Of a stretch of DNA of 54,683 nucleotides, positions 1 to 54,683 are shown piece by piece. A program made the translations under genes and the position numbers. Numbering within the stretch: the stretch's first letter is position 1; every line of letters begins with the position of its first letter. Origin of the DNA: Robiginitomaculum sp. (GTDB taxonomy: Bacteria > Pseudomonadota > Alphaproteobacteria > Caulobacterales > Maricaulaceae); contig NVXK01000015.1 in NCBI GenBank assembly GCA_002733905.1, positions 1 through 54,683 on the forward strand. The letters run 5' to 3'. Under the pieces are notes generated by a model. The model was given only the letters and a program-made list of their open reading frames with translations. It made no database searches and was not told the DNA's origin.

Positions 1-87
1 ATCAAAAGTCCCAGGGTATAATGCAATTCTTTTCATACCCTCTTATACAAGCGTATTAACGAAAATCCAGTGCGTTTACATGAAAAC

Positions 88-113
88 TACGAAAGGCCAA
101 ATGACCTTTCGTA
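88..113 (-). terminator. Probable gyrA terminator hairpin
   Basis: A 9-bp perfect inverted repeat (TACGAAAGG / CCTTTCGTA) with an 8-nt loop lies 10 bases past the gyrA stop. On the minus strand it is followed by GTTTTC, a short T-run, so it is a modest intrinsic terminator. A second, weaker 7-bp inverted repeat (AGGGTAT/ATACCCT) sits at 13-41 and may belong to the next gene outside the window. Confidence 0.5.
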
Positions 114-122
114 AGCCTTACA

Positions 123-2933
123 TTATTCAGCGCCAGATTCAGTGTCAGTTTCAGTATCCGTATCTTCATTTTCATCATCTGATTCTTCGATACGCTCGAC
201 AGAAACGACCTTTTCGGGATCATTAACTCTCAACACCATTACGCCTTTAGAGGAACGACTAATAATGCTGATATTACGTACAGGACAGCGAATAAGCTGA
301 CCACCATCTGTAACAAGCATAAGCTGGTCATCTTCGGTGATAGAGAAAGCCCGTACTAAACGTGCATCATCTGCATTTTTACGCGTAACATCTTGAGCGC
401 TAACACCCTGTCCGCCTCTATTCATACACCGATAATCATATGAAGAAGAACGCTTACCATAACCATCATCAGCAATGGTCAATACAAATTGCTCATTGGC
501 TTCCAGTTCAACTTTACGATCCAAGCTCAAGATATTCTCGTCATCTGTCTCCGCGACTTCCGTAACATCATCACCAAGAGCACGACGTTTCGCATTTGCA
601 TATTTCATATAGGCACGTGCTTCGTCAGGCGTGACATCGACATGACGCAGAACGGCCATGGAGATAACTTCATCATCCTCGGGCAATCGAATGCCGCGTA
701 CACCGCTAGACGTTCGTCCAACGAAACGGCGAATATCTGTCACTTTAAAGCGAATGGTTTTACCGCCGCCGCGTGTCAGAAGAATATCATCACCTTCGGT
801 ACAAAGCTTAACATCAACAATGCCGTCACCCTCATCAGGCTTCATAGCAATTTTACCGCCGCGATTTACACGCGTGAAATCGGCGAGAGAGTTACGACGC
901 ACGCCACCTGATTTAGAGGCAAACATAATGTCGAGATTTTTCCAGTCTTCCTCGTCCACAGGCAAGCCCATAATCGAGTTAATACTCTCATCTTTATCAA
1001 GCGGCAAAATATTCACAAGGGCCTTACCACGTGTATTCGGCCCGCCAATTGGTAGTTTCCAGACTTTCAATTTATAGGCCATGCCCGTTGAAGAGAAGAA
1101 AAGCACAGGTGTATGTGTCGTTGCGACGAATACACTTGTGACATAATCATCATCTTTCATCGCCATGCCCGAACGACCTTTGCCGCCACGGCGTTGTGTG
1201 CGGTAAGTATCGAGAGGTGTACGTTTGATATAACCAGCCGCAGTTACCGTCACAACCATGTCTTCAACAGCAATAAGGTCTTCATCTTCGAAGTCCATAC
1301 CACCTTCAACAAAGATTGAACGACGCGGCGTTGCAAACTTCTCGTTCACTTCTGTAAGTTCTTCTTTGATGATAGACTGTACGCGCGCACGTGAGCGTAA
1401 AATATCAAGTAAATCAGTGATTTGCGCGGCTAGTTTCTCAGCTTCCTTGGTAATGTCATCCATACCAAGTCCAGTAAGACGATGTAACCGTAGCTCTAGA
1501 ATCGCACGGGCTTGCTCGTCTGTGAGCTGGATATTACCATCATCCAAGAGCTTAGAACGCGGATCTGCAATCAGGTCGATCAAAGATGACATAGATTGTG
1601 CAGGCCATGTTTTCGCAAGTAGATTCGCTTTTGCTTCTTTCGGATTATCAGAGTGACGAATAATGCGGATTACTTCATCAATATTGGCAACTGCGGTCGC
1701 AAGACCAACAAGGATATGTGCTCGATCACGTGCTTTTGCGAGGTCAAATTTTGACCGACGCGCGATCACTTCTTCACGGAAATTCAAGAAAGCATTGAGC
1801 ATTTGACGCAAGTTCATTTGCTCTGGCTTACCACCATTCAAGGCCAACATATTCGATGCAAAATTAGTTTGCATTTGCGAGAAACGGAAGAGCTGATTGA
1901 GCACAACGTCTGGGACTGAATCCCGCTTAAGCTCGATCACAATCCGCATGCCGTCACGATCAGATTCATCGCGTAAATCAGATATACCTTCAATGCGTTT
2001 TTCACGCACATGTTCAGCAATTTTCTTGATGAGGTTGGCTTTATTTACCTGATACGGAATTTCGGTGACGACAATCGCGAAACGGTCTTTTCGAATTTCT
2101 TCAACATCGGTTTTCGCCCGCATAATGACGGAACCACGCCCTGTTAATAGTCCAGAACGCGCACCAGAACGCCCCATAATCAGACCACCTGTTGGAAAGT
2201 CTGGCCCGGGTACGAGTTCGAGCAATTGTTCGTCGGTTACATTATCATCCCCATCTTCGAGAATAAGTATCGTCGCAGCAATGATTTCACCAAGGTTATG
2301 AGGCGGAATATTCGTCGCCATACCCACCGCGATACCACTCGCGCCATTTACGAGTAGATTTGGATAGCGCGCAGGCAGAACCGTTGGTTCACTCTCGGAG
2401 CTATCATAATTGTCTTGGAAATTTACTGTATTCTTTTCAATATCTGCGAGCAATTGCGCGGCAGGTCTGTCCATACGGACTTCGGTATACCGCATAGCCG
2501 CTGGACGATCCCCGTCAACAGAACCAAAGTTACCCTGACCCTCGAGAAGCGGTAAACGCATCGAAAAGTCCTGTGCGAGGCGTACAAGAGCGTCATAAAC
2601 GGCACTATCACCATGAGGATGGTATTTACCAATGACATCACCAACGACACGCGCAGACTTCTTATAAGGTTTCTCGCGGACGAAACCATTTTCATGCATG
2701 GAATAAAGAATACGACGATGCACGGGTTTGAGTCCATCACGCACATCAGGAATGGCACGACTTACGATCACACTCATCGCGTAATCGAGGTAAGACCTGC
2801 TCATTTCCTCTTCGATGTCTATCGGAGAGACACCCATTTCAGGCTCTGACGGCGCTAGAGGTTTCGTATCAGATGGTGGCGGTGTTTTACCATTTTCTAC
2901 ATCATCTTCAGGTGTGTCGTTCTCGTCGCTCAA
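123..2933 (-). CDS. gyrA: DNA gyrase subunit A
   Basis: The breakage-reunion subunit of gyrase, which with GyrB introduces negative supercoils using ATP. The 936-residue product has the winged-helix/tower region with [14 protein letters not shown] at 47-60, the quinolone-determining segment [10 protein letters not shown] (Ser110 and Asp114 intact, the wild-type drug-sensitive residues), the catalytic tyrosine Tyr149 in RYTE, and the GyrA box QRRGGKG in the C-terminal DNA-wrapping domain. That domain carries a lineage-type insert between blades (about 790-840) and ends in an acidic tail. The start is TTG: a stop codon lies in frame three codons before it, and the next ATG is at residue 33. The N-terminal MSDEN-type extension resembles alphaproteobacterial relatives. 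A hybrid histidine kinase lies upstream on the same strand. Confidence 0.97.
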
Positions 2934-3090
2934 GCTGGTCTACCCATTCGTTTTCACATGCTCTCGCCGAATCGCGAATAGCCATATGAAAACCTAGCAT
3001 TTTCGAAGCTTAACAGCAAATGCCAGAGACCTTTTTTTTCTTAAATAACAAGGCTTTTCTAAGGATGAACATTTCACGCCCCAATAGCCC

Positions 3091-5058
3091 TTAATCGGCG
3101 AATTGTAGAAGCGTTGACGCCCGACCATCTTCAGCTAACGCGTTCACAATCTCCTCTAAAAGGCGGGTGCGATTTAATGGTTTAGCGACATAGCCGTTCA
3201 TACCTGCATCCAGACAATTTTGACGGTCTTGCGGCAAAGCATTCGCGGTTGTTGCGATGATTGGCAAATTTGCATAAGGCTTGGCTGACGTACGAATAAG
3301 CATGGTCGTTTCAATTCCCCCTAAAACAGGCATTTGCAGATCCATAAGCGCGAAGTCAAACCCATGCGTTTCGAGTGCTTTCAATGCCTCTTGGCCATTT
3401 TTAGTAATAACAATGTTAAGTTTAAATGGCTTAAGCAGCAGCATCATAACCTCAAGGTTGATCTCATTATCTTCAACGATCAGGCAATTCATCCCCTTAA
3501 ATTTAGCAATAATTTCCTGGTTACTATTTTCAAACATGGCAGATGTTGTCCTGCCCTCCTCGCCCAAACTCACAGCAGCTCGTTTTGGAGGTAATTGAGG
3601 GCTAGGTATTTGCGTACCTACAGGCAAAGTCAAAACAGGTATGGGTGTTTTTTTGATCACAGGAGACGACACTGGTTTGCCTACGTTTTTTGTTGAAGCT
3701 TTCACTTTCACGATAGTTTCCTGCACGATAGTTTCCTGCTCGTTCACAATATCTAACATAGCCGATATTTTAAACACACTACCTTCACCAACAACACTCG
3801 TTACCGATGCATCTCCCCCCATGAGGCGGCAAAGTTTTCTTGTAATCATCAGCCCCAGACCAGTGCCACCGAATTTACGCGTTGTCGAATTCTCGGCCTG
3901 ACTAAAAGGTTGAAAAAGCTTGGCAAGGCCTTCGTCGCCAATACCAATACCAGTATCACGTACTGAAAAACAGACAGCAAAGCGTCCATCGATTTCCTTA
4001 CCCGTCATGGATACAGTAACCTGACCACCATCAGGAGTAAATTTCAAAGCGTTAGACATGAGATTATTCAGGCACTGACGTAAGCGCAACTGATCTGACA
4101 ATACACATGCAGGTATGTCTTTTTGCTTCTTATATACGAGATTTATGTTTTTTTGATCTGCGAAAGGTTTCCAAAAAGCGTAATGGGCAGCAAATGCCTT
4201 TGGTAAGTACGATTTTTTCAACTCGAGCGTTACGCTCTCCGCTTCAATTTTTGAAATATCAAGAATATCATTTAGGAGCGCCAGCAAATTAACGCCACTC
4301 TCTTTGATAAGAGACAATTTATTACGCTGACCATCCGTTAAATCTTCGGTAAGAAGGACATCTGACAACCCCATAATACCATTCAAGGGCGTCCTAAGTT
4401 CATGGCTCATATTCGCCAAAAACATTGATTTTGCTTGGTTTGCCCGATCTGATTCAACACGTGCAGCTTCTAATTTTGCGAGAACTTCATCCTGCTCAAT
4501 TTTATACGCGACTATAGCCTGATTAGACTTATACCCTGTCATCAAGAGCACTGCCAGCATGCCTAAATAAGCAGCGACAGCAACAATGACTACTAAAAAA
4601 TCCTTCTCAAAACGTGATTCATACAATATCCACGAGAGGAGTAATAGATACGGTACAGTTACAATAATGGCAGGACGTGGCTTTGAGCGGTATTTATTAA
4701 TAGCCAATAAAAACCCGATACCAATCATGGCAACGGGAAGCACATCTAATTCTTGCGGAGAATAACGCCACACCAAGTAAGGCGCGACCCCCCATATACC
4801 CGCTGTAAAAAAAGATAAAACATGCCCATAAAAACTATAGGCCTTGTCTTGTAACAGCGTCTGAACCGGTTTAAATTTTGCAATAGAGACAGCAAACACA
4901 ATTATGCAGAACCACACGGCAGTGATCAGCGCCCCTAGCACAAAAAACATCCCCACACTCCAAAGTGCAGCGAGTCCTATTTGCGGTAAGAACGCTTCTT
5001 TTACATACGTTAAATCATTTACGAATACATTCGCTCTATGTTGTTTTACTTTATTCAA
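3091..5058 (-). CDS. Hybrid sensor histidine kinase / response regulator
   Basis: A membrane-bound hybrid kinase of 655 residues. Five or so hydrophobic segments occupy about 25-175, without a periplasmic sensor domain, so the signal is probably membrane- or cytoplasm-derived. A short coiled coil (185-210) leads to the HisKA domain with phospho-acceptor His219 in SHELRTPLNG. The HATPase_c domain shows the N box around 332-336, DTGIGI (368-373) and GGTGLGL (397-403). A Pro/Lys-rich linker (450-510) precedes a receiver domain with the acidic pair ED at 529-530, phospho-acceptor Asp573 in LMDLQMP and the conserved KP near 616. No Hpt domain or partner is nearby. The start is TTG, supported by AAGGGG seven bases upstream; no earlier ATG is available. 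The 157-base gap to gyrA suggests a separate transcript. The regulon is unknown. Confidence 0.88.
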   Translation of the reverse strand: MNKVKQHRANVFVNDLTYVKEAFLPQIGLAALWSVGMFFVLGALITAVWFCIIVFAVSIAKFKPVQTLLQDKAYSFYGHVLSFFTAGIWGVAPYLVWRYSPQELDVLPVAMIGIGFLLAINKYRSKPRPAIIVTVPYLLLLSWILYESRFEKDFLVVIVAVAAYLGMLAVLLMTGYKSNQAIVAYKIEQDEVLAKLEAARVESDRANQAKSMFLANMSHELRTPLNGIMGLSDVLLTEDLTDGQRNKLSLIKESGVNLLALLNDILDISKIEAESVTLELKKSYLPKAFAAHYAFWKPFADQKNINLVYKKQKDIPACVLSDQLRLRQCLNNLMSNALKFTPDGGQVTVSMTGKEIDGRFAVCFSVRDTGIGIGDEGLAKLFQPFSQAENSTTRKFGGTGLGLMITRKLCRLMGGDASVTSVVGEGSVFKISAMLDIVNEQETIVQETIVKVKASTKNVGKPVSSPVIKKTPIPVLTLPVGTQIPSPQLPPKRAAVSLGEEGRTTSAMFENSNQEIIAKFKGMNCLIVEDNEINLEVMMLLLKPFKLNIVITKNGQEALKALETHGFDFALMDLQMPVLGGIETTMLIRTSAKPYANLPIIATTANALPQDRQNCLDAGMNGYVAKPLNRTRLLEEIVNALAEDGRASTLLQFAD

Positions 5059-5234
5059 AGCTCAACCCCTTATGTCCCACAACAGGCAAAGTAGATCAAA
5101 CACCCTAAAATAGTACTAACCAAATTGAACATTTTAGTCCAAATTTACTGTATTTTATTTACTATAGGTAAAAAAATTAACAAATCACGAAACGCACATC
5201 TTAGCGCTCATGTATTTTGTTGTAAAAAACAGCC

Positions 5235-5735
5235 CTAAAATGGAATGTCGTCATCCAAATCAAAGTTTTCTGTCGGCCCTTCTTGTGCGGAAGCAGGACG
5301 AGAACCACCACTATTGCCATTATCTTGATTATAGCCGCCGCCGCTTTCTTGGCCGCCACCATAACCACCGCCACCGCCGCTATTGCGACTATCAAGCATT
5401 GTGAGCTCGCCGTTAAAACGCTGTAGCACGACTTCGGTGGTATAGCGCGTAGCGCCTTCACGGTCTGTCCATTTACGGGTTTGCAATGCGCCTTCAATAT
5501 AAACTTTAGATCCTTTTTTGACATAGTTCTCAACAACACGAATAAGATGTTCATTGAAGATAACAATATTATGCCATTCCGTTTTATCGCGGCGCTCACC
5601 AGACTGTTTGTCTTTCCAGCTCTCGGATGTCGCAATTGAAAAACTACAGACTTTTCCGCCATTCCCCATTGCACGAATTTCAGGATCTTTGCCCAGATTT
5701 CCGATCAACATTACTTTATTCAAAGAGCCAGCCAT
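5235..5735 (-). CDS. ssb: Single-stranded DNA-binding protein
   Basis: SSB coats single-stranded DNA during replication, recombination and repair and recruits partner proteins through its C-terminal tip. The 166-residue protein starts with the typical SLNKVMLIGNLGKDPEIR segment of the OB fold (1 to about 110). A Gly/Asn/Ser-rich disordered linker (about 117-152) follows, and the chain ends with the acidic partner-binding tip DDDIPF. Length and layout match the alphaproteobacterial family. The ATG is preceded by AGGGA at good spacing. It lies between the helicase gene and the kinase gene on the same strand. The uvrA-ssb-gyrA neighbourhood common in the class is recognisable here but broken up by other genes. 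Confidence 0.96.
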   Translation of the reverse strand: MAGSLNKVMLIGNLGKDPEIRAMGNGGKVCSFSIATSESWKDKQSGERRDKTEWHNIVIFNEHLIRVVENYVKKGSKVYIEGALQTRKWTDREGATRYTTEVVLQRFNGELTMLDSRNSGGGGGYGGGQESGGGYNQDNGNSGGSRPASAQEGPTENFDLDDDIPF

Positions 5736-5796
5736 ATCATTTCCCTAATCAATATACGTTTTGAATTTTTATTTACGCGATTCGACGCGCTTTTCT

Positions 5797-5826
5797 TGCC
5801 TATGGTTTGACGTAAAACCATAGGCA
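5797..5826. repeat. 12-bp inverted repeat between helicase and ssb genes
   Basis: TGCCTATGGTTT and AAACCATAGGCA form a perfect 12-bp stem with a 6-base loop (GACGTA), 26 bases beyond the helicase stop and about 60 bases before ssb. Neither strand has a T-tract right after the stem, so it is not a classical intrinsic terminator. It could protect the 3' end of the helicase mRNA, act as a processing site, or be a protein-binding palindrome. Confidence 0.55.
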
Positions 5827-5852
5827 TGTCACGAAAAATATAGGTTTTATGA

Positions 5853-7922
5853 CTATTTATCTGTGCGTTTTTTACGCTGTAGTTGTGCGCCTTGATCTTT
5901 CTTGGGCTTGCCAGCCGCTTTTGCCGCCGCGCGCGCAAGTTTTTTCTTGTGAGGTTTTCTCGGCTTACCTTTGCTATCTTTTTTACGTTTTGGAGATGCC
6001 AAACCACCGTCATCATTCCACGCTTTTTCGTCATGCAATGAGGCGCTTCCCTCTGGGTTATACCCTTCATCAGACGTTGCATTACGAGAACCACGCCCTT
6101 TATCACGATTTTTATCGAATTTTGGTTTTGAGTAATCGCCTTTTACACCGCGTGGACCACGGTCTTGTCCGCCTCTAGGGCCACGATCTTGACCACCACG
6201 TGGGCCACGATCACCACGATCGCCGCGTGGGCTACGATCACCACGATCGCCACCGTGTTCGCGTTTATCTCTGCGTGGGCGTGAATTACGGTCACGACCA
6301 GAGCCACCACGTGTATCAATATTTTGCGGACGGCCTTCTTGACGTTCAACGTCGATTTTGCCTTCAAGTTGCATGCTTGCGCCCAACGCTACTGTGAATG
6401 CATCAACCGCATTTGGCGCGATTTCAACATAAGTTTCGTCTTGTGAAATTTTAATTGAACCAATTTCTTTTTTATTTACGCCGCCTTCATTAATTAACAA
6501 AGGCAATAACCAACGTGGTTCTGCATTTTGCTTGCGACCAACGGAGAGTTTAAACCAAATACCACCCGTGAAATCTTCACGTTGGTTTTTCTGCTCGGCA
6601 TGTTTTTCCGAAACTTGGCTAAGTTCTTCTGGCGCAGATTGCCCTGCGCGGTAAAGGCGAACAAATGCGCCTGCCATTTGTTCTGCGCCAAATTTCTCGA
6701 TAAGTTCTTGAGCAAATGCGGCTTCGCTTTCTGCTAAGGCCGCACTTAAGCTTGGGTCCGCAAGCAGACGCTCTTCATCGCGTTTCTTAATTTCTTTGAC
6801 AGTTGGCGGCGTCGCCCAAACGGCTTTGATACCCGCACTTTTCAAAAGACGGTCTGTACGCTTTTGGCCTTTTAGTGGCACGATAAGAACACTTGTACCT
6901 TTACGGCCTGCACGACCAGTACGACCTGATCTATGCAAAAGACCTTCGCGGTTTTTTGGCAAGTCCGCGTGAATAACCAAATCAAGGTTTGGTAAATCAA
7001 TACCACGTGCGGCAACATCTGTTGCAATACACACACGGGCGCGACCATCGCGCATGGCTTGAAGTGCATTCGAGCGCTCTTTTTGGCTCAACTCGCCTGA
7101 CAAAGCTACACACGACATGCCGCGATTATTAAAACGGCTCGTCATACGGTTTACGGCGACACGTGTTCCACAAAACACAATCGCGCCTTTAGATTCGTAA
7201 AAACGCAATACATTGATAATCGCATTTTCACGGTCATTTTGGTGACACGTCAATGCACGATATTCAATATCGACATGCTGATCTTTACCAGAAGCCGTAT
7301 TGATACGCACAGCGTCATTTTGATATTTCTTAGCAAGCGACGCAATTGAGTTTGGCACAGTTGCCGAGAACATTAATGTACGACGGTCTTTTGCACAGGC
7401 CCTCATAATTTCTTCAAGGTCGTCACGGAAGCCCATATCGAGCATTTCATCGGCTTCATCAAGAACAAGTGCTCTCAAATCACCGAGTTTTAGAGAGCCA
7501 CGTTTTACATGGTCAACCAAACGGCCAGGCGTACCAACAACAATATGCACACCGCGAGATAAATTTTTGCGTTCTGTTTGCATGTCCATGCCACCAACAC
7601 AGCTCGCGATTTTCACGCCTGTTTCTGCGTAAAGCCATTCGAGTTCGCGTTTCACTTGAAGTGCAAGTTCACGTGTCGGTGCAATGGCAAGTGCAAGTGG
7701 CGTACGCGCTTTTTCAAAGCGGCCTTCGCCTTGCAACAAAGTTGGGGCCAATGCCAAACCAAATGCGACAGTTTTACCAGAACCTGTTTGTGCGGACACA
7801 AGCATGTCTACATTATCATATTTTTGATCGATAACGGCTTCTTGTACTGGGGTAAGTTTTTCATAGCCGCGTGCAGCCAAAGCTTTGGCCAGCGCAGGGA
7901 CCACGCCTTCAAATTCACTCAT
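5853..7922 (-). CDS. DEAD-box ATP-dependent RNA helicase with DbpA-like RNA-binding domain
   Basis: An RNA helicase of 689 residues expected to remodel rRNA or mRNA structure in the cytoplasm. Visible motifs are the Q motif near 24-27, motif I SAQTGSGKT (43-51), Ia PTRELA (82-87), TPGR (131-134), DEAD (155-158), SAT (186-188) and motif VI HRSGRTGRAG in the second RecA lobe. A fold resembling the DbpA/CsdA RNA-recognition domain follows at about 465-540. The last 140 residues are a highly basic low-complexity tail with RGD/RGG-type repeats (RGPRGGQD units) and Lys-rich blocks. CsdA/DeaD-like helicases share this layout and are often cold-induced; that role here is inference. The start is well supported by GGAAGG upstream. 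A 259-base non-coding region lies upstream and may carry a long 5' leader. Confidence 0.93.
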   Translation of the reverse strand: MSEFEGVVPALAKALAARGYEKLTPVQEAVIDQKYDNVDMLVSAQTGSGKTVAFGLALAPTLLQGEGRFEKARTPLALAIAPTRELALQVKRELEWLYAETGVKIASCVGGMDMQTERKNLSRGVHIVVGTPGRLVDHVKRGSLKLGDLRALVLDEADEMLDMGFRDDLEEIMRACAKDRRTLMFSATVPNSIASLAKKYQNDAVRINTASGKDQHVDIEYRALTCHQNDRENAIINVLRFYESKGAIVFCGTRVAVNRMTSRFNNRGMSCVALSGELSQKERSNALQAMRDGRARVCIATDVAARGIDLPNLDLVIHADLPKNREGLLHRSGRTGRAGRKGTSVLIVPLKGQKRTDRLLKSAGIKAVWATPPTVKEIKKRDEERLLADPSLSAALAESEAAFAQELIEKFGAEQMAGAFVRLYRAGQSAPEELSQVSEKHAEQKNQREDFTGGIWFKLSVGRKQNAEPRWLLPLLINEGGVNKKEIGSIKISQDETYVEIAPNAVDAFTVALGASMQLEGKIDVERQEGRPQNIDTRGGSGRDRNSRPRRDKREHGGDRGDRSPRGDRGDRGPRGGQDRGPRGGQDRGPRGVKGDYSKPKFDKNRDKGRGSRNATSDEGYNPEGSASLHDEKAWNDDGGLASPKRKKDSKGKPRKPHKKKLARAAAKAAGKPKKDQGAQLQRKKRTDK

Positions 7923-8181
7923 GTTATACCTTCCGACCCTCGGGTCTATCTCTTCTCAATACCATACCTGAGAAGCAAAACGGTTATACATCAGCAAAAA
8001 GGCTAAAAAACCGCGTGTGGGCGTGTCCTATAGTGTTTTCAAGCTTTGTATAGCACGAAGTATGGTTAAAGCGCAGGAAAACGTTTTATACCTCTGCGCA
8101 CAACGGTTCCTATAAGATATAGCGGAATCGAAAATTCAGCATTAACGTATAAAGTTTTGTTGCCCTACTTTTGCCTAGCCC

Positions 8182-10170
8182 CTATTCTGACCTAAACATA
8201 GGTCCCATTAGCATTGGTGTGCTCGACCTTGTACTGTCGGGGTCAAGGACTGGTGGAGCAGGCTCCCGCCCTTCACCATAATTTAAATACTTTAAATGCC
8301 ATAAAACACTGCTTTCATATTCATTGTCAGCTAGCTTTCTTGGAAAATGGTGTGACACATATTGAAGATAGTGACTAGGCATACAATTACCCTCTGATAA
8401 AAATTTTCCTTTACTATCGATAGGGCACCATTTTTGAAGATCATCCCTTGGCGCCCAAGCAACACCCTTTTGGTAACACAGTAACGCCCTATACTTATAT
8501 GATAAAATTACGTTGCCGTTGTCAGCAACCATTCCCCATTTTCCGTTCTTCGATCTTAAAGTTGCGCCAGCGCACATCAAATAATCTTTCTTTGGGGACA
8601 GTTTAGTTTTGAACTCTTGATTATAATTAGGATCATCCGCAAGTTCATGTCGATTGCCATGTATATCGATAAGGTACCTACCCTCCCCATCAATAATTAA
8701 AAACCTTTCGTCGCCATACCATGTTATATTCTCATAAACGGGTTTTAAAACAACCAAACCCGATGCATCCATTAGCCCCCATTTCTTGCCCACAGAATAG
8801 GCTAAAACATTTTTATAAAGTGCACCAACACTATCAAAAAACTTATCTGCAAACAAACTACCTTCGGGCAAAATAAAACCATATTTCCCTTTATACCTTA
8901 TCGAAACGGGAACATCGCATCTGTGGGCAAAGCCGCTAGCATTGGGACGTACGCGAAAACTAAGGCGAGTTTCAAACTCCTTATCACCAATTTGTTTGCC
9001 CGTTTCATCATGAGCTATTAATCCATTATTTGTGCGGCTTATCGTAAAGTTATCACACGACAATACAGGATTGTTTTCTATTTCAACGTTTTTCTTTTGA
9101 TCTTCAATGAGTCCACCTTCGGCTGTAATACTATACCATAATCCATCAGATTTTACTCGCGGTAAGGAAACTTTTTCTGTAGCGGTGAAAGCATTACCAG
9201 GTCGTTGAACTTTATCGAAATATCGCCCAGCCAATAAGGTTCCTTCTTTATTGACGAGGCCGTACTTACCAGTCTGAAAATCACCTTTTCTTGCCAAGCC
9301 ATATTCTCCAGCCCAATACCCTAACCACTCAAACTCCGCTGGAATAACGAGTGCGCCGCTTTCATCGACTGCCCCAGATAGAATTGTGCCATCTTTATTT
9401 TTTATGCGAATAACCGCTAATCCACCTGATAGAGCCTGAGCATGAATATACCTTGGGGATTGTTCCCAAGTTCCGTCTGCGCGCATGAGACCAATTTTCT
9501 CACGTTTTTTGCCTGCCCAAAAAAGATCATTACCATCTTTAAAAAAAGAAAATTGCAAACTTTGCTCTGTTAGCCATCCATTATCAACATGATAAATGCC
9601 ATTCTCACTATATGACAATGGGAACATCTTAGGCGTACGTTCACTTGAGTGACTCGTTGGAGAAAGAGTCTCAAGTAAGCCCCGAACATGCGCGCGCACG
9701 CAATTATGATTATCGTTACCAATAATTAGCGTGTCACTTATCGCAAACGCACTGCTAAACCTTGGTGGAACGACAACTTTTCCTTGCGTATTGATAAACC
9801 CAATTTTCCCCTCTGATAAAAACGAGGCCAACCCCATAAAAAATGATCCAACAGACTCATATTTGGGCTTAATCATAATTTTTCCATGTGGATTGATGAA
9901 ACCGTATTTACCATTGATTTTTACAGCAGCTAATCCATCATTAAAAGCATAGGCCTCTGCAAACATTGGAGGTATAACCCACTCAATAGTTTTGTCTTTT
10001 TTATAAGCATCTGTGTCATAAATATCGGAAACTGAATAACCACATAACTGGAATACACCTTGATCACATATCGCTAGATATTTTGATACGTCGGTACTTT
10101 CAGCTTTATTACACCCAACTAGAGACAAGCTTAGGAATAACAAGGCTATGATAGCTGAAAAATACCTCAT
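8182..10170 (-). CDS. WG-repeat lipoprotein
   Basis: A predicted lipoprotein of 662 residues made largely of WG (KWG) repeats. I place the start at the internal ATG (10168-10170), because GGAGA lies just upstream and the resulting N-terminus is a short lipoprotein signal ending in LVGC with lipidated Cys20. At least eight repeat units can be seen, each with a pattern such as YGFINPHGKIMIKPKYE, IGFINTQGKVVVPPRF, WGLMDASGLVVLKPVYE and WGMVADNGNVILSYKY. WG repeats probably form a beta-rich interaction scaffold; no enzymatic motif is visible. The gene is divergent from uvrA and not part of an obvious operon. The substrate or partner is unknown. The longer reading frame starting at 10209 lacks a signal peptide and is less likely. 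Confidence 0.85.
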   Translation of the reverse strand: MRYFSAIIALLFLSLSLVGCNKAESTDVSKYLAICDQGVFQLCGYSVSDIYDTDAYKKDKTIEWVIPPMFAEAYAFNDGLAAVKINGKYGFINPHGKIMIKPKYESVGSFFMGLASFLSEGKIGFINTQGKVVVPPRFSSAFAISDTLIIGNDNHNCVRAHVRGLLETLSPTSHSSERTPKMFPLSYSENGIYHVDNGWLTEQSLQFSFFKDGNDLFWAGKKREKIGLMRADGTWEQSPRYIHAQALSGGLAVIRIKNKDGTILSGAVDESGALVIPAEFEWLGYWAGEYGLARKGDFQTGKYGLVNKEGTLLAGRYFDKVQRPGNAFTATEKVSLPRVKSDGLWYSITAEGGLIEDQKKNVEIENNPVLSCDNFTISRTNNGLIAHDETGKQIGDKEFETRLSFRVRPNASGFAHRCDVPVSIRYKGKYGFILPEGSLFADKFFDSVGALYKNVLAYSVGKKWGLMDASGLVVLKPVYENITWYGDERFLIIDGEGRYLIDIHGNRHELADDPNYNQEFKTKLSPKKDYLMCAGATLRSKNGKWGMVADNGNVILSYKYRALLCYQKGVAWAPRDDLQKWCPIDSKGKFLSEGNCMPSHYLQYVSHHFPRKLADNEYESSVLWHLKYLNYGEGREPAPPVLDPDSTRSSTPMLMGPMFRSE

Positions 10171-10439
10171 AAGTTCTCCATAACAAGCCACAGCAGAAAC
10201 CACAACCAAAGATAGATTTTAACTTATTAACCGACAGAAATAAAGACTAAAGACATATTTACACAACGCTCTAGAGACGCGAGCAACATGAATGGCTTCA
10301 AATGTACCTTATTTAACTATTCTTGGCAGCCTAATTATATTCTTGTGACCCAAACATGTCAGGAGAGAATTATTCGCTATTCCTTTCATCAATGTTCATG
10401 TTATGTGTCACTTTCGAATTCAAGGATGAGTGTAGCGAT

Positions 10440-13274
10440 ATGAGTAGTTTAAAGACAATCAAAGTACGCGGTGCGCGCACCCATAATTTGAAAAATATTG
10501 ATGTGGATTTACCGCGTGATAAATTGATTGTCATTACGGGGCTTTCTGGGTCAGGAAAATCATCGCTTGCCTTTGATACAATCTATGCCGAGGGGCAGCG
10601 CCGTTATGTAGAGAGCCTATCGGCCTATGCGCGTCAATTCCTAGAGCTACAACAGAAACCAGATGTAGATTCTATTGAGGGTCTTTCGCCTGCCATTTCC
10701 ATTGAACAAAAAACGACTTCGAAAAACCCGCGCTCTACCGTTGGGACTGTCACCGAGATTTACGATTATATGCGTCTACTTTGGGCGCGTGTGGGTGTGC
10801 CCTATTCGCCTGCGACAGGCCTACCAATTGAGAGCCAATCGGTAGCACAAATGGTTGACCGTGTAATGGCACTTGAGGCGGGAACAAAGCTTTACATCCT
10901 CGCGCCGATTGTGCGTGGCCGCAAAGGTGAGTACCGCAAAGAATTTGCCGACTTTATGAAACAGGGGTTTCAACGCGCCAAAATTGACGGAGAATTTGTG
11001 CGTATCGAAGATACCCCTGCTCTCGATAAGAAATACAAACATGACATTGATGTGGTCGTCGACCGTATCGTTGTGCGCGAAGGTTTGGAAACACGCCTCG
11101 CGGATAGTTTCGAAACGGCGCTTCGTCTTGCTGATGGTTTAGCTGTGGCTGAATATGCAGACGGCGGCGAACGTATCATATTCTCGGAACGGTTTGCTTG
11201 CCCTGTCTCGGGTTTTACGATTTCAGAAATAGAACCGCGTCTATTCTCGTTCAATAACCCCCATGGGGCGTGTCCGAAGTGTGACGGGCTTGGTGTGGAA
11301 TTGAAATTTGACCCAAATTTGGTTGTCTCTGACACAGGCCTTACCCTCGGCACGGGTGCAATTGCGCCTTGGTCCAAAACGCCGAGCCGCCTTTACCGCC
11401 AGACGCTGGAAGCGATAGCCAATCATTATAAATTCAAACTTGATGTGCCGTGGAAAAAACTCAGCAAGAAACATCAAGACATTGTTCTGTATGGGACAAA
11501 GGGTGAAAGCATTCAATTTGTCTATTCCGATGAAGGGCGAAAATACGAAACCAAGAAACCGTTTGAAGGGGTTATCCCGAATTTGGAACGTCGTTTTCGC
11601 GATACAGAAAGTAGTTGGTCGCGCGATCATCTTTCTAAGTTCCAATCGAACTCCATGTGCGAAACGTGTGAAGGCAAACGTCTACGTCCAGAAGCTTTGG
11701 CTGTTAAAATCGCAGGCATGGACATTACGGAAACGGGCCGCCTTTCCATCAAACATGCACAAGAGCGGTTCGAGAAACTCGGCACAGAGTTATCGTCTAA
11801 AGACATGGAAATCGCTGAACGTATTTTGAAAGAAATTCATGACAGGCTGACATTTCTCAATGCTGTTGGACTTGATTACCTCACATTGGGGCGCGGTTCT
11901 GGCTCGCTCTCGGGCGGTGAAAGCCAGCGTATTCGCCTTGCGTCCCAGATTGGTTCTGGATTGACGGGGGTTCTTTATGTTCTGGACGAGCCAAGTATTG
12001 GCCTGCATCAACGCGATAATGCGCGCTTGCTTGAGACCCTGCAAAACTTGCGTGATTTGGGCAATACCGTCATCATGGTTGAACATGATGAAGATGCTAT
12101 TTTAACTGCGGACTATGTTGTCGATATGGGGCCACTTGCGGGTATTCACGGCGGCGAAGTAATTGCATGCGGCACGCCTGATAAAATCAAAAAAACAAAG
12201 AAGTCTCTGACGGGGCAATATCTTGTTGGTAAGAAACAAATCAAATCCCCTGCCCGCCGTCGCGAAATCACACCTCATAAAATGTTGAAAGTTCGTGGTG
12301 CGAGTGGAAATAATTTAAAACATATCGACGTAGATTTTCCGCTTGGATTATTTGTTTGTGTTTCAGGCGTTTCAGGCGGCGGCAAATCCACGCTAACGAT
12401 TGAGACCGTCTATAAAGCGGCTGCGCGAAAATTGAATAATGCCAGTACCAATCCTATGCCATATGACAGTATTGAAGGGTTTGAGCATCTCGACAAAGTA
12501 ATCGATATCAACCAATCCCCAATTGGCCGTACCCCCCGTTCCAACCCTGCCACCTATACAGGCGCGTTCACCCCTATTCGGGAATGGTTTGCAGGATTAC
12601 CTGAATCCAAAACACGTGGTTATAAACCCGGGCGGTTCAGCTTTAATGTCAAAGGTGGCCGGTGCGAGTCTTGCCAAGGCGGCGGCATGATTAAAATCGA
12701 AATGCATTTTCTGCCTGATGTCTATGTGGAATGCGAGACCTGTAAGGGTGCGCGCTATAACCGTGAGACACTCGAAATTAAATTCAAAGGCAAATCTATC
12801 GCCGACATTCTTTCGATGAGTATTGATGAGGCTGCAGACTGTTTTAAAGCTGTGCCAAGTATTCGCGATAAAATGGTCACATTGCAACGGGTCGGGCTTG
12901 GCTATCTGAATGTTGGTCAACAGGCGACCACATTATCAGGCGGTGAAGCGCAACGTGTGAAACTGGCCAAAGAACTCGCCAAACGCGCAACAGGCCGCAC
13001 GCTTTATATTTTGGATGAACCAACGACGGGGCTGCATTTCGAAGACGTTAATAAACTCCTCGGCGTCTTACAAGAACTTGTCGAAGGCGGGAATACGATG
13101 ATTGTTATCGAGCATAATCTTGATGTTATCAAAACGGCTGACTGGGTTATTGATCTTGGCCCCGAAGGCGGTGACGGCGGCGGCGAGATTGTCGCCACTG
13201 GTACACCAGAAGATATTGCCAAAGTCAAAGCTAGCTGGACAGGTCATTATTTAAAACCGATGTTGAAGAAGTAA
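10440..13274 (+). CDS. uvrA: Excinuclease ABC subunit UvrA
   Basis: The damage-recognition ATPase of nucleotide excision repair, acting with UvrB. The 944-residue protein has two ABC modules: Walker A GLSGSGKS (34-41) and GVSGGGKST (about 645-653), and two signatures LSGGE ([11 protein letters not shown] and [10 protein letters not shown]). The C-terminal zinc module CESCQGGG...CETCKG is complete. The first zinc module is not: it reads ACPVSGF...[10 protein letters not shown], so one Cys of the first CxxC is missing, a pattern I recall from other alphaproteobacteria. I chose the ATG at 10440 because the family begins with [18 protein letters not shown]; the reading frame is open for 28 more codons upstream with no family support. 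AAGGA lies about 13 bases upstream. No convincing LexA site (GTTC-N7-GTTC) was found in the upstream 270 bases. Confidence 0.96.
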
Positions 13275-13328
13275 TATAGCCAGAACGCAATATAGTTTCA
13301 CATCAGCGCTCCGTATATAATCGCTCTA

Positions 13329-14327
13329 TTAATCAAACACATCAACACCTGAGGTTTCTTGATCGTGTTGCCACCATTGGACAGCGTATATAGCAATACC
13401 GCTTATGGACAACCAACCCATCATTGTGATAATTGCATAGGCCATGCCGCTGATGACAAGTGCAAGCATAGGGCCAGGGCTTTGGAGTTTATCGCCAATT
13501 TGTTCAAATAAAATACGCGGATTTTCTTCGCTTAACCCCATCATTAATAGCATGTAATTCTCTGGTAGAACGAGTGAGAACATCGCGACTTGAATAATGC
13601 TTAAAGCTATATAACTTACGACAGCAATAAAAAGGTAGGCGAGAAATAAACTGCCTGTGCGTTTACGTGTTATATTCCAACCGCCAGTGACTTTCATTTT
13701 GCCTGACTGTGTGCCTAGGGCTGCACTCGGCGCCATACGGATTGAAAAGTGAATCAAATAGACAAACATAGCAATATACATAACGAACAAGACAATGCCG
13801 ATGAGAATAGCAAGCACGACGGAAAGGCTCGCGCCTAAAGCAAAAACAATAGTCACAATTATAAACCCGAGCATCCAAAGCAGCATGACCCCCAACACCA
13901 TGAGGTAGACCATAAACTGTGTCCCCATTGTACGCAGTTCATCACGACCAAATCTCAGGGGAATAAAACCATAATCGATATTTTTAAAAACACGTTTCTG
14001 CAAAGCTGTTTCCGCAGATGCGTAGACCGCCCATGTGCCAATCGTCATGGCCACCATTATTGGTACATATTTGCCAAAGCCTTTATAGGCGCCGAGTATT
14101 GCCTCTGGAGTTTGCCCGTCTTGTTGCGCTATCCATGAAGCCTCAAGCATGACGCCCATCATCTCCATATAAGTTTTCCCGCAGAGCGCAAAGACAAGCA
14201 TTAAAAGAACGGCACTCCACAGCACAAGGCGGATTGTGAAATTACGGCCACCTTGTTGTTTAAATAAAACGGATACGGCCTCTCCAAAATCAAAACTTGA
14301 AGCCTTTATGATATCTGACTTTGCCAC
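13329..14327 (-). CDS. Integral membrane protein of unknown function
   Basis: A 332-residue protein with about six hydrophobic helices, paired around short loops, and a cytosolic N-terminus (xAKSDIIKASSFDFGEAVSVLF). I do not recognise a catalytic motif. The overall look (a soluble 25-residue head, then helices with large hydrophobic content and a short acidic tail) is like uncharacterised alphaproteobacterial inner-membrane proteins. The GTG at 14325-14327 is chosen as start because GGAG sits six bases upstream; the open frame extends further to 14396 but without a binding site. It is divergent from trmFO with a 117-base gap, and it converges on uvrA with a 54-base gap. Role unknown. Confidence 0.75.
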   Translation of the reverse strand: MAKSDIIKASSFDFGEAVSVLFKQQGGRNFTIRLVLWSAVLLMLVFALCGKTYMEMMGVMLEASWIAQQDGQTPEAILGAYKGFGKYVPIMVAMTIGTWAVYASAETALQKRVFKNIDYGFIPLRFGRDELRTMGTQFMVYLMVLGVMLLWMLGFIIVTIVFALGASLSVVLAILIGIVLFVMYIAMFVYLIHFSIRMAPSAALGTQSGKMKVTGGWNITRKRTGSLFLAYLFIAVVSYIALSIIQVAMFSLVLPENYMLLMMGLSEENPRILFEQIGDKLQSPGPMLALVISGMAYAIITMMGWLSISGIAIYAVQWWQHDQETSGVDVFD

Positions 14328-14444
14328 ACGAATCTCCCGAACGAACACCAACTTGAAGATGCAGTTTGCAACCAAGTACCGTAAAAAACAAGTCATACTA
14401 AAATTTTACTTTTCAAACTTGAAAGAGACGACTACATACGCGCT

Positions 14445-15857
14445 ATGACAAATGATAAAACATCCCCTACGACCTCCCTATCTCCTGTTCACGTTATTGG
14501 CGGCGGACTTGCTGGCAGTGAAGCGGCTTGGCAAATTGCCCAAGCAGGCGTGCCGGTAATCCTCCATGAAATGCGTCCAGAGAAAATGACAGCCGCACAT
14601 CAAACTGGCGGCTTTGCAGAACTTGTGTGTTCCAATTCATTTCGGAGTGATGACAAATACGGCAATGCTGTTGGCGTGTTACATGAAGAAATGCGTAAAG
14701 CGGGTTCGTTAATTATGCGCGAGGGGGATACGCATAAGCTCCCTGCGGGCGGCGCTCTTGCTGTTGACCGTAATGTATTTTCGGATGGGGTCACCAAAGC
14801 CCTCAAAGACCATCCATTGATTACAATTGAATACGGCGAAGTAACCGCCTTGCCCCCTACGGAATGGGACAATGTGATTATTGCGACAGGCCCTCTGACA
14901 TCTCCTGCGCTCGCCGAAGCGATTTTGGAAGCGACGGGTGAAGACAGTCTTGCGTTCTTTGACGCGATTGCCCCAATAATTTATAAAGACAGTATCGATT
15001 TTGACAAAGCATGGATGCAATCCCGTTATGACAAAAAAGGCCCTGGTGGTGACGGTGCTGACTATATCAATTGCCCATTGGATAAAGAGCAATACGAAAA
15101 CTTCATCCAAGCCCTCATCGACGCAGATCATACGGAGTTTAAAGATTGGGAAAAGGACACGCCTTATTTTGAAAGCTGCCTCCCTATCGAAGTCATGGCA
15201 TCGCGCGGCATAGAAACTCTACGTTGGGGGCCGATGAAACCTGTTGGCCTAACCAATCCGCATAGCCCAGACATTAAATCACATGCCATCGTGCAGCTAC
15301 GCCAAGACAATGCGCTTGGTACGATTTACAATATGGTCGGTTTTCAGACAAAAATGAAATACAATTCACAGACCGATATTTTACGCGCCATTCCTGGCCT
15401 TGAAAATGCAGTGTTTGCACGTCTTGGCGGCATACACAGGAATACATTTATTAATTCACCTAAACTCCTCAACACACAATTACAGCTCAAAGTTCGCCCT
15501 GCGATACGGTTTGCGGGTCAAATTATGGGTGTTGAAGGCTATGTGGAAAGCGCGGCGCTTGGTTTGATCACTGGTCGTATGGCTGCGGCGCAAGCACTTG
15601 GCAAGGAATATCCAGTTCCACCGCTTACGACCGCAATGGGATCATTGGTAGAGCATGTTACGGGTGGTTATCTTAGCGGCCCGAAAGCAAAGTTTCAGCC
15701 TATGAATGTTAATTTCGGGCTTTTCCCGCCTATTCCTGATCTGGTTTACAAAAGCGAAGATGGCAAACGAATGCGCGGTAAAGACAAAACCCGTTTCAGA
15801 AAACGCCATTTTGCAATACGTGCACTTGAGGATATTGAGGGTTGGGTTAATACCTAA
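14445..15857 (+). CDS. trmFO: Methylenetetrahydrofolate-tRNA-(uracil-5-)-methyltransferase TrmFO
   Basis: A flavin- and folate-dependent enzyme that makes 5-methyluridine at position 54 of the tRNA T loop, using methylenetetrahydrofolate as carbon donor. The 470-residue protein has the FAD-binding dinucleotide motif [11 protein letters not shown] (19-29) after a short N-terminal extension, the LHEMRP segment, and the family stretch [10 protein letters not shown] with the conserved Cys. It is distinguished from GidA/MnmG by the shorter length and by these family stretches. The stop codon overlaps the stop of the convergent GDYXXLXY gene by four bases (CTAA), so transcription from the two sides must meet here. 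Confidence 0.94.
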
Positions 15858-16351
15858 TTTGGGGCAGAGAGAGTCACAAACTCTTTATCTGCCAAGCCGA
15901 CCAAAACCATATTCCCTTGCTCAGAGACTTTAAATACACCGTATTTTGCGCCTACATATATTTTTGCGGTCCCTTCTTGGAAGTAATAACGGGCATGTCC
16001 GATGCTTATACGTCTATTTTCGAGAGCGTATTTTATACGTATTTCATTTTTTGACAGTGTCTCTATATTTCCAATGCGCTTAAATTTAGCAACATTATTT
16101 TCATCATAAGCAAAAATAAGAATACCGACGGGATCCATATCTGGAACTTTCACTAAATGGGCCGCATAATCATATGCCAGCGCCATAAAATCACCTTGCA
16201 TGAATGCGCGTGGATCAACGGGTCTTAGTTTCAAGAGTATTGTTGTGCCGTTATCGCGTATTGCATTTGTTTTGGAAATGCCCGCGTTAAACCACCAGAG
16301 ACTTCCGATAAGCGTAGCTAAAATCACCAGTATGCGAATAGCTTTAAGCAT
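15854..16351 (-). CDS. GDYXXLXY-domain protein
   Basis: A 165-residue single-pass membrane protein. A hydrophobic N-terminal segment (about 3-21) is followed by the family signature [10 protein letters not shown] and a beta-rich extracytoplasmic domain. The family is named for this motif and its biochemical function is not established. I start at the ATG at 16349-16351: GGGA lies upstream, and the codon overlaps the end of the DUF2157/DUF4401 gene by 8 bases, implying translational coupling. GDYXXLXY proteins are commonly encoded directly after DUF2157/DUF4401 membrane proteins, so the two likely act as a complex. Confidence 0.85.
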
Positions 16352-18452
16352 GATTTTTCCCTTTTTTATGTGCAAAGCCATAAGCAAGAAGGAGAAGAAC
16401 ACCTACCCCCATCAACAAGTATGATTTGTAGATAAGTGTCATGCTTAGATCATAATAATACAAAACGATGAATATAATTTGCAGCAAAGCCCCAATGACT
16501 GCCAAGCTCCTTTTCCCTAATATATACCCCGTTAATAAAACCAATAATGCTGCGGCGCCGCCTAATGGCATAAACCCGGCGATAATAAGTAGTAATATGC
16601 AAATATTAAGCGGCGGATTCATACGCGCTGTGTGCAAGCATATTTTATTCAAATACAAAATCGCTATAGCTGTGACACATATACTAATCCCTCCCTCGAC
16701 CCATGCAATTGTAGAAGGATTTCCCGGAATCAATGGAAGTTTTGGTATGTAAAACACGAATGCAGTCAGGCAAGGCGCAAGCAGAAAGGCCGTTCCTGCC
16801 GCATCAAAAACGCGTGATTTTTGGGTTTGCCAAAGGGCTGTTTTTACGGGGTATGTGATGCAAAATAGCCCCAAAACGGAACAGAGTATAAAAAAGCTGG
16901 TAAATGGATATGGCAGATTATAATGAAATGCAGCGTAGACGCATATAGCAGCAATGCCAGATGCCATCACAAACTCTAAAATACGGTCTTTGATGACGAC
17001 CATCGCAATGAAGCTCATCATGACTGCAAATAATATAAAAGCTATTTTACCACGTGAAACCAAGCCAACCCCAAATGTGGCAAGTGCACCACCTCCAAGT
17101 ATGATGGTGCTAAAAAAGTGGCGAGAAAATAACCCATCATTTTTTGCCCGTAACAACACTGCCACGCCAAACACGATAATCCCCATAGCAATCATTGTAT
17201 ATTCATTCTCAAGATTGGAAACTTGAAACAGCAAGGCCGCCATAAACCCCATTGCGAGTATCGACGTTATCATCCCTGCAATGCCCAAAAATAGCTCCAT
17301 ATACCAAGGGTTATGTTCTTCTGCGTGATTATCAATCACGTGCGTAACTTCGCTTTCGGATAGTGCGAATTTTGCGGCGAACTCAGTTATCGTTTTATGG
17401 GTATTCGTTTCCAGAGCCGATGTCTGTTGTTCTGGTTCTACATTCTTCTCAGGCGCGACTTTGAACTTATGTATAAAATATTTAAAACTGCGCGCGAGGC
17501 AATATGTGAGTCCTGCCATAAGCAGAAAACCAAGTAAAAACACGCCTAAAAAATCGCTGATTTCAAGAATTATTCGAAACCCTAATATCGCCACTATCGT
17601 TGCGAAACCACATGCGCCAACAACCAAACAGGCGATGCGTGCAAGTGGTGGTTTTGTCGTTTTTACACGCGCCTGCCAATAAAGATACGATAAGAGCCCT
17701 CCCCCTAACAACACTACGAGAATGGCTAAATATTCTGAGTTTTTACCTATAGCTATCAGTAGTGCCGCGACACAAAATCCGTACATTAGTGTTACGAGAA
17801 ATACGCGAAACCATGCCGCGCGAGACCAGTCTTGCCATTTTCCCTGCACATAGTCATAAATGCAAAGGCATATAAACATACAAAAGGACATGCACATCAA
17901 TGCACCGATAACCGCGACTTCCCCGTGTCTGGGCGCGAGGTTAAACGTTATAAACGAGCAAAGTGCAATGCAAACAATGATAAGCCACAGTGCCCAATGC
18001 GCCACTGAACGCGACACAAATGCTAATGGGAATGCCAATATACCCCAGACAATAAAGGGCGTATAGATTGCGACTGGTGTTTGATAGATTTGGCCAAAGA
18101 CGGCGAGAAACACGCCAATCATAACGGTTAAAGCGATGCCAAAGGCCTGTGCAATGGGCGTATCGAGTTTCAAGATCATCCACATGATAGCGGATATGAT
18201 CATGCCGCCTTGCACCAAACCGAATTTGGTAAATTCGGATAAATCATTCCAATTAAATGCAAAGAAAAATATTATACCTGCGAGAACATGTCCAGCACCA
18301 AAAGCTAACAAAGCGCGTAATGCCCAGGCATGCCAAGCTGTATTATTGCGAAAAAACGCTTGAGCGCGCGTATAATGGCTTTTCGAGAGCACATTATTAT
18401 GTACCAACGCTCTAACATCATCACTCTGTAAGCTATTTTGCAATTCGCCCAT
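16344..18452 (-). CDS. DUF2157/DUF4401 polytopic membrane protein
   Basis: A very hydrophobic protein of 702 residues with about 18-20 predicted transmembrane helices. The N-terminal 60 residues form a soluble head typical of DUF2157 (xxLVHNNVLSKSHYTRAQAFF), followed by a first membrane block. A central soluble loop (about 335-385, with ITEFAAKFALSESEVTHVID) precedes a second membrane block that resembles DUF4401 (from about WYMELFLGIAGMITSILAMGF). This two-block fusion followed by GDYXXLXY is a recurrent operon in proteobacteria with no proven function. The ATG follows GAGGA closely. The upstream intergenic region also contains the divergent nickel-SOD promoter. Confidence 0.85.
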   Translation of the reverse strand: MGELQNSLQSDDVRALVHNNVLSKSHYTRAQAFFRNNTAWHAWALRALLAFGAGHVLAGIIFFFAFNWNDLSEFTKFGLVQGGMIISAIMWMILKLDTPIAQAFGIALTVMIGVFLAVFGQIYQTPVAIYTPFIVWGILAFPLAFVSRSVAHWALWLIIVCIALCSFITFNLAPRHGEVAVIGALMCMSFCMFICLCIYDYVQGKWQDWSRAAWFRVFLVTLMYGFCVAALLIAIGKNSEYLAILVVLLGGGLLSYLYWQARVKTTKPPLARIACLVVGACGFATIVAILGFRIILEISDFLGVFLLGFLLMAGLTYCLARSFKYFIHKFKVAPEKNVEPEQQTSALETNTHKTITEFAAKFALSESEVTHVIDNHAEEHNPWYMELFLGIAGMITSILAMGFMAALLFQVSNLENEYTMIAMGIIVFGVAVLLRAKNDGLFSRHFFSTIILGGGALATFGVGLVSRGKIAFILFAVMMSFIAMVVIKDRILEFVMASGIAAICVYAAFHYNLPYPFTSFFILCSVLGLFCITYPVKTALWQTQKSRVFDAAGTAFLLAPCLTAFVFYIPKLPLIPGNPSTIAWVEGGISICVTAIAILYLNKICLHTARMNPPLNICILLLIIAGFMPLGGAAALLVLLTGYILGKRSLAVIGALLQIIFIVLYYYDLSMTLIYKSYLLMGVGVLLLLAYGFAHKKGKNHA

Positions 18453-18537
18453 TTATCCTCACAATCAAAAATAGCCTAGACAATTACAACGGGCATACAA
18501 GAATAAACATGCGAGTCCGATTCACTTAATATCTACG

Positions 18538-18593
18538 CGCCGAAATACTTGACGCCGAAATACTTGGCATTGTTTCCTGCTTAGGACTATAGT
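18538..18593 (+). promoter_or_regulatory. Promoter of the nickel-SOD operon with a 15-bp direct repeat
   Basis: Two copies of CGCCGAAATACTTG (18538-18551 and 18553-18566, period 15) are followed by a strong sigma70-like promoter: TTGGCA at 18564-18569, an 18-base spacer, and TATAGT at 18588-18593. The second repeat overlaps the -35 hexamer, so a bound regulator would be placed to control transcription. The start codon of the operon lies 34 bases past the -10, with AGGAG at 18616-18620. The identity of a regulator is unknown. Confidence 0.6.
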
Positions 18594-18626
18594 TTGACCA
18601 TTCAATAGATTCTTTAGGAGCGGATT

Positions 18627-18833
18627 ATGAAACTGATTAAATCAATCGCACTTGGTAGTGCAGCAATACTGGCGAGTGCAACACCAGCATTTGCACATAT
18701 AGGCGATCACAATGAAAGTGTAATGGCAAATCTTGGCCATTGGCTCTCAAGCCCTTCACATGCATTATTTGCAGTTATTGGCGGCATTGTTGCAGTTGTC
18801 ATCATTGTTAAAATTTCTAAAAAACGCGCATAG
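18627..18833 (+). CDS. Small HupE/UreJ-like single-span protein of the nickel-SOD operon
   Basis: A 68-residue protein with a signal peptide (1-23, ending TPAFA) and one C-terminal transmembrane helix (about 46-63) with a Lys-rich end. The predicted mature protein starts with histidine (HIGDH), and the middle reads GHWLSSPSHALFAVIGG. The spacing His-x6-His (His38 to His45) and the flanking pattern match the first helix motif HPxxGxDH of HupE/UreJ nickel permeases, whose mature N-terminus also begins near HxGH. Here only that first section exists, far short of the usual 190-200 residues. Its stop overlaps the ribosome site of sodN, and sodN starts 9 bases later. A role in nickel delivery or binding for SodN is inference from motif and context. 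Confidence 0.75.
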   Translation: MKLIKSIALGSAAILASATPAFAHIGDHNESVMANLGHWLSSPSHALFAVIGGIVAVVIIVKISKKRA

Positions 18834-18841
18834 GAGACATT

Positions 18842-19330
18842 ATGTTACATACACTGATTTCAAAACTAGACACTTCCCTCGAAACAGCGTCTGCCCATTG
18901 TGACATTCCCTGCGGTATTTACGACCCTCAGCCAGCGCTTTATCATGCACTGTCAGTTGTACGCCAAATGGATATATTACTGGGTCTGAAAGACAAAGAG
19001 CTCGACGTACATACCTGTATGCAAATCGCACGTAATACTGCGGAAAAAGAAAAACAGGCTGAAAAAGTGAAAGTTGAAATTCGCATTATCTGGGGCGATT
19101 TCATCAAAGGTGACAACCTTAAAAACAACCCACAAGCGCACGATCTTGCTCACGGCATTATGCTAAAAGCAAGTGCATGTAAGCAAGACCTTCACCGTGA
19201 AGACGGCGAAGCTTTGGTTGAGCTTGTGAATGAATTCGCTGAAATGTTTTGGAAAATAAAAGGCGTAAAAACAAAACGTGTAACTGCGCCTTATGCGCCG
19301 GCTCTTGAAGTCGTGTATCCAGACCTTTAG
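18842..19330 (+). CDS. sodN: Nickel superoxide dismutase
   Basis: Ni-SOD converts superoxide to oxygen and hydrogen peroxide. The 162-residue precursor carries an 18-residue N-terminal propeptide (ending ETASA) followed by the nickel hook HCDIPCGIYDP. After cleavage His19 becomes His1, Cys20 and Cys24 become the Cys2 and Cys6 ligands, and Tyr27 becomes the gate residue Tyr9. The remaining part is the four-helix bundle of the family (LSVVRQMD, KEKQAEKVKVEIRIIWGDF, and so on). It is flanked by the HupE-like mini-protein and by the maturation protease gene, which begins four bases after its stop. The propeptide has no export signal, so the enzyme is presumably cytoplasmic. Confidence 0.95.
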   Translation: MLHTLISKLDTSLETASAHCDIPCGIYDPQPALYHALSVVRQMDILLGLKDKELDVHTCMQIARNTAEKEKQAEKVKVEIRIIWGDFIKGDNLKNNPQAHDLAHGIMLKASACKQDLHREDGEALVELVNEFAEMFWKIKGVKTKRVTAPYAPALEVVYPDL

Positions 19331-19334
19331 TCGG

Positions 19335-19631
19335 ATGAAAATTCTCAAAGTTGACGGTGAGAGTATGTCGCCAACTTTGAACGCAGGCGATTATGTTGTC
19401 TGTAAGAACATTAAGCCTCGGTCAATTCGGCCGGGGCTTATTTATATCATCAATCATTCTGATCTTGGGCGGATTATAAAACGCGTACATATAGCTGAGG
19501 ATGGCCAATATATGTTGAGTGGAGATCACCCGAGTTCTACCCCCTCAGCCGTCATGGGGCCCATAAAAAAAGAGCGCATTGTGCAACGCGCTCTTTTTGT
19601 CATTTCTAAATCGGGTCTAAAAAAGCTATAA
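19335..19631 (+). CDS. sodX: Nickel-type superoxide dismutase maturation protease (S26 family)
   Basis: A small signal-peptidase-like enzyme of 98 residues that removes the SodN propeptide to expose the N-terminal nickel-binding histidine. The S26 catalytic serine is Ser10 in GESMSPTL and the general base lysine is Lys49 in GRIIKRV; the GDHPSSTPSA box at about 63-72 is the usual C-terminal motif. There is no transmembrane anchor, in line with a cytoplasmic substrate. The start is the ATG 4 bases after sodN; a longer open frame from 19293 overlaps sodN and is not needed. There is no clear ribosome site, so translation is probably coupled to sodN. The last 22 codons contain a terminator hairpin. 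Confidence 0.93.
   Translation: MKILKVDGESMSPTLNAGDYVVCKNIKPRSIRPGLIYIINHSDLGRIIKRVHIAEDGQYMLSGDHPSSTPSAVMGPIKKERIVQRALFVISKSGLKKL
19567..19598. terminator. Bidirectional terminator inside the sodX 3' end
   Basis: An 11-bp perfect stem (AAAAAGAGCGC / GCGCTCTTTTT) with a 10-base loop and flanking A/T runs lies entirely in coding sequence, ending 33 bases before the sodX stop. Convergent secF ends only 2 bases past sodX, so there is no intergenic space for a terminator. The hairpin has the A-run/T-run symmetry needed to stop transcripts from both sides. Termination here would remove the end of the sodX message, so readthrough or stalling behind ribosomes must matter. Confidence 0.65.
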
Positions 19632-19633
19632 GC

Positions 19634-20593
19634 TTATTTGTGCGCCCCCGTACGTTTAACACCAAGAAACATCAAGACAGGTGAGGCAACAAAGATAGAT
19701 GAATACGTACCCACACATACGCCCCAAATCATTGCGAACGCAAAACCGTGCAAGCCATCGCCGCCCCAAACAAAGAGTGCAACAAGTGCGAGCATCGTCG
19801 TTACAGATGTCATAATTGTACGGGATAATGTGTCATTGATGGACAGGTTCAAGACCTCTTCCAACGGCTTCTTTTTAAACTTACGCAGGTTTTCACGAAT
19901 ACGGTCATATACGATCACCGTATCATTAAGAGAATAGCCAACAATGGTCAGAATCGCGGCCACAATAGAGAGGTTGAACTCGAGACGGGTCAACGAGAAT
20001 ACGCCGATTGTCAGGATAACATCATGGGCAAGCGCAATCACCGCCCCTGCACCAAATTGCCATTCAAACCGTATCCAAATATAGAGAAGCACCATAAGTA
20101 GCGCGAGACCAACAGCCAATGCGCCTTTGCTTTTAAGTTCTCCAGAAACCTTTGTACCAAGAACTTGGCGGCTGAGATGGGTTACATCATCATATTTTGC
20201 GTAAATTGCTTCTTGAACTTTATCAAGCGCGACTTGTTGCGCGCGCGTATCCGTATCGTCACCCTCAAGCGCAGGCTGTTTGATAATTCCGAGGCGAAGT
20301 GCCTCAATACCGCTTTGTTGGGTAATCGTTTGCAAAGTAAATGCACCTAAACCCAATTCTGGCCCTAGTGCACGAATTTCGCCCATTTGTTTGTCTGTTG
20401 GATTATCAGCGAGATGGAATTCCCATACTGTACCACCTGTGAAATCAATACCGTAATTCAAATTACGTGTCGAAAACAAAGCAATAGAGCCAATAATAGC
20501 CAAAATTGATGCGACCATTGCAATCCAGCGAAAGCTGATAAATGGGATTGTTGTACCTTTTGGTAGATAGCGGACAAGTGAAATATCAAACAT
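19634..20593 (-). CDS. secF: Protein translocase subunit SecF
   Basis: SecF with SecD and YajC uses the proton gradient to support late steps of Sec-dependent export across the inner membrane. The 319-residue protein shows the family features: first helix at about 22-42, the NLNYGIDFTGGT motif at about 45-56, a periplasmic P4 domain, then a five-helix block with VGYSLNDTVIVYDRIREN, the conserved RND-like motif. It lies nine bases downstream of secD on the same strand, as usual, and converges on sodX. Confidence 0.97.
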   Translation of the reverse strand: MFDISLVRYLPKGTTIPFISFRWIAMVASILAIIGSIALFSTRNLNYGIDFTGGTVWEFHLADNPTDKQMGEIRALGPELGLGAFTLQTITQQSGIEALRLGIIKQPALEGDDTDTRAQQVALDKVQEAIYAKYDDVTHLSRQVLGTKVSGELKSKGALAVGLALLMVLLYIWIRFEWQFGAGAVIALAHDVILTIGVFSLTRLEFNLSIVAAILTIVGYSLNDTVIVYDRIRENLRKFKKKPLEEVLNLSINDTLSRTIMTSVTTMLALVALFVWGGDGLHGFAFAMIWGVCVGTYSSIFVASPVLMFLGVKRTGAHK

Positions 20594-20602
20594 GGCGGAT
20601 AC

Positions 20603-22222
20603 CTATATTGGAAGCTGTTTTGGACGCGCACGACGGAGCCAAATCGAAGTCATAAGACGGGCAACCACGACAGCTGTAAACACTGACATGATAATACCAA
20701 TGGCAAGCGTCACTGCGAAACCGCGAATGGGGCCTGAACCAACGAAATAGAGTGTGAGCGCCGCAATCAATGTCGTGATATTCGCATCAAGAATTGGCGC
20801 AAGTGATAAGCGGTATCCCGTATCGACCGCATTCACGGGGCCACGACCGAGGGCGCTTTCCTCTCGAATACGTTCAAAAATCAACACATTGGCATCAACC
20901 GCCATACCAATTGTCAGGATAATACCCGCAATCCCCGGCAAGGTTAGTGTCGCGCCCATAATAGAAAGCGCGCCCGCTATCAGCATAATATTCGTCGCCA
21001 ATGCAATATTTGCAATCGTACCAAAACGAATGCCATAGGAAAGCCACATAAAGATACCAACGCCCATAAGACCAAGGCCAGACGCGAGTTTACCCGCAGT
21101 AATCGAGTCTTTCCCAAGTTCCGCGCCAACCGTACTTTCATACTCGATTTGAAGTTTGGCAGGAAGCGCACCCGCATTTAAGAGGAGCGCGAGTTCACGT
21201 GCACTTTGCATAGTGAAATTACCAGAAATTTGACCGCTACCGCCACAAATTGGCGATTGGATAACAGGGGCGGTAATAATCTCGCCGTCAAGAACAACTG
21301 CGATACGGTCACCTACGTGAACAGCCGTATAGTCACAATATTTACGTGCGCCTTTTGAATTGAAGCGAGAGCTAACAATTGGTTCTTTGCTTTGTTGCGA
21401 TAAGCCTTCGGTCGAGCTTTTCAAATCAGAACCGCCCATGACTTCACGTTCTTTAATCAATAGTGGCTGGCCGCCATTTTTTTGCGGTGCAAAAATGACG
21501 CCTAATGGGCATTTGCCTTCGTTCACACATTTGCCAAGTACAAGCGAGTCAGCCACAACGACTTCATTAAATGTCAATTTTGCGGTTTGACGAATACGGT
21601 CTTTGATTTCGCTTACGCGTTCATTATTTGCCCCGGGGACTTGCAGGAGAATACGGTCTTTGCCCTCTTTGGCCAACGTCATTTCTGTCGTGCCCGTTGG
21701 GTCAATACGTTTGCGTAAAACCTGAATTGACTGATCAATTGTATTGGCACTGATATAATCTAGGTATTGCTGAGAAATCGCAATTTTAAAACGACGATCA
21801 CCAAGTTTATCAATAACGAGGGTTTTCCCACCGCCGCCAATCGCATTATCATCTACATTGACGGATTGCTTTTCTAAAATTGGTTCGCCAATTTCTTCGT
21901 CCGCTTCTGATTTAAAGGTCAGATAGATAATATCGTCTTCAATACGCATATTTGCACGGACTTGGCCATCCGCACGCAATGCGTCGCGAATACCATCGCG
22001 TTCAACTTTTAGGGTACGCTGTAGGCCATCTTGTAAATCAACAGAGAGGAGCATATGCGCCCCACCTTGTAAATCAAGACCAAGATTGAGGGTATTACGC
22101 GGCATTGGCCATGGCAGATTTTCACGAACATTTTGCGGCAAGGCATTCGGCAATGAAAATAGAAACCCAAGAATAAGAGCACTTAGGATGAAAAATATTT
22201 TTACTTTTGAAAAATGCAACAT
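20603..22222 (-). CDS. secD: Protein translocase subunit SecD
   Basis: The larger partner of SecF in the proton-driven export complex. The 539-residue protein has an N-terminal helix (about 8-26), the signature LNLGLDLQGGAHMLL, a large periplasmic P1 domain including ILLQVPGANNERVSEIKDRI, and a C-terminal five-helix region with GMAVDANVLIFERIREE, where the conserved Asp takes part in proton transfer. An insert with two Cys (VNEGKCPLGV and neighbours) and a third near ICGGSGQISG is seen in the P1 region, as in some alphaproteobacterial SecD. It follows yajC by 74 bases. Confidence 0.97.
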   Translation of the reverse strand: MLHFSKVKIFFILSALILGFLFSLPNALPQNVRENLPWPMPRNTLNLGLDLQGGAHMLLSVDLQDGLQRTLKVERDGIRDALRADGQVRANMRIEDDIIYLTFKSEADEEIGEPILEKQSVNVDDNAIGGGGKTLVIDKLGDRRFKIAISQQYLDYISANTIDQSIQVLRKRIDPTGTTEMTLAKEGKDRILLQVPGANNERVSEIKDRIRQTAKLTFNEVVVADSLVLGKCVNEGKCPLGVIFAPQKNGGQPLLIKEREVMGGSDLKSSTEGLSQQSKEPIVSSRFNSKGARKYCDYTAVHVGDRIAVVLDGEIITAPVIQSPICGGSGQISGNFTMQSARELALLLNAGALPAKLQIEYESTVGAELGKDSITAGKLASGLGLMGVGIFMWLSYGIRFGTIANIALATNIMLIAGALSIMGATLTLPGIAGIILTIGMAVDANVLIFERIREESALGRGPVNAVDTGYRLSLAPILDANITTLIAALTLYFVGSGPIRGFAVTLAIGIIMSVFTAVVVARLMTSIWLRRARPKQLPI

Positions 22223-22296
22223 GGCATTTCCTTACATAGCGTTATGCGCTGCTCTTGCTCCAAGGTGAAAAACCCAACAAGGCATCAGATGGAATA

Positions 22297-22629
22297 TTAT
22301 TTTTTAGCAGTATCGTTCGCAGGTGTGTTCTTGTTGCGGACATCAGCAATCATGCTGGCAACGATTTTGACTTTTACACTGTTACCAAGGTCAACAGTGA
22401 GTTCCCCATCTGCAACTTTCGTAACCTTACCGATAAGGCCACCATTTGTGACAATTGTATCACCACGTGTCACAGCTGCGAGCATGGTTTTATGCTCTTT
22501 CATACGTTTGTTTTGGGGACGGATAAGTAGGAAGTAAAAAACCAACCCGATAAGCATAAATGGAAATATTTGCGCCATCATATTTGAAGCGCCAACAGCA
22601 GGTGTCGTCTGCAATAGAAAGTTAAACAT
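22297..22629 (-). CDS. yajC: Preprotein translocase subunit YajC
   Basis: A small inner-membrane accessory of SecDF. The 110-residue protein has one transmembrane helix (about 18-36, PFMLIGLVFYFLLIRPQ) followed by the conserved QNKRMKEHKTML segment and a small beta-rich cytoplasmic domain (RGDTIVTNGGLIGKV). The ATG at 22627-22629 is used because GGGAAAA lies just upstream; the alternative TTG four codons earlier overlaps that site. It is the first gene of the yajC-secD-secF unit. Confidence 0.95.
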   Translation of the reverse strand: MFNFLLQTTPAVGASNMMAQIFPFMLIGLVFYFLLIRPQNKRMKEHKTMLAAVTRGDTIVTNGGLIGKVTKVADGELTVDLGNSVKVKIVASMIADVRNKNTPANDTAKK

Positions 22630-22648
22630 AAGTTTTCCCAAAATAAAT

Positions 22649-22688
22649 CGCCCCTAAAAAGGCCGTTGTTTCGGACTATATAGGGGCG
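22649..22688 (-). terminator. Hairpin between the LysM gene and yajC
   Basis: CGCCCCTA and TAGGGGCG form an 8-bp GC-rich inverted repeat separated by 24 bases. On the minus strand it is followed by GATTTATTTT, a broken T-tract. It lies 20 bases before the yajC start. It may end the LysM-gene transcript or be part of the yajC leader; the long loop makes either call weak. Confidence 0.35.
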
Positions 22689-22738
22689 TAACTTTATTTT
22701 GCAATGTGTTTCACACATTATGGTCTTATTTTACAGTT

Positions 22739-23542
22739 TTATTTGAAACACGAACTGCTTGGGACACGTAAAATCTGACCCGGTTTTATAGCTTTTTCGA
22801 TGTTGAACCCGTTAAAGCTTGCAATCTCTTTGGCTGTCAAACAATATTGTTTACCAATACTGTAAAGCGTGTCTTTTGGTAAAACCGCATAATTATTATT
22901 CTTTGGAATATCAATACTTGTTGGTACGGGCATCACACGACGTACATATAATTTATTGGCATCAACTTCTGGTACAGCAGCGATAATTGTTCTCGAAGCA
23001 CATTGACTGGACGGGATCGTAATTGATTGGCCTAAGCGGATATTCGCGCCACTGAGATCGTTTACACTTTGGATATCTGTAACGGCAATACAATTTGTTC
23101 GCGCTAAACTGTAGAGCGTATCCCCAGACACAATCACATGCGCCTGCCCTGTCATTGTCCGTTGAGACGTATTATCCACTACAGAAACAGCAGGCACAGC
23201 CTGTTGTGTGGAAACATTATTTACGACAGCAGTTGTTTGCGTTTCTGGTTTTGCAAACAGTTCAATTTTTGTTGTTGTAGGATGTACATTCTGGGGACGC
23301 ACATTCGGGCCGACGCTCGTGGCTTCTGAAATACCGACTTGCTTGTCTACATATGCATTATAAGCTCGAATTCTACGAATTTCCTCTTGTAAAGCTATGT
23401 CTTGCGCTGAATTCGCAATGATGACCGTTTTCTGTACTGGCGCGGCTTCACGCACAACTTTAAGCCCAGACGTCTGGGCAAGGCTTGGCGTGGTTGAGCA
23501 AAACGCCAATACAGCCACACCTATCATTAATCCACGTGCCAT
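22739..23542 (-). CDS. Secreted double-LysM protein (NlpD-position, no LytM domain)
   Basis: A 267-residue exported protein with a signal peptide (1-22, ending SLA). Two LysM peptidoglycan-binding domains are clear: about 133-178 (AHVIVSGDTLYSLARTNC...IRLGQSITIPSS) and about 217-266 (YAVLPKDTLYSIGKQYC...IKPGQILRVPSS), each with a Cys pair position typical of secreted LysM. The region between signal and first LysM is low-complexity. In alphaproteobacteria the gene next to pcm/surE and before yajC usually encodes an NlpD/DipM-like LysM plus M23 (LytM) protein; here the chain ends with the second LysM and no LytM motif (HxxxD...HxH) exists. It probably binds cell wall, perhaps as a non-enzymatic amidase activator or scaffold. 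Confidence 0.8.
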   Translation of the reverse strand: MARGLMIGVAVLAFCSTTPSLAQTSGLKVVREAAPVQKTVIIANSAQDIALQEEIRRIRAYNAYVDKQVGISEATSVGPNVRPQNVHPTTTKIELFAKPETQTTAVVNNVSTQQAVPAVSVVDNTSQRTMTGQAHVIVSGDTLYSLARTNCIAVTDIQSVNDLSGANIRLGQSITIPSSQCASRTIIAAVPEVDANKLYVRRVMPVPTSIDIPKNNNYAVLPKDTLYSIGKQYCLTAKEIASFNGFNIEKAIKPGQILRVPSSSCFK

Positions 23543-23664
23543 AACTCATTTCCTCTTGAAACTTACATAATTTATTTGGGTGTCAATATGTACAAGCATA
23601 GTTAATAAATAGATAAGGCATTAAGCGACAGCGAACTGAAAAGAATGCATTCATGCGCCACGTA

Positions 23665-25113
23665 TTACCCACCCAGACGTAATTGGAGCCGCACAGCTTG
23701 AGTATCGCCAGAGACAGAGCCCAAGAGCCCAAATGACATATGACTAGCTTCATCCCCTAAACGAAGTTGCACGCCACCGCCAAAGCCGTATTCAATCCCG
23801 CCAAACCCATCATCATATGCAGATATACCACCAGAAGTCGCCCAAGATTCATCCATTTGTAAGTATAAATCTGGCATTGCAGCTAAGGCTGCGCGACCAT
23901 GCCGAAGCTCTTTGATCATACCCGTATTTTGCATAATCAAATTGAGATTTCGTGAAATGTCTCCCTTATTTTGGCTTACACCGCTTGTATTCATGATAAT
24001 TGCAGATGTGTTCGCAGAGATAGCGGAGCTGTAAGTCGCAACCGTACGTGTGTTCACAGCAATAGCCTGCCTATTCGTTGATATACCTGAAACATTCGTA
24101 ATAATCGTCGCAGTATTATCAGCAATAGCGGCCGAATTATCATGCGTTTCTACAACAAATGCCTCAATAGCAGTCGTGTTATCGGCAATACCTGCCGTAT
24201 TCGTCGCAATGGCACCGCTATTATTTTGTATGCCAGATGTGTTGACGGCAATCGCACCACTATTGTCTTGAATTCCTGATGCATTGACCGCAATCGCACC
24301 ACTGTTATTTTGAATATTCGATGTGTTACCCACTATGGCAGCACTATTACCTTGAATGTCAGACGTGTTGACCGTAATCGCGGCGTTGTTATCTTGAATA
24401 TCAGATGCGTTGACCGTAATGGCATCACTATTCCCCTGAATATCAGATGCATTGACCGTAATCGCGGCACTATTATCTTGAATGTCAGACGCATTGACCG
24501 TAATCGCAGCATTATTTCCAGAAACACCAAGAGTGTTTGCCTCGATCTGTACCGTATTTGCATTTACGGCTTCTATGATAACGCCATTATCCGAACCAAT
24601 TGTCCCATTTTCATCAACCGTAACAAGCTGTAAGGCAGGAATTTGTGCACGCGTTGGCTCTGAAACTAATAAGGCCGATATCACGTCAGGTGCATTTTCG
24701 CTTGTTAGCGACATCTGATTCGTGAGCACACGTTGGTTCACGAATGTTTCGGACCTCGACACCGAAATTTGAGGTACATCAATATATTGAGTGACACGAT
24801 CCTGCACATAACTCACGGCTGTAATTGGCGTAGCTATAATTGGTGTGGTTATAATTGGTGCGGATATAATCGGTGCGGCTGTAATTGGTGCGGCTGTAAT
24901 TGGTGCGGCTGTATTTCGGGGAGAGCTTGAAATATCAAGACACCAGGCTCCGCTCGAACCCATTGGCATTATCGTGTTACATTTTACAAATCCAACTGGA
25001 GCTGCGTATGCTTGGCTAAAACACCCAGTACTTAGAAATACTGCGTATGCTAGCCTTTTTAAAAAGGGAATCTTTAAATCACAAAATATAGTATTAAGGT
25101 GTAGGTTTGACAT
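23665..25113 (-). CDS. Trimeric autotransporter-like adhesin (YadA-type)
   Basis: A 482-residue secreted protein: signal peptide to about residue 37 (SQAYA), a short head with Cys45/Cys58 and a Pro-rich pentapeptide-like repeat (ITAAP/ISAP/ITTP units, 68-100), then a stalk dominated by 14-residue repeats (about 200-315; consensus NSAAITVNASDIQ) that predict a left- or right-handed trimeric coil. More irregular coil follows to about 395, ending in LIMQNTGMIKELRHG. The last 80 residues resemble a YadA anchor (four strands, RAALAAMPDLYL... GGIEYGFGGGVQLRLG... FGLLGSVSGDTQAVRLQLRLGG), although the terminal aromatic residue is absent. It would assemble as an outer-membrane trimer that binds surfaces or host cells. 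AGGAGA supports the start. It interrupts the otherwise conserved pcm-LysM-yajC neighbourhood. Confidence 0.75.
   Translation of the reverse strand: MSNLHLNTIFCDLKIPFLKRLAYAVFLSTGCFSQAYAAPVGFVKCNTIMPMGSSGAWCLDISSSPRNTAAPITAAPITAAPIISAPIITTPIIATPITAVSYVQDRVTQYIDVPQISVSRSETFVNQRVLTNQMSLTSENAPDVISALLVSEPTRAQIPALQLVTVDENGTIGSDNGVIIEAVNANTVQIEANTLGVSGNNAAITVNASDIQDNSAAITVNASDIQGNSDAITVNASDIQDNNAAITVNTSDIQGNSAAIVGNTSNIQNNSGAIAVNASGIQDNSGAIAVNTSGIQNNSGAIATNTAGIADNTTAIEAFVVETHDNSAAIADNTATIITNVSGISTNRQAIAVNTRTVATYSSAISANTSAIIMNTSGVSQNKGDISRNLNLIMQNTGMIKELRHGRAALAAMPDLYLQMDESWATSGGISAYDDGFGGIEYGFGGGVQLRLGDEASHMSFGLLGSVSGDTQAVRLQLRLGG
24178..24516 (-). repeat. 42-bp tandem repeats of the adhesin stalk
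   Basis: About eight in-frame 42-base units encode the 14-residue stalk repeats (NSAAITVNASDIQ type). Several neighbouring units are nearly identical at DNA level, for example the runs containing GCATTGACCGTAATCGCGGC, so recent expansion by recombination or slippage is likely and copy number may vary between strains. Confidence 0.85.
24814..24912 (-). repeat. 15-bp minisatellite coding the adhesin head repeat
   Basis: Five or six 15-base units (GGTGCGGCTGTAATT and variants such as GGTGTGGTTATAATT) encode the pentapeptides ITAAP, ISAPI, ITTPI and IATPI. The last three plus-strand units are identical, pointing to recent duplication. Confidence 0.8.
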
Positions 25114-25446
25114 TAATCAAATCTCCTTGCAGTTTTGGGGTGCGCTAGCTTGGACTACTTTAAGGTGTATATTGAGTTAATTTCAAAACCTTATAATGCA
25201 ATTATAAATTTTATTGATATAAAACAACCATGTAATCGGCCAAACATGGCCGCATATATATGCAAAAATCCGCTCTCCAGTTAACAATGACTCTCAAATA
25301 TACGAAGAAGTAATTCATCCATCAACAGATGAAAAATATTCAGGCTTATTTCACAAAGAAACTAGCCTGAATATAATACGGGGAACACGCCGATACGAGG
25401 AACGCGTCATTTCGAATATTGATGTTTATAAAAGCTATAGCAAAAG
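25114..25446. terminator. 333-base gap with the pcm-operon terminator
   Basis: This gap separates the adhesin from pcm. At 25336-25374 an 11-bp perfect stem (ATATTCAGGCT / AGCCTGAATAT) with a 17-base loop is followed on the minus strand by a run of T, so it is a good intrinsic terminator for serS-surE-pcm. The remaining stretch is AT-rich and should hold the adhesin promoter; I see no coding sequence or other repeat in it. Confidence 0.7.
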
Positions 25447-26073
25447 CTACAGGGCTTTAGACTTACCCGGCTCCAAAGGTGCCAATTGCAAATCCATAAT
25501 AGTTTTTTCACGGACCCGCCCATCCTTACGATCAGCAACGCATATTTTTCCGTCAACGACTGCGACCATACGCCCATTAGGTGCCAATTGTTCCAATAGA
25601 GCCGTTGGCATAACACGCACAGATCCACACACAAGAATACGGTTAAACGGGGCTTGCCCACGCCAACCAAATCGACCATCGCCGTGTCTCAATACTGTAT
25701 TTCGGCAGATATCACGCAAACGGTCTTCGGCTTCATCACGCAGGGTTTTATAACGTTCTACGGAATACACACGTGTACACAACTTACTCAAGATTCCGAC
25801 ACTATAGCCACTCCCCGTACCAATATGCAGAACCTTATCCTCTGGTTTTACTTCAAGGGTTTGACACAAGATTGCTGTTTTTAAAGGTGAAAGTAGGATT
25901 TGGCCACAGGCAATAGGGATATCGATTTCATCATAGCTTTCCATTTTAAAAGCATTGGGCACAAAGAGGCTACGCGGCACATGCTCCATGGCACGCAATA
26001 TAGATGTATCCGAAATACCGCGCCCCCGAAGGCGCATAATCATATCAAAAAGGCCGGGTTCTACGATTGACAT
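25447..26073 (-). CDS. pcm: Protein-L-isoaspartate O-methyltransferase family protein
   Basis: Pcm methylates abnormal L-isoaspartyl residues with S-adenosylmethionine to start their repair. The 208-residue protein has the family N-terminus (AMEHVPRSLFVPNAF), the ISPL-like motif as GQILLSPLKTA, motif I VLHIGTGSGYSVGIL for SAM binding, the YSVERY acidic post-I loop, and the late LAPNGRMVAVV strand. The start ATG follows the surE stop with no gap, so the two are translationally coupled. It is last in serS-surE-pcm, with a terminator downstream. A second, more divergent family member lies at 47571-48224. Confidence 0.92.
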   Translation of the reverse strand: MSIVEPGLFDMIMRLRGRGISDTSILRAMEHVPRSLFVPNAFKMESYDEIDIPIACGQILLSPLKTAILCQTLEVKPEDKVLHIGTGSGYSVGILSKLCTRVYSVERYKTLRDEAEDRLRDICRNTVLRHGDGRFGWRGQAPFNRILVCGSVRVMPTALLEQLAPNGRMVAVVDGKICVADRKDGRVREKTIMDLQLAPLEPGKSKAL

Positions 26074-26844
26074 TTAGCCCTCGAAGAGCGCGCTTAAAGC
26101 TGTGACCGTTTTATAATGCGTGTGATCGACATGAATAGGCGTGACAGAAATATAACCATCATAGACAGCCCGTAAATCCGTACCTTTTGCAGGGTTAGAC
26201 TTTTGACCACCATAAGTTAGCCAATAATAGTCGCCGCCACGAGGATGTTTACGCTTATCAACATCGCTCATAATATAATCGCGTGTGCCTTGCGTCGTTG
26301 CGTGAATTCCCTTCACGTTTTCGGCGTCTACATCTGGAAAATTAATGTTAAGCGCTACATTTTTCGGCCAGCCCTCATCCAATAGTTTTTGAATAAGCGC
26401 AGGGCCGTGTGCACGCGGTGTAGACCAGTTTATTTTCCCTGACCCATATGTTGACAAGCCTCGCGCTTGCGAAAACGAAAGCGACGGGACGCCCATTTGC
26501 AAGCCCTGTAAAGCGCCTGCAACCGTTCCTGAAAATCCAATATCTTCGGCAAGGTTTTGCCCGTGATTAATGCCAGACAAGACTAAATCAGGTTTATGAT
26601 CTTTCATAATTTCGCACATAGCAACAATCATACAATCTGTTGGCGTGCCAGAAACAGAGTAAACTTTGTCCTCTAGGCGACGTGCGTATAAAGGGTTGTG
26701 CAGGCTTACCCCACGTGAAGCCGCTGATTGCTCTTGTGCAGGGGCGACAATCCAAACATCATCCGTAAGCGAGAGTGCTATCTCTTTGAGAACAGCCAAG
26801 CCTTTGGCATGTACCCCATCATCATTGGTCAAAAGTATACGCAT
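26074..26844 (-). CDS. surE: 5'/3'-nucleotidase SurE
   Basis: A metal-dependent phosphatase acting on nucleoside monophosphates, linked to stationary-phase survival. The 256-residue protein starts with MRILLTNDDG, where the metal-binding Asp8 and Asp9 lie; the Ser ligand and the SGINHGQN stretch with conserved Asn are also present. I use the ATG at 26842-26844, one base after the serS stop, rather than a TTG three codons earlier, because the family begins exactly at this ATG. It sits between serS and pcm in a coupled unit. Confidence 0.95.
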   Translation of the reverse strand: MRILLTNDDGVHAKGLAVLKEIALSLTDDVWIVAPAQEQSAASRGVSLHNPLYARRLEDKVYSVSGTPTDCMIVAMCEIMKDHKPDLVLSGINHGQNLAEDIGFSGTVAGALQGLQMGVPSLSFSQARGLSTYGSGKINWSTPRAHGPALIQKLLDEGWPKNVALNINFPDVDAENVKGIHATTQGTRDYIMSDVDKRKHPRGGDYYWLTYGGQKSNPAKGTDLRAVYDGYISVTPIHVDHTHYKTVTALSALFEG

Positions 26845-26845
26845 A

Positions 26846-28117
26846 TTACGCAATTACCCCTATACCGCCCATATAGGGGATGAGTGCGCTTGGCACAGTA
26901 ATTGAACCATCTTCATTCTGATAATTTTCAAGAACCGCTACCAATGTACGGCCAACGGCCAAACCAGAACCATTCAAAGTATGTACAAAACGGTTGTCTT
27001 TTTCACCAGCTTTATAGCGTGCATTCATACGGCGCGCTTGGAAATCACCACAATTAGAAATACTGGAAATTTCACGGTATGTGTTTTGTGACGGGAGCCA
27101 TACTTCAAGATCATATGTTTTACGTGCGCCAAACCCCAGATCGCCAGTACACAACTCTATCACTTTATAAGGAAGCTCTAGGCGTTTGAGGATTTCCTCG
27201 GCGCATCCGACCATACGTTGATGTTCGGCTTCGCTGTCTTCTGGTTTTACAATAGAGACCATCTCGACTTTGTTAAATTGATGTTGGCGGATCATGCCTT
27301 TTGTATCGCGCCCTGCACTGCCCGCTTCTGAGCGAAAACATGGTGTGTGTGCGGTCATACGCATGGGAAGATCATCCGCGCTTAGGATTTGTTCGCGCAC
27401 AAGATTTGTCAAAGACACTTCAGCCGTAGGGATAAGGTAATGATCACCTGTCGTTTTGTAGAGGTCCTCTTCAAACTTAGGCAATTGTCCTGTGCCAAAA
27501 AGTGCGGGTGCTTTGACCATATAGGGCGGAACCACTTCGAGAAAACCATGTTCGTCCGTTTGAATATCAAGCATGAGCGCCGCCAAAGCACGGTCAAGTC
27601 TCGCAAGCTTACCTTTCAGCGCGACGAAACGCGAACCAGACATACGCGCGGCCGCTTCAAAATCCATCATGCCGAGCGCGTCACCCAAATCGTCATGGGC
27701 TTTGGGGGTAAAACTAAATTCTTTAGGCGTGCCAACACTACGCACATCAACATTTTCGTCTTCGTCTGCACCCTCTGGCACATTTTCCAAAGGAAGGTTA
27801 GGCAAGCCTGCGAGCAAATCGCTGAGTACCGCTTTCTCAGATTCTATCTGTGCGCCCATCATCGTGATCACATTTTTCGCGCCCGCGACTTCGGTCTTTA
27901 GACGTTCGGCTTCTTCTCTGTCACCACGTCCCATGGCTGCGCCAATTTGCTTAGAGGCTTTGTTTCGTGCGGCCTCTGCTTCTTGTTGTACTTTAAGAGC
28001 TTGGCGTACCAAAATGTCTTTATCCAAAATTGCTTTGGTCTGAGGCTCCATACCGCGTCGTGCCCATTGGGCGTCATAATGGTCTGGATTTTCGCGAATG
28101 GCTTTAATATCGTGCAT
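26846..28117 (-). CDS. serS: Serine-tRNA ligase
   Basis: Class II synthetase charging tRNA-Ser (and tRNA-Sec where present). The 423-residue protein begins [15 protein letters not shown], has the N-terminal coiled-coil tRNA-binding arm (about 30-105), motif 2 [21 protein letters not shown] with the ATP-contacting Arg, and motif 3 [16 protein letters not shown] near the C-terminus. The TAEV segment of the serine site is visible ([11 protein letters not shown]). It heads the serS-surE-pcm unit; in many relatives tatC lies directly upstream, but here four other genes separate them. Confidence 0.97.
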
Positions 28118-28174
28118 GAAACTCTCACATTTAATTGATGTTCCGCTATAGCCACTCCATACAGAGTGAGCAAG

Positions 28175-29305
28175 CTATTGTCCGCGTTTTGTCATTAAAT
28201 AAGTGGCAAAACTCGCCAGCCAATGGGAACCGCTATAATGGGTATCGGTTACGGCTTTTAAACCAGTTTCTTTATGCACCGCCGCCGCTGCATTCAACGA
28301 CGATATACGCGGGTCATTTTCAGGTAATGCATTGGCAATGTTTTCAAGATTCCATGCACGTGATAAATTCACCCCGTCCAAATGCACAAGCTTTCCATCG
28401 GTGGCGTCTTTCACAATACCGGGCGCGAGCCAGTCTGCCACACCATTGGTTGGGAGGTCAGGTAGGAAGGTCGTAAGCCAGCGCGAAAACTCCCGTTGAG
28501 GCAGTACACGGCGCATCAAATCAGCTTCTTGCAAGCAAGGCGAGAGAAAATCTTCGCCGCTTGGCTCATACGCAAGGGGACAGTTTTTGTCGGCCAAATG
28601 GTAATCTTTGGCGCGCGAAACAATCAATGTTTCCATCTCCGCGTCCCCTGCAACACGGGCCCAATCGAGCATAAGCCCAAAGGCAAATGCAGATTGATTG
28701 TGTGTACCAAGGCGAATTGGGTAGGCGAGTTTGGGCATCCATGTTTTGAGACGTTGCGCGATCATTTGCTCCAATGGCTCTAATGTTGCGAGCCATGTTT
28801 TTGCCTGTGGATCATCCCATTCACGCAGTTCTGCGGTCAGCTGTAAAAACCATGCCACACCGTAGGGACGCTCGTATGAACCTCTGTTCGGATTGTCGAA
28901 ATAAGCCATTTCAACAGCAATGTTTTCAGGTGTAAAGCTTTGCGAGAGCTTGGCAATCGCCTGCCCTCGCCACTCTGCATTTGTGTCCCCAACATGTAAC
29001 AGGCGCACAAGAAGCCAATGCCCATGCACGGAAGAATGCCAATCAAAACAGCCATAAAATGCAGGATGTAACTGACTCGGTGTTTTCGCGTCCTCGGCAC
29101 TCGTCATTGTATGCCCGATTTTATTTGGATATTCACGGTGGACACAATCAAGCGCCAGTGTTGAAAAACGACCTGCAAGGTCTGGTGATATTGAAGTAAG
29201 CACCGCACGTTCGCCCTGACTGGCTTCACCTGCGTCCTTAGTTTGCCCACAAGCCGCTAGCGCCAATATAGATGTTAACACTAAACCTAAACGTAAACCT
29301 GACAT
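28175..29305 (-). CDS. DUF2891 lipoprotein
   Basis: A 376-residue lipoprotein: signal ending LALAAC with lipidated Cys19, then an alpha-rich domain recognised as DUF2891 from stretches such as HPAFYGCFDWHSSVHGHW, FDNPNRGSYERPYGVAWFL, GTHNQSAFAFGLML and GVNLSRAW. DUF2891 proteins look like (alpha/alpha) barrel carbohydrate-type enzymes, with conserved His/Asp/Trp clusters, but no activity is established. The ATG at 29303-29305 is used because AAAGGGGA is located before it and a lipobox follows; the upstream extension from 29356 would bury the signal. It lies 57 bases upstream of serS on the same strand. Confidence 0.85.
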   Translation of the reverse strand: MSGLRLGLVLTSILALAACGQTKDAGEASQGERAVLTSISPDLAGRFSTLALDCVHREYPNKIGHTMTSAEDAKTPSQLHPAFYGCFDWHSSVHGHWLLVRLLHVGDTNAEWRGQAIAKLSQSFTPENIAVEMAYFDNPNRGSYERPYGVAWFLQLTAELREWDDPQAKTWLATLEPLEQMIAQRLKTWMPKLAYPIRLGTHNQSAFAFGLMLDWARVAGDAEMETLIVSRAKDYHLADKNCPLAYEPSGEDFLSPCLQEADLMRRVLPQREFSRWLTTFLPDLPTNGVADWLAPGIVKDATDGKLVHLDGVNLSRAWNLENIANALPENDPRISSLNAAAAVHKETGLKAVTDTHYSGSHWLASFATYLMTKRGQ

Positions 29306-29392
29306 ATACTTCCCCTTTGTTTTCTCTAGGGTATGACAAAACGGGAATGGTTTCAAACACGAAAAGAAAGTGGCCGAACCAGAATGAACGAC

Positions 29393-30247
29393 TTACTCAC
29401 TTTTCCTCGCCATTTTTTCTTCGCCACCCTTTTCCTTATCAACAAAACCAAATTTTTTCATTTTTTCAATACCTGGAAGAGGGTAAAGTGTGTAGTCCCC
29501 ACCAGTGATTTTCAGACTATCTGCGCCGAGGGTTTGTAAATCTTCGACTGCGATAATATACATAGCGCTAAAATACTCCATCTGTAGGCCTGACAAATTC
29601 ATATCATCAAGAACAGCGAATATTTCTGGATCTTTACGCTCACGCCCATTTTCGTTATCTTTATAAGCTACACCAATATGGGTCATTTTAGGGATCATAA
29701 GCTTAAGGGGTGTGGGGAACATTTTCTTGTAATGGGATTTACCATCCTTTAGTCCATCCCTTATTTTATCGAGCGTATGTAGGCCTTTAGCGTCCTTAAA
29801 TGCGACATCAAGAGACAGACTGACCGAAAAAATGCCTTTGGTTTGTTCTTTTGTTTTTCCAAAATAACGTTTGTCTTGTATACAAAACTCACCTTTTTTA
29901 TCAAAGAAGGCTATTTTTTTAAAGTCTGTAATTTTCCCATCATCCGCAATCGTGAAAGCCGTTTTCACCCCCTTGTTTCGAAAGAATACGGCGTCAGGCA
30001 GCGGGCCTTCATCTTTCGTTTTTATGGACATAACAGAAGATGTTGTGACAGTGTCCACTATATCGGCGTCCATCCCTTCTAACTTTCGCATCCTTTTTAT
30101 AATTGATTTTACTGGTTTACACTTCACCCCATCATTCAGGTCTTGGCTCAAGTCTTGACTCATGCCTTGTGCATCATCCGCATAGGCAACATAAACAGGC
30201 ATAGATATGGCGGACATGACAACAAGCCCTCGCATGAATTTTGACAT
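29393..30247 (-). CDS. Hypothetical secreted protein
   Basis: A 284-residue protein with a signal peptide (about 1-23, ending VAYA) and no membrane anchor. I do not recognise the family. Two cysteines (around residues 43 and 144) could pair in the periplasm. It is Lys/Asp-rich, with a small SQDL repeat after the signal and a strongly charged C-terminal tail (EKGGEEKMARK). The ATG at 30247 is chosen over a TTG three codons earlier because the AAGGGA site is too near the TTG. It is transcribed with the DUF2891 gene (87-base gap) and divergently from lptM. Confidence 0.65.
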   Translation of the reverse strand: MSKFMRGLVVMSAISMPVYVAYADDAQGMSQDLSQDLNDGVKCKPVKSIIKRMRKLEGMDADIVDTVTTSSVMSIKTKDEGPLPDAVFFRNKGVKTAFTIADDGKITDFKKIAFFDKKGEFCIQDKRYFGKTKEQTKGIFSVSLSLDVAFKDAKGLHTLDKIRDGLKDGKSHYKKMFPTPLKLMIPKMTHIGVAYKDNENGRERKDPEIFAVLDDMNLSGLQMEYFSAMYIIAVEDLQTLGADSLKITGGDYTLYPLPGIEKMKKFGFVDKEKGGEEKMARKSE

Positions 30248-30390
30248 AGATAGCAAATCCCTTATTTGTATAGCTTGAGTGAAGTAGCGCGCCTGAGAAC
30301 ACCAATGAAATTTTGGTAAATGAACAACTTGTCATTTAAGCGCATATTTTACGCTCGACGTAGCGTGTATTTAGCCCTATAGAAAAGTTT

Positions 30391-30585
30391 ATGAAAAAAC
30401 GAAATGTACATTCGCGCACTGCACACTTAATCGCACTGACCCTCGTCAGTTCGGTTGTACTGAGTGCATGTGGCATTCGTGGAAGTTTAAAAACACCGCC
30501 ACCTCTTTGGGGCGATAAAACCAAACAGAGTCCACAAACAGATGCCCCTCAATCCGATGAGAAAAAAAGCGAAGATAAACGATAG
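30391..30585 (+). CDS. lptM: LptM-like small lipoprotein
   Basis: A 64-residue lipoprotein with signal 1-26 ending VVLSAC (Cys27) followed by GIRGSLKTPPPLWGD. The CGxRGxLxxPP pattern is the YifL/LptM family, which helps mature the LptD outer-membrane LPS translocon. The chain then continues as a short charged disordered tail. It directly precedes lysA, a placement seen in many proteobacteria. The ribosome site is weak. The annotation rests on the motif and context because the protein is so short. Confidence 0.85.
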   Translation: MKKRNVHSRTAHLIALTLVSSVVLSACGIRGSLKTPPPLWGDKTKQSPQTDAPQSDEKKSEDKR

Positions 30586-30667
30586 AGCAATGGCTAGTGA
30601 AGGCTAGGTATTGCTCGTACCAACCTCACCCCAACATTCTATATTTATACACGATATCGGCAAAACT

Positions 30668-31933
30668 ATGCGACATTTCAATTACCAAAACGGCCAAATG
30701 ATGGCTGAAAATGTATCTCTCGAAACAATTGCAAACGAGGTTGGTACGCCAGCCTATGTTTACTCTGCGGCAACGCTTACACGACATTATCAAGTTTTTG
30801 AGGCCGCCATTAGCAAGATGGACGCGCTGATTGCCTATTCCGTGAAAGCCAACTCTAATTTAGCCGTTCTCGCCCTACTCGCCAAGCTAGGTTCAGGTGC
30901 AGATGTTGTCAGCGGCGGCGAACTTAAGCGCGCCCTCCTTGTCGGTATTCCTGCCAATAAAATTGTATTCTCTGGCGTTGGTAAAACTGTGGATGAAATG
31001 AGAGATGCCCTTACCGCAGATATCCTTCAGTTTAACGTGGAATCTCTTCCAGAGCTTCACGCCCTGAACGCATGTGCGAAAGAGCTAAGCATGACGGCCC
31101 GCATCGCCTTTCGTATTAACCCTGATGTCAGCGCAGGTGGTCACGAAAAAATCACAACAGGGAAAGCTGAAAATAAATTCGGTATAAACATTGACCAAGC
31201 AGAAGCCGCCTACGCGGAAGCCGCAAACTTAGACCATATTGAGATTACAGGGATTGATATGCATATCGGTTCTCAAATCGACACGCTTGCTCCGTTTAAA
31301 ACCGCACTTCTTAAAGGTATTGAGCTGATCAAAACACTTCGCGCGCAAGGCCACAATATTCGCACTTTTGATTTCGGTGGTGGTTTAGGTATTCCTTATA
31401 GTGAAAATGAGAACACCCCCCCTTTGCCAGAGCTTTACGGTGAAATGATCAGCAAAGCGACACAAGGCCTTGATGTTAAAATGATTTTTGAACCGGGGCG
31501 CATGATTGCAGGCAATGCAGGTATACTTTTGACCAAGACAATTTATGTCAAAAAAGGGAGTGTGCGTAATTTCATAATCTTAGACGCAGCCATGAATGAC
31601 CTTATTCGCCCTGCGCTTTATGACGCCCATCATAATATCGAACCTGTGAAATTTTCTAACAATGGCGCCCCTACACAAATTTATGACATTGTGGGCCCTG
31701 TATGTGAGACAGGTGATACATTTGCCAAGCAACGCGAATTGCCAGAAATTGAAGCAGGTGACCTGATTACGATCCATTCCGCAGGTGCATATGGGGCTGT
31801 GCAAGCAGGCCAATACAATACGCGCCCTCTTATACCTGAAGTTCTTGTGAGTGGTGATAAATACGAAATCATCCGTGCGCGTCCAACTGTCGAAGACATC
31901 CTTAAGACAGAACATATTCCAGATTGGGTCTAG
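30668..31933 (+). CDS. lysA: Diaminopimelate decarboxylase
   Basis: A PLP enzyme that converts meso-diaminopimelate to L-lysine, the last step of lysine synthesis. The 421-residue protein starts MRHFNYQNGQMMAENVSLE, has the PLP lysine Lys60 in AYSVKANSN, the GADVVSGGEL segment, GGGLGIPY for phosphate binding, EPGRMIAGNAG, and the Cys/Asp pair in GPVCETGDTFA. The ATG at 30668 matches the family start; the frame is open 19 codons upstream without a family match or ribosome site. It converges on tatC with a 7-base gap. Confidence 0.95.
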   Translation: MRHFNYQNGQMMAENVSLETIANEVGTPAYVYSAATLTRHYQVFEAAISKMDALIAYSVKANSNLAVLALLAKLGSGADVVSGGELKRALLVGIPANKIVFSGVGKTVDEMRDALTADILQFNVESLPELHALNACAKELSMTARIAFRINPDVSAGGHEKITTGKAENKFGINIDQAEAAYAEAANLDHIEITGIDMHIGSQIDTLAPFKTALLKGIELIKTLRAQGHNIRTFDFGGGLGIPYSENENTPPLPELYGEMISKATQGLDVKMIFEPGRMIAGNAGILLTKTIYVKKGSVRNFIILDAAMNDLIRPALYDAHHNIEPVKFSNNGAPTQIYDIVGPVCETGDTFAKQRELPEIEAGDLITIHSAGAYGAVQAGQYNTRPLIPEVLVSGDKYEIIRARPTVEDILKTEHIPDWV

Positions 31934-31940
31934 AAGCGGA

Positions 31941-32840
31941 TTAAGAAGAAGCGTCACTCTCAGTGTTTTTTGGCTCAGTGTTTTTTGGCTCAGTGTTTTT
32001 TGACTCTGAATTTTCTGTTTCTGTATTTTCTGGGCGTTTCTTTTCTATCAGCCGCACACTAATAATCGAAATTTCATACAGAAAATACACACATCCCCCG
32101 AGGATGATTTGTGAAATTGGATCAGGAGGCGTCGCGATTGCGGCAAAGAAGAAAATGCCGACAAGTGCGTATTTACGGCCTTTTTTCAACCCCTGTGAAC
32201 TTACAACACCAATCCGTCCCAAAAGACTTAAGATAACAGGCAATTGGAACGCCAAACCAAAGGCGACGAAAAGCGTCATAGCGAGACTTAGGTATTCGCT
32301 AACCTTAGGCAGAAGTGTAATACTCGCCCCCGTACTCATTTCTTGTTGTTGGCGAAGGCCGAACTCAAGTACATAGGGGAGTATTTGCAAGAACACCATG
32401 CTCGCGCCAACCAAAAACAAAGCAGGTGATAATATGAGATAAGGCAAGAAAGCACCCTTCTCATTTTTATAAAGCCCGGGCGCAACAAAACGATAAATTT
32501 GGAACGCAATAATTGGGAAGGCAAGAATAAGACCGCCAAAGAGCGCGAGTTTAAGTTTTACAAAGAAGAACTCTAGCACCTGCGTGTAAATCAAATCACC
32601 CTCCAAAGGGTCTTTCCCTTCGGCCACCATGCTCGCACTTACTTTGCTAACAGCGTGCTCAAATGGCAAAACAAGAAAATCAAAAATCGGACGTACAAAA
32701 AACAGACAAATCGTGAAGCCAATAATGATGGCCAGAATAGAATAAATTAACCGCGTACGTAATTCTTTCAAATGCTCAAGCAATGGGGCACGACTATCTT
32801 CGACCCCATCGGGCGTATCATCTTCAAGACTATCACTCAT
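31941..32840 (-). CDS. tatC: Sec-independent protein translocase subunit TatC
   Basis: The core six-helix receptor of the twin-arginine pathway, which recognises RR signal peptides with TatB and exports folded proteins. The 299-residue protein shows the N-terminal signature LLEHLKELRTRL with the conserved Glu, the periplasmic FFVKLKLALFGG region, and the PLYKNEKGAFLPY-like loop (as PGLYKNEKGAFLPY). The start ATG overlaps the tatB stop by 8 bases and has a strong AAGGAGG site. The C-terminus has an unusual repeat tail (KNTEP units) beyond the last helix. Confidence 0.96.
   Translation of the reverse strand: MSDSLEDDTPDGVEDSRAPLLEHLKELRTRLIYSILAIIIGFTICLFFVRPIFDFLVLPFEHAVSKVSASMVAEGKDPLEGDLIYTQVLEFFFVKLKLALFGGLILAFPIIAFQIYRFVAPGLYKNEKGAFLPYLILSPALFLVGASMVFLQILPYVLEFGLRQQQEMSTGASITLLPKVSEYLSLAMTLFVAFGLAFQLPVILSLLGRIGVVSSQGLKKGRKYALVGIFFFAAIATPPDPISQIILGGCVYFLYEISIISVRLIEKKRPENTETENSESKNTEPKNTEPKNTESDASS
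31961..32005 (-). repeat. 15-bp minisatellite at the tatC 3' end
   Basis: Three consecutive units of CAGTGTTTTTTGGCT (the third with one change) encode the KNTEP/KNTES repeats of the TatC tail. The first two are identical. The preceding region continues with related Glu/Thr/Asn codons, so the tail looks built by slippage. Confidence 0.9.
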
Positions 32841-33189
32841 CGCTCGCCTCCTTATCAGAAGGTTTTGTTGAATCATTTTCGGTATTTAGTTCGACACCCT
32901 CGCGTAAATCTCTATCAAGGGCGCGCATGTCTTCTTCGAAAGCTTCGTCGGAAAGGTTAGATAATTGCCCCATGGATTTTAGCTCGTCTATTTCACGGCG
33001 CAGCTCTTTCAACTCATCATCATCAGCAATTTGAGAAAATGCATCTTTGAATTCCTGTCCAAGCATTTTGATTTTTCCCATCCACTGCCCCGCCTTTCGC
33101 ATCATAACGGGCAAGTCTTTCGGCCCGACAACAACAAGCGCCAGTACAGCAATTAGGAGCATTTCTGCAAAACCGATTTGTGGGATCAT
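32833..33189 (-). CDS. tatB: Sec-independent protein translocase subunit TatB
   Basis: A single-pass membrane partner of TatC. The 118-residue protein has the transmembrane helix (about 6-22, GFAEMLLIAVLALVVVGPKDLP) with the typical Glu8 and the GPKDLP hinge, followed by an amphipathic helix and a charged coil to the end. It overlaps tatC by eight bases and follows tatA with a 14-base gap, the standard tatABC order. Confidence 0.94.
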   Translation of the reverse strand: MIPQIGFAEMLLIAVLALVVVGPKDLPVMMRKAGQWMGKIKMLGQEFKDAFSQIADDDELKELRREIDELKSMGQLSNLSDEAFEEDMRALDRDLREGVELNTENDSTKPSDKEASDE

Positions 33190-33203
33190 GGCCGAAGCCT
33201 CTT

Positions 33204-33413
33204 TTATTTCTTTTTGTCGGATTTGGGCGGCGTTACATCAATTGCTTCGTCTGCAGCTTTTGCATCTGCGTCTGGGTCTTCTTTCAGACCTTTTTTAAAG
33301 CTTGTAATTCCTTTGGCGACATCACCCATAATTGCAGATATTTTACCGCGACCACCAAATACAAGCAAAGCAAGTACGGCAACAATAACAAGTTGAATAG
33401 GACTAGCGAACAT
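33204..33413 (-). CDS. tatA: Sec-independent protein translocase subunit TatA
   Basis: TatA oligomers form the size-adjustable translocation patch. The 69-residue protein has the short transmembrane helix ([18 protein letters not shown]), the FGxGK hinge as FGGRGKI, and the amphipathic helix [20 protein letters not shown] ending in an acidic/Lys tail. The ATG at 33413 is preceded by GGAG at six bases. It is the promoter-proximal gene of tatABC. Confidence 0.95.
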
Positions 33414-33524
33414 AAATATCTCCAATTGGGACAAAAAGGCGTCCCTAGCTTCTCTTACGCTGTTGTCGATTAATCATCAAGTGATTGTCGACATAGTTTG
33501 GTCTTCCCCTGTTTAGTCTTGCCC

Positions 33525-34289
33525 CTAATCGTCCAAATCAGGTGTTTTGTCGTCGGCCATAAAATCCAACACAAATTCTGTATCATCATCATCTTCGATT
33601 GGGTCTTCATCAATCGCCATTGAAATCATAGGGATTGGCACTTCGAAATCTTTCGGTAAGCGGGAGTCAAGAAGCCCAGCCGCTTTCAAATCCTCACGCC
33701 CCGGTAAATCTGTAAGCTGTTCGAGGTTGAAATGGGCCAAGAAATCCTCGGTCGTACCGTAAGTAACAGGCCGCCCTGGTGTACGACGGCGACCACGCAA
33801 GCGCACCCACCCAAGTTCCATCAACACGTCCAAAGTACCGCCAGATACGGCGACACCGCGAATATCTTCGACTTCGGGGCGCGTCACAGGTTGATGATAA
33901 GCTATGATTGCCAAAGTTTCGAGCGCGGCCTTGGAAAGCTTACGCGGGCTTTCTTTTATATCCATAAGGTGCGGCTCTAAATCAGGCGCAGTTTGAAAGC
34001 GCCAACGTTCCGCGACACGCACGAGATTAACGCCACGCCCTGCATAATTATGGGCCAATTGCGCGATCAGCACGCCGACATCGCAGCCGTCTGGCATACG
34101 CTCGCGCAGTGTTTCCACATCAATTGGTTCTACAGCCGCGAATAATAACGCCTCGAGCAAACGTAAATCATTTTCAACATGTGCCGCACCTGTGCGTGTA
34201 TCAAGGCGTTCATTAAGTTCCACAACATTTTTTTCAATACCTGCTGCGGCTATTTCGACGCGCGGAGCGGTTTTTGGGCTATCGCTCAT
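33525..34289 (-). CDS. scpB: Segregation and condensation protein ScpB
   Basis: A kleisin-associated winged-helix protein that works with ScpA and SMC in chromosome condensation. The 254-residue protein shows the core LLEALLFAAVEPIDVETL, AALETLAIIAYHQPVTRPEVEDIRG and GRPVTYGTTEDFLAHF segments. N- and C-terminal extensions are acidic and disordered, the latter with DEDPIEDDDDTEF. The start overlaps the scpA stop by four bases (ATGA), so the two are translationally coupled. Confidence 0.95.
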   Translation of the reverse strand: MSDSPKTAPRVEIAAAGIEKNVVELNERLDTRTGAAHVENDLRLLEALLFAAVEPIDVETLRERMPDGCDVGVLIAQLAHNYAGRGVNLVRVAERWRFQTAPDLEPHLMDIKESPRKLSKAALETLAIIAYHQPVTRPEVEDIRGVAVSGGTLDVLMELGWVRLRGRRRTPGRPVTYGTTEDFLAHFNLEQLTDLPGREDLKAAGLLDSRLPKDFEVPIPMISMAIDEDPIEDDDDTEFVLDFMADDKTPDLDD

Positions 34290-35152
34290 GATTTATTCTC
34301 CAGTTGTTTTGTTTCTGGCTCAAGTGTGAATTCTTTTGGTTTTTGTAATATACCACGTAGGAATATAGGTGCATATGCACCGTCTTGGCGTATTTCAATT
34401 TTGCCCTCTTTTGCCAATTCCAACCCTGCGAGTAATGAACTTGCCCGAATGGATTTCGTCGGCAATGGCTTGGCGAAATCTTCTGATTTTGGCAACATAT
34501 CCTCCCATGACATCCACTCGCCTTGACCGCCGATCATGCTCAGATTCATAGCGCGAGCCAAGCGGTTACGCGCTTCATCCAATGCCAAAACAAGAGGTTT
34601 AGGGAGTTTATGCTTACGCATTACGGCTTGGGAGCGAATTTCGCCGTAAGCTTTTATCATGTCAAATAATTCAGCTTGATAAAGCGGCGTCGTACGAGAG
34701 CGCAAACCTTCTGGTGCCCCCCGTACAAAAACCTCTTGCCCGACTTTGGCGAGTTTATAAAAAGCTTGCGACGCTGTACGCATGGCTTCGAGACGTTGGA
34801 GCCTAAATGCCAAATGGGACGCGAGTTCCTCGACCTCTATTTCGCCTTCATCCCCGTCCATTTTTGGCAAAATCAAGCGCGACTTTAAATAGGCAAGCCA
34901 TGAAGCCATAACAAGGTAATCTGCCGCCAATTCAATACGTAAGTTTTTCGCGGCTTTGATAAAGGCGATATATTGTTCAGCCAATGCAAGAATAGAAATC
35001 TGTGCCAGATCAACCTTTTGCATGCGCGCAAGTTCGAGCAGCAAATGCAAAGGCCCTTCATAGCCATCAATATCAAGGATAAGCGCCTGTCCTTCTTCGT
35101 CCGCATCATCTGCGGCTTCAAATTCCAGTTCACTTTGAAAATCATCACTCAT
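34286..35152 (-). CDS. scpA: Segregation and condensation protein ScpA
   Basis: The kleisin subunit of the bacterial SMC complex. The 288-residue protein has the N-terminal motif GYEGPLHLLLELARMQKVDLAQI, then LAADYLVMASWLAYLKSRLILP, a coiled-coil middle and the C-terminal winged-helix part. The ATG at 35152 is preferred to the TTG six codons upstream, which overlaps the nagZ 3' end. An acidic N-terminal extension of about 25 residues precedes the core. It lies between nagZ and scpB in a coupled unit. Confidence 0.95.
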   Translation of the reverse strand: MSDDFQSELEFEAADDADEEGQALILDIDGYEGPLHLLLELARMQKVDLAQISILALAEQYIAFIKAAKNLRIELAADYLVMASWLAYLKSRLILPKMDGDEGEIEVEELASHLAFRLQRLEAMRTASQAFYKLAKVGQEVFVRGAPEGLRSRTTPLYQAELFDMIKAYGEIRSQAVMRKHKLPKPLVLALDEARNRLARAMNLSMIGGQGEWMSWEDMLPKSEDFAKPLPTKSIRASSLLAGLELAKEGKIEIRQDGAYAPIFLRGILQKPKEFTLEPETKQLENKS

Positions 35153-35162
35153 TATCTGCGTC

Positions 35163-36197
35163 TCACGCAATATTTTTGTTGGCTGAATTTTCTAACATCA
35201 TCATCAAATTTTCGTATTCAATCAATGCGGCTTGTTTATCAAATGCCTCCACAGGATCACTAATAAGTTCAGCGATTTTTGCGCGACGCAAACTTTTTTC
35301 CCTTAACGGCTTCAGCCCTTTCGCGACCTTTACCATTGATGGCATATGACCACTACATTGCAATGCCACGTCACAGCCAGCCGCAAGGGTTTGCTCTGTT
35401 AATTGCGTCAAATCCCCCTTCAGCGCTTTCATGTCCAGATCATCCCCCATGACAAGACCATCAAATGCCAATTCTTCCCGAATAATGGTTTTCATGGCGT
35501 ATTTTGAAACGGTCACAACGGCAGAATCAACAGCGCTTAAGACCACATGGGCGGTCATCGCCATTGGCGCGTGTGTAAACGCTTTGAACGGTAAAAAATC
35601 ACTTTTTCTGAGGACGTCCAAGCTCTCTGTAATAACAGGGAGTTCTTTATGGCTATCAACCGTTGCACGACCATGCCCAGGCAAATGTTTGATGACAGGC
35701 GCAACGCCACCTGCGGTAAGCCCAGCCATACACGCATGGCCAAGCTTGATAATGACATCTGCATTCCGACAAAATGCACGGTCAGAAATAATTGGGTCTG
35801 CTCCGTCAATAGGTATATCTAACAGAGGTGCACAATTGGCGGTCACGCCAAGGCTTCTCAGTTCTTCCGCAATTAAACGATAGTTTAGCCATGTTGCCCG
35901 CATAGCTGCACGCGGATTAATTTTGTACAATTCACCAAACTGGCTTGCGGGTGGGGCTTTGCGCCAATGGGGCGGTTTGAACCGTTGAACACGCCCCCCT
36001 TCTTGATCAACGAAAATAAGTGCGTCACGCCCCACACTTTCGCGCAAATCAACACACAATTTCCGTACTTGGTCGGGGGTTTCAATATTACGCCCAAATA
36101 AAATAAATGCCCAAGGGTTACAATCGCGAAAGAACGCAAATTCACCTGCACTTAACTCTGGCCCTGAACATCCCAATATAGCCGCATTCATTGTCAT
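35163..36197 (-). CDS. nagZ: Beta-N-acetylhexosaminidase NagZ (GH3)
   Basis: Cytoplasmic GH3 enzyme that removes GlcNAc from anhydromuropeptides during cell-wall recycling. The 344-residue protein has the GH3 NagZ loop KHLPGHG (170-176) with the catalytic dyad residues Asp181 and His183 in DSH, and the nucleophile region MGDDLDM (250-256, one of Asp252/Asp253). The VDQEGGRVQR motif at 63-72 is present. No signal peptide is seen. It precedes scpA by 10 bases and follows the SPOR gene by 21, the usual order in the class. Two start codons (MTM, MNA) are equally possible. Confidence 0.94.
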   Translation of the reverse strand: MTMNAAILGCSGPELSAGEFAFFRDCNPWAFILFGRNIETPDQVRKLCVDLRESVGRDALIFVDQEGGRVQRFKPPHWRKAPPASQFGELYKINPRAAMRATWLNYRLIAEELRSLGVTANCAPLLDIPIDGADPIISDRAFCRNADVIIKLGHACMAGLTAGGVAPVIKHLPGHGRATVDSHKELPVITESLDVLRKSDFLPFKAFTHAPMAMTAHVVLSAVDSAVVTVSKYAMKTIIREELAFDGLVMGDDLDMKALKGDLTQLTEQTLAAGCDVALQCSGHMPSMVKVAKGLKPLREKSLRRAKIAELISDPVEAFDKQAALIEYENLMMMLENSANKNIA

Positions 36198-36218
36198 AAT
36201 CTCGGAACAACCTTCACA

Positions 36219-36950
36219 CTATTTTTTGGTAACAATACAGTCTTGCTTACGGGCTTTCATACGAGAGCATAAGGCTGTTGCGGCTTCTTTATTTGCCAGA
36301 CCACTTACGCGGAGACGATAATAAATCCCCTTTGCACCAAGGTCGACACGTTTAATATCGGCACTATGTTGCGATGTAAGAACGCCGTTCAAATTGTTAC
36401 CAAGCCTTGACCAAAGTGTATTCGCCTCAAGATGAGAGCGCAACGAGGCCACTTGCACAACATAATCCCCAGACGGTTTATGCACGGCTGGTTTTTTTAC
36501 GGCTGGCTTAGGCTGAAACTTTGGCTTTGTCTTTGCAGGTACCCACGTAACAGGCTCTTTGATAACGACATTTGCCGTTGGCGGTTCGACTGCCTGTGGT
36601 TTTGGCAAAGGTTGTTCAGCTGTCGGCAGAGTATGTACGGTTTCTTCTTTCAAAGTTCCGTTTTGTTTTTGATAAATTTCTTTATCCTGATTTGGGGTTT
36701 GTGAACCACCTACATCGAGTGGCACTTCTTTATAGGGGGAATTATCAGCAAGAATACGTGGGGTTTGATCACGGTCACGTGTGCCAGACGAAAACAGACG
36801 CATAATAATAAAAGCCATTACGCACAGGAATACAAACACGCCAATAAGCTTCATCATGCCGCGACGTGATGATTGCTGACGTACATCAAACGGTTCTAAT
36901 ATCTCGCTATCTCCTTTCGGTAGATAGGCATCTTGTGGTTCATTTTCCAT
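36219..36950 (-). CDS. SPOR-domain membrane protein
   Basis: A 243-residue bitopic protein: cytoplasmic head, transmembrane helix at about 31-52 (MKLIGVFVFLCVMAFIIMRLF), a long Pro/Lys-rich periplasmic linker and a C-terminal SPOR domain (about 165-243, GDYVVQVASLRSHLEANTLW to DCIVTKK) that binds denuded septal peptidoglycan. The two Cys near the end may pair. ATG at 36950 has AAGGA at six bases; a TTG two codons earlier is less likely. It is placed immediately before nagZ, as in other alphaproteobacteria, where it belongs to the division or envelope gene cluster. Confidence 0.9.
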   Translation of the reverse strand: MENEPQDAYLPKGDSEILEPFDVRQQSSRRGMMKLIGVFVFLCVMAFIIMRLFSSGTRDRDQTPRILADNSPYKEVPLDVGGSQTPNQDKEIYQKQNGTLKEETVHTLPTAEQPLPKPQAVEPPTANVVIKEPVTWVPAKTKPKFQPKPAVKKPAVHKPSGDYVVQVASLRSHLEANTLWSRLGNNLNGVLTSQHSADIKRVDLGAKGIYYRLRVSGLANKEAATALCSRMKARKQDCIVTKK

Positions 36951-37107
36951 TTTCAATCCTTACGACATTCAAAAATTCACCCAATACAATGCGAATCGCT
37001 AGGCGTATACTTACAACTATACCAATACTGCGTGGTTTTCCTAATAGGTACGCAGAAATACACCCCCATTATGGCAAGTTTATGGTTAGGAAGCCGTTAA
37101 GACCCGT

Positions 37108-38298
37108 CTACAAATAGCCTGTCGTCGAGAACAATTGCCGATGTTCTTCAATTGCCGCCTGATCGGTCATACCCGCGATATAATCACATATCACACGTGC
37201 GGTTACGGCGTTGCGAGGCCCTTCACACTGATCATAGATATTTGTCGGCAATAAATCAGGCCCATCAATAAACAGGCCGAACAATTCCGTTACAATACGC
37301 GCCGCCTGCCCCATCATGCGATTGACCTTGTAATGACGATACATGTTTTTGAATAAAAAAGCCCGCAATGGTGCTTCTTCTTTTCTGAAGCTTTCGGAAA
37401 ATGCAATCATGGGAACATCAAGCCCACGAATTTCATCTGCGCTTTGCGGCTTGTATTTTTCAAGTCGCGTACGGCTTTCTTTCAATACATCAGCGACCAT
37501 ATAGCCTATCAAATCACGCACCGCCTCATGTATAAGGCGTTCTTGCGGCAAATCAGGATAGCGTTTGCGTACATTCGCGAACACGCGCCCCACCAATGGC
37601 ACTTCACAAATATCTTCAACTGTGAAGAGGCCTGCACGCAGACCATCATCCAAGTCGTGATTATTGTAGGCGATATCATCTGCAAGGGCGGCGACTTGAG
37701 CCTCTGGCCCTGCGAATGTCTCTAGCTCTAATTCCTGCCAATTCAGCGCCCGTAATGCCCACGGTAAATCTTCAGCAGGGTTTTCTTTCGTAATAAGAGG
37801 GCCATTATGTTTGGCAATCCCTTCCAAAGTTTCCCATGTAAGGTTTAGTCCGTCAAATTCAGCATATCGTTGCTCTAGCACATCAATTATTCGCAAAGTC
37901 TGGGCATTATGATCAAAACCGCCATATGGCTCCATAACCGCTTGAAGTGCATCTTCGCCGCTATGCCCAAATGGGGGGTGGCCAAAATCATGGGAAAGCG
38001 CGAGACATTCGGCTAAATCCTCATCAAGACCAAGCACACGCGCAATTGAACGTGCGATTTGTGCGACTTCCAGCGAATGGGTCAGGCGTGTACGATATGT
38101 ATCCCCTTCATGAGCCACAAACACCTGCGTTTTACCTTTGAGGCGACGAAATGCCGTCGAATGGATGATACGGTCTTTGTCGTGTTGAAAGACTGTGCGT
38201 TCGGATTTACTTATTTGTCCGACACGGCGACCACGTGTTTCGTCAGGATCGCTTGCATAGGGCGCGCGATTTTGTTTACAAGAATATGTTGTTTTCAC
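37108..38298 (-). CDS. dgt: Deoxyguanosinetriphosphate triphosphohydrolase-like protein
   Basis: An HD-domain dNTP triphosphohydrolase that cleaves dNTPs to nucleoside and triphosphate, or a related enzyme. The 396-residue protein has the HD residues in RLTHSLEVAQIAR and ALSHDFGHPPFGHSGE, with the ADDIAYNNHDLDDGLRAG stretch. It matches the shorter dGTPase-like family rather than E. coli Dgt. I start at GTG 38298 (AAAGG seven bases upstream); an in-frame TTG at 38322 has its GGGG too close. The gene is divergent from erpA. In many relatives argS follows dgt; here a SPOR gene follows directly. Confidence 0.9.
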   Translation of the reverse strand: MKTTYSCKQNRAPYASDPDETRGRRVGQISKSERTVFQHDKDRIIHSTAFRRLKGKTQVFVAHEGDTYRTRLTHSLEVAQIARSIARVLGLDEDLAECLALSHDFGHPPFGHSGEDALQAVMEPYGGFDHNAQTLRIIDVLEQRYAEFDGLNLTWETLEGIAKHNGPLITKENPAEDLPWALRALNWQELELETFAGPEAQVAALADDIAYNNHDLDDGLRAGLFTVEDICEVPLVGRVFANVRKRYPDLPQERLIHEAVRDLIGYMVADVLKESRTRLEKYKPQSADEIRGLDVPMIAFSESFRKEEAPLRAFLFKNMYRHYKVNRMMGQAARIVTELFGLFIDGPDLLPTNIYDQCEGPRNAVTARVICDYIAGMTDQAAIEEHRQLFSTTGYL

Positions 38299-38365
38299 AA
38301 AAGCACCTTTGATTCTTTTCAATTCCCCCTATATTGAACATATCAAAGCAATAAGCGAGCCGAAT

Positions 38366-38758
38366 ATGCCAGATAACAGTACGCATCCCCAAGACCTGCC
38401 CCAAGACCTGCCCCAAGACCTGCCCCAAGACCTGCTCAACATCACCATGAGTGAGAGTGCAGCCGCTAAAATCAATGCGATAATGGCCAAACAGGGCAAA
38501 ACCCAGTTTTTGCGCGTTGCGGTCAATGGTGGTGGCTGTTCTGGTTTTCAGTACGAATTTGGCTTTGCAGACGCTCCGAATGAAGACGATCTTTTGATCG
38601 AGTTGAATGGTGCGCGTATTCTGGTTGATGAAGTTTCACAAGAATTTCTTAAAAACTCTGAAATTGACTATGTTCAAGAACTTATTGGCGCGGCCTTTAA
38701 GATACACAACCCCAATGCAACGGCGTCTTGCGGTTGCGGCACAAGTTTCTCAATCTAA
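38366..38758 (+). CDS. erpA: Iron-sulfur cluster insertion protein ErpA-like (A-type carrier)
   Basis: A-type carrier that accepts Fe-S clusters from the scaffold and delivers them to apo-proteins. The 130-residue protein has the three ligand cysteines Cys58 (NGGGCSGFQYEF), Cys122 and Cys124 (SCGCGTSF). The N-terminus carries an unusual fourfold PQDL repeat before the normal ITMSESAAAKI start of the fold. The ATG at 38366 is the first plausible start; no strong ribosome site is visible. The stop overlaps the xthA ATG (TAATG). Confidence 0.92.
   Translation: MPDNSTHPQDLPQDLPQDLPQDLLNITMSESAAAKINAIMAKQGKTQFLRVAVNGGGCSGFQYEFGFADAPNEDDLLIELNGARILVDEVSQEFLKNSEIDYVQELIGAAFKIHNPNATASCGCGTSFSI
38387..38434 (+). 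repeat. 12-bp minisatellite in the erpA 5' region
   Basis: Four perfect consecutive copies of CCCCAAGACCTG encode PQDL x4 near the N-terminus of ErpA, outside the conserved domain. Perfect identity suggests recent slippage, so copy number may be variable. Confidence 0.95.
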
Positions 38759-39549
38759 TGGATATCGCTAGCTGGAATGTGAATTCGATTAAAGCGCGCT
38801 TGCCTGCGGTGATCCAATGGCTCAGTGAAGCCAAGCCCGATGTCGTATGTCTTCAAGAGATCAAAACTGTCGATGAGGGTTTTCCACTCGAAGCCTTTGA
38901 AGACCTTGGCTATAATATTGCTGTACACGGGCAAAAATCCTATAATGGTGTCGCACTGTTTTCCAAATACCCGTTCGAAGAAGTGACGACACGTCTGCCT
39001 GGCGATGACAGTGATGAGCAAGCCCGGTATATCGAAGCCGTGATTAGCGGCGAGAATGGCCCTGTACGATTTGCGAGTATTTATCTCCCCAATGGCAATC
39101 CTGTTGAAAATGATAGCGGCGTGAAATACGAATATAAAATGGCGTGGATGGAACGTCTGTATGAACACGCCAAGAAACTTCTTACCTATGAAGAGCCATT
39201 AATTCTTGCGGGTGATTACAATGTTATCCCAACTGATGATGATGTGTTTGACGCCGCCCTATGGCAAGGTGACGCCCTCATCCGTCCACGTACCCGCGCC
39301 GCGTTTCGCAAGCTTCAATTTTTAGGCCTCACCAGTGCTTATGAGCAACTCGATGGTCGTCCGCATCAATACACTTTTTGGGATTACCAAGCAGGGGCAT
39401 GGCCTAAAAACCACGGCATTCGCATTGATCATTTATTGCTCTCAGCACAGGCTGCGGACAAGGTGAAATCAGTGCGTATCGATAGTCATGTTCGTGACCG
39501 TGAACGGCCTTCTGATCATGTTCCTATCATTGGGACATTTGATTTATAA
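38758..39549 (+). CDS. xthA: Exodeoxyribonuclease III
   Basis: AP endonuclease and 3'-5' exonuclease of base excision repair. The 263-residue protein starts MDIASWNVNSIKARL and shows LQEIKT with the catalytic Glu, GDYNVIPTDDD, IRIDHLL and SDHVPI with the terminal His, the full exonuclease III motif set. The start ATG overlaps the erpA stop; the extra ten codons of the open frame lie inside erpA. It converges on the DUF3137 gene across a 249-base gap that contains a short direct repeat (AGATCAGGCA twice) but no clear terminator. Confidence 0.94.
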   Translation: MDIASWNVNSIKARLPAVIQWLSEAKPDVVCLQEIKTVDEGFPLEAFEDLGYNIAVHGQKSYNGVALFSKYPFEEVTTRLPGDDSDEQARYIEAVISGENGPVRFASIYLPNGNPVENDSGVKYEYKMAWMERLYEHAKKLLTYEEPLILAGDYNVIPTDDDVFDAALWQGDALIRPRTRAAFRKLQFLGLTSAYEQLDGRPHQYTFWDYQAGAWPKNHGIRIDHLLLSAQAADKVKSVRIDSHVRDRERPSDHVPIIGTFDL

Positions 39550-39798
39550 TTGAAATTTTGAATCCTGATATCACTCTATGGCTTTGATATTCCTTCACTT
39601 TTCGAGAACTTCCGCTTAAGCAAATATCTTGCCTAAAACCTTATGAAATTTGCCGAACCACTCAACATAGAGGTGAGTCCGCTCGCGTGGCTACTGAATT
39701 GTTTTATAAGTTAAAAAATTAGGTCGAGGATACGGCGGTGTTTTTAAAGGCGTTTAATCGATTCTAAGTAGAGATCAGGCAAGATCAGGCACTGTATT

Positions 39799-40761
39799 CT
39801 ATCTGCGTTTTTTCGTTTTCGAAACTGAGTCAATAACATTCAAGATGGCATTGATTTCTTTGAGAATTTTCTTGGTTCTCTCGACGTCAATCAAGGTTTT
39901 AAGCATAGACCCAATCTCGAACTGGTTCGGGGCCTCAATGGCAATATGTAGTTTATCATCAAAGAAACCAAACCTGATTTTTTTACCTGAAACGCTCTCT
40001 TCCAAATCGACGAGCGTTTGCATAAATACAGGGGTAAGAAGATAACGGGCTTCGACTTGATCTGTGCTATATGCCTCAAACTTTTTCTCAAAAACAGGAT
40101 CAACAAGACCGACCCGTTTCATGCCCGATTTCTTTTTTGCATTCCAAAGCTTGCCATCCCTTAACACGACAGTACGCCCTAAAAACTCACGATGAAAATC
40201 CACGCTGAGCAATATACCTCGAAAGACGGTTACCCAATTTGTATTACCATTGCGGTCTTTACCTTTACGTTCCATATGGCATTCACAAAAACTGAAATCA
40301 GCATCATTTACATTACCACTCATTTGGTCTTCAAATGTAACGCGGTCATATCCCGAAGATAACAAACAATTATAATACCAGTTTTCCAAATCAGGTTCTT
40401 CAAACCCTTCGCGGAAAAACTCCCAACCGATAAACGTACAAATATTTTGCAGTACAAACTTTGTAATTTCACCAGTATCCTTATTAGCCACGTTGTGAAG
40501 AACTGCATAGCCAATACCCATTCCCATGACGATAGGCATGAAAAGACCAAGAATAGACCTAGGCCCCCCACTTGAAAATGAAACCACCCCAATGACGACA
40601 CCAACCAACGCAATTAGCGCGCCGATTTTCTTCCCTTTGATGACTTTTGTTTTCCGCTCAGCTTCTCGGCTCTCTAAATAAGGGCCGATTTTATCATTAT
40701 AAAAATCGTTAAAGCCCTTTAGCTTTGCATGGCTTTCATCAAAATTAGCAATATTTGACAT
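39799..40761 (-). CDS. DUF3137 membrane protein
   Basis: A 320-residue protein with two transmembrane helices near the N-terminus (about 47-64 and 71-90) and a large cytoplasmic domain recognisable as DUF3137: SGYDRVTFEDQMSG, SFCECHMER, VFRGILLSVDFHREFLGRTVVL and LLTPVFMQTLVDLEE-like segments. Function is unknown. It ends with a Lys-rich tail. It is separated from valS by an 11-base gap on the same strand, so it is likely the last gene of the valS transcript. Confidence 0.85.
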   Translation of the reverse strand: MSNIANFDESHAKLKGFNDFYNDKIGPYLESREAERKTKVIKGKKIGALIALVGVVIGVVSFSSGGPRSILGLFMPIVMGMGIGYAVLHNVANKDTGEITKFVLQNICTFIGWEFFREGFEEPDLENWYYNCLLSSGYDRVTFEDQMSGNVNDADFSFCECHMERKGKDRNGNTNWVTVFRGILLSVDFHREFLGRTVVLRDGKLWNAKKKSGMKRVGLVDPVFEKKFEAYSTDQVEARYLLTPVFMQTLVDLEESVSGKKIRFGFFDDKLHIAIEAPNQFEIGSMLKTLIDVERTKKILKEINAILNVIDSVSKTKKRR

Positions 40762-40772
40762 TTAGTCTCCGT

Positions 40773-43517
40773 TTAAGCAGGTAGGTTTTGCAAGGCTTGT
40801 TGTAGTTTTTCTAAATCGGCACTAAAAGCTTCACGTCTTGAATGTTGTTCCGCAACAACAGATTCAGGTGCGCGGTCCGTAAAGTTTTTATTGGCCAATT
40901 TTTTGTCAATTTTCTCAATTTCCAATGCAATTTTACCGATTTCCTTATCAAGCCGCGTCCGCTCTGCGCCTAAATCAATCATGCCTGCAAGTGGAAGTGC
41001 GATAGTGGCTTCATCTACAACACATTGAATAGAGGCTTCTGGTGCAGCGTCCGCTATTTCCCATGTCGACATACGTGCCATGCGTTCTAAAACCCCTGCG
41101 TAAGTTTCCATGCGCGCAATTGTGGTTTCTGACGCACCGATAAGGACAAGTGTGCCCTTTGCAGCAGGAGGCACATTCATTTCAGAGCGCACAGAACGCA
41201 CTTCGCTGATTAATTTAATCAGCCACGCTATATCGGCTTCGGCCTTTGTGTCTAAATAACTATCGTCAAGAACAGGCCATTCGGCTGTAATCAACATTGT
41301 ATCGCGTACGCCATTGCCGTCTTCATCTTTGGCCATTTCATTCCAAAGCTCTTCGGTGATATATGGCATGAAAGGATGTAAAATTTTGAGAATTTGATCC
41401 AGAGCCCACGCAGCACAGGCACGGGTTTCCACCTTGGCGGCCTCGTCTTCGCCCATCATAATCGGCTTGACCAGTTCCACATACCAATCGCAATACTGCC
41501 CCCACGCAAATTTATAGGCAGCGTCGGCGGCGTCGTTAAAACGGTAGTTTTCAATATTGCGGGTGACTTCATCAACGGCTTTTTTAGCTTCCCCGACAAT
41601 CCATTTATTGACCATTTGCGTACATGATTTCGGATCGAAACCTGCGACAGGCAAGCATCCATTCATTTGGTTAAATTTGGAGACATTCCAGAGCTTGGTG
41701 CCGAAATTACGGTAGCCTTCGATACGCTGTTCGCTTAGACGAATATCACGCCCCATCGCAGCCATCGCTGATAATGTGAAACGCAGTGCATCTGCGCCGT
41801 ATTTCTCGACCAAATCAAGCGGATCAACCACATTGCCTTTGGATTTTGACATTTTCTTGCCGTGTTCATCACGCACAATGGCGTGGATATAGACGGTTTT
41901 AAACGGCACATCACCGACAAGGTGCAAGCCTTGCATCATCATGCGTGCAATCCAAAAGAAGATAATATCAAACGCCGTTACCACCACAGATGTCGGGTAA
42001 AAACGTTTTAAGTCTTCGGTTTCTTCTGGCCATCCCATTGTGGCAAATGGCCAAAGGCCCGACGAGAACCATGTATCAAGGACATCTTCGTCACGGTTCA
42101 GTTCTACCGTTTTACCGTAATGTTGATCGGCTTGTGCTTGTGCTTCGGCCTCATTTGCTTTGACAAAGATATGACCGTCTGGGCCATACCAAGCAGGAAC
42201 GCGGTGTCCCCACCAAAGTTGGCGGGAAATACACCATGGTTCAATATCGTGCATCCACATATCATAGGTCTTTTTCCAGTTTGACGGCACGAATTTCGTA
42301 CGCCCATCGTCAACGGCCTCGATAGCTTCTTTCGCCAATTCTTTGGCGTTCACATACCATTGGTCGGTCAACATGGGTTCAATCACAACGCCAGAACGGT
42401 CGCCGAACGGTTGTTGTACAAGCTTGTCTTCAACCTTCTCCAACAGGCCCAGCGCGTCAATATCGGCGACTACATGTTTGCGCGCTTCAAACCTATCCAT
42501 GCCTACATATTTGGCAGGCATAACATCGTTACCCTCAACATCGTGGCTTTGGATCATCACAGCAGATTCGTCCATCAAAACATAGAGAGGCAAATTATTA
42601 CGTTTGGCGACTTCATAATCATTAAAATCATGTGCGCCCGTAATTTTCACCGCGCCGGAGCCTTTTTCAGGGTCTGCGTGACGGTCTGTGATAATCGGAA
42701 TATAGCGGTCTGCTAGCGGTAACATGACCCGCTTACCAACGATAGACGCATAACGTTCATCGGATGGGTTTACGGCCACCGCGCCGTCACCAAGCATGGT
42801 TTCAGGGCGTGTCGTTGCGATAGAAATATAGTCATGAGTTTCGCGCAGGGTTATATTGCCCTCTTCGTCTTTTTCCACATATTCATATGTCTCGCCGCCT
42901 TCTAACTTGTATTTAAAGTGCCAAAAATGACCGTTAACTTCGCGTTGTTCAACTTCGAGATTTGAAATTGCAGTTTGGAATTTCGGGTCCCAGTTGACGA
43001 GACGTTTGTCGCGGTAAATCAAGCCCTCTTCGTGTAATTTAACGAATACTTTGACCACACCATCAGACAGGCCTTCGTCCATGGTAAAGCGAGAGCGCGA
43101 CCAATCACAACTTGCGCCGAGGCGACGTGTTTGGTTTTGGATTGTACCGCCGCTTTCCTCTTTCCATTTCCAGACACGCTCAACGAAATCTTCGCGGCTC
43201 ATGTCTTTACGACCAATACTACCCTCTTCCGCCATTTGGCGTTCAACAACCATTTGGGTCGCAATACCTGCGTGATCCATACCGGGTTGCCAGAGAACAT
43301 CTTTACCGCGCATACGCTCAAAACGGATAAGAACATCTTGCAATGTTACATTAAGCGCATGGCCCATATGCAGACTGCCTGTCACATTTGGCGGCGGAAT
43401 GACAATTGAATATGGCTCTAATTCTGGGTCATATTTTGGCTTAAATGCGCCTTCATCTTCCCAGCGTTTATAAATGCGTTGTTCTGCGTCTTGAGGGTTG
43501 AAACTTTTATCAAGCAT
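40773..43517 (-). CDS. valS: Valine-tRNA ligase
   Basis: Class I synthetase charging tRNA-Val and proofreading threonyl-tRNA. The 914-residue protein has the HIGH box HMGH at 50-53 in PPPNVTGSLHMGHALN, the editing domain with ATTRPETMLGD, the KMSKS motif KKMSKSKGNVVDP, and a C-terminal coiled coil (about 845-912) with DLGAERTRLDKEI. It begins MLDKSFNP. The start is only 18 bases after a terminator-like hairpin, which suggests attenuation or readthrough from the upstream region. Confidence 0.97.
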   Translation of the reverse strand: MLDKSFNPQDAEQRIYKRWEDEGAFKPKYDPELEPYSIVIPPPNVTGSLHMGHALNVTLQDVLIRFERMRGKDVLWQPGMDHAGIATQMVVERQMAEEGSIGRKDMSREDFVERVWKWKEESGGTIQNQTRRLGASCDWSRSRFTMDEGLSDGVVKVFVKLHEEGLIYRDKRLVNWDPKFQTAISNLEVEQREVNGHFWHFKYKLEGGETYEYVEKDEEGNITLRETHDYISIATTRPETMLGDGAVAVNPSDERYASIVGKRVMLPLADRYIPIITDRHADPEKGSGAVKITGAHDFNDYEVAKRNNLPLYVLMDESAVMIQSHDVEGNDVMPAKYVGMDRFEARKHVVADIDALGLLEKVEDKLVQQPFGDRSGVVIEPMLTDQWYVNAKELAKEAIEAVDDGRTKFVPSNWKKTYDMWMHDIEPWCISRQLWWGHRVPAWYGPDGHIFVKANEAEAQAQADQHYGKTVELNRDEDVLDTWFSSGLWPFATMGWPEETEDLKRFYPTSVVVTAFDIIFFWIARMMMQGLHLVGDVPFKTVYIHAIVRDEHGKKMSKSKGNVVDPLDLVEKYGADALRFTLSAMAAMGRDIRLSEQRIEGYRNFGTKLWNVSKFNQMNGCLPVAGFDPKSCTQMVNKWIVGEAKKAVDEVTRNIENYRFNDAADAAYKFAWGQYCDWYVELVKPIMMGEDEAAKVETRACAAWALDQILKILHPFMPYITEELWNEMAKDEDGNGVRDTMLITAEWPVLDDSYLDTKAEADIAWLIKLISEVRSVRSEMNVPPAAKGTLVLIGASETTIARMETYAGVLERMARMSTWEIADAAPEASIQCVVDEATIALPLAGMIDLGAERTRLDKEIGKIALEIEKIDKKLANKNFTDRAPESVVAEQHSRREAFSADLEKLQQALQNLPA

Positions 43518-43534
43518 AATGGTCTCTTAAATCA

Positions 43535-43567
43535 TAAAACCCGCCCCCTTCAAACAAGAGGACGGGT
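43535..43567 (-). terminator. Terminator-like hairpin before valS
   Basis: On the minus strand ACCCGTCCTCTT pairs with AAGGGGGCGGGT (10 Watson-Crick pairs and 2 G-U) around a 5-base loop, followed by four T. It lies after popZ and 18 bases before the valS ATG. It can end popZ transcripts, but because no promoter fits in 18 bases it may also regulate valS. Confidence 0.6.
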
Positions 43568-43594
43568 AAATTGTGTCATAACGTGCGCGCACAT
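43550..43594 (-). CDS. Candidate leader peptide upstream of valS
   Basis: An ATG-initiated 14-codon frame (MCAHVMTQFTRPLV) ends with a valine codon, and its stop TGA begins in the loop of the terminator hairpin. TGGA lies five to six bases upstream, and a 10-bp palindrome (GTGCGCGCAC) spans the start codon region. It has just two Val codons, not a run. The layout is like ribosome-controlled attenuators, but this is inference. Confidence 0.3.
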   Translation of the reverse strand: MCAHVMTQFTRPLV

Positions 43595-43657
43595 ATATTT
43601 CCAGATATTTCTACGATCAACTTAGGTCGATTTTATATCATATAAAATGTGTGCGAA

Positions 43658-45778
43658 TTACTTTCCAGAAGAAATGCGCTTCACTTCTGCTGTAACAGCT
43701 TTTTCAACGATTTTTTTCAAATTCGCATCAAGCCATTCTTTTAACATCGGCTTAAGTGCGTCCTGAACCAAATCACCAATTGCAGGCCCCCGTGTTTCTT
43801 CAATTTCTTTTTCTTTTACGGCTGCGCTCAACGAAGCAAAAGCATCGACCCCTGCGCGATGCTCGCCTGCATCTAAAATACTTTCAGTTTTTGCGGATTG
43901 CGCCATGTTTATCTGCTCCTTAAGCTCATTTTCTGCATTTATTGTTGTTATCTCTTGTTCTATTTCTTCTTGTATCTGCTCTTGTGCGACAACAAGGGGT
44001 TCGTTTTGCGGCTCAGCAGGTTCAGGCAGTTCAGGTTTTACCGCAGTTTTCACAACAGCTACCCCCGCGCCCGCTACAGCGAGCGCAGCGCCTGTTTTCG
44101 CCATCAACGCCATTTTGCTCATCAAATCAACATTTGGTAAAACAACGATATCATCATCATTTTCAATGTCGCTTTCACTAATAGTCCCAGATTTAGTCTC
44201 TGTTACAACATCCAATAAAGTTTTCGTATCTTCTTTGTTGCCGATAAGCTCTTCAAAAAAGATATCCTCATCCTCATTCGCACTAAAATCAGTAAATACA
44301 CCTTCGTCCGGCATAGAGACTTCACCCTCAGACACCTCGGCAGAGACCGTGATTGGCGTCTCTATGCTTTCCACAGCAATGTCCCCTTGCGGGAGGAGGG
44401 CTGACATCTCTTTATGCACAGCCACTTCATCTTTGATCACGGTTTCAAGAATATCATCCAACATGTTTTTCTCTGTTGCATCATTTTCTTCGGCTGGCGC
44501 ATCCGATTTTACACTCGACTCAACGGCAGTATCTGTGACAGCGACAGCGTCATCAAAAAAGTCTGCTCCCAAATCACCGATTTCATTGGGGGCGAGAAAG
44601 CCTGCCCCGGAATTTTTCTGCTGAGAGTCTTCGCCTGTAGGCCCTTCTTGCATAAAATCAATATCCTCATCATTTTCGACTTCAGGATCATCCATTAAAT
44701 CTGCGAGTAAGGACTTAACCAACTTGATATCCTCATCAGGTGTAGCAGATAATGTATCTTCGCGATCCCCATTGCCTGCATCATTTTCAACTTGCGTTTT
44801 TTCTGCATTTATTTCCGCTATGGCCCCAATATTTTCTGTGGTGCCTGTAGTTTCGGGCGCAACGCCAAACCCTTGCTCATTATCATCATCTAAATCTTCA
44901 AAAAATATTGATACGTCCTTAACATCATCAGAAATTGATTGTGGATTTTCAGACGGTTTCAACGTGTCTGTTGACGGTTCCGTATATTGCGTGTCATCTG
45001 ATATTTTTGGTATTGTAAGCGTGTCATCTGATATTTTTGGTATTGTAAGCGTGTCATCTTCAGCTAAATCGCCTAAATCATCCATGACTTCAACATCGGG
45101 TAGAATAGCCATCAACGCACTATCAAGTACCACTGACGTATCAACAGGTTTCTGGGGTGCGACCTCTACCAAAGCTGTAAGGTCAGCAAATTCATCGTCA
45201 AAAGCACCATCAACTTCATCTATAACTTCATCAGGTACTGATTTTGCATTATCTTCACTTACAATTGCCCCCGAAGAAACTACCGTATCGATAGGTTCAA
45301 CATTTAAATCTAAGCTTTCAACTAAACCAATGCTTACATCTTTAGTCTCATTTTCTTGCGCGTCATTTGTGTTTTCAACAACTGTGTTTTCATCACCGAA
45401 ACTGATAATATCCAAACGACCGTCTTCCACAACCTCACTTTGTTGGGGCTCAACTGGCTCAACTGAACTTGCGATTGGCACTTCATGAATAAGTTCGCTT
45501 TGCGTATCTTCCTGAGTTGTAAGCTTAACATCCTCGTGATCTTCTTGACCCAATGTTTCAATAGGTCGTTCTGGAGGTCGTTCTTGAGGCCGTTCTTGAG
45601 GTCGTTCTGGCTGCGCATCCAATACGATCTCATCATCGGTCAGCGCAAGTAAGTCTTCGACCTTATCTTCAGCAATAATTTGACGGATTGAGGCCAGAAT
45701 GTCTTCCATGCTGGGCTCATTATCATCAGCATCGATAGCTGAGCTGCCCAAAATGGTATCTGGTGTGTTTTCCGACAT
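43658..45778 (-). CDS. popZ: Giant polar organizing protein PopZ (DUF2497)
   Basis: PopZ forms polar condensates that anchor the ParB-bound origin and recruit cell-cycle regulators in alphaproteobacteria. The N-terminal helix motif EPSMEDILASIRQIIAEDK (21-39) and the C-terminal oligomerisation region IGDLVQDALKPMLKEWLDANLKKIVEKAV (about 667-695) define the family. At 706 residues it is roughly four times the 177-residue Caulobacter protein. The extra length is a 550-residue very acidic disordered linker with a PQER/PPER repeat (57-72), a doubled DDTLTIPKIS (241-260) and recurring acidic-aromatic motifs (FFEDL 292-296, FFDDA 407-411, FFEEL 507-511). A hydrophobic, Ala/Val-rich segment (555-580) precedes a coiled stretch. 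Position between valS and tolC is the class norm. Confidence 0.88.
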   Translation of the reverse strand: MSENTPDTILGSSAIDADDNEPSMEDILASIRQIIAEDKVEDLLALTDDEIVLDAQPERPQERPQERPPERPIETLGQEDHEDVKLTTQEDTQSELIHEVPIASSVEPVEPQQSEVVEDGRLDIISFGDENTVVENTNDAQENETKDVSIGLVESLDLNVEPIDTVVSSGAIVSEDNAKSVPDEVIDEVDGAFDDEFADLTALVEVAPQKPVDTSVVLDSALMAILPDVEVMDDLGDLAEDDTLTIPKISDDTLTIPKISDDTQYTEPSTDTLKPSENPQSISDDVKDVSIFFEDLDDDNEQGFGVAPETTGTTENIGAIAEINAEKTQVENDAGNGDREDTLSATPDEDIKLVKSLLADLMDDPEVENDEDIDFMQEGPTGEDSQQKNSGAGFLAPNEIGDLGADFFDDAVAVTDTAVESSVKSDAPAEENDATEKNMLDDILETVIKDEVAVHKEMSALLPQGDIAVESIETPITVSAEVSEGEVSMPDEGVFTDFSANEDEDIFFEELIGNKEDTKTLLDVVTETKSGTISESDIENDDDIVVLPNVDLMSKMALMAKTGAALAVAGAGVAVVKTAVKPELPEPAEPQNEPLVVAQEQIQEEIEQEITTINAENELKEQINMAQSAKTESILDAGEHRAGVDAFASLSAAVKEKEIEETRGPAIGDLVQDALKPMLKEWLDANLKKIVEKAVTAEVKRISSGK

Positions 45779-45794
45779 AAAACTTATCCTAATT

Positions 45795-45890
45795 GATTCG
45801 CTTGATCGAACCTAGTGTAAAGATAGCAATATGTTAAGACAACCCTAATGGATTGTCTAGAAGCCCCATCATTCAATCCACAGGGGAATC
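45795..45890 (-). promoter_or_regulatory. Possible cell-cycle control sites upstream of popZ
   Basis: The 185-base region between popZ and tolC contains TTAAGACAACCCTAA at 45834-45848, which is TTAA-N7-CTAA, one mismatch from the CtrA full site TTAA-N7-TTAA. Two GANTC methylation sites (45795-45799 and 45886-45890) flank it. Such sites would fit cell-cycle control, but they are short and could occur by chance. Confidence 0.35.
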
Positions 45891-45963
45891 AGCCTTTTCA
45901 TGCCCTAAAACTATATTTTAAGCATTCGAAAACTTCGTATGATATATTTTTATGAATATTTTT

Positions 45964-47457
45964 TTATTTTTTCTGTTTTAAGAGAATCAGTTCAGGTACG
46001 GGGTTTATCGTTTCCACGTCTTGTGTTTTGGGTAAAATCCTCGCCAAATGTTTTGTTTTCAGTATTGAAACTGTCGGTAATTTTCCAAGTATTTTTTCGC
46101 TCACGCCTCCCAATACCCCAACTGTAACCTCGCCAAAATTTTTCGACGGGTCGTAAAGAGCAACGGGTAGCTGTAATGAATACGCGTCAAACCCACCCAT
46201 TGTCACCAAGAGCTGATAACTGGCAAGGTCCAAATTTCGCACCGCTTGAATAACGGTTAGTTTTGCATTTAATAATTCTTGCTCTGCATTCAACACATCT
46301 AATGTTGTGCGTGTACCCACCTGCTGTTCAAGCTCGACACCCTCAAAAGCAATTTCTGCGGCGGCAACTTGTTTGCGACTAGAGTCCAACGCACGCCCTG
46401 ACGCTATCACTTGCGCCCATAAATTCGCTACGGCTTCATCAATAGCTTGCTCAGCTTCGCGGGTTTCAAAACGACTGCGGATTTGTGCGTGTTTTGCGGC
46501 ACGTACCTGCGACTGATTCATACCACCAGAGAAAATTGGCACGCGAATTTGCGCGATAATACTCGCAGATTCAGAACGACGGTCGCGACTGCCTTGCAAT
46601 CCACCGTTTAAAGATATTATTGGTTTATGAGCAGACTTCGCAACACGAATTCCAGCCTTCGTAGCATTTTCATTATAACGAGAGGCGACAATTTGCGGGT
46701 TATTTGCGCGCGCACGTAATTGTGCCGTAAGTAATGTCTCAGGCAATACAAATTTAGGCGGGGCACTCAGCGCATGTGGCGCATGCCCCATATAGCGCAC
46801 ATAAGCAGCACGGCTCACCGCGAGTTGTGCCTCGGCTTGTGACAGCCCTATATCAGCAGAGGCAAGACGCGCTTCGGCTTGGGCAATATCTGTGCGTGTT
46901 CCCTCACCGACATCAAAACGCGATTGCGCGGCAAATTGCTGTCGGGTCAGTACATTCACATTATTACGACGAATTTTAGCAGCCTGCTCGTCACGGATGA
47001 CATCAAGATAGGCCGACGCCGCAGAAAACAAGACATTTTGTTCAGCATTGCGAAGGCCTTGGCGTGCAGAGAGAATTCCGGCCTTTGCTTGGGACTTCAA
47101 TCCCTTCACACGCCCACCTTGGTATAAAGGCTGAATAATAGAGAGTTGTGCAGTACGCGGCTTTAGCTTTTGAATACCACCGCCAAAGATCGTCACGGGT
47201 GTTTCAGATCGCGAAAAACCAGCGCTTGCTGTCCCGACAACGCTCACACGTCCCTGCGCTTGTGCCTGAACATAGTTTTCGTCTATTTCACGAACCCGCG
47301 CACGCTCGGCATGCAATAAATTACTACGTTGATAGGCAGAAACAAGCGCGGTTTGAAAATCTTCAGCAAAAGCAGGTATCGACATGGTACTCAAACCAAG
47401 CGTCAATAGGCTCACGCCTGCTATCAGTTTTTTTCCGCATACATGTTTCAATACCAT
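45964..47457 (-). CDS. tolC: TolC-family outer membrane efflux protein
   Basis: Trimeric outer-membrane channel for type I secretion and drug efflux. The 497-residue protein has a signal peptide (1-31, ending SIPAFA) and two OEP repeats with long helices: GRVSVVGTASAGFSRSETPV, QLSIIQPLYQGGRVKGLKSQAKAGI, RTDIAQAEARLASADIGL and the second half mirror QLEQQVGTRTTLDVLNAEQELLNAKL. A short C-terminal extension with low similarity (about 435-497) ends LILLKQKK. The gene order pcm-tolC-popZ-valS is recurrent in the class. Confidence 0.94.
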   Translation of the reverse strand: MVLKHVCGKKLIAGVSLLTLGLSTMSIPAFAEDFQTALVSAYQRSNLLHAERARVREIDENYVQAQAQGRVSVVGTASAGFSRSETPVTIFGGGIQKLKPRTAQLSIIQPLYQGGRVKGLKSQAKAGILSARQGLRNAEQNVLFSAASAYLDVIRDEQAAKIRRNNVNVLTRQQFAAQSRFDVGEGTRTDIAQAEARLASADIGLSQAEAQLAVSRAAYVRYMGHAPHALSAPPKFVLPETLLTAQLRARANNPQIVASRYNENATKAGIRVAKSAHKPIISLNGGLQGSRDRRSESASIIAQIRVPIFSGGMNQSQVRAAKHAQIRSRFETREAEQAIDEAVANLWAQVIASGRALDSSRKQVAAAEIAFEGVELEQQVGTRTTLDVLNAEQELLNAKLTVIQAVRNLDLASYQLLVTMGGFDAYSLQLPVALYDPSKNFGEVTVGVLGGVSEKILGKLPTVSILKTKHLARILPKTQDVETINPVPELILLKQKK

Positions 47458-47487
47458 ATCCTTAGCTTTGCAACACCTTCAGTTAAA

Positions 47488-47592
47488 GAACAAATTCTTG
47501 TTTTTTCAGTTTTAGAGAACAAATTCTTGTTCTTTTCAGTTTTAGAGAACGAATTCTTGTTCTTTCAGTTTTAGAGAACAAATTCTTGTTCT
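47488..47592 (-). repeat. Four tandem 29/30-bp repeats at the pcm 3' end
   Basis: Copies start at 47488, 47517, 47547 and 47576 (plus-strand numbering; unit GAACAAATTCTTGTTCTTTC plus AGTTTTAGA). Each includes a 6-bp inverted repeat (GAACAA/TTGTTC) with a 4-base loop. The pcm-proximal copy overlaps the last codons and stop of the methyltransferase gene; the other three lie in the gap before tolC and repeat the coding end plus stop. They look like tandem duplications. Confidence 0.95.
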
Positions 47593-48224
47593 GGGGTAAA
47601 CCCAGGAAGCGTCGGTATTTGTGCATCAAACACAATGCGTTCGCCAACTTTATCGCCTGTTTTTGTAAAGACCATAACGCGGCATAAAGGCCCTTCAGCT
47701 TTTGCCACCAAAAGACGCCCGCCATTGGCAAGTTGGTCAAGCCAAGTTTGCGGTACGGTGCTGACCGCTGCATTGACAAAAATAACGTCGAATGGGCCAT
47801 GTTCTGGTGCACCCGCTTTAAGTTCGCCTTTGACGACGGCGGCATTGGTCACGCCACATCTTTCCAAAATAGATGTCGCGCGCTCTACAGCTTCGTCTGT
47901 TTCTTCGAGCGCCACAACCGTCTCGGCAAGTTCTGCCATCACAGCCACGGAATACCCACGACCACATGCAATATCGAGAACAACATCTGTCTTTGCAATA
48001 TCAGCAGCATCAATCATCTTAGAGAAATCACGTGGACGAATCAGCCAGCGTCCTTCGCCGACATCAACATTCGCATCGCCATATGCCAACGCCATTTTTG
48101 ATTTCGGAACAAAGAGTTCACGCGGAATTTTACGAAAAGCGGCTTGAATAGCGAAATCAGTGACATCATTGGTACGGATTTGGCTATCTAACATGGTTAC
48201 GCGCGCGGCGTTAAAATCAAACAT
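47571..48224 (-). CDS. Protein-L-isoaspartate methyltransferase-like protein
   Basis: A 217-residue SAM-dependent methyltransferase of the Pcm family: FRKIPRELFVPKSKM N-terminal motif, motif I VLDIACGRGYSVAVM, post-I ETVVALEETDEAV, then ANGGRLLVA near the end. It lacks the ISQP substrate loop in standard form (IRPRDFSKM instead), so its substrate may differ from isoaspartate. The ATG at 48222-48224 has GAGGAG upstream; the longer frame up to 48506 overlaps tRNA-Cys in antisense. It is followed by the tandem repeats and then tolC. This placement before tolC is common in alphaproteobacteria. Confidence 0.9.
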   Translation of the reverse strand: MFDFNAARVTMLDSQIRTNDVTDFAIQAAFRKIPRELFVPKSKMALAYGDANVDVGEGRWLIRPRDFSKMIDAADIAKTDVVLDIACGRGYSVAVMAELAETVVALEETDEAVERATSILERCGVTNAAVVKGELKAGAPEHGPFDVIFVNAAVSTVPQTWLDQLANGGRLLVAKAEGPLCRVMVFTKTGDKVGERIVFDAQIPTLPGFTPEQEFVL

Positions 48225-48423
48225 ATAGGTCTCCTCTGCACGTAAAGCTATATCGCACATATCACTAAATGCAATAATACAATCATGCACGAATGCCATT
48301 AAAAAATGTACATTTAATTCACGTGCTTTTGTAAATGCCCATTGCATAGGGCGAGTACCTCGGATATACCCTGCCTTCTTATTTGATTTGGGTGACCAAA
48401 TTACTAAGGTAAGTTGCTTATGA

Positions 48424-48497
48424 GGTACCATGGCGGAGTGGTGACGCTCTGGATTGCAAATCCAGCCACCCCGGTTCGATTCCGGGTGGTACCTCCA
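48424..48497 (+). tRNA. tRNA-Cys (anticodon GCA)
   Basis: A 74-base cloverleaf: acceptor stem GGTACCA/TGGTACC (7 bp), anticodon arm with TGGATTGCAAATCCA and anticodon GCA at 48456-48458, T arm with GGTTCGATTCC, discriminator T and an encoded CCA end. It lies on the opposite strand to the neighbouring pcm-like gene and next to an accessory-looking cluster; the tRNA is a possible integration site, but no direct repeat of its 3' end or integrase was found in the window. Confidence 0.97.
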
Positions 48498-48809
48498 ATT
48501 TTCCACTCTATATTATTTTATATAGTTCTTTTCCAAAAACTGGCAAATCGACCCCACTTTAGTCCCATTACAAATCATTATTTTAGCAGACGGCCTCAAT
48601 TCGGCGCGATTACTGAGAATGGATTCAAATAGAAATAGTTACGAATCATCTATCGTACATACTTATGGCGCTGAACGAATAAGAGACGATTACAGCCTAG
48701 CTAAACGGCTTGAAGGTTATACCCCATGATTGTTGCCTGGTCCACCTACGTATAAGCCATTAAAAGTTATTCGAGCTGTCAATTGCGTAAGTATAAAGGG
48801 CATAAGTTT
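48498..48809. other. 312-base region between tRNA-Cys and the accessory cluster
   Basis: No convincing gene is present. A 36-codon ATG frame at 48619-48729 (MDSNRNSYESSIVHTYGAER at its start) continues open after its TGA into LLPGPPTYKPLKVIRA, which could be a remnant of a larger gene, but I do not recognise it and it has no clear ribosome site. The region is AT-rich and contains no clear terminator for the tRNA. Confidence 0.4.
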
Positions 48810-49484
48810 CTACCTTCTTTTAGTTTTATACTTATAAACTTCCAAAATTTCAGAATGTCTAAAATCTCGCAAACTGTAATCTTTGGGTTTTACGCCACCC
48901 TCTAATGAGGACTTGATTATTTCTGCCGTCAGCATTGAATAACCAGGTTCAGATTCTGAAACAAGCGTCATCAATTCGCCATAAGCATAGCCCACAAAAG
49001 CAGATCGTGTAGATTGTGAGGACTCCTTAAACAGCCATAATACATCCTCAGGAATGGTAGAAAATTCAGCCTCTAACTTCGGGGGCATAGTTTCCGTCGT
49101 GATTGCTTGGTGGTATATATAGGCAAATTTCGTAAACAATTCGGGGCTGACATCCTTGATACCATCTTCTGAATATTGGTTATTATGCAGCAAAAATTGA
49201 TCTATCCAAATTTGCCTTGGGTTCCACAAAAACACTCCATGAAGTTGGTTTTTAGCCTCATCAAAATACACCTGAGCATAGTGGGGGAAACCAGCTTGGA
49301 CAGTAGTCTTATGAACAGAATAAGGGAGCACGACATAAGTGACCACAACATTCAGATTTTTATTCCCCCTCTCGCACAAGATCTTCCTCGCCTGCATTAG
49401 CATTGTCTCCTCAATTTTCTTAGCATATTGAGACACAAATTTTTCCTTAAAAACTAGTTCATCGGAAGTAGATGACTTCGTCAT
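48810..49484 (-). CDS. Hypothetical soluble protein of the accessory cluster
   Basis: A 224-residue protein without signal peptide when started at ATG 49484, rich in aromatic residues (FPHYAQVYFDEAKNQLHGVFLWNPRQIWIDQFLL and LFTKFAYIYHQAI regions) and with a basic C-terminus (YKYKTKRR). I do not recognise the family. The ribosome site is weak, and the frame is open upstream to 49586 through the 3' end of the lipoprotein gene. Loss of one G from a G8 tract (49518-49525) would place it in frame with the lipoprotein, producing a 311-residue lipidated fusion. It is the last gene of the five-gene minus-strand cluster. Confidence 0.65.
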   Translation of the reverse strand: MTKSSTSDELVFKEKFVSQYAKKIEETMLMQARKILCERGNKNLNVVVTYVVLPYSVHKTTVQAGFPHYAQVYFDEAKNQLHGVFLWNPRQIWIDQFLLHNNQYSEDGIKDVSPELFTKFAYIYHQAITTETMPPKLEAEFSTIPEDVLWLFKESSQSTRSAFVGYAYGELMTLVSESEPGYSMLTAEIIKSSLEGGVKPKDYSLRDFRHSEILEVYKYKTKRR

Positions 49485-49512
49485 AATGTATTTTCCAGGA
49501 AGCCCTATGATA

Positions 49513-49746
49513 CTACTCCCCCCCCTCACTAACAGGAAGAGCGTGCCGAAATTCTGTTGACAATATGCAAGTGTCCGAACCGTCAACTTCGCTAAGAGGA
49601 CCGTCCATCACTGATTGGCCCTCAACATCGACGTCAGTGCCACACCCCAAAATACCCATAGTACAAGCAGCAGCCAACAACACTGCCCCAGACTTTATTT
49701 TCCGCGCCTGCAACATCCCCAACATAATTTTATATTTCTTCATCAT
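49513..49746 (-). CDS. Small hypothetical lipoprotein, possibly the N-terminus of a broken gene
   Basis: A 77-residue predicted lipoprotein: Lys-rich n-region, hydrophobic stretch 21-33 and lipobox GILGC (Cys35), followed by a short acidic sequence (TDVDVEGQSVMDGPLSEVDG) and the end VSEGGE. GGAG lies upstream at good distance. The G8 tract encodes the last Glu-Gly-Gly-Glu; the stop comes right after it. Contraction to G7 would read through into the next protein. So either this is a short lipoprotein, a phase-variable module, or a sequencing or natural frameshift has split a single gene. Confidence 0.5.
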   Translation of the reverse strand: MMKKYKIMLGMLQARKIKSGAVLLAAACTMGILGCGTDVDVEGQSVMDGPLSEVDGSDTCILSTEFRHALPVSEGGE

Positions 49747-49817
49747 CCTAAAAACTCCGTGTTTATAAATGTTGATGTCTGCAATATCAAAACTCACCCA
49801 TGTTATACGGTTTACGA

Positions 49818-50198
49818 TTATTTTTTCCCTACTTTTGGTAAAATTAAATACCCCATTTCATCATAATCATACGCCCCTACAGTCATTTTTCTTAAAGGTT
49901 TAACCTTGCCAAATCGATTTATTTTCATCGCATAGTATTTCAATTCACCAAAAGCTTCCCACTTTGGGTTTTGATTCAAAACGTAAACATCAAACTCTTG
50001 TTTAAAAAGCAATGGTGTTGGTAAAGGTCTCTTCGTAGGTTCAACAATAATGACACCTCGCTTTTGGAACTCCTGTAACGTTGGGTATCCATATTGCCCA
50101 TATTGATAAATATATTGCACCGCTTTTGCAGTGTTTAATGGCACAAGCACACCATGTGCAACATAGGCTAAACCCAGAACACATCCTATCGCTATCAC
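49818..50198 (-). CDS. Hypothetical small membrane-anchored protein
   Basis: A 126-residue protein with a hydrophobic N-terminus (about 1-17, IAIGCVLGLAYVAHG) and a soluble, Tyr-rich extracytoplasmic domain (AVQYIYQYGQYGYPTLQEF, VGAYDYDEMGYLILPKVGKK). No family is recognised. The start is taken as GTG 50198; no ribosome site is evident, and seven Lys/Arg-rich codons directly before it (KFRIKKY) would make a better signal n-region but offer no ATG, GTG or TTG start. It follows the second membrane protein by 20 bases. Confidence 0.55.
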   Translation of the reverse strand: MIAIGCVLGLAYVAHGVLVPLNTAKAVQYIYQYGQYGYPTLQEFQKRGVIIVEPTKRPLPTPLLFKQEFDVYVLNQNPKWEAFGELKYYAMKINRFGKVKPLRKMTVGAYDYDEMGYLILPKVGKK

Positions 50199-50218
50199 GT
50201 ATTTTTTTATTCTAAACT

Positions 50219-50965
50219 TTACGATCTACGTCCACCTTTTGCACGAATATACGTTATTGCTAATGTGGCCCCTGTAACTACGAATAACCACGCTATAACC
50301 ATCAATCCAGCATCGCCGAGTTTCCCGGAACGACTGTCGCTCACAATGAGAAAAGCTAAGAATTTTTTGTTGACCCAAAATAAATAAATTGGCAAGGCCG
50401 CCAATAATAAAGAAACACAAAGTATCGTTTTTGCTTTTCCCGTGTTTAGCACATCATCAAAATACATTTTGTCAATCCAACTTAACGATCGAAACGACCA
50501 TCCAAATATAGCCAAATACCAAGCCCCAGCAAAAATTTGCATAATGTAGAAAACATTATAGTAAGATGCCTCATTTACAAAAGTGGACACAACTCTACTG
50601 ATAACACTGCGATCAGGAATTGTTATTGGCCTATTCTGTGCAGCCATCCAATATTCATCTAAAGGCGATTGGGTATAAGAAAGCGCATATATATTTTGAC
50701 CTATTTTTTGTACCGTCTCGCCTTCCAGTACAAATAGGGCAAGAAAAAAACAAAAAATCACACCGCCTATGAACAATAAACCAGTATAATTTTCTGATCT
50801 AAAATGAAGAGAGGGCTTCATTTTAGAGTATTTATTCACTAAAAGTGCATGGCAACAACAAATCCCCAAGAACGCTAAGGCACCTCCCGCCCTGAAACAC
50901 AAAAACATGAATATTCCAAATAAAGCATATATTATTGATAACATTAAATTTTTTGATGCAGACAT
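50219..50965 (-). CDS. Hypothetical polytopic membrane protein (paralogue 2)
   Basis: A 248-residue membrane protein with about six helices: two at the N-terminus (YALFGIFMFLCFRAGGALAFLGICCC), one at about 57-77, then a 70-residue loop with LDEYWMA, and three further helices; the tail is basic (RAKGGRRS). A good GGAGGT ribosome site overlaps the end of the upstream gene, whose stop abuts this ATG. The FGxxMxLxFRxxGxLAxL motif and helix layout resemble the neighbour at 50966-51775. Function unknown. Confidence 0.75.
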   Translation of the reverse strand: MSASKNLMLSIIYALFGIFMFLCFRAGGALAFLGICCCHALLVNKYSKMKPSLHFRSENYTGLLFIGGVIFCFFLALFVLEGETVQKIGQNIYALSYTQSPLDEYWMAAQNRPITIPDRSVISRVVSTFVNEASYYNVFYIMQIFAGAWYLAIFGWSFRSLSWIDKMYFDDVLNTGKAKTILCVSLLLAALPIYLFWVNKKFLAFLIVSDSRSGKLGDAGLMVIAWLFVVTGATLAITYIRAKGGRRS

Positions 50966-51775
50966 TTATACCTCCTTAGCCACCACGAATTTTGAATATA
51001 AAAATCGAGAAAAAATCCATAGGATTGAGTAGTTTATAACCAACCAAACAAAAACACTATTGCTCCAACGTGCTGACCTTAATGAAACGCTCCCCATTAA
51101 GCTCCAATCTGGTTGGGGTAGCCAAAATCTAAATATCGCAAGAAACATAAAGGCGAACATTAGCCAAGTGCTAATCTTAATGAGTAATTTCGACCCAAAA
51201 CATTCGCCCGAGAGATTTGTCCCGCCTAGTAGCACTCGGATATACGCCCGATTAACTTGGTGTTGAGTTTGCGCGATATAGCCCCTCAAGATCACAAAAC
51301 AAACAACAAAAATAGACGACATTAATAAAGAGGTCATTTGTATCGCAATATATTTTTGAGGGCTATTTTTAACAGATACTGCAATTTTGTGAGGAGCAGT
51401 TGCTGCATTTGACATTACAGTTCCTAAAGCAGGTGTCTCAGTGTTTAAAATATGAATATATTGGTCAAAAACTGTTGGCACCAAGGTTAACGACGTGACC
51501 TTGTTTAACGAATCCATCTGCACCACAGATAACTCACATTTTAGGAACAAAAAATTCCCACTCATCATAACCACAATAAGCAGAAACAACAAAACAAAAT
51601 CAAATGAGCGCACATCTTTGAACATGACGCTATAAATGTGCAGCTCTTTACGTTGTACATAAATCACCGCAACGACTAGCGCTAGAAGTCCAAAGCCCCT
51701 AAAATACAAGACCATCAAGAAACCGAACACAATTAACAATAAGGTGACAATAAAAAACTGTACATATTTGATCAT
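50966..51775 (-). CDS. Hypothetical polytopic membrane protein (paralogue 1)
   Basis: A 269-residue protein with the same apparent topology as the next gene: two N-terminal helices containing VFGFLMVLYFRGFGLLAL, a third helix at about 57-77, a long loop (80-140) with VFDQYIHI, a helix at about 145-167, and two more near 200-260. No catalytic motif is seen. It is the first gene of the five-gene unit; GAGAAG before the ATG is a fair ribosome site. The cluster lacks recognisable mobility or toxin genes. Confidence 0.75.
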   Translation of the reverse strand: MIKYVQFFIVTLLLIVFGFLMVLYFRGFGLLALVVAVIYVQRKELHIYSVMFKDVRSFDFVLLFLLIVVMMSGNFLFLKCELSVVQMDSLNKVTSLTLVPTVFDQYIHILNTETPALGTVMSNAATAPHKIAVSVKNSPQKYIAIQMTSLLMSSIFVVCFVILRGYIAQTQHQVNRAYIRVLLGGTNLSGECFGSKLLIKISTWLMFAFMFLAIFRFWLPQPDWSLMGSVSLRSARWSNSVFVWLVINYSILWIFSRFLYSKFVVAKEV

Positions 51776-52539
51776 GAATTTCTTCTCAAATAATACTTAT
51801 AAATTTTTTTCATGACAAAAACTCCATATTTAGAAATGTAGAGTTTAATGCTGAAATATAAATACGCTTTGCATATGGGTTTTTTGGAATGAATTTGAAA
51901 AATTTAATGGCACAGCGATATAGCGCGCTAACGCTGTATTCCCCAACAACAATGTCACCAGTCTTGTCCATTCACAGACATCCCCAATATTCAGCCGATT
52001 TTCAGGATCACTCCTTGACCCTTTCCCAATTTTTCACCCAAATCAAACATCACGTGTTATGGTAAAATTAAACCTAAGGGTTGCTGCAAAGTTACGAAAT
52101 TCAGACCAGTGGTTGCAAGTACTTTTTCCACACATCGACGGTTACCCACAGAAAATATACCCTTAGCTGTAAAATTGCATGTGCGCTTAGTGACATAATC
52201 GCGAAAATTTATTCAAAATTCGGCACCCAAAATGAGCCTATGTAGTTTTACTATTCTTCTACAAAGGTATATTTTACTCAGTTTTATTTTGCGCAACAAA
52301 GAATTTGAGTGGCCCGTTATTAAGGAAACCAGATATATATTAAATTTGACCATCCCTCCTACAATAAATCTATATGCATGTTGAGTTTCTTAAGGTGCAT
52401 TTTATTGACAGGAGACTTCTTCAGTCGTTATGGTTGCTAGATATTCGGGCATATTATGAATCAGACCAAGAGCTGAGCATGTCAAAACATTTTCGCAAAC
52501 GTTTTACGAAAAAGAATAGATTTAAGATTGGGGAAAACT
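51776..52539. other. 764-base non-coding region between divergent units
   Basis: No gene I can support lies here; an 81-codon plus frame at 52374-52619 has no ribosome site and overlaps the peptidase start. The region is AT-rich. At 51912-51937 a composite inverted repeat encloses a perfect 10-bp palindrome TAGCGCGCTA. Two DnaA-box-like 9-mers, TTTTCCACA (52124-52132) and TTACCCACA (52142-52150), each one change from TTATCCACA, lie 9 bases apart. A possible -35 TTGACC occurs at 52346, with poor -10 matches. Promoters for both flanking units should be in this stretch. Confidence 0.5.
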
Positions 52540-54642
52540 GTGAAACTTATTCAGCTCGGCATTACAATGCTATGCATGTGTGTATTCAGCGTGCAAGCCT
52601 ATGCGAAACCAACACATGATTATTTTTCAAAGGAGGTACAGTTTTCTTCGGATACACCACTACCAGAAAACTATCTGGGTTTCGAGATTGGCGATTGGCA
52701 TGTTTCTCCTGCTGCGCTGACAGGGTATATGCACCAATTGGCCGCACAGAGCCCACGCGTTTCTATCGAGACAATCGGCTATTCCCATGAACGCAATGCC
52801 CTCAATCATGTTTACATTTCTTCACCAGAGAATATTGCAAATTTAGACGCAGTTCTCAAAAAACATCAAAATGCTAAATCCGGTAAAGACGACATACTGG
52901 TTATCAACCTTGCCTATAGCGTTCACGGCAATGAAGCCTCTGGCGCGAATGCATCTCCGCTTGCGGCTTATTATTATGCCGCGTCACAAGAAGCTTCGAT
53001 AATACAGCTATTGAAAAACACTGTCATTATTATTGAGCCTTCACAAAACCCCGACGGGCTTGCTCGCTTTGCGTCATGGGCGAACCAACATAAGGGGGTG
53101 ACTGCCAATTATGACAATGCACACCGCGATCACAATGAACGTTGGCCTTCGGGGCGCACCAATCATTATTGGTTTGATCTCAACCGTGATTGGATATTTA
53201 CCGTTCACCCTGAATCCAAGGCACGTATCAAAGCTTATCAAAAATGGCGTCCACAAGTTCTCGGGGATTACCATGAAATGGGCGGCAATATTCCCAGTTA
53301 TTTCTTTCAACCAGGCCACCCGAAACGCACACATCCCAATACCCCCAAAGAAAACCAACGTATTACGTTTGAACTTGCGAAATTCCACGCAGAGGCACTA
53401 GATGCGCGCAAGCAACCGTATTTCACGGAAGAGCGCTTTGATGATTTCTATTACGGGAAAGCCTCCGCCTATCCTGACGCGACGGGGAGTATTGGTGTCT
53501 TGTTTGAACAAAGCTCTATCCGTGGTCATAACCGTGAACTTGGTGGCATTAAAAGCAATTTTTCTGAAGGCATTGCTAATCACCTCGCCACGTCGCTCTC
53601 GCTTGTAAAGGGCTCAGATGCAAACCGTAAAGACATCCTTGATTACACTTTTAAATACCGTAAAGGCCAATTTCAAAATGCACTCGTCGATCCCGTAAAA
53701 GCCTATGTTTTTGCCGATGATAATGACCCAGCGCGCGCACAACATTTTCTTGATATGTTAGCCAGACATAATATCCCCGTTCACGCTGTAGATTCTACAT
53801 TTATGGTTGGGCAGGTCTCGTTTAAAAAAGGCCATGCGTGGATTGTCAAAACGAATGGCCCTCAATACGGGCTGGTTAAATCATTGTTCGAAACACGTAC
53901 ATCATTTGAAGACGAAATTTTTTATGATATTTCGTCTTGGAATATCCCCCTCGCCTTTAACCTTCCCTACGCCCCACTTAAAAATACGTTTAGACTTGGA
54001 AAACGCGTCACATCCCCGATCATACCGCTTGCACCAAAAGCCTGGGACAGTGAAAATACGCCCGTAGCCTATGCGATTGAGTGGAACCAGTTTAAAGCGC
54101 CGCATTTGCTACAAACGCTTTTAGAAAACGATTTGCATCCGCGTGTTTCTGTACAGAGTTTTTCATCGCATACACTCGAAAATAAAATCCATGATTTCAA
54201 AGCGGGTACGATTATTATTCAGCCGAAAGAAGACCATGAACACAAGACAATGCAAGCTCTGTTAAAGGCGTATCCTGATGTTGTCGTCTACGGCCTTAGC
54301 TCTGGCCTGACGGTCAAAGGTCCCGACTTGGGATCTAATGAAATGAAAGTCATCGAGAAGATCAGACCTGCTCTTTTAATCGGTAAAGGGGTAAATGCGG
54401 TTGAGGCAGGATCTATGCGCTACACCGTTGATCACCGGTTTGGCATTCCGCTGACTTTGCTTGATTTGGACAGAGTCATGAGTACGGATTTACAAAATTA
54501 CACTCATATTTTAATCGTAGATGGGACGTATAAATCATGGAAAAGAATACCAAAGAAACTTGAAATTTGGGTTAAATGTCAACGGCGGAGTAAAATCAGT
54601 CCACGTGGCGGCGTAAAAGTCTACCAATGTAGCTACGCTTAA
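52540..54642 (+). CDS. Secreted M14-family zinc carboxypeptidase, probably C-terminally degraded
   Basis: A 700-residue exported protein (signal 1-22, ending VQAYA; GTG start with GGGG six bases upstream). The M14 zinc site is intact: HGNE (His129, Glu132) and His245 in GDYHEMGG; NRDW and the catalytic Glu323 in LFEQSS are also visible. The second half matches the linked domain of these long peptidases (GLTVKGPDLGSNEMKVIEK, HILIVDGTYKSW). Relatives usually continue 100 or more residues after a motif like WVxNGGVLI...GGVKW. Here the sequence turns to WVKCQRRSKISPRGGVKVY and stops. In the +1 frame the same DNA reads VNGGV, so two compensating single-base changes and a terminal truncation are likely. 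Confidence 0.8.
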   Translation: MKLIQLGITMLCMCVFSVQAYAKPTHDYFSKEVQFSSDTPLPENYLGFEIGDWHVSPAALTGYMHQLAAQSPRVSIETIGYSHERNALNHVYISSPENIANLDAVLKKHQNAKSGKDDILVINLAYSVHGNEASGANASPLAAYYYAASQEASIIQLLKNTVIIIEPSQNPDGLARFASWANQHKGVTANYDNAHRDHNERWPSGRTNHYWFDLNRDWIFTVHPESKARIKAYQKWRPQVLGDYHEMGGNIPSYFFQPGHPKRTHPNTPKENQRITFELAKFHAEALDARKQPYFTEERFDDFYYGKASAYPDATGSIGVLFEQSSIRGHNRELGGIKSNFSEGIANHLATSLSLVKGSDANRKDILDYTFKYRKGQFQNALVDPVKAYVFADDNDPARAQHFLDMLARHNIPVHAVDSTFMVGQVSFKKGHAWIVKTNGPQYGLVKSLFETRTSFEDEIFYDISSWNIPLAFNLPYAPLKNTFRLGKRVTSPIIPLAPKAWDSENTPVAYAIEWNQFKAPHLLQTLLENDLHPRVSVQSFSSHTLENKIHDFKAGTIIIQPKEDHEHKTMQALLKAYPDVVVYGLSSGLTVKGPDLGSNEMKVIEKIRPALLIGKGVNAVEAGSMRYTVDHRFGIPLTLLDLDRVMSTDLQNYTHILIVDGTYKSWKRIPKKLEIWVKCQRRSKISPRGGVKVYQCSYA

Positions 54643-54644
54643 AT

Positions 54645-54682
54645 AATATAACAAAGGGGCCAATTGGCCCCTTTGTTATATT
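54645..54682. terminator. 38-bp perfect palindrome after the peptidase
   Basis: A 19-bp arm on each side (AATATAACAAAGGGGCC...) forms a perfect palindrome centred at AATT (54662-54665), starting 2 bases after the stop. GC-rich core GGGGCC/GGCCCC with A/T-rich flanks on both sides suits a bidirectional intrinsic terminator. Confidence 0.75.
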
Positions 54683-54683
54683 G

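Follow-up and report, generated by a model that had tools for sequence, protein, structure and literature searches.

A HupE-like one-helix microprotein encoded directly upstream of nickel superoxide dismutase in Robiginitomaculum, with relatives in other nickel-enzyme operons

Permeases of the HupE/UreJ family (PF04955) have six membrane helices, begin with a histidine once the signal peptide has been removed, and carry an HPxxGxDH motif, also named HX5DH. How nickel reaches the nickel superoxide dismutase (NiSOD) in bacteria without the transporter SodT is, to our knowledge, an open question. In cyanobacteria, SodT is a UreH-family protein whose membrane nickel gene is co-located with sodN and sodX (PMC4284471). 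For another nickel enzyme, the Ni2+-dependent guanidine hydrolase GdmH, PMC11399263 places hupE directly downstream of related metformin-hydrolase genes. In HupE_UreJ_2 proteins with anglerase domains (PF13795), an N-terminal histidine has been proposed (PMC12537917) to act as a periplasmic metal fisher that passes metal to a HupE-type permease. We recognised no paper in the open-licence PMC literature on a one-helix HupE in nickel operons.

The DNA analysed here (the window) comprises positions 1 to 54,683 of contig NVXK01000015.1 from Robiginitomaculum sp. Three genes form a unit on its + strand: one for a 68-aa protein that we call mini-HupE (18627..18833), sodN (18842..19330), and a sodX-like gene (19335..19631), with gaps of 8 nt and 4 nt. 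The initial annotation had described a small exported single-span protein preceding sodN and sodX, and this description was borne out both here and, as detailed below, in nearly all related genomes with sodN. The mini protein is laid out as a predicted signal peptide of residues 1-23 ending in A-x-A (18627..18695; its cleavage is inferred), a predicted mature N-terminus H24-I-G-D-H28 over conserved columns, giving the pattern HxxxH (18696..18710), a second histidine pair H38-WLSSPS-H45 (18738..18761), and a single membrane-spanning hydrophobic helix with a basic C-terminal tail (18753..18830). The 162-aa product of sodN is a NiSOD by both profile and motif, with TIGR02753 at 133.2 bits against a cut-off of 90, PF09055 at 135.7 bits, and an HCDxPC hook; the hook HCDIPCGIYD starts at residue 19, and the codon for the mature N-terminal histidine lies at 18896-18898. 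The third gene encodes a 98-aa protein that scored 53.5 bits with TIGR02754, short of the SodX cut-off of 63.25; we call it a sodX-like maturation peptidase because of its gene position and its match to Peptidase_S24/S26. The intergenic region upstream of the mini gene (18453..18626, + strand), as read from its sequence, is a possible promoter or operator. A 14-base direct repeat, CGCCGAAATACTTG, occurs there with a period of 15 (copies at 18538-18551 and 18553-18566). Elsewhere in the window, on the - strand, a 482-aa ORF (23665-25113) has many degenerate NxSxIQxNSxAIxVN-type repeats and appeared adhesin-like by eye.

Co-occurrence with sodN was examined in 137 genomes of the window's GTDB family. 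A sodN match was found in 46 of them (45 above the cut-off), and the DNA upstream of sodN was viewed in all 46. A small exported one-span gene lay directly upstream in 44, representing all 8 genera with sodN; the exceptions were G073 and G585. The distance from the end of the mini gene to sodN was 2-21 nt, apart from an 8-nt overlap in G594 if the first methionine of SodN is taken as its start. A profile (A6) built from 19 members, used at E up to 1e-4, matched 42 of the 137 genomes: 40 of the 46 with sodN versus 2 of the 91 without it (Fisher p about 1e-25, in a test that ignores shared descent), and thus the association expected by the initial annotation was found. In both sodN-less genomes with a match (G664 and G669), the mini gene came right after the gene for the large subunit of a [NiFe]-hydrogenase. 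A mini gene was also present on contig NZ_AUAC01000002.1 of Hellea balneolensis DSM 19091, according to a further scan with 16 named loci, among which gene order was viewed at L144 and L150.

Conservation among the 44 family members was concentrated in the features named above. The end of the signal peptide was kept as A21 in 43 and A23 in 42; at the mature N-terminus, H24 was kept in 40 (absent in the other 4 in the alignment) and G26 and H28 in 37 each. The columns of H38 and H45 were each conserved in 41 members, and the complete H-x6-H pattern in 39, being absent from G602, G607, G608, G627, and G629. Net charge over the last 14 residues was +3 to +5 in all 44. Across operon types, the conserved columns were mainly the histidines plus the A-x-A site.

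The link to nickel is wider than the initial annotation had it, extending to urease, [NiFe]-hydrogenase, and guanidine-hydrolase-like operons. Outside the family sodN set, 16 further short matches were inspected: 15 with frames of up to 100 codons, plus G896, whose frame exceeds this length only through the part ahead of its methionine. This count keeps G364 (L053) and leaves out G426 (a 38-codon frame); in one scan, matches in long frames or over the signal peptide alone were not counted as minis. Nickel-enzyme operons of the three kinds named held 10 of the 16, and other places the remaining 6. In urease operons, the mini gene followed ureA (G022), lay between ureA and ureB (G294, G386), or followed ureG (G427, G324); in G061, a full-length HupE/UreJ gene occupies the place after ureA that the mini gene has in G022. 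Beyond G664 and G669, hydrogenase-linked minis were located between the large subunit and the maturation protease (G684) and, in G896, behind a large subunit that was identified by eye from its C-terminal sequence. The mini gene of G531 and an arginase-family gene appear to share an operon, with one His-rich ORF between them; the arginase-family protein matched PDB entries 7esr/7oi1 best, at 460 bits, with the next different family at 165. We take 7oi1/7esr to be the guanidine hydrolase GdmH.

Among the matches in other places, four from one genus (G863, G689, G695, G692) came directly after tatC, where no nickel enzyme was seen nearby, and one (G261) stood alone between two unrelated genes. 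The match in G364 was set aside as likely due to chance, having no signal peptide. At L171, L172, L173, and L180, again of one genus, a 64-aa mini protein reading HSGHGH...WHWLLEFDHIGW (in L180, WHWLFEFDHIGW) overlaps the end of tatC.

Farther from the family, forms of intermediate size were encountered. In the class sample, INTERMEDIATES, sodN was matched in 14 of 385 genomes (12 above the cut-off). One genome of this sample, G543, encodes a 66-aa one-span protein 5 nt before sodN; a TonB-dependent receptor gene (L159:4180-6393) directly precedes this run of one-span gene, sodN, and sodX. Within the order sample, a single gene separates sodN from the gene of a one-span His protein in G056. 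HupE-like proteins of 123-141 aa, with three helices by eye, are encoded directly upstream of sodN in G200 (L062), G407 (L063), and G439 (L059); they occupy a middle position between HupE and the one-helix proteins. A three-helix form also follows a hydrogenase large subunit in two genomes of the order sample, G008 (by Pfam) and G102 (by eye). In G302 (L064:1099-1983), a three-helix HupE-like segment and SodN share one ORF (PF04955 22.0 bits, Sod_Ni 145 bits), a possible natural fusion of permease and enzyme. With the filters used, no mini gene was found within 1.5 kb before sodN in G241, G463, G388, G207, G438, G518, or G055, nor beside the signal-peptide-bearing SodN-like genes below the cut-off in G165, G110, G069, G169, G119, G289, or G310. 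SodN-like proteins below the cut-off at L023-L027, L068, and L069 have an export-type signal directly before HCxIPCGIY; judging from this arrangement, their N-terminal histidine could be made by signal peptidase. No sodX was noticed in their surroundings.

The relationship to HupE was assessed by profile, motif, and predicted structure. When 13 mature minis were aligned with 10 mature HupE proteins (hhalign, signal peptides removed), the score was 30.0 with 69% probability, as compared to 17.2 for the best of 100 column shuffles, and the aligned region placed the N-terminal tail and first helix in register; the automatic cut left extra residues on two sequences and went too far into HupE L071. 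Single types scored lower, with the sodN type at 21.1 (13%) and the urease type at 20.0 (7%), over best shuffles of 17.2 and 18.1. For 39 sodN-type minis the score against HupE was 20.9 (14%), a value reached by none of 200 block shuffles (best 20.5), and the reversed-alignment control gave 12.2. The initial annotation's expectation of similarity beyond chance is thus supported by scores above shuffled controls after removal of signal peptides, the similarity being weak for single sequences. A profile of 15 minis (A7; E up to 0.001) matched 45 of 398 genomes of the phylum, and the 30 loci returned comprised 9 short proteins and 21 long frames, all 21 of which had HPxxGxDH at the match. AlphaFold2 modelled the window protein as a short helix (32-41) that breaks off at Ser-Pro before a second helix at 43-67 (mean pLDDT 76.6), and HupE from G061 as a short helix (31-35), a break, a helix at 42-58, and five more (84.1).

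Individual sequences remained below the thresholds of known families. The window protein had no NCBIfam match and no PF04955 match up to E 1. Against the PF04955 cut-off of 23 bits, one-helix relatives scored from 14.1 to 21.0 or not at all (G261 21.0, G022 18.2, G664 16.6, G386 15.3), and three-helix proteins came closest with 22.1 (G407) and 22.0 (the G302 fusion), G200 giving no match; matches of short or three-helix relatives had E values of 0.0059 to 0.00012, all below cut-off. Profile searches of the PDB with the HupE and mini alignments yielded no useful relative, and neither tblastn against plasmids nor a single-protein scan of genome contigs gave a match. The motifs named by the initial annotation were confirmed: A-x-A followed by H24, H24-x3-H28, and H38-x6-H45 are all present, so that by sequence, with cleavage predicted, a signal peptide is followed by a mature N-terminal histidine as in HupE; the HPxxGxDH motif is not intact, HWLSSPSH keeping both histidines but not the Pro that follows the first of them, the Gly, or the Asp, the last being Ser here. 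The motif Asp was found in none of the 39 sodN-type members with H-x6-H; several minis linked to urease, hydrogenase, or tatC retain it. After its signal peptide the mini has one membrane-length helix in the AlphaFold2 model, compared with the six of PF04955. On these criteria the protein, which lacks five helices and the motif Asp, does not qualify as a HupE permease; it falls in a one-helix, HupE-like family associated with nickel enzymes.

Such a resemblance might also arise by convergence, in a small exported His protein unrelated to HupE whose pattern amounts to a signal peptide, histidines, and a hydrophobic helix. The sequences are very short, each type alone has a low hhalign probability, and the lack of a PF04955 match for the window protein is what convergence would predict. 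Weak Pfam matches, moreover, go more often to the TrbC/VirB2 pilins (PF04956) than to HupE: the window protein reached 14.4 bits with this pilin family (E 0.044; cut-off 27.9), and in single-sequence searches 7 of 15 minis matched TrbC (best E 3.2e-5, below cut-off) and 3 of 15 PF04955. With the signal peptide removed, TrbC was matched by none of 10 minis and PF04955 still by 2 of 10, a low fraction for the mature part; TrbC pilin was rejected on the loss of its weak matches. Also against convergence, none of the 200 block shuffles or 100 column shuffles reached the observed scores, the histidine spacing is identical in minis and HupE (H-14-H-7-H), and minis stand in the place of HupE/UreJ in urease and hydrogenase operons. 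On balance we consider convergence unlikely.

A regulatory role is less probable still. In a CutF-like sensor, the strongest of the rival mechanisms, the nascent exported protein would bind metal during export and control translation of sodN in cis. The mini fits in being small, with a Sec-type signal peptide and a His motif, 2-21 nt before sodN, and PMC9973294 describes His-only CutF-like clusters beside HupE/UreJ genes, as well as a relative, CzcI, without the proline motif. The PP motif was seen in the last 15 residues of none of the 44 family members and none of 15 others; since CzcI, according to that study, also lacks it, its absence does not absolutely exclude the CutF type. RNA structure over the sodN start was not unusual (mean z 0.15; none of 44 windows below -2), and the histidine spacing shared with HupE likewise argues against a sensor. 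The gene after the mini gene of G324 lies on the opposite strand, and that of G427 sits between ureG and an unrelated gene; with no related gene downstream, there is therefore nothing obvious left to regulate in either genome. We regard this explanation as improbable.

Two further explanations fare worse. The mini might be a membrane receptor specific for assembly of SodN or SodX with no nickel role of its own, as the nearly constant order of mini gene and sodN in the family would allow; the occurrence of such proteins in operons for urease and hydrogenase argues against this specificity, and we give the idea very little credence. Among the 25 pairs of lowest dS, dN/dS ranged from 0.04 to 0.70, all below 1; cross-clade pairs have high dS, and the within-clade ratios are therefore the meaningful ones. 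Judged from these alignments, the protein is under purifying selection, which speaks against decay. A random ORF was rejected on dN/dS and conservation and so, as the least credible explanation of all, was a functionless remnant of decaying hupE, which would account for the survival of the first helix alone and the loss of the motif in a few members but is largely refuted by that selection, by similar length and a basic tail in 44 of 44 members, and by retention beside sodN in 8 genera.

The reading we prefer, to which we assign a probability of about 0.7, is that mini-HupE is a microprotein related to the N-terminal portion of HupE/UreJ, with its signal peptide, periplasmic His tail, and first transmembrane helix, and would serve nickel capture or uptake at the periplasmic face; it probably represents a pared-down component for delivering nickel to nickel enzymes. 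A role in nickel supply is probable because the mini gene adjoins sodN and genes like it are found in operons for urease, hydrogenase, and a guanidine-hydrolase-like enzyme. From what was computed (the gene, its operon position, its conservation, the HupE profile similarity, and the association with nickel enzymes), we infer the cleavage, topology, Ni2+ binding, and uptake or transfer of the following scheme. The signal peptide would be cleaved, leaving the protein anchored in the inner membrane, its N-terminus facing outward and its basic tail ending translocation. Its four histidines (the N-terminal His, HxxxH, and H-x6-H) would then capture Ni2+ at the periplasmic face, and the protein would assist passage of the ion through the membrane for use by the nickel enzyme encoded alongside it, in this case NiSOD. 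Two modes can be envisioned: several copies may form a permease themselves, or the mini may feed another permease. The first mode, a homo-oligomeric nickel permease or channel of single-helix minis with rings of H38 and H45 as the path, serving as a module common to NiSOD, urease, hydrogenase, and guanidine-hydrolase operons, is possible but doubtful. Such a permease would be smaller than any metal importer known to us.

The data on potential partners are mixed. Among 28 of the 46 sodN genomes tested, HupE_UreJ_2 was found in 22, NicO in 4, and CbiM in none. Six had none of the three (G580, G591, G118, G630, G632, G019), NikABCDE-type importers lying outside this search; PF04955 had no match in G580, G591, or G019, and G019, 99% complete, had no NicO, HupE_UreJ_2, CbiM, or PF04955 match. 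Nickel supply in these six genomes could depend on the mini, with the same restriction as to NikABCDE. NicO was found in both sodN genomes without a mini (one genus) versus 2 of 26 others (p 0.016, Fisher test ignoring shared descent). The window's own genome has HupE_UreJ_2 (PF13795) matches at G000:C16:1290-1745 and G000:C27:20124-20561 (L167:2672-3682). These two proteins are possible partners of the mini protein.

Recurring in several nickel operons where the permease would stand, one-helix relatives of HupE define a family of nickel-linked microproteins and raise the question of how little of a permease suffices to transport a metal ion or pass it on. Small membrane genes such as this one are easily missed by annotation. 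The Pfam family DUF6732 (PF20506, 72 positions) may, from weak matches in G896 (L170; E 0.0013), G386 (L030; 0.025), and G427 (L153; 0.15), be a catalogued neighbour of the mini kind; all these matches fall short of the family's 27-bit cut-off, the window protein has none, and no paper in the open-licence PMC literature names it. Like the CutF-like sensors portrayed in PMC9973294, the mini is a small exported protein with a metal motif, encoded close before a metal-related gene; unlike them, it has no C-terminal proline motif and no stem-loop, and its gene can be the last of its operon. SodT shares the neighbourhood of sodN and sodX, but it is a six-helix transporter of another family (PMC4284471). 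The anglerase domain (PMC12537917) is folded and fused to a complete permease, whereas the mini is a short tail and one helix. From HupE/UreJ (PF04955) the mini differs in having one helix rather than six, in the replaced Asp of HPxxGxDH, in the absence of HGxAHGxE, and in scoring below the family cut-off; it resembles HupE/UreJ in its signal peptide, its mature N-terminal histidine, its H-14-H-7-H spacing, its short helix followed by the first membrane helix, and the places that minis hold in urease and hydrogenase operons.
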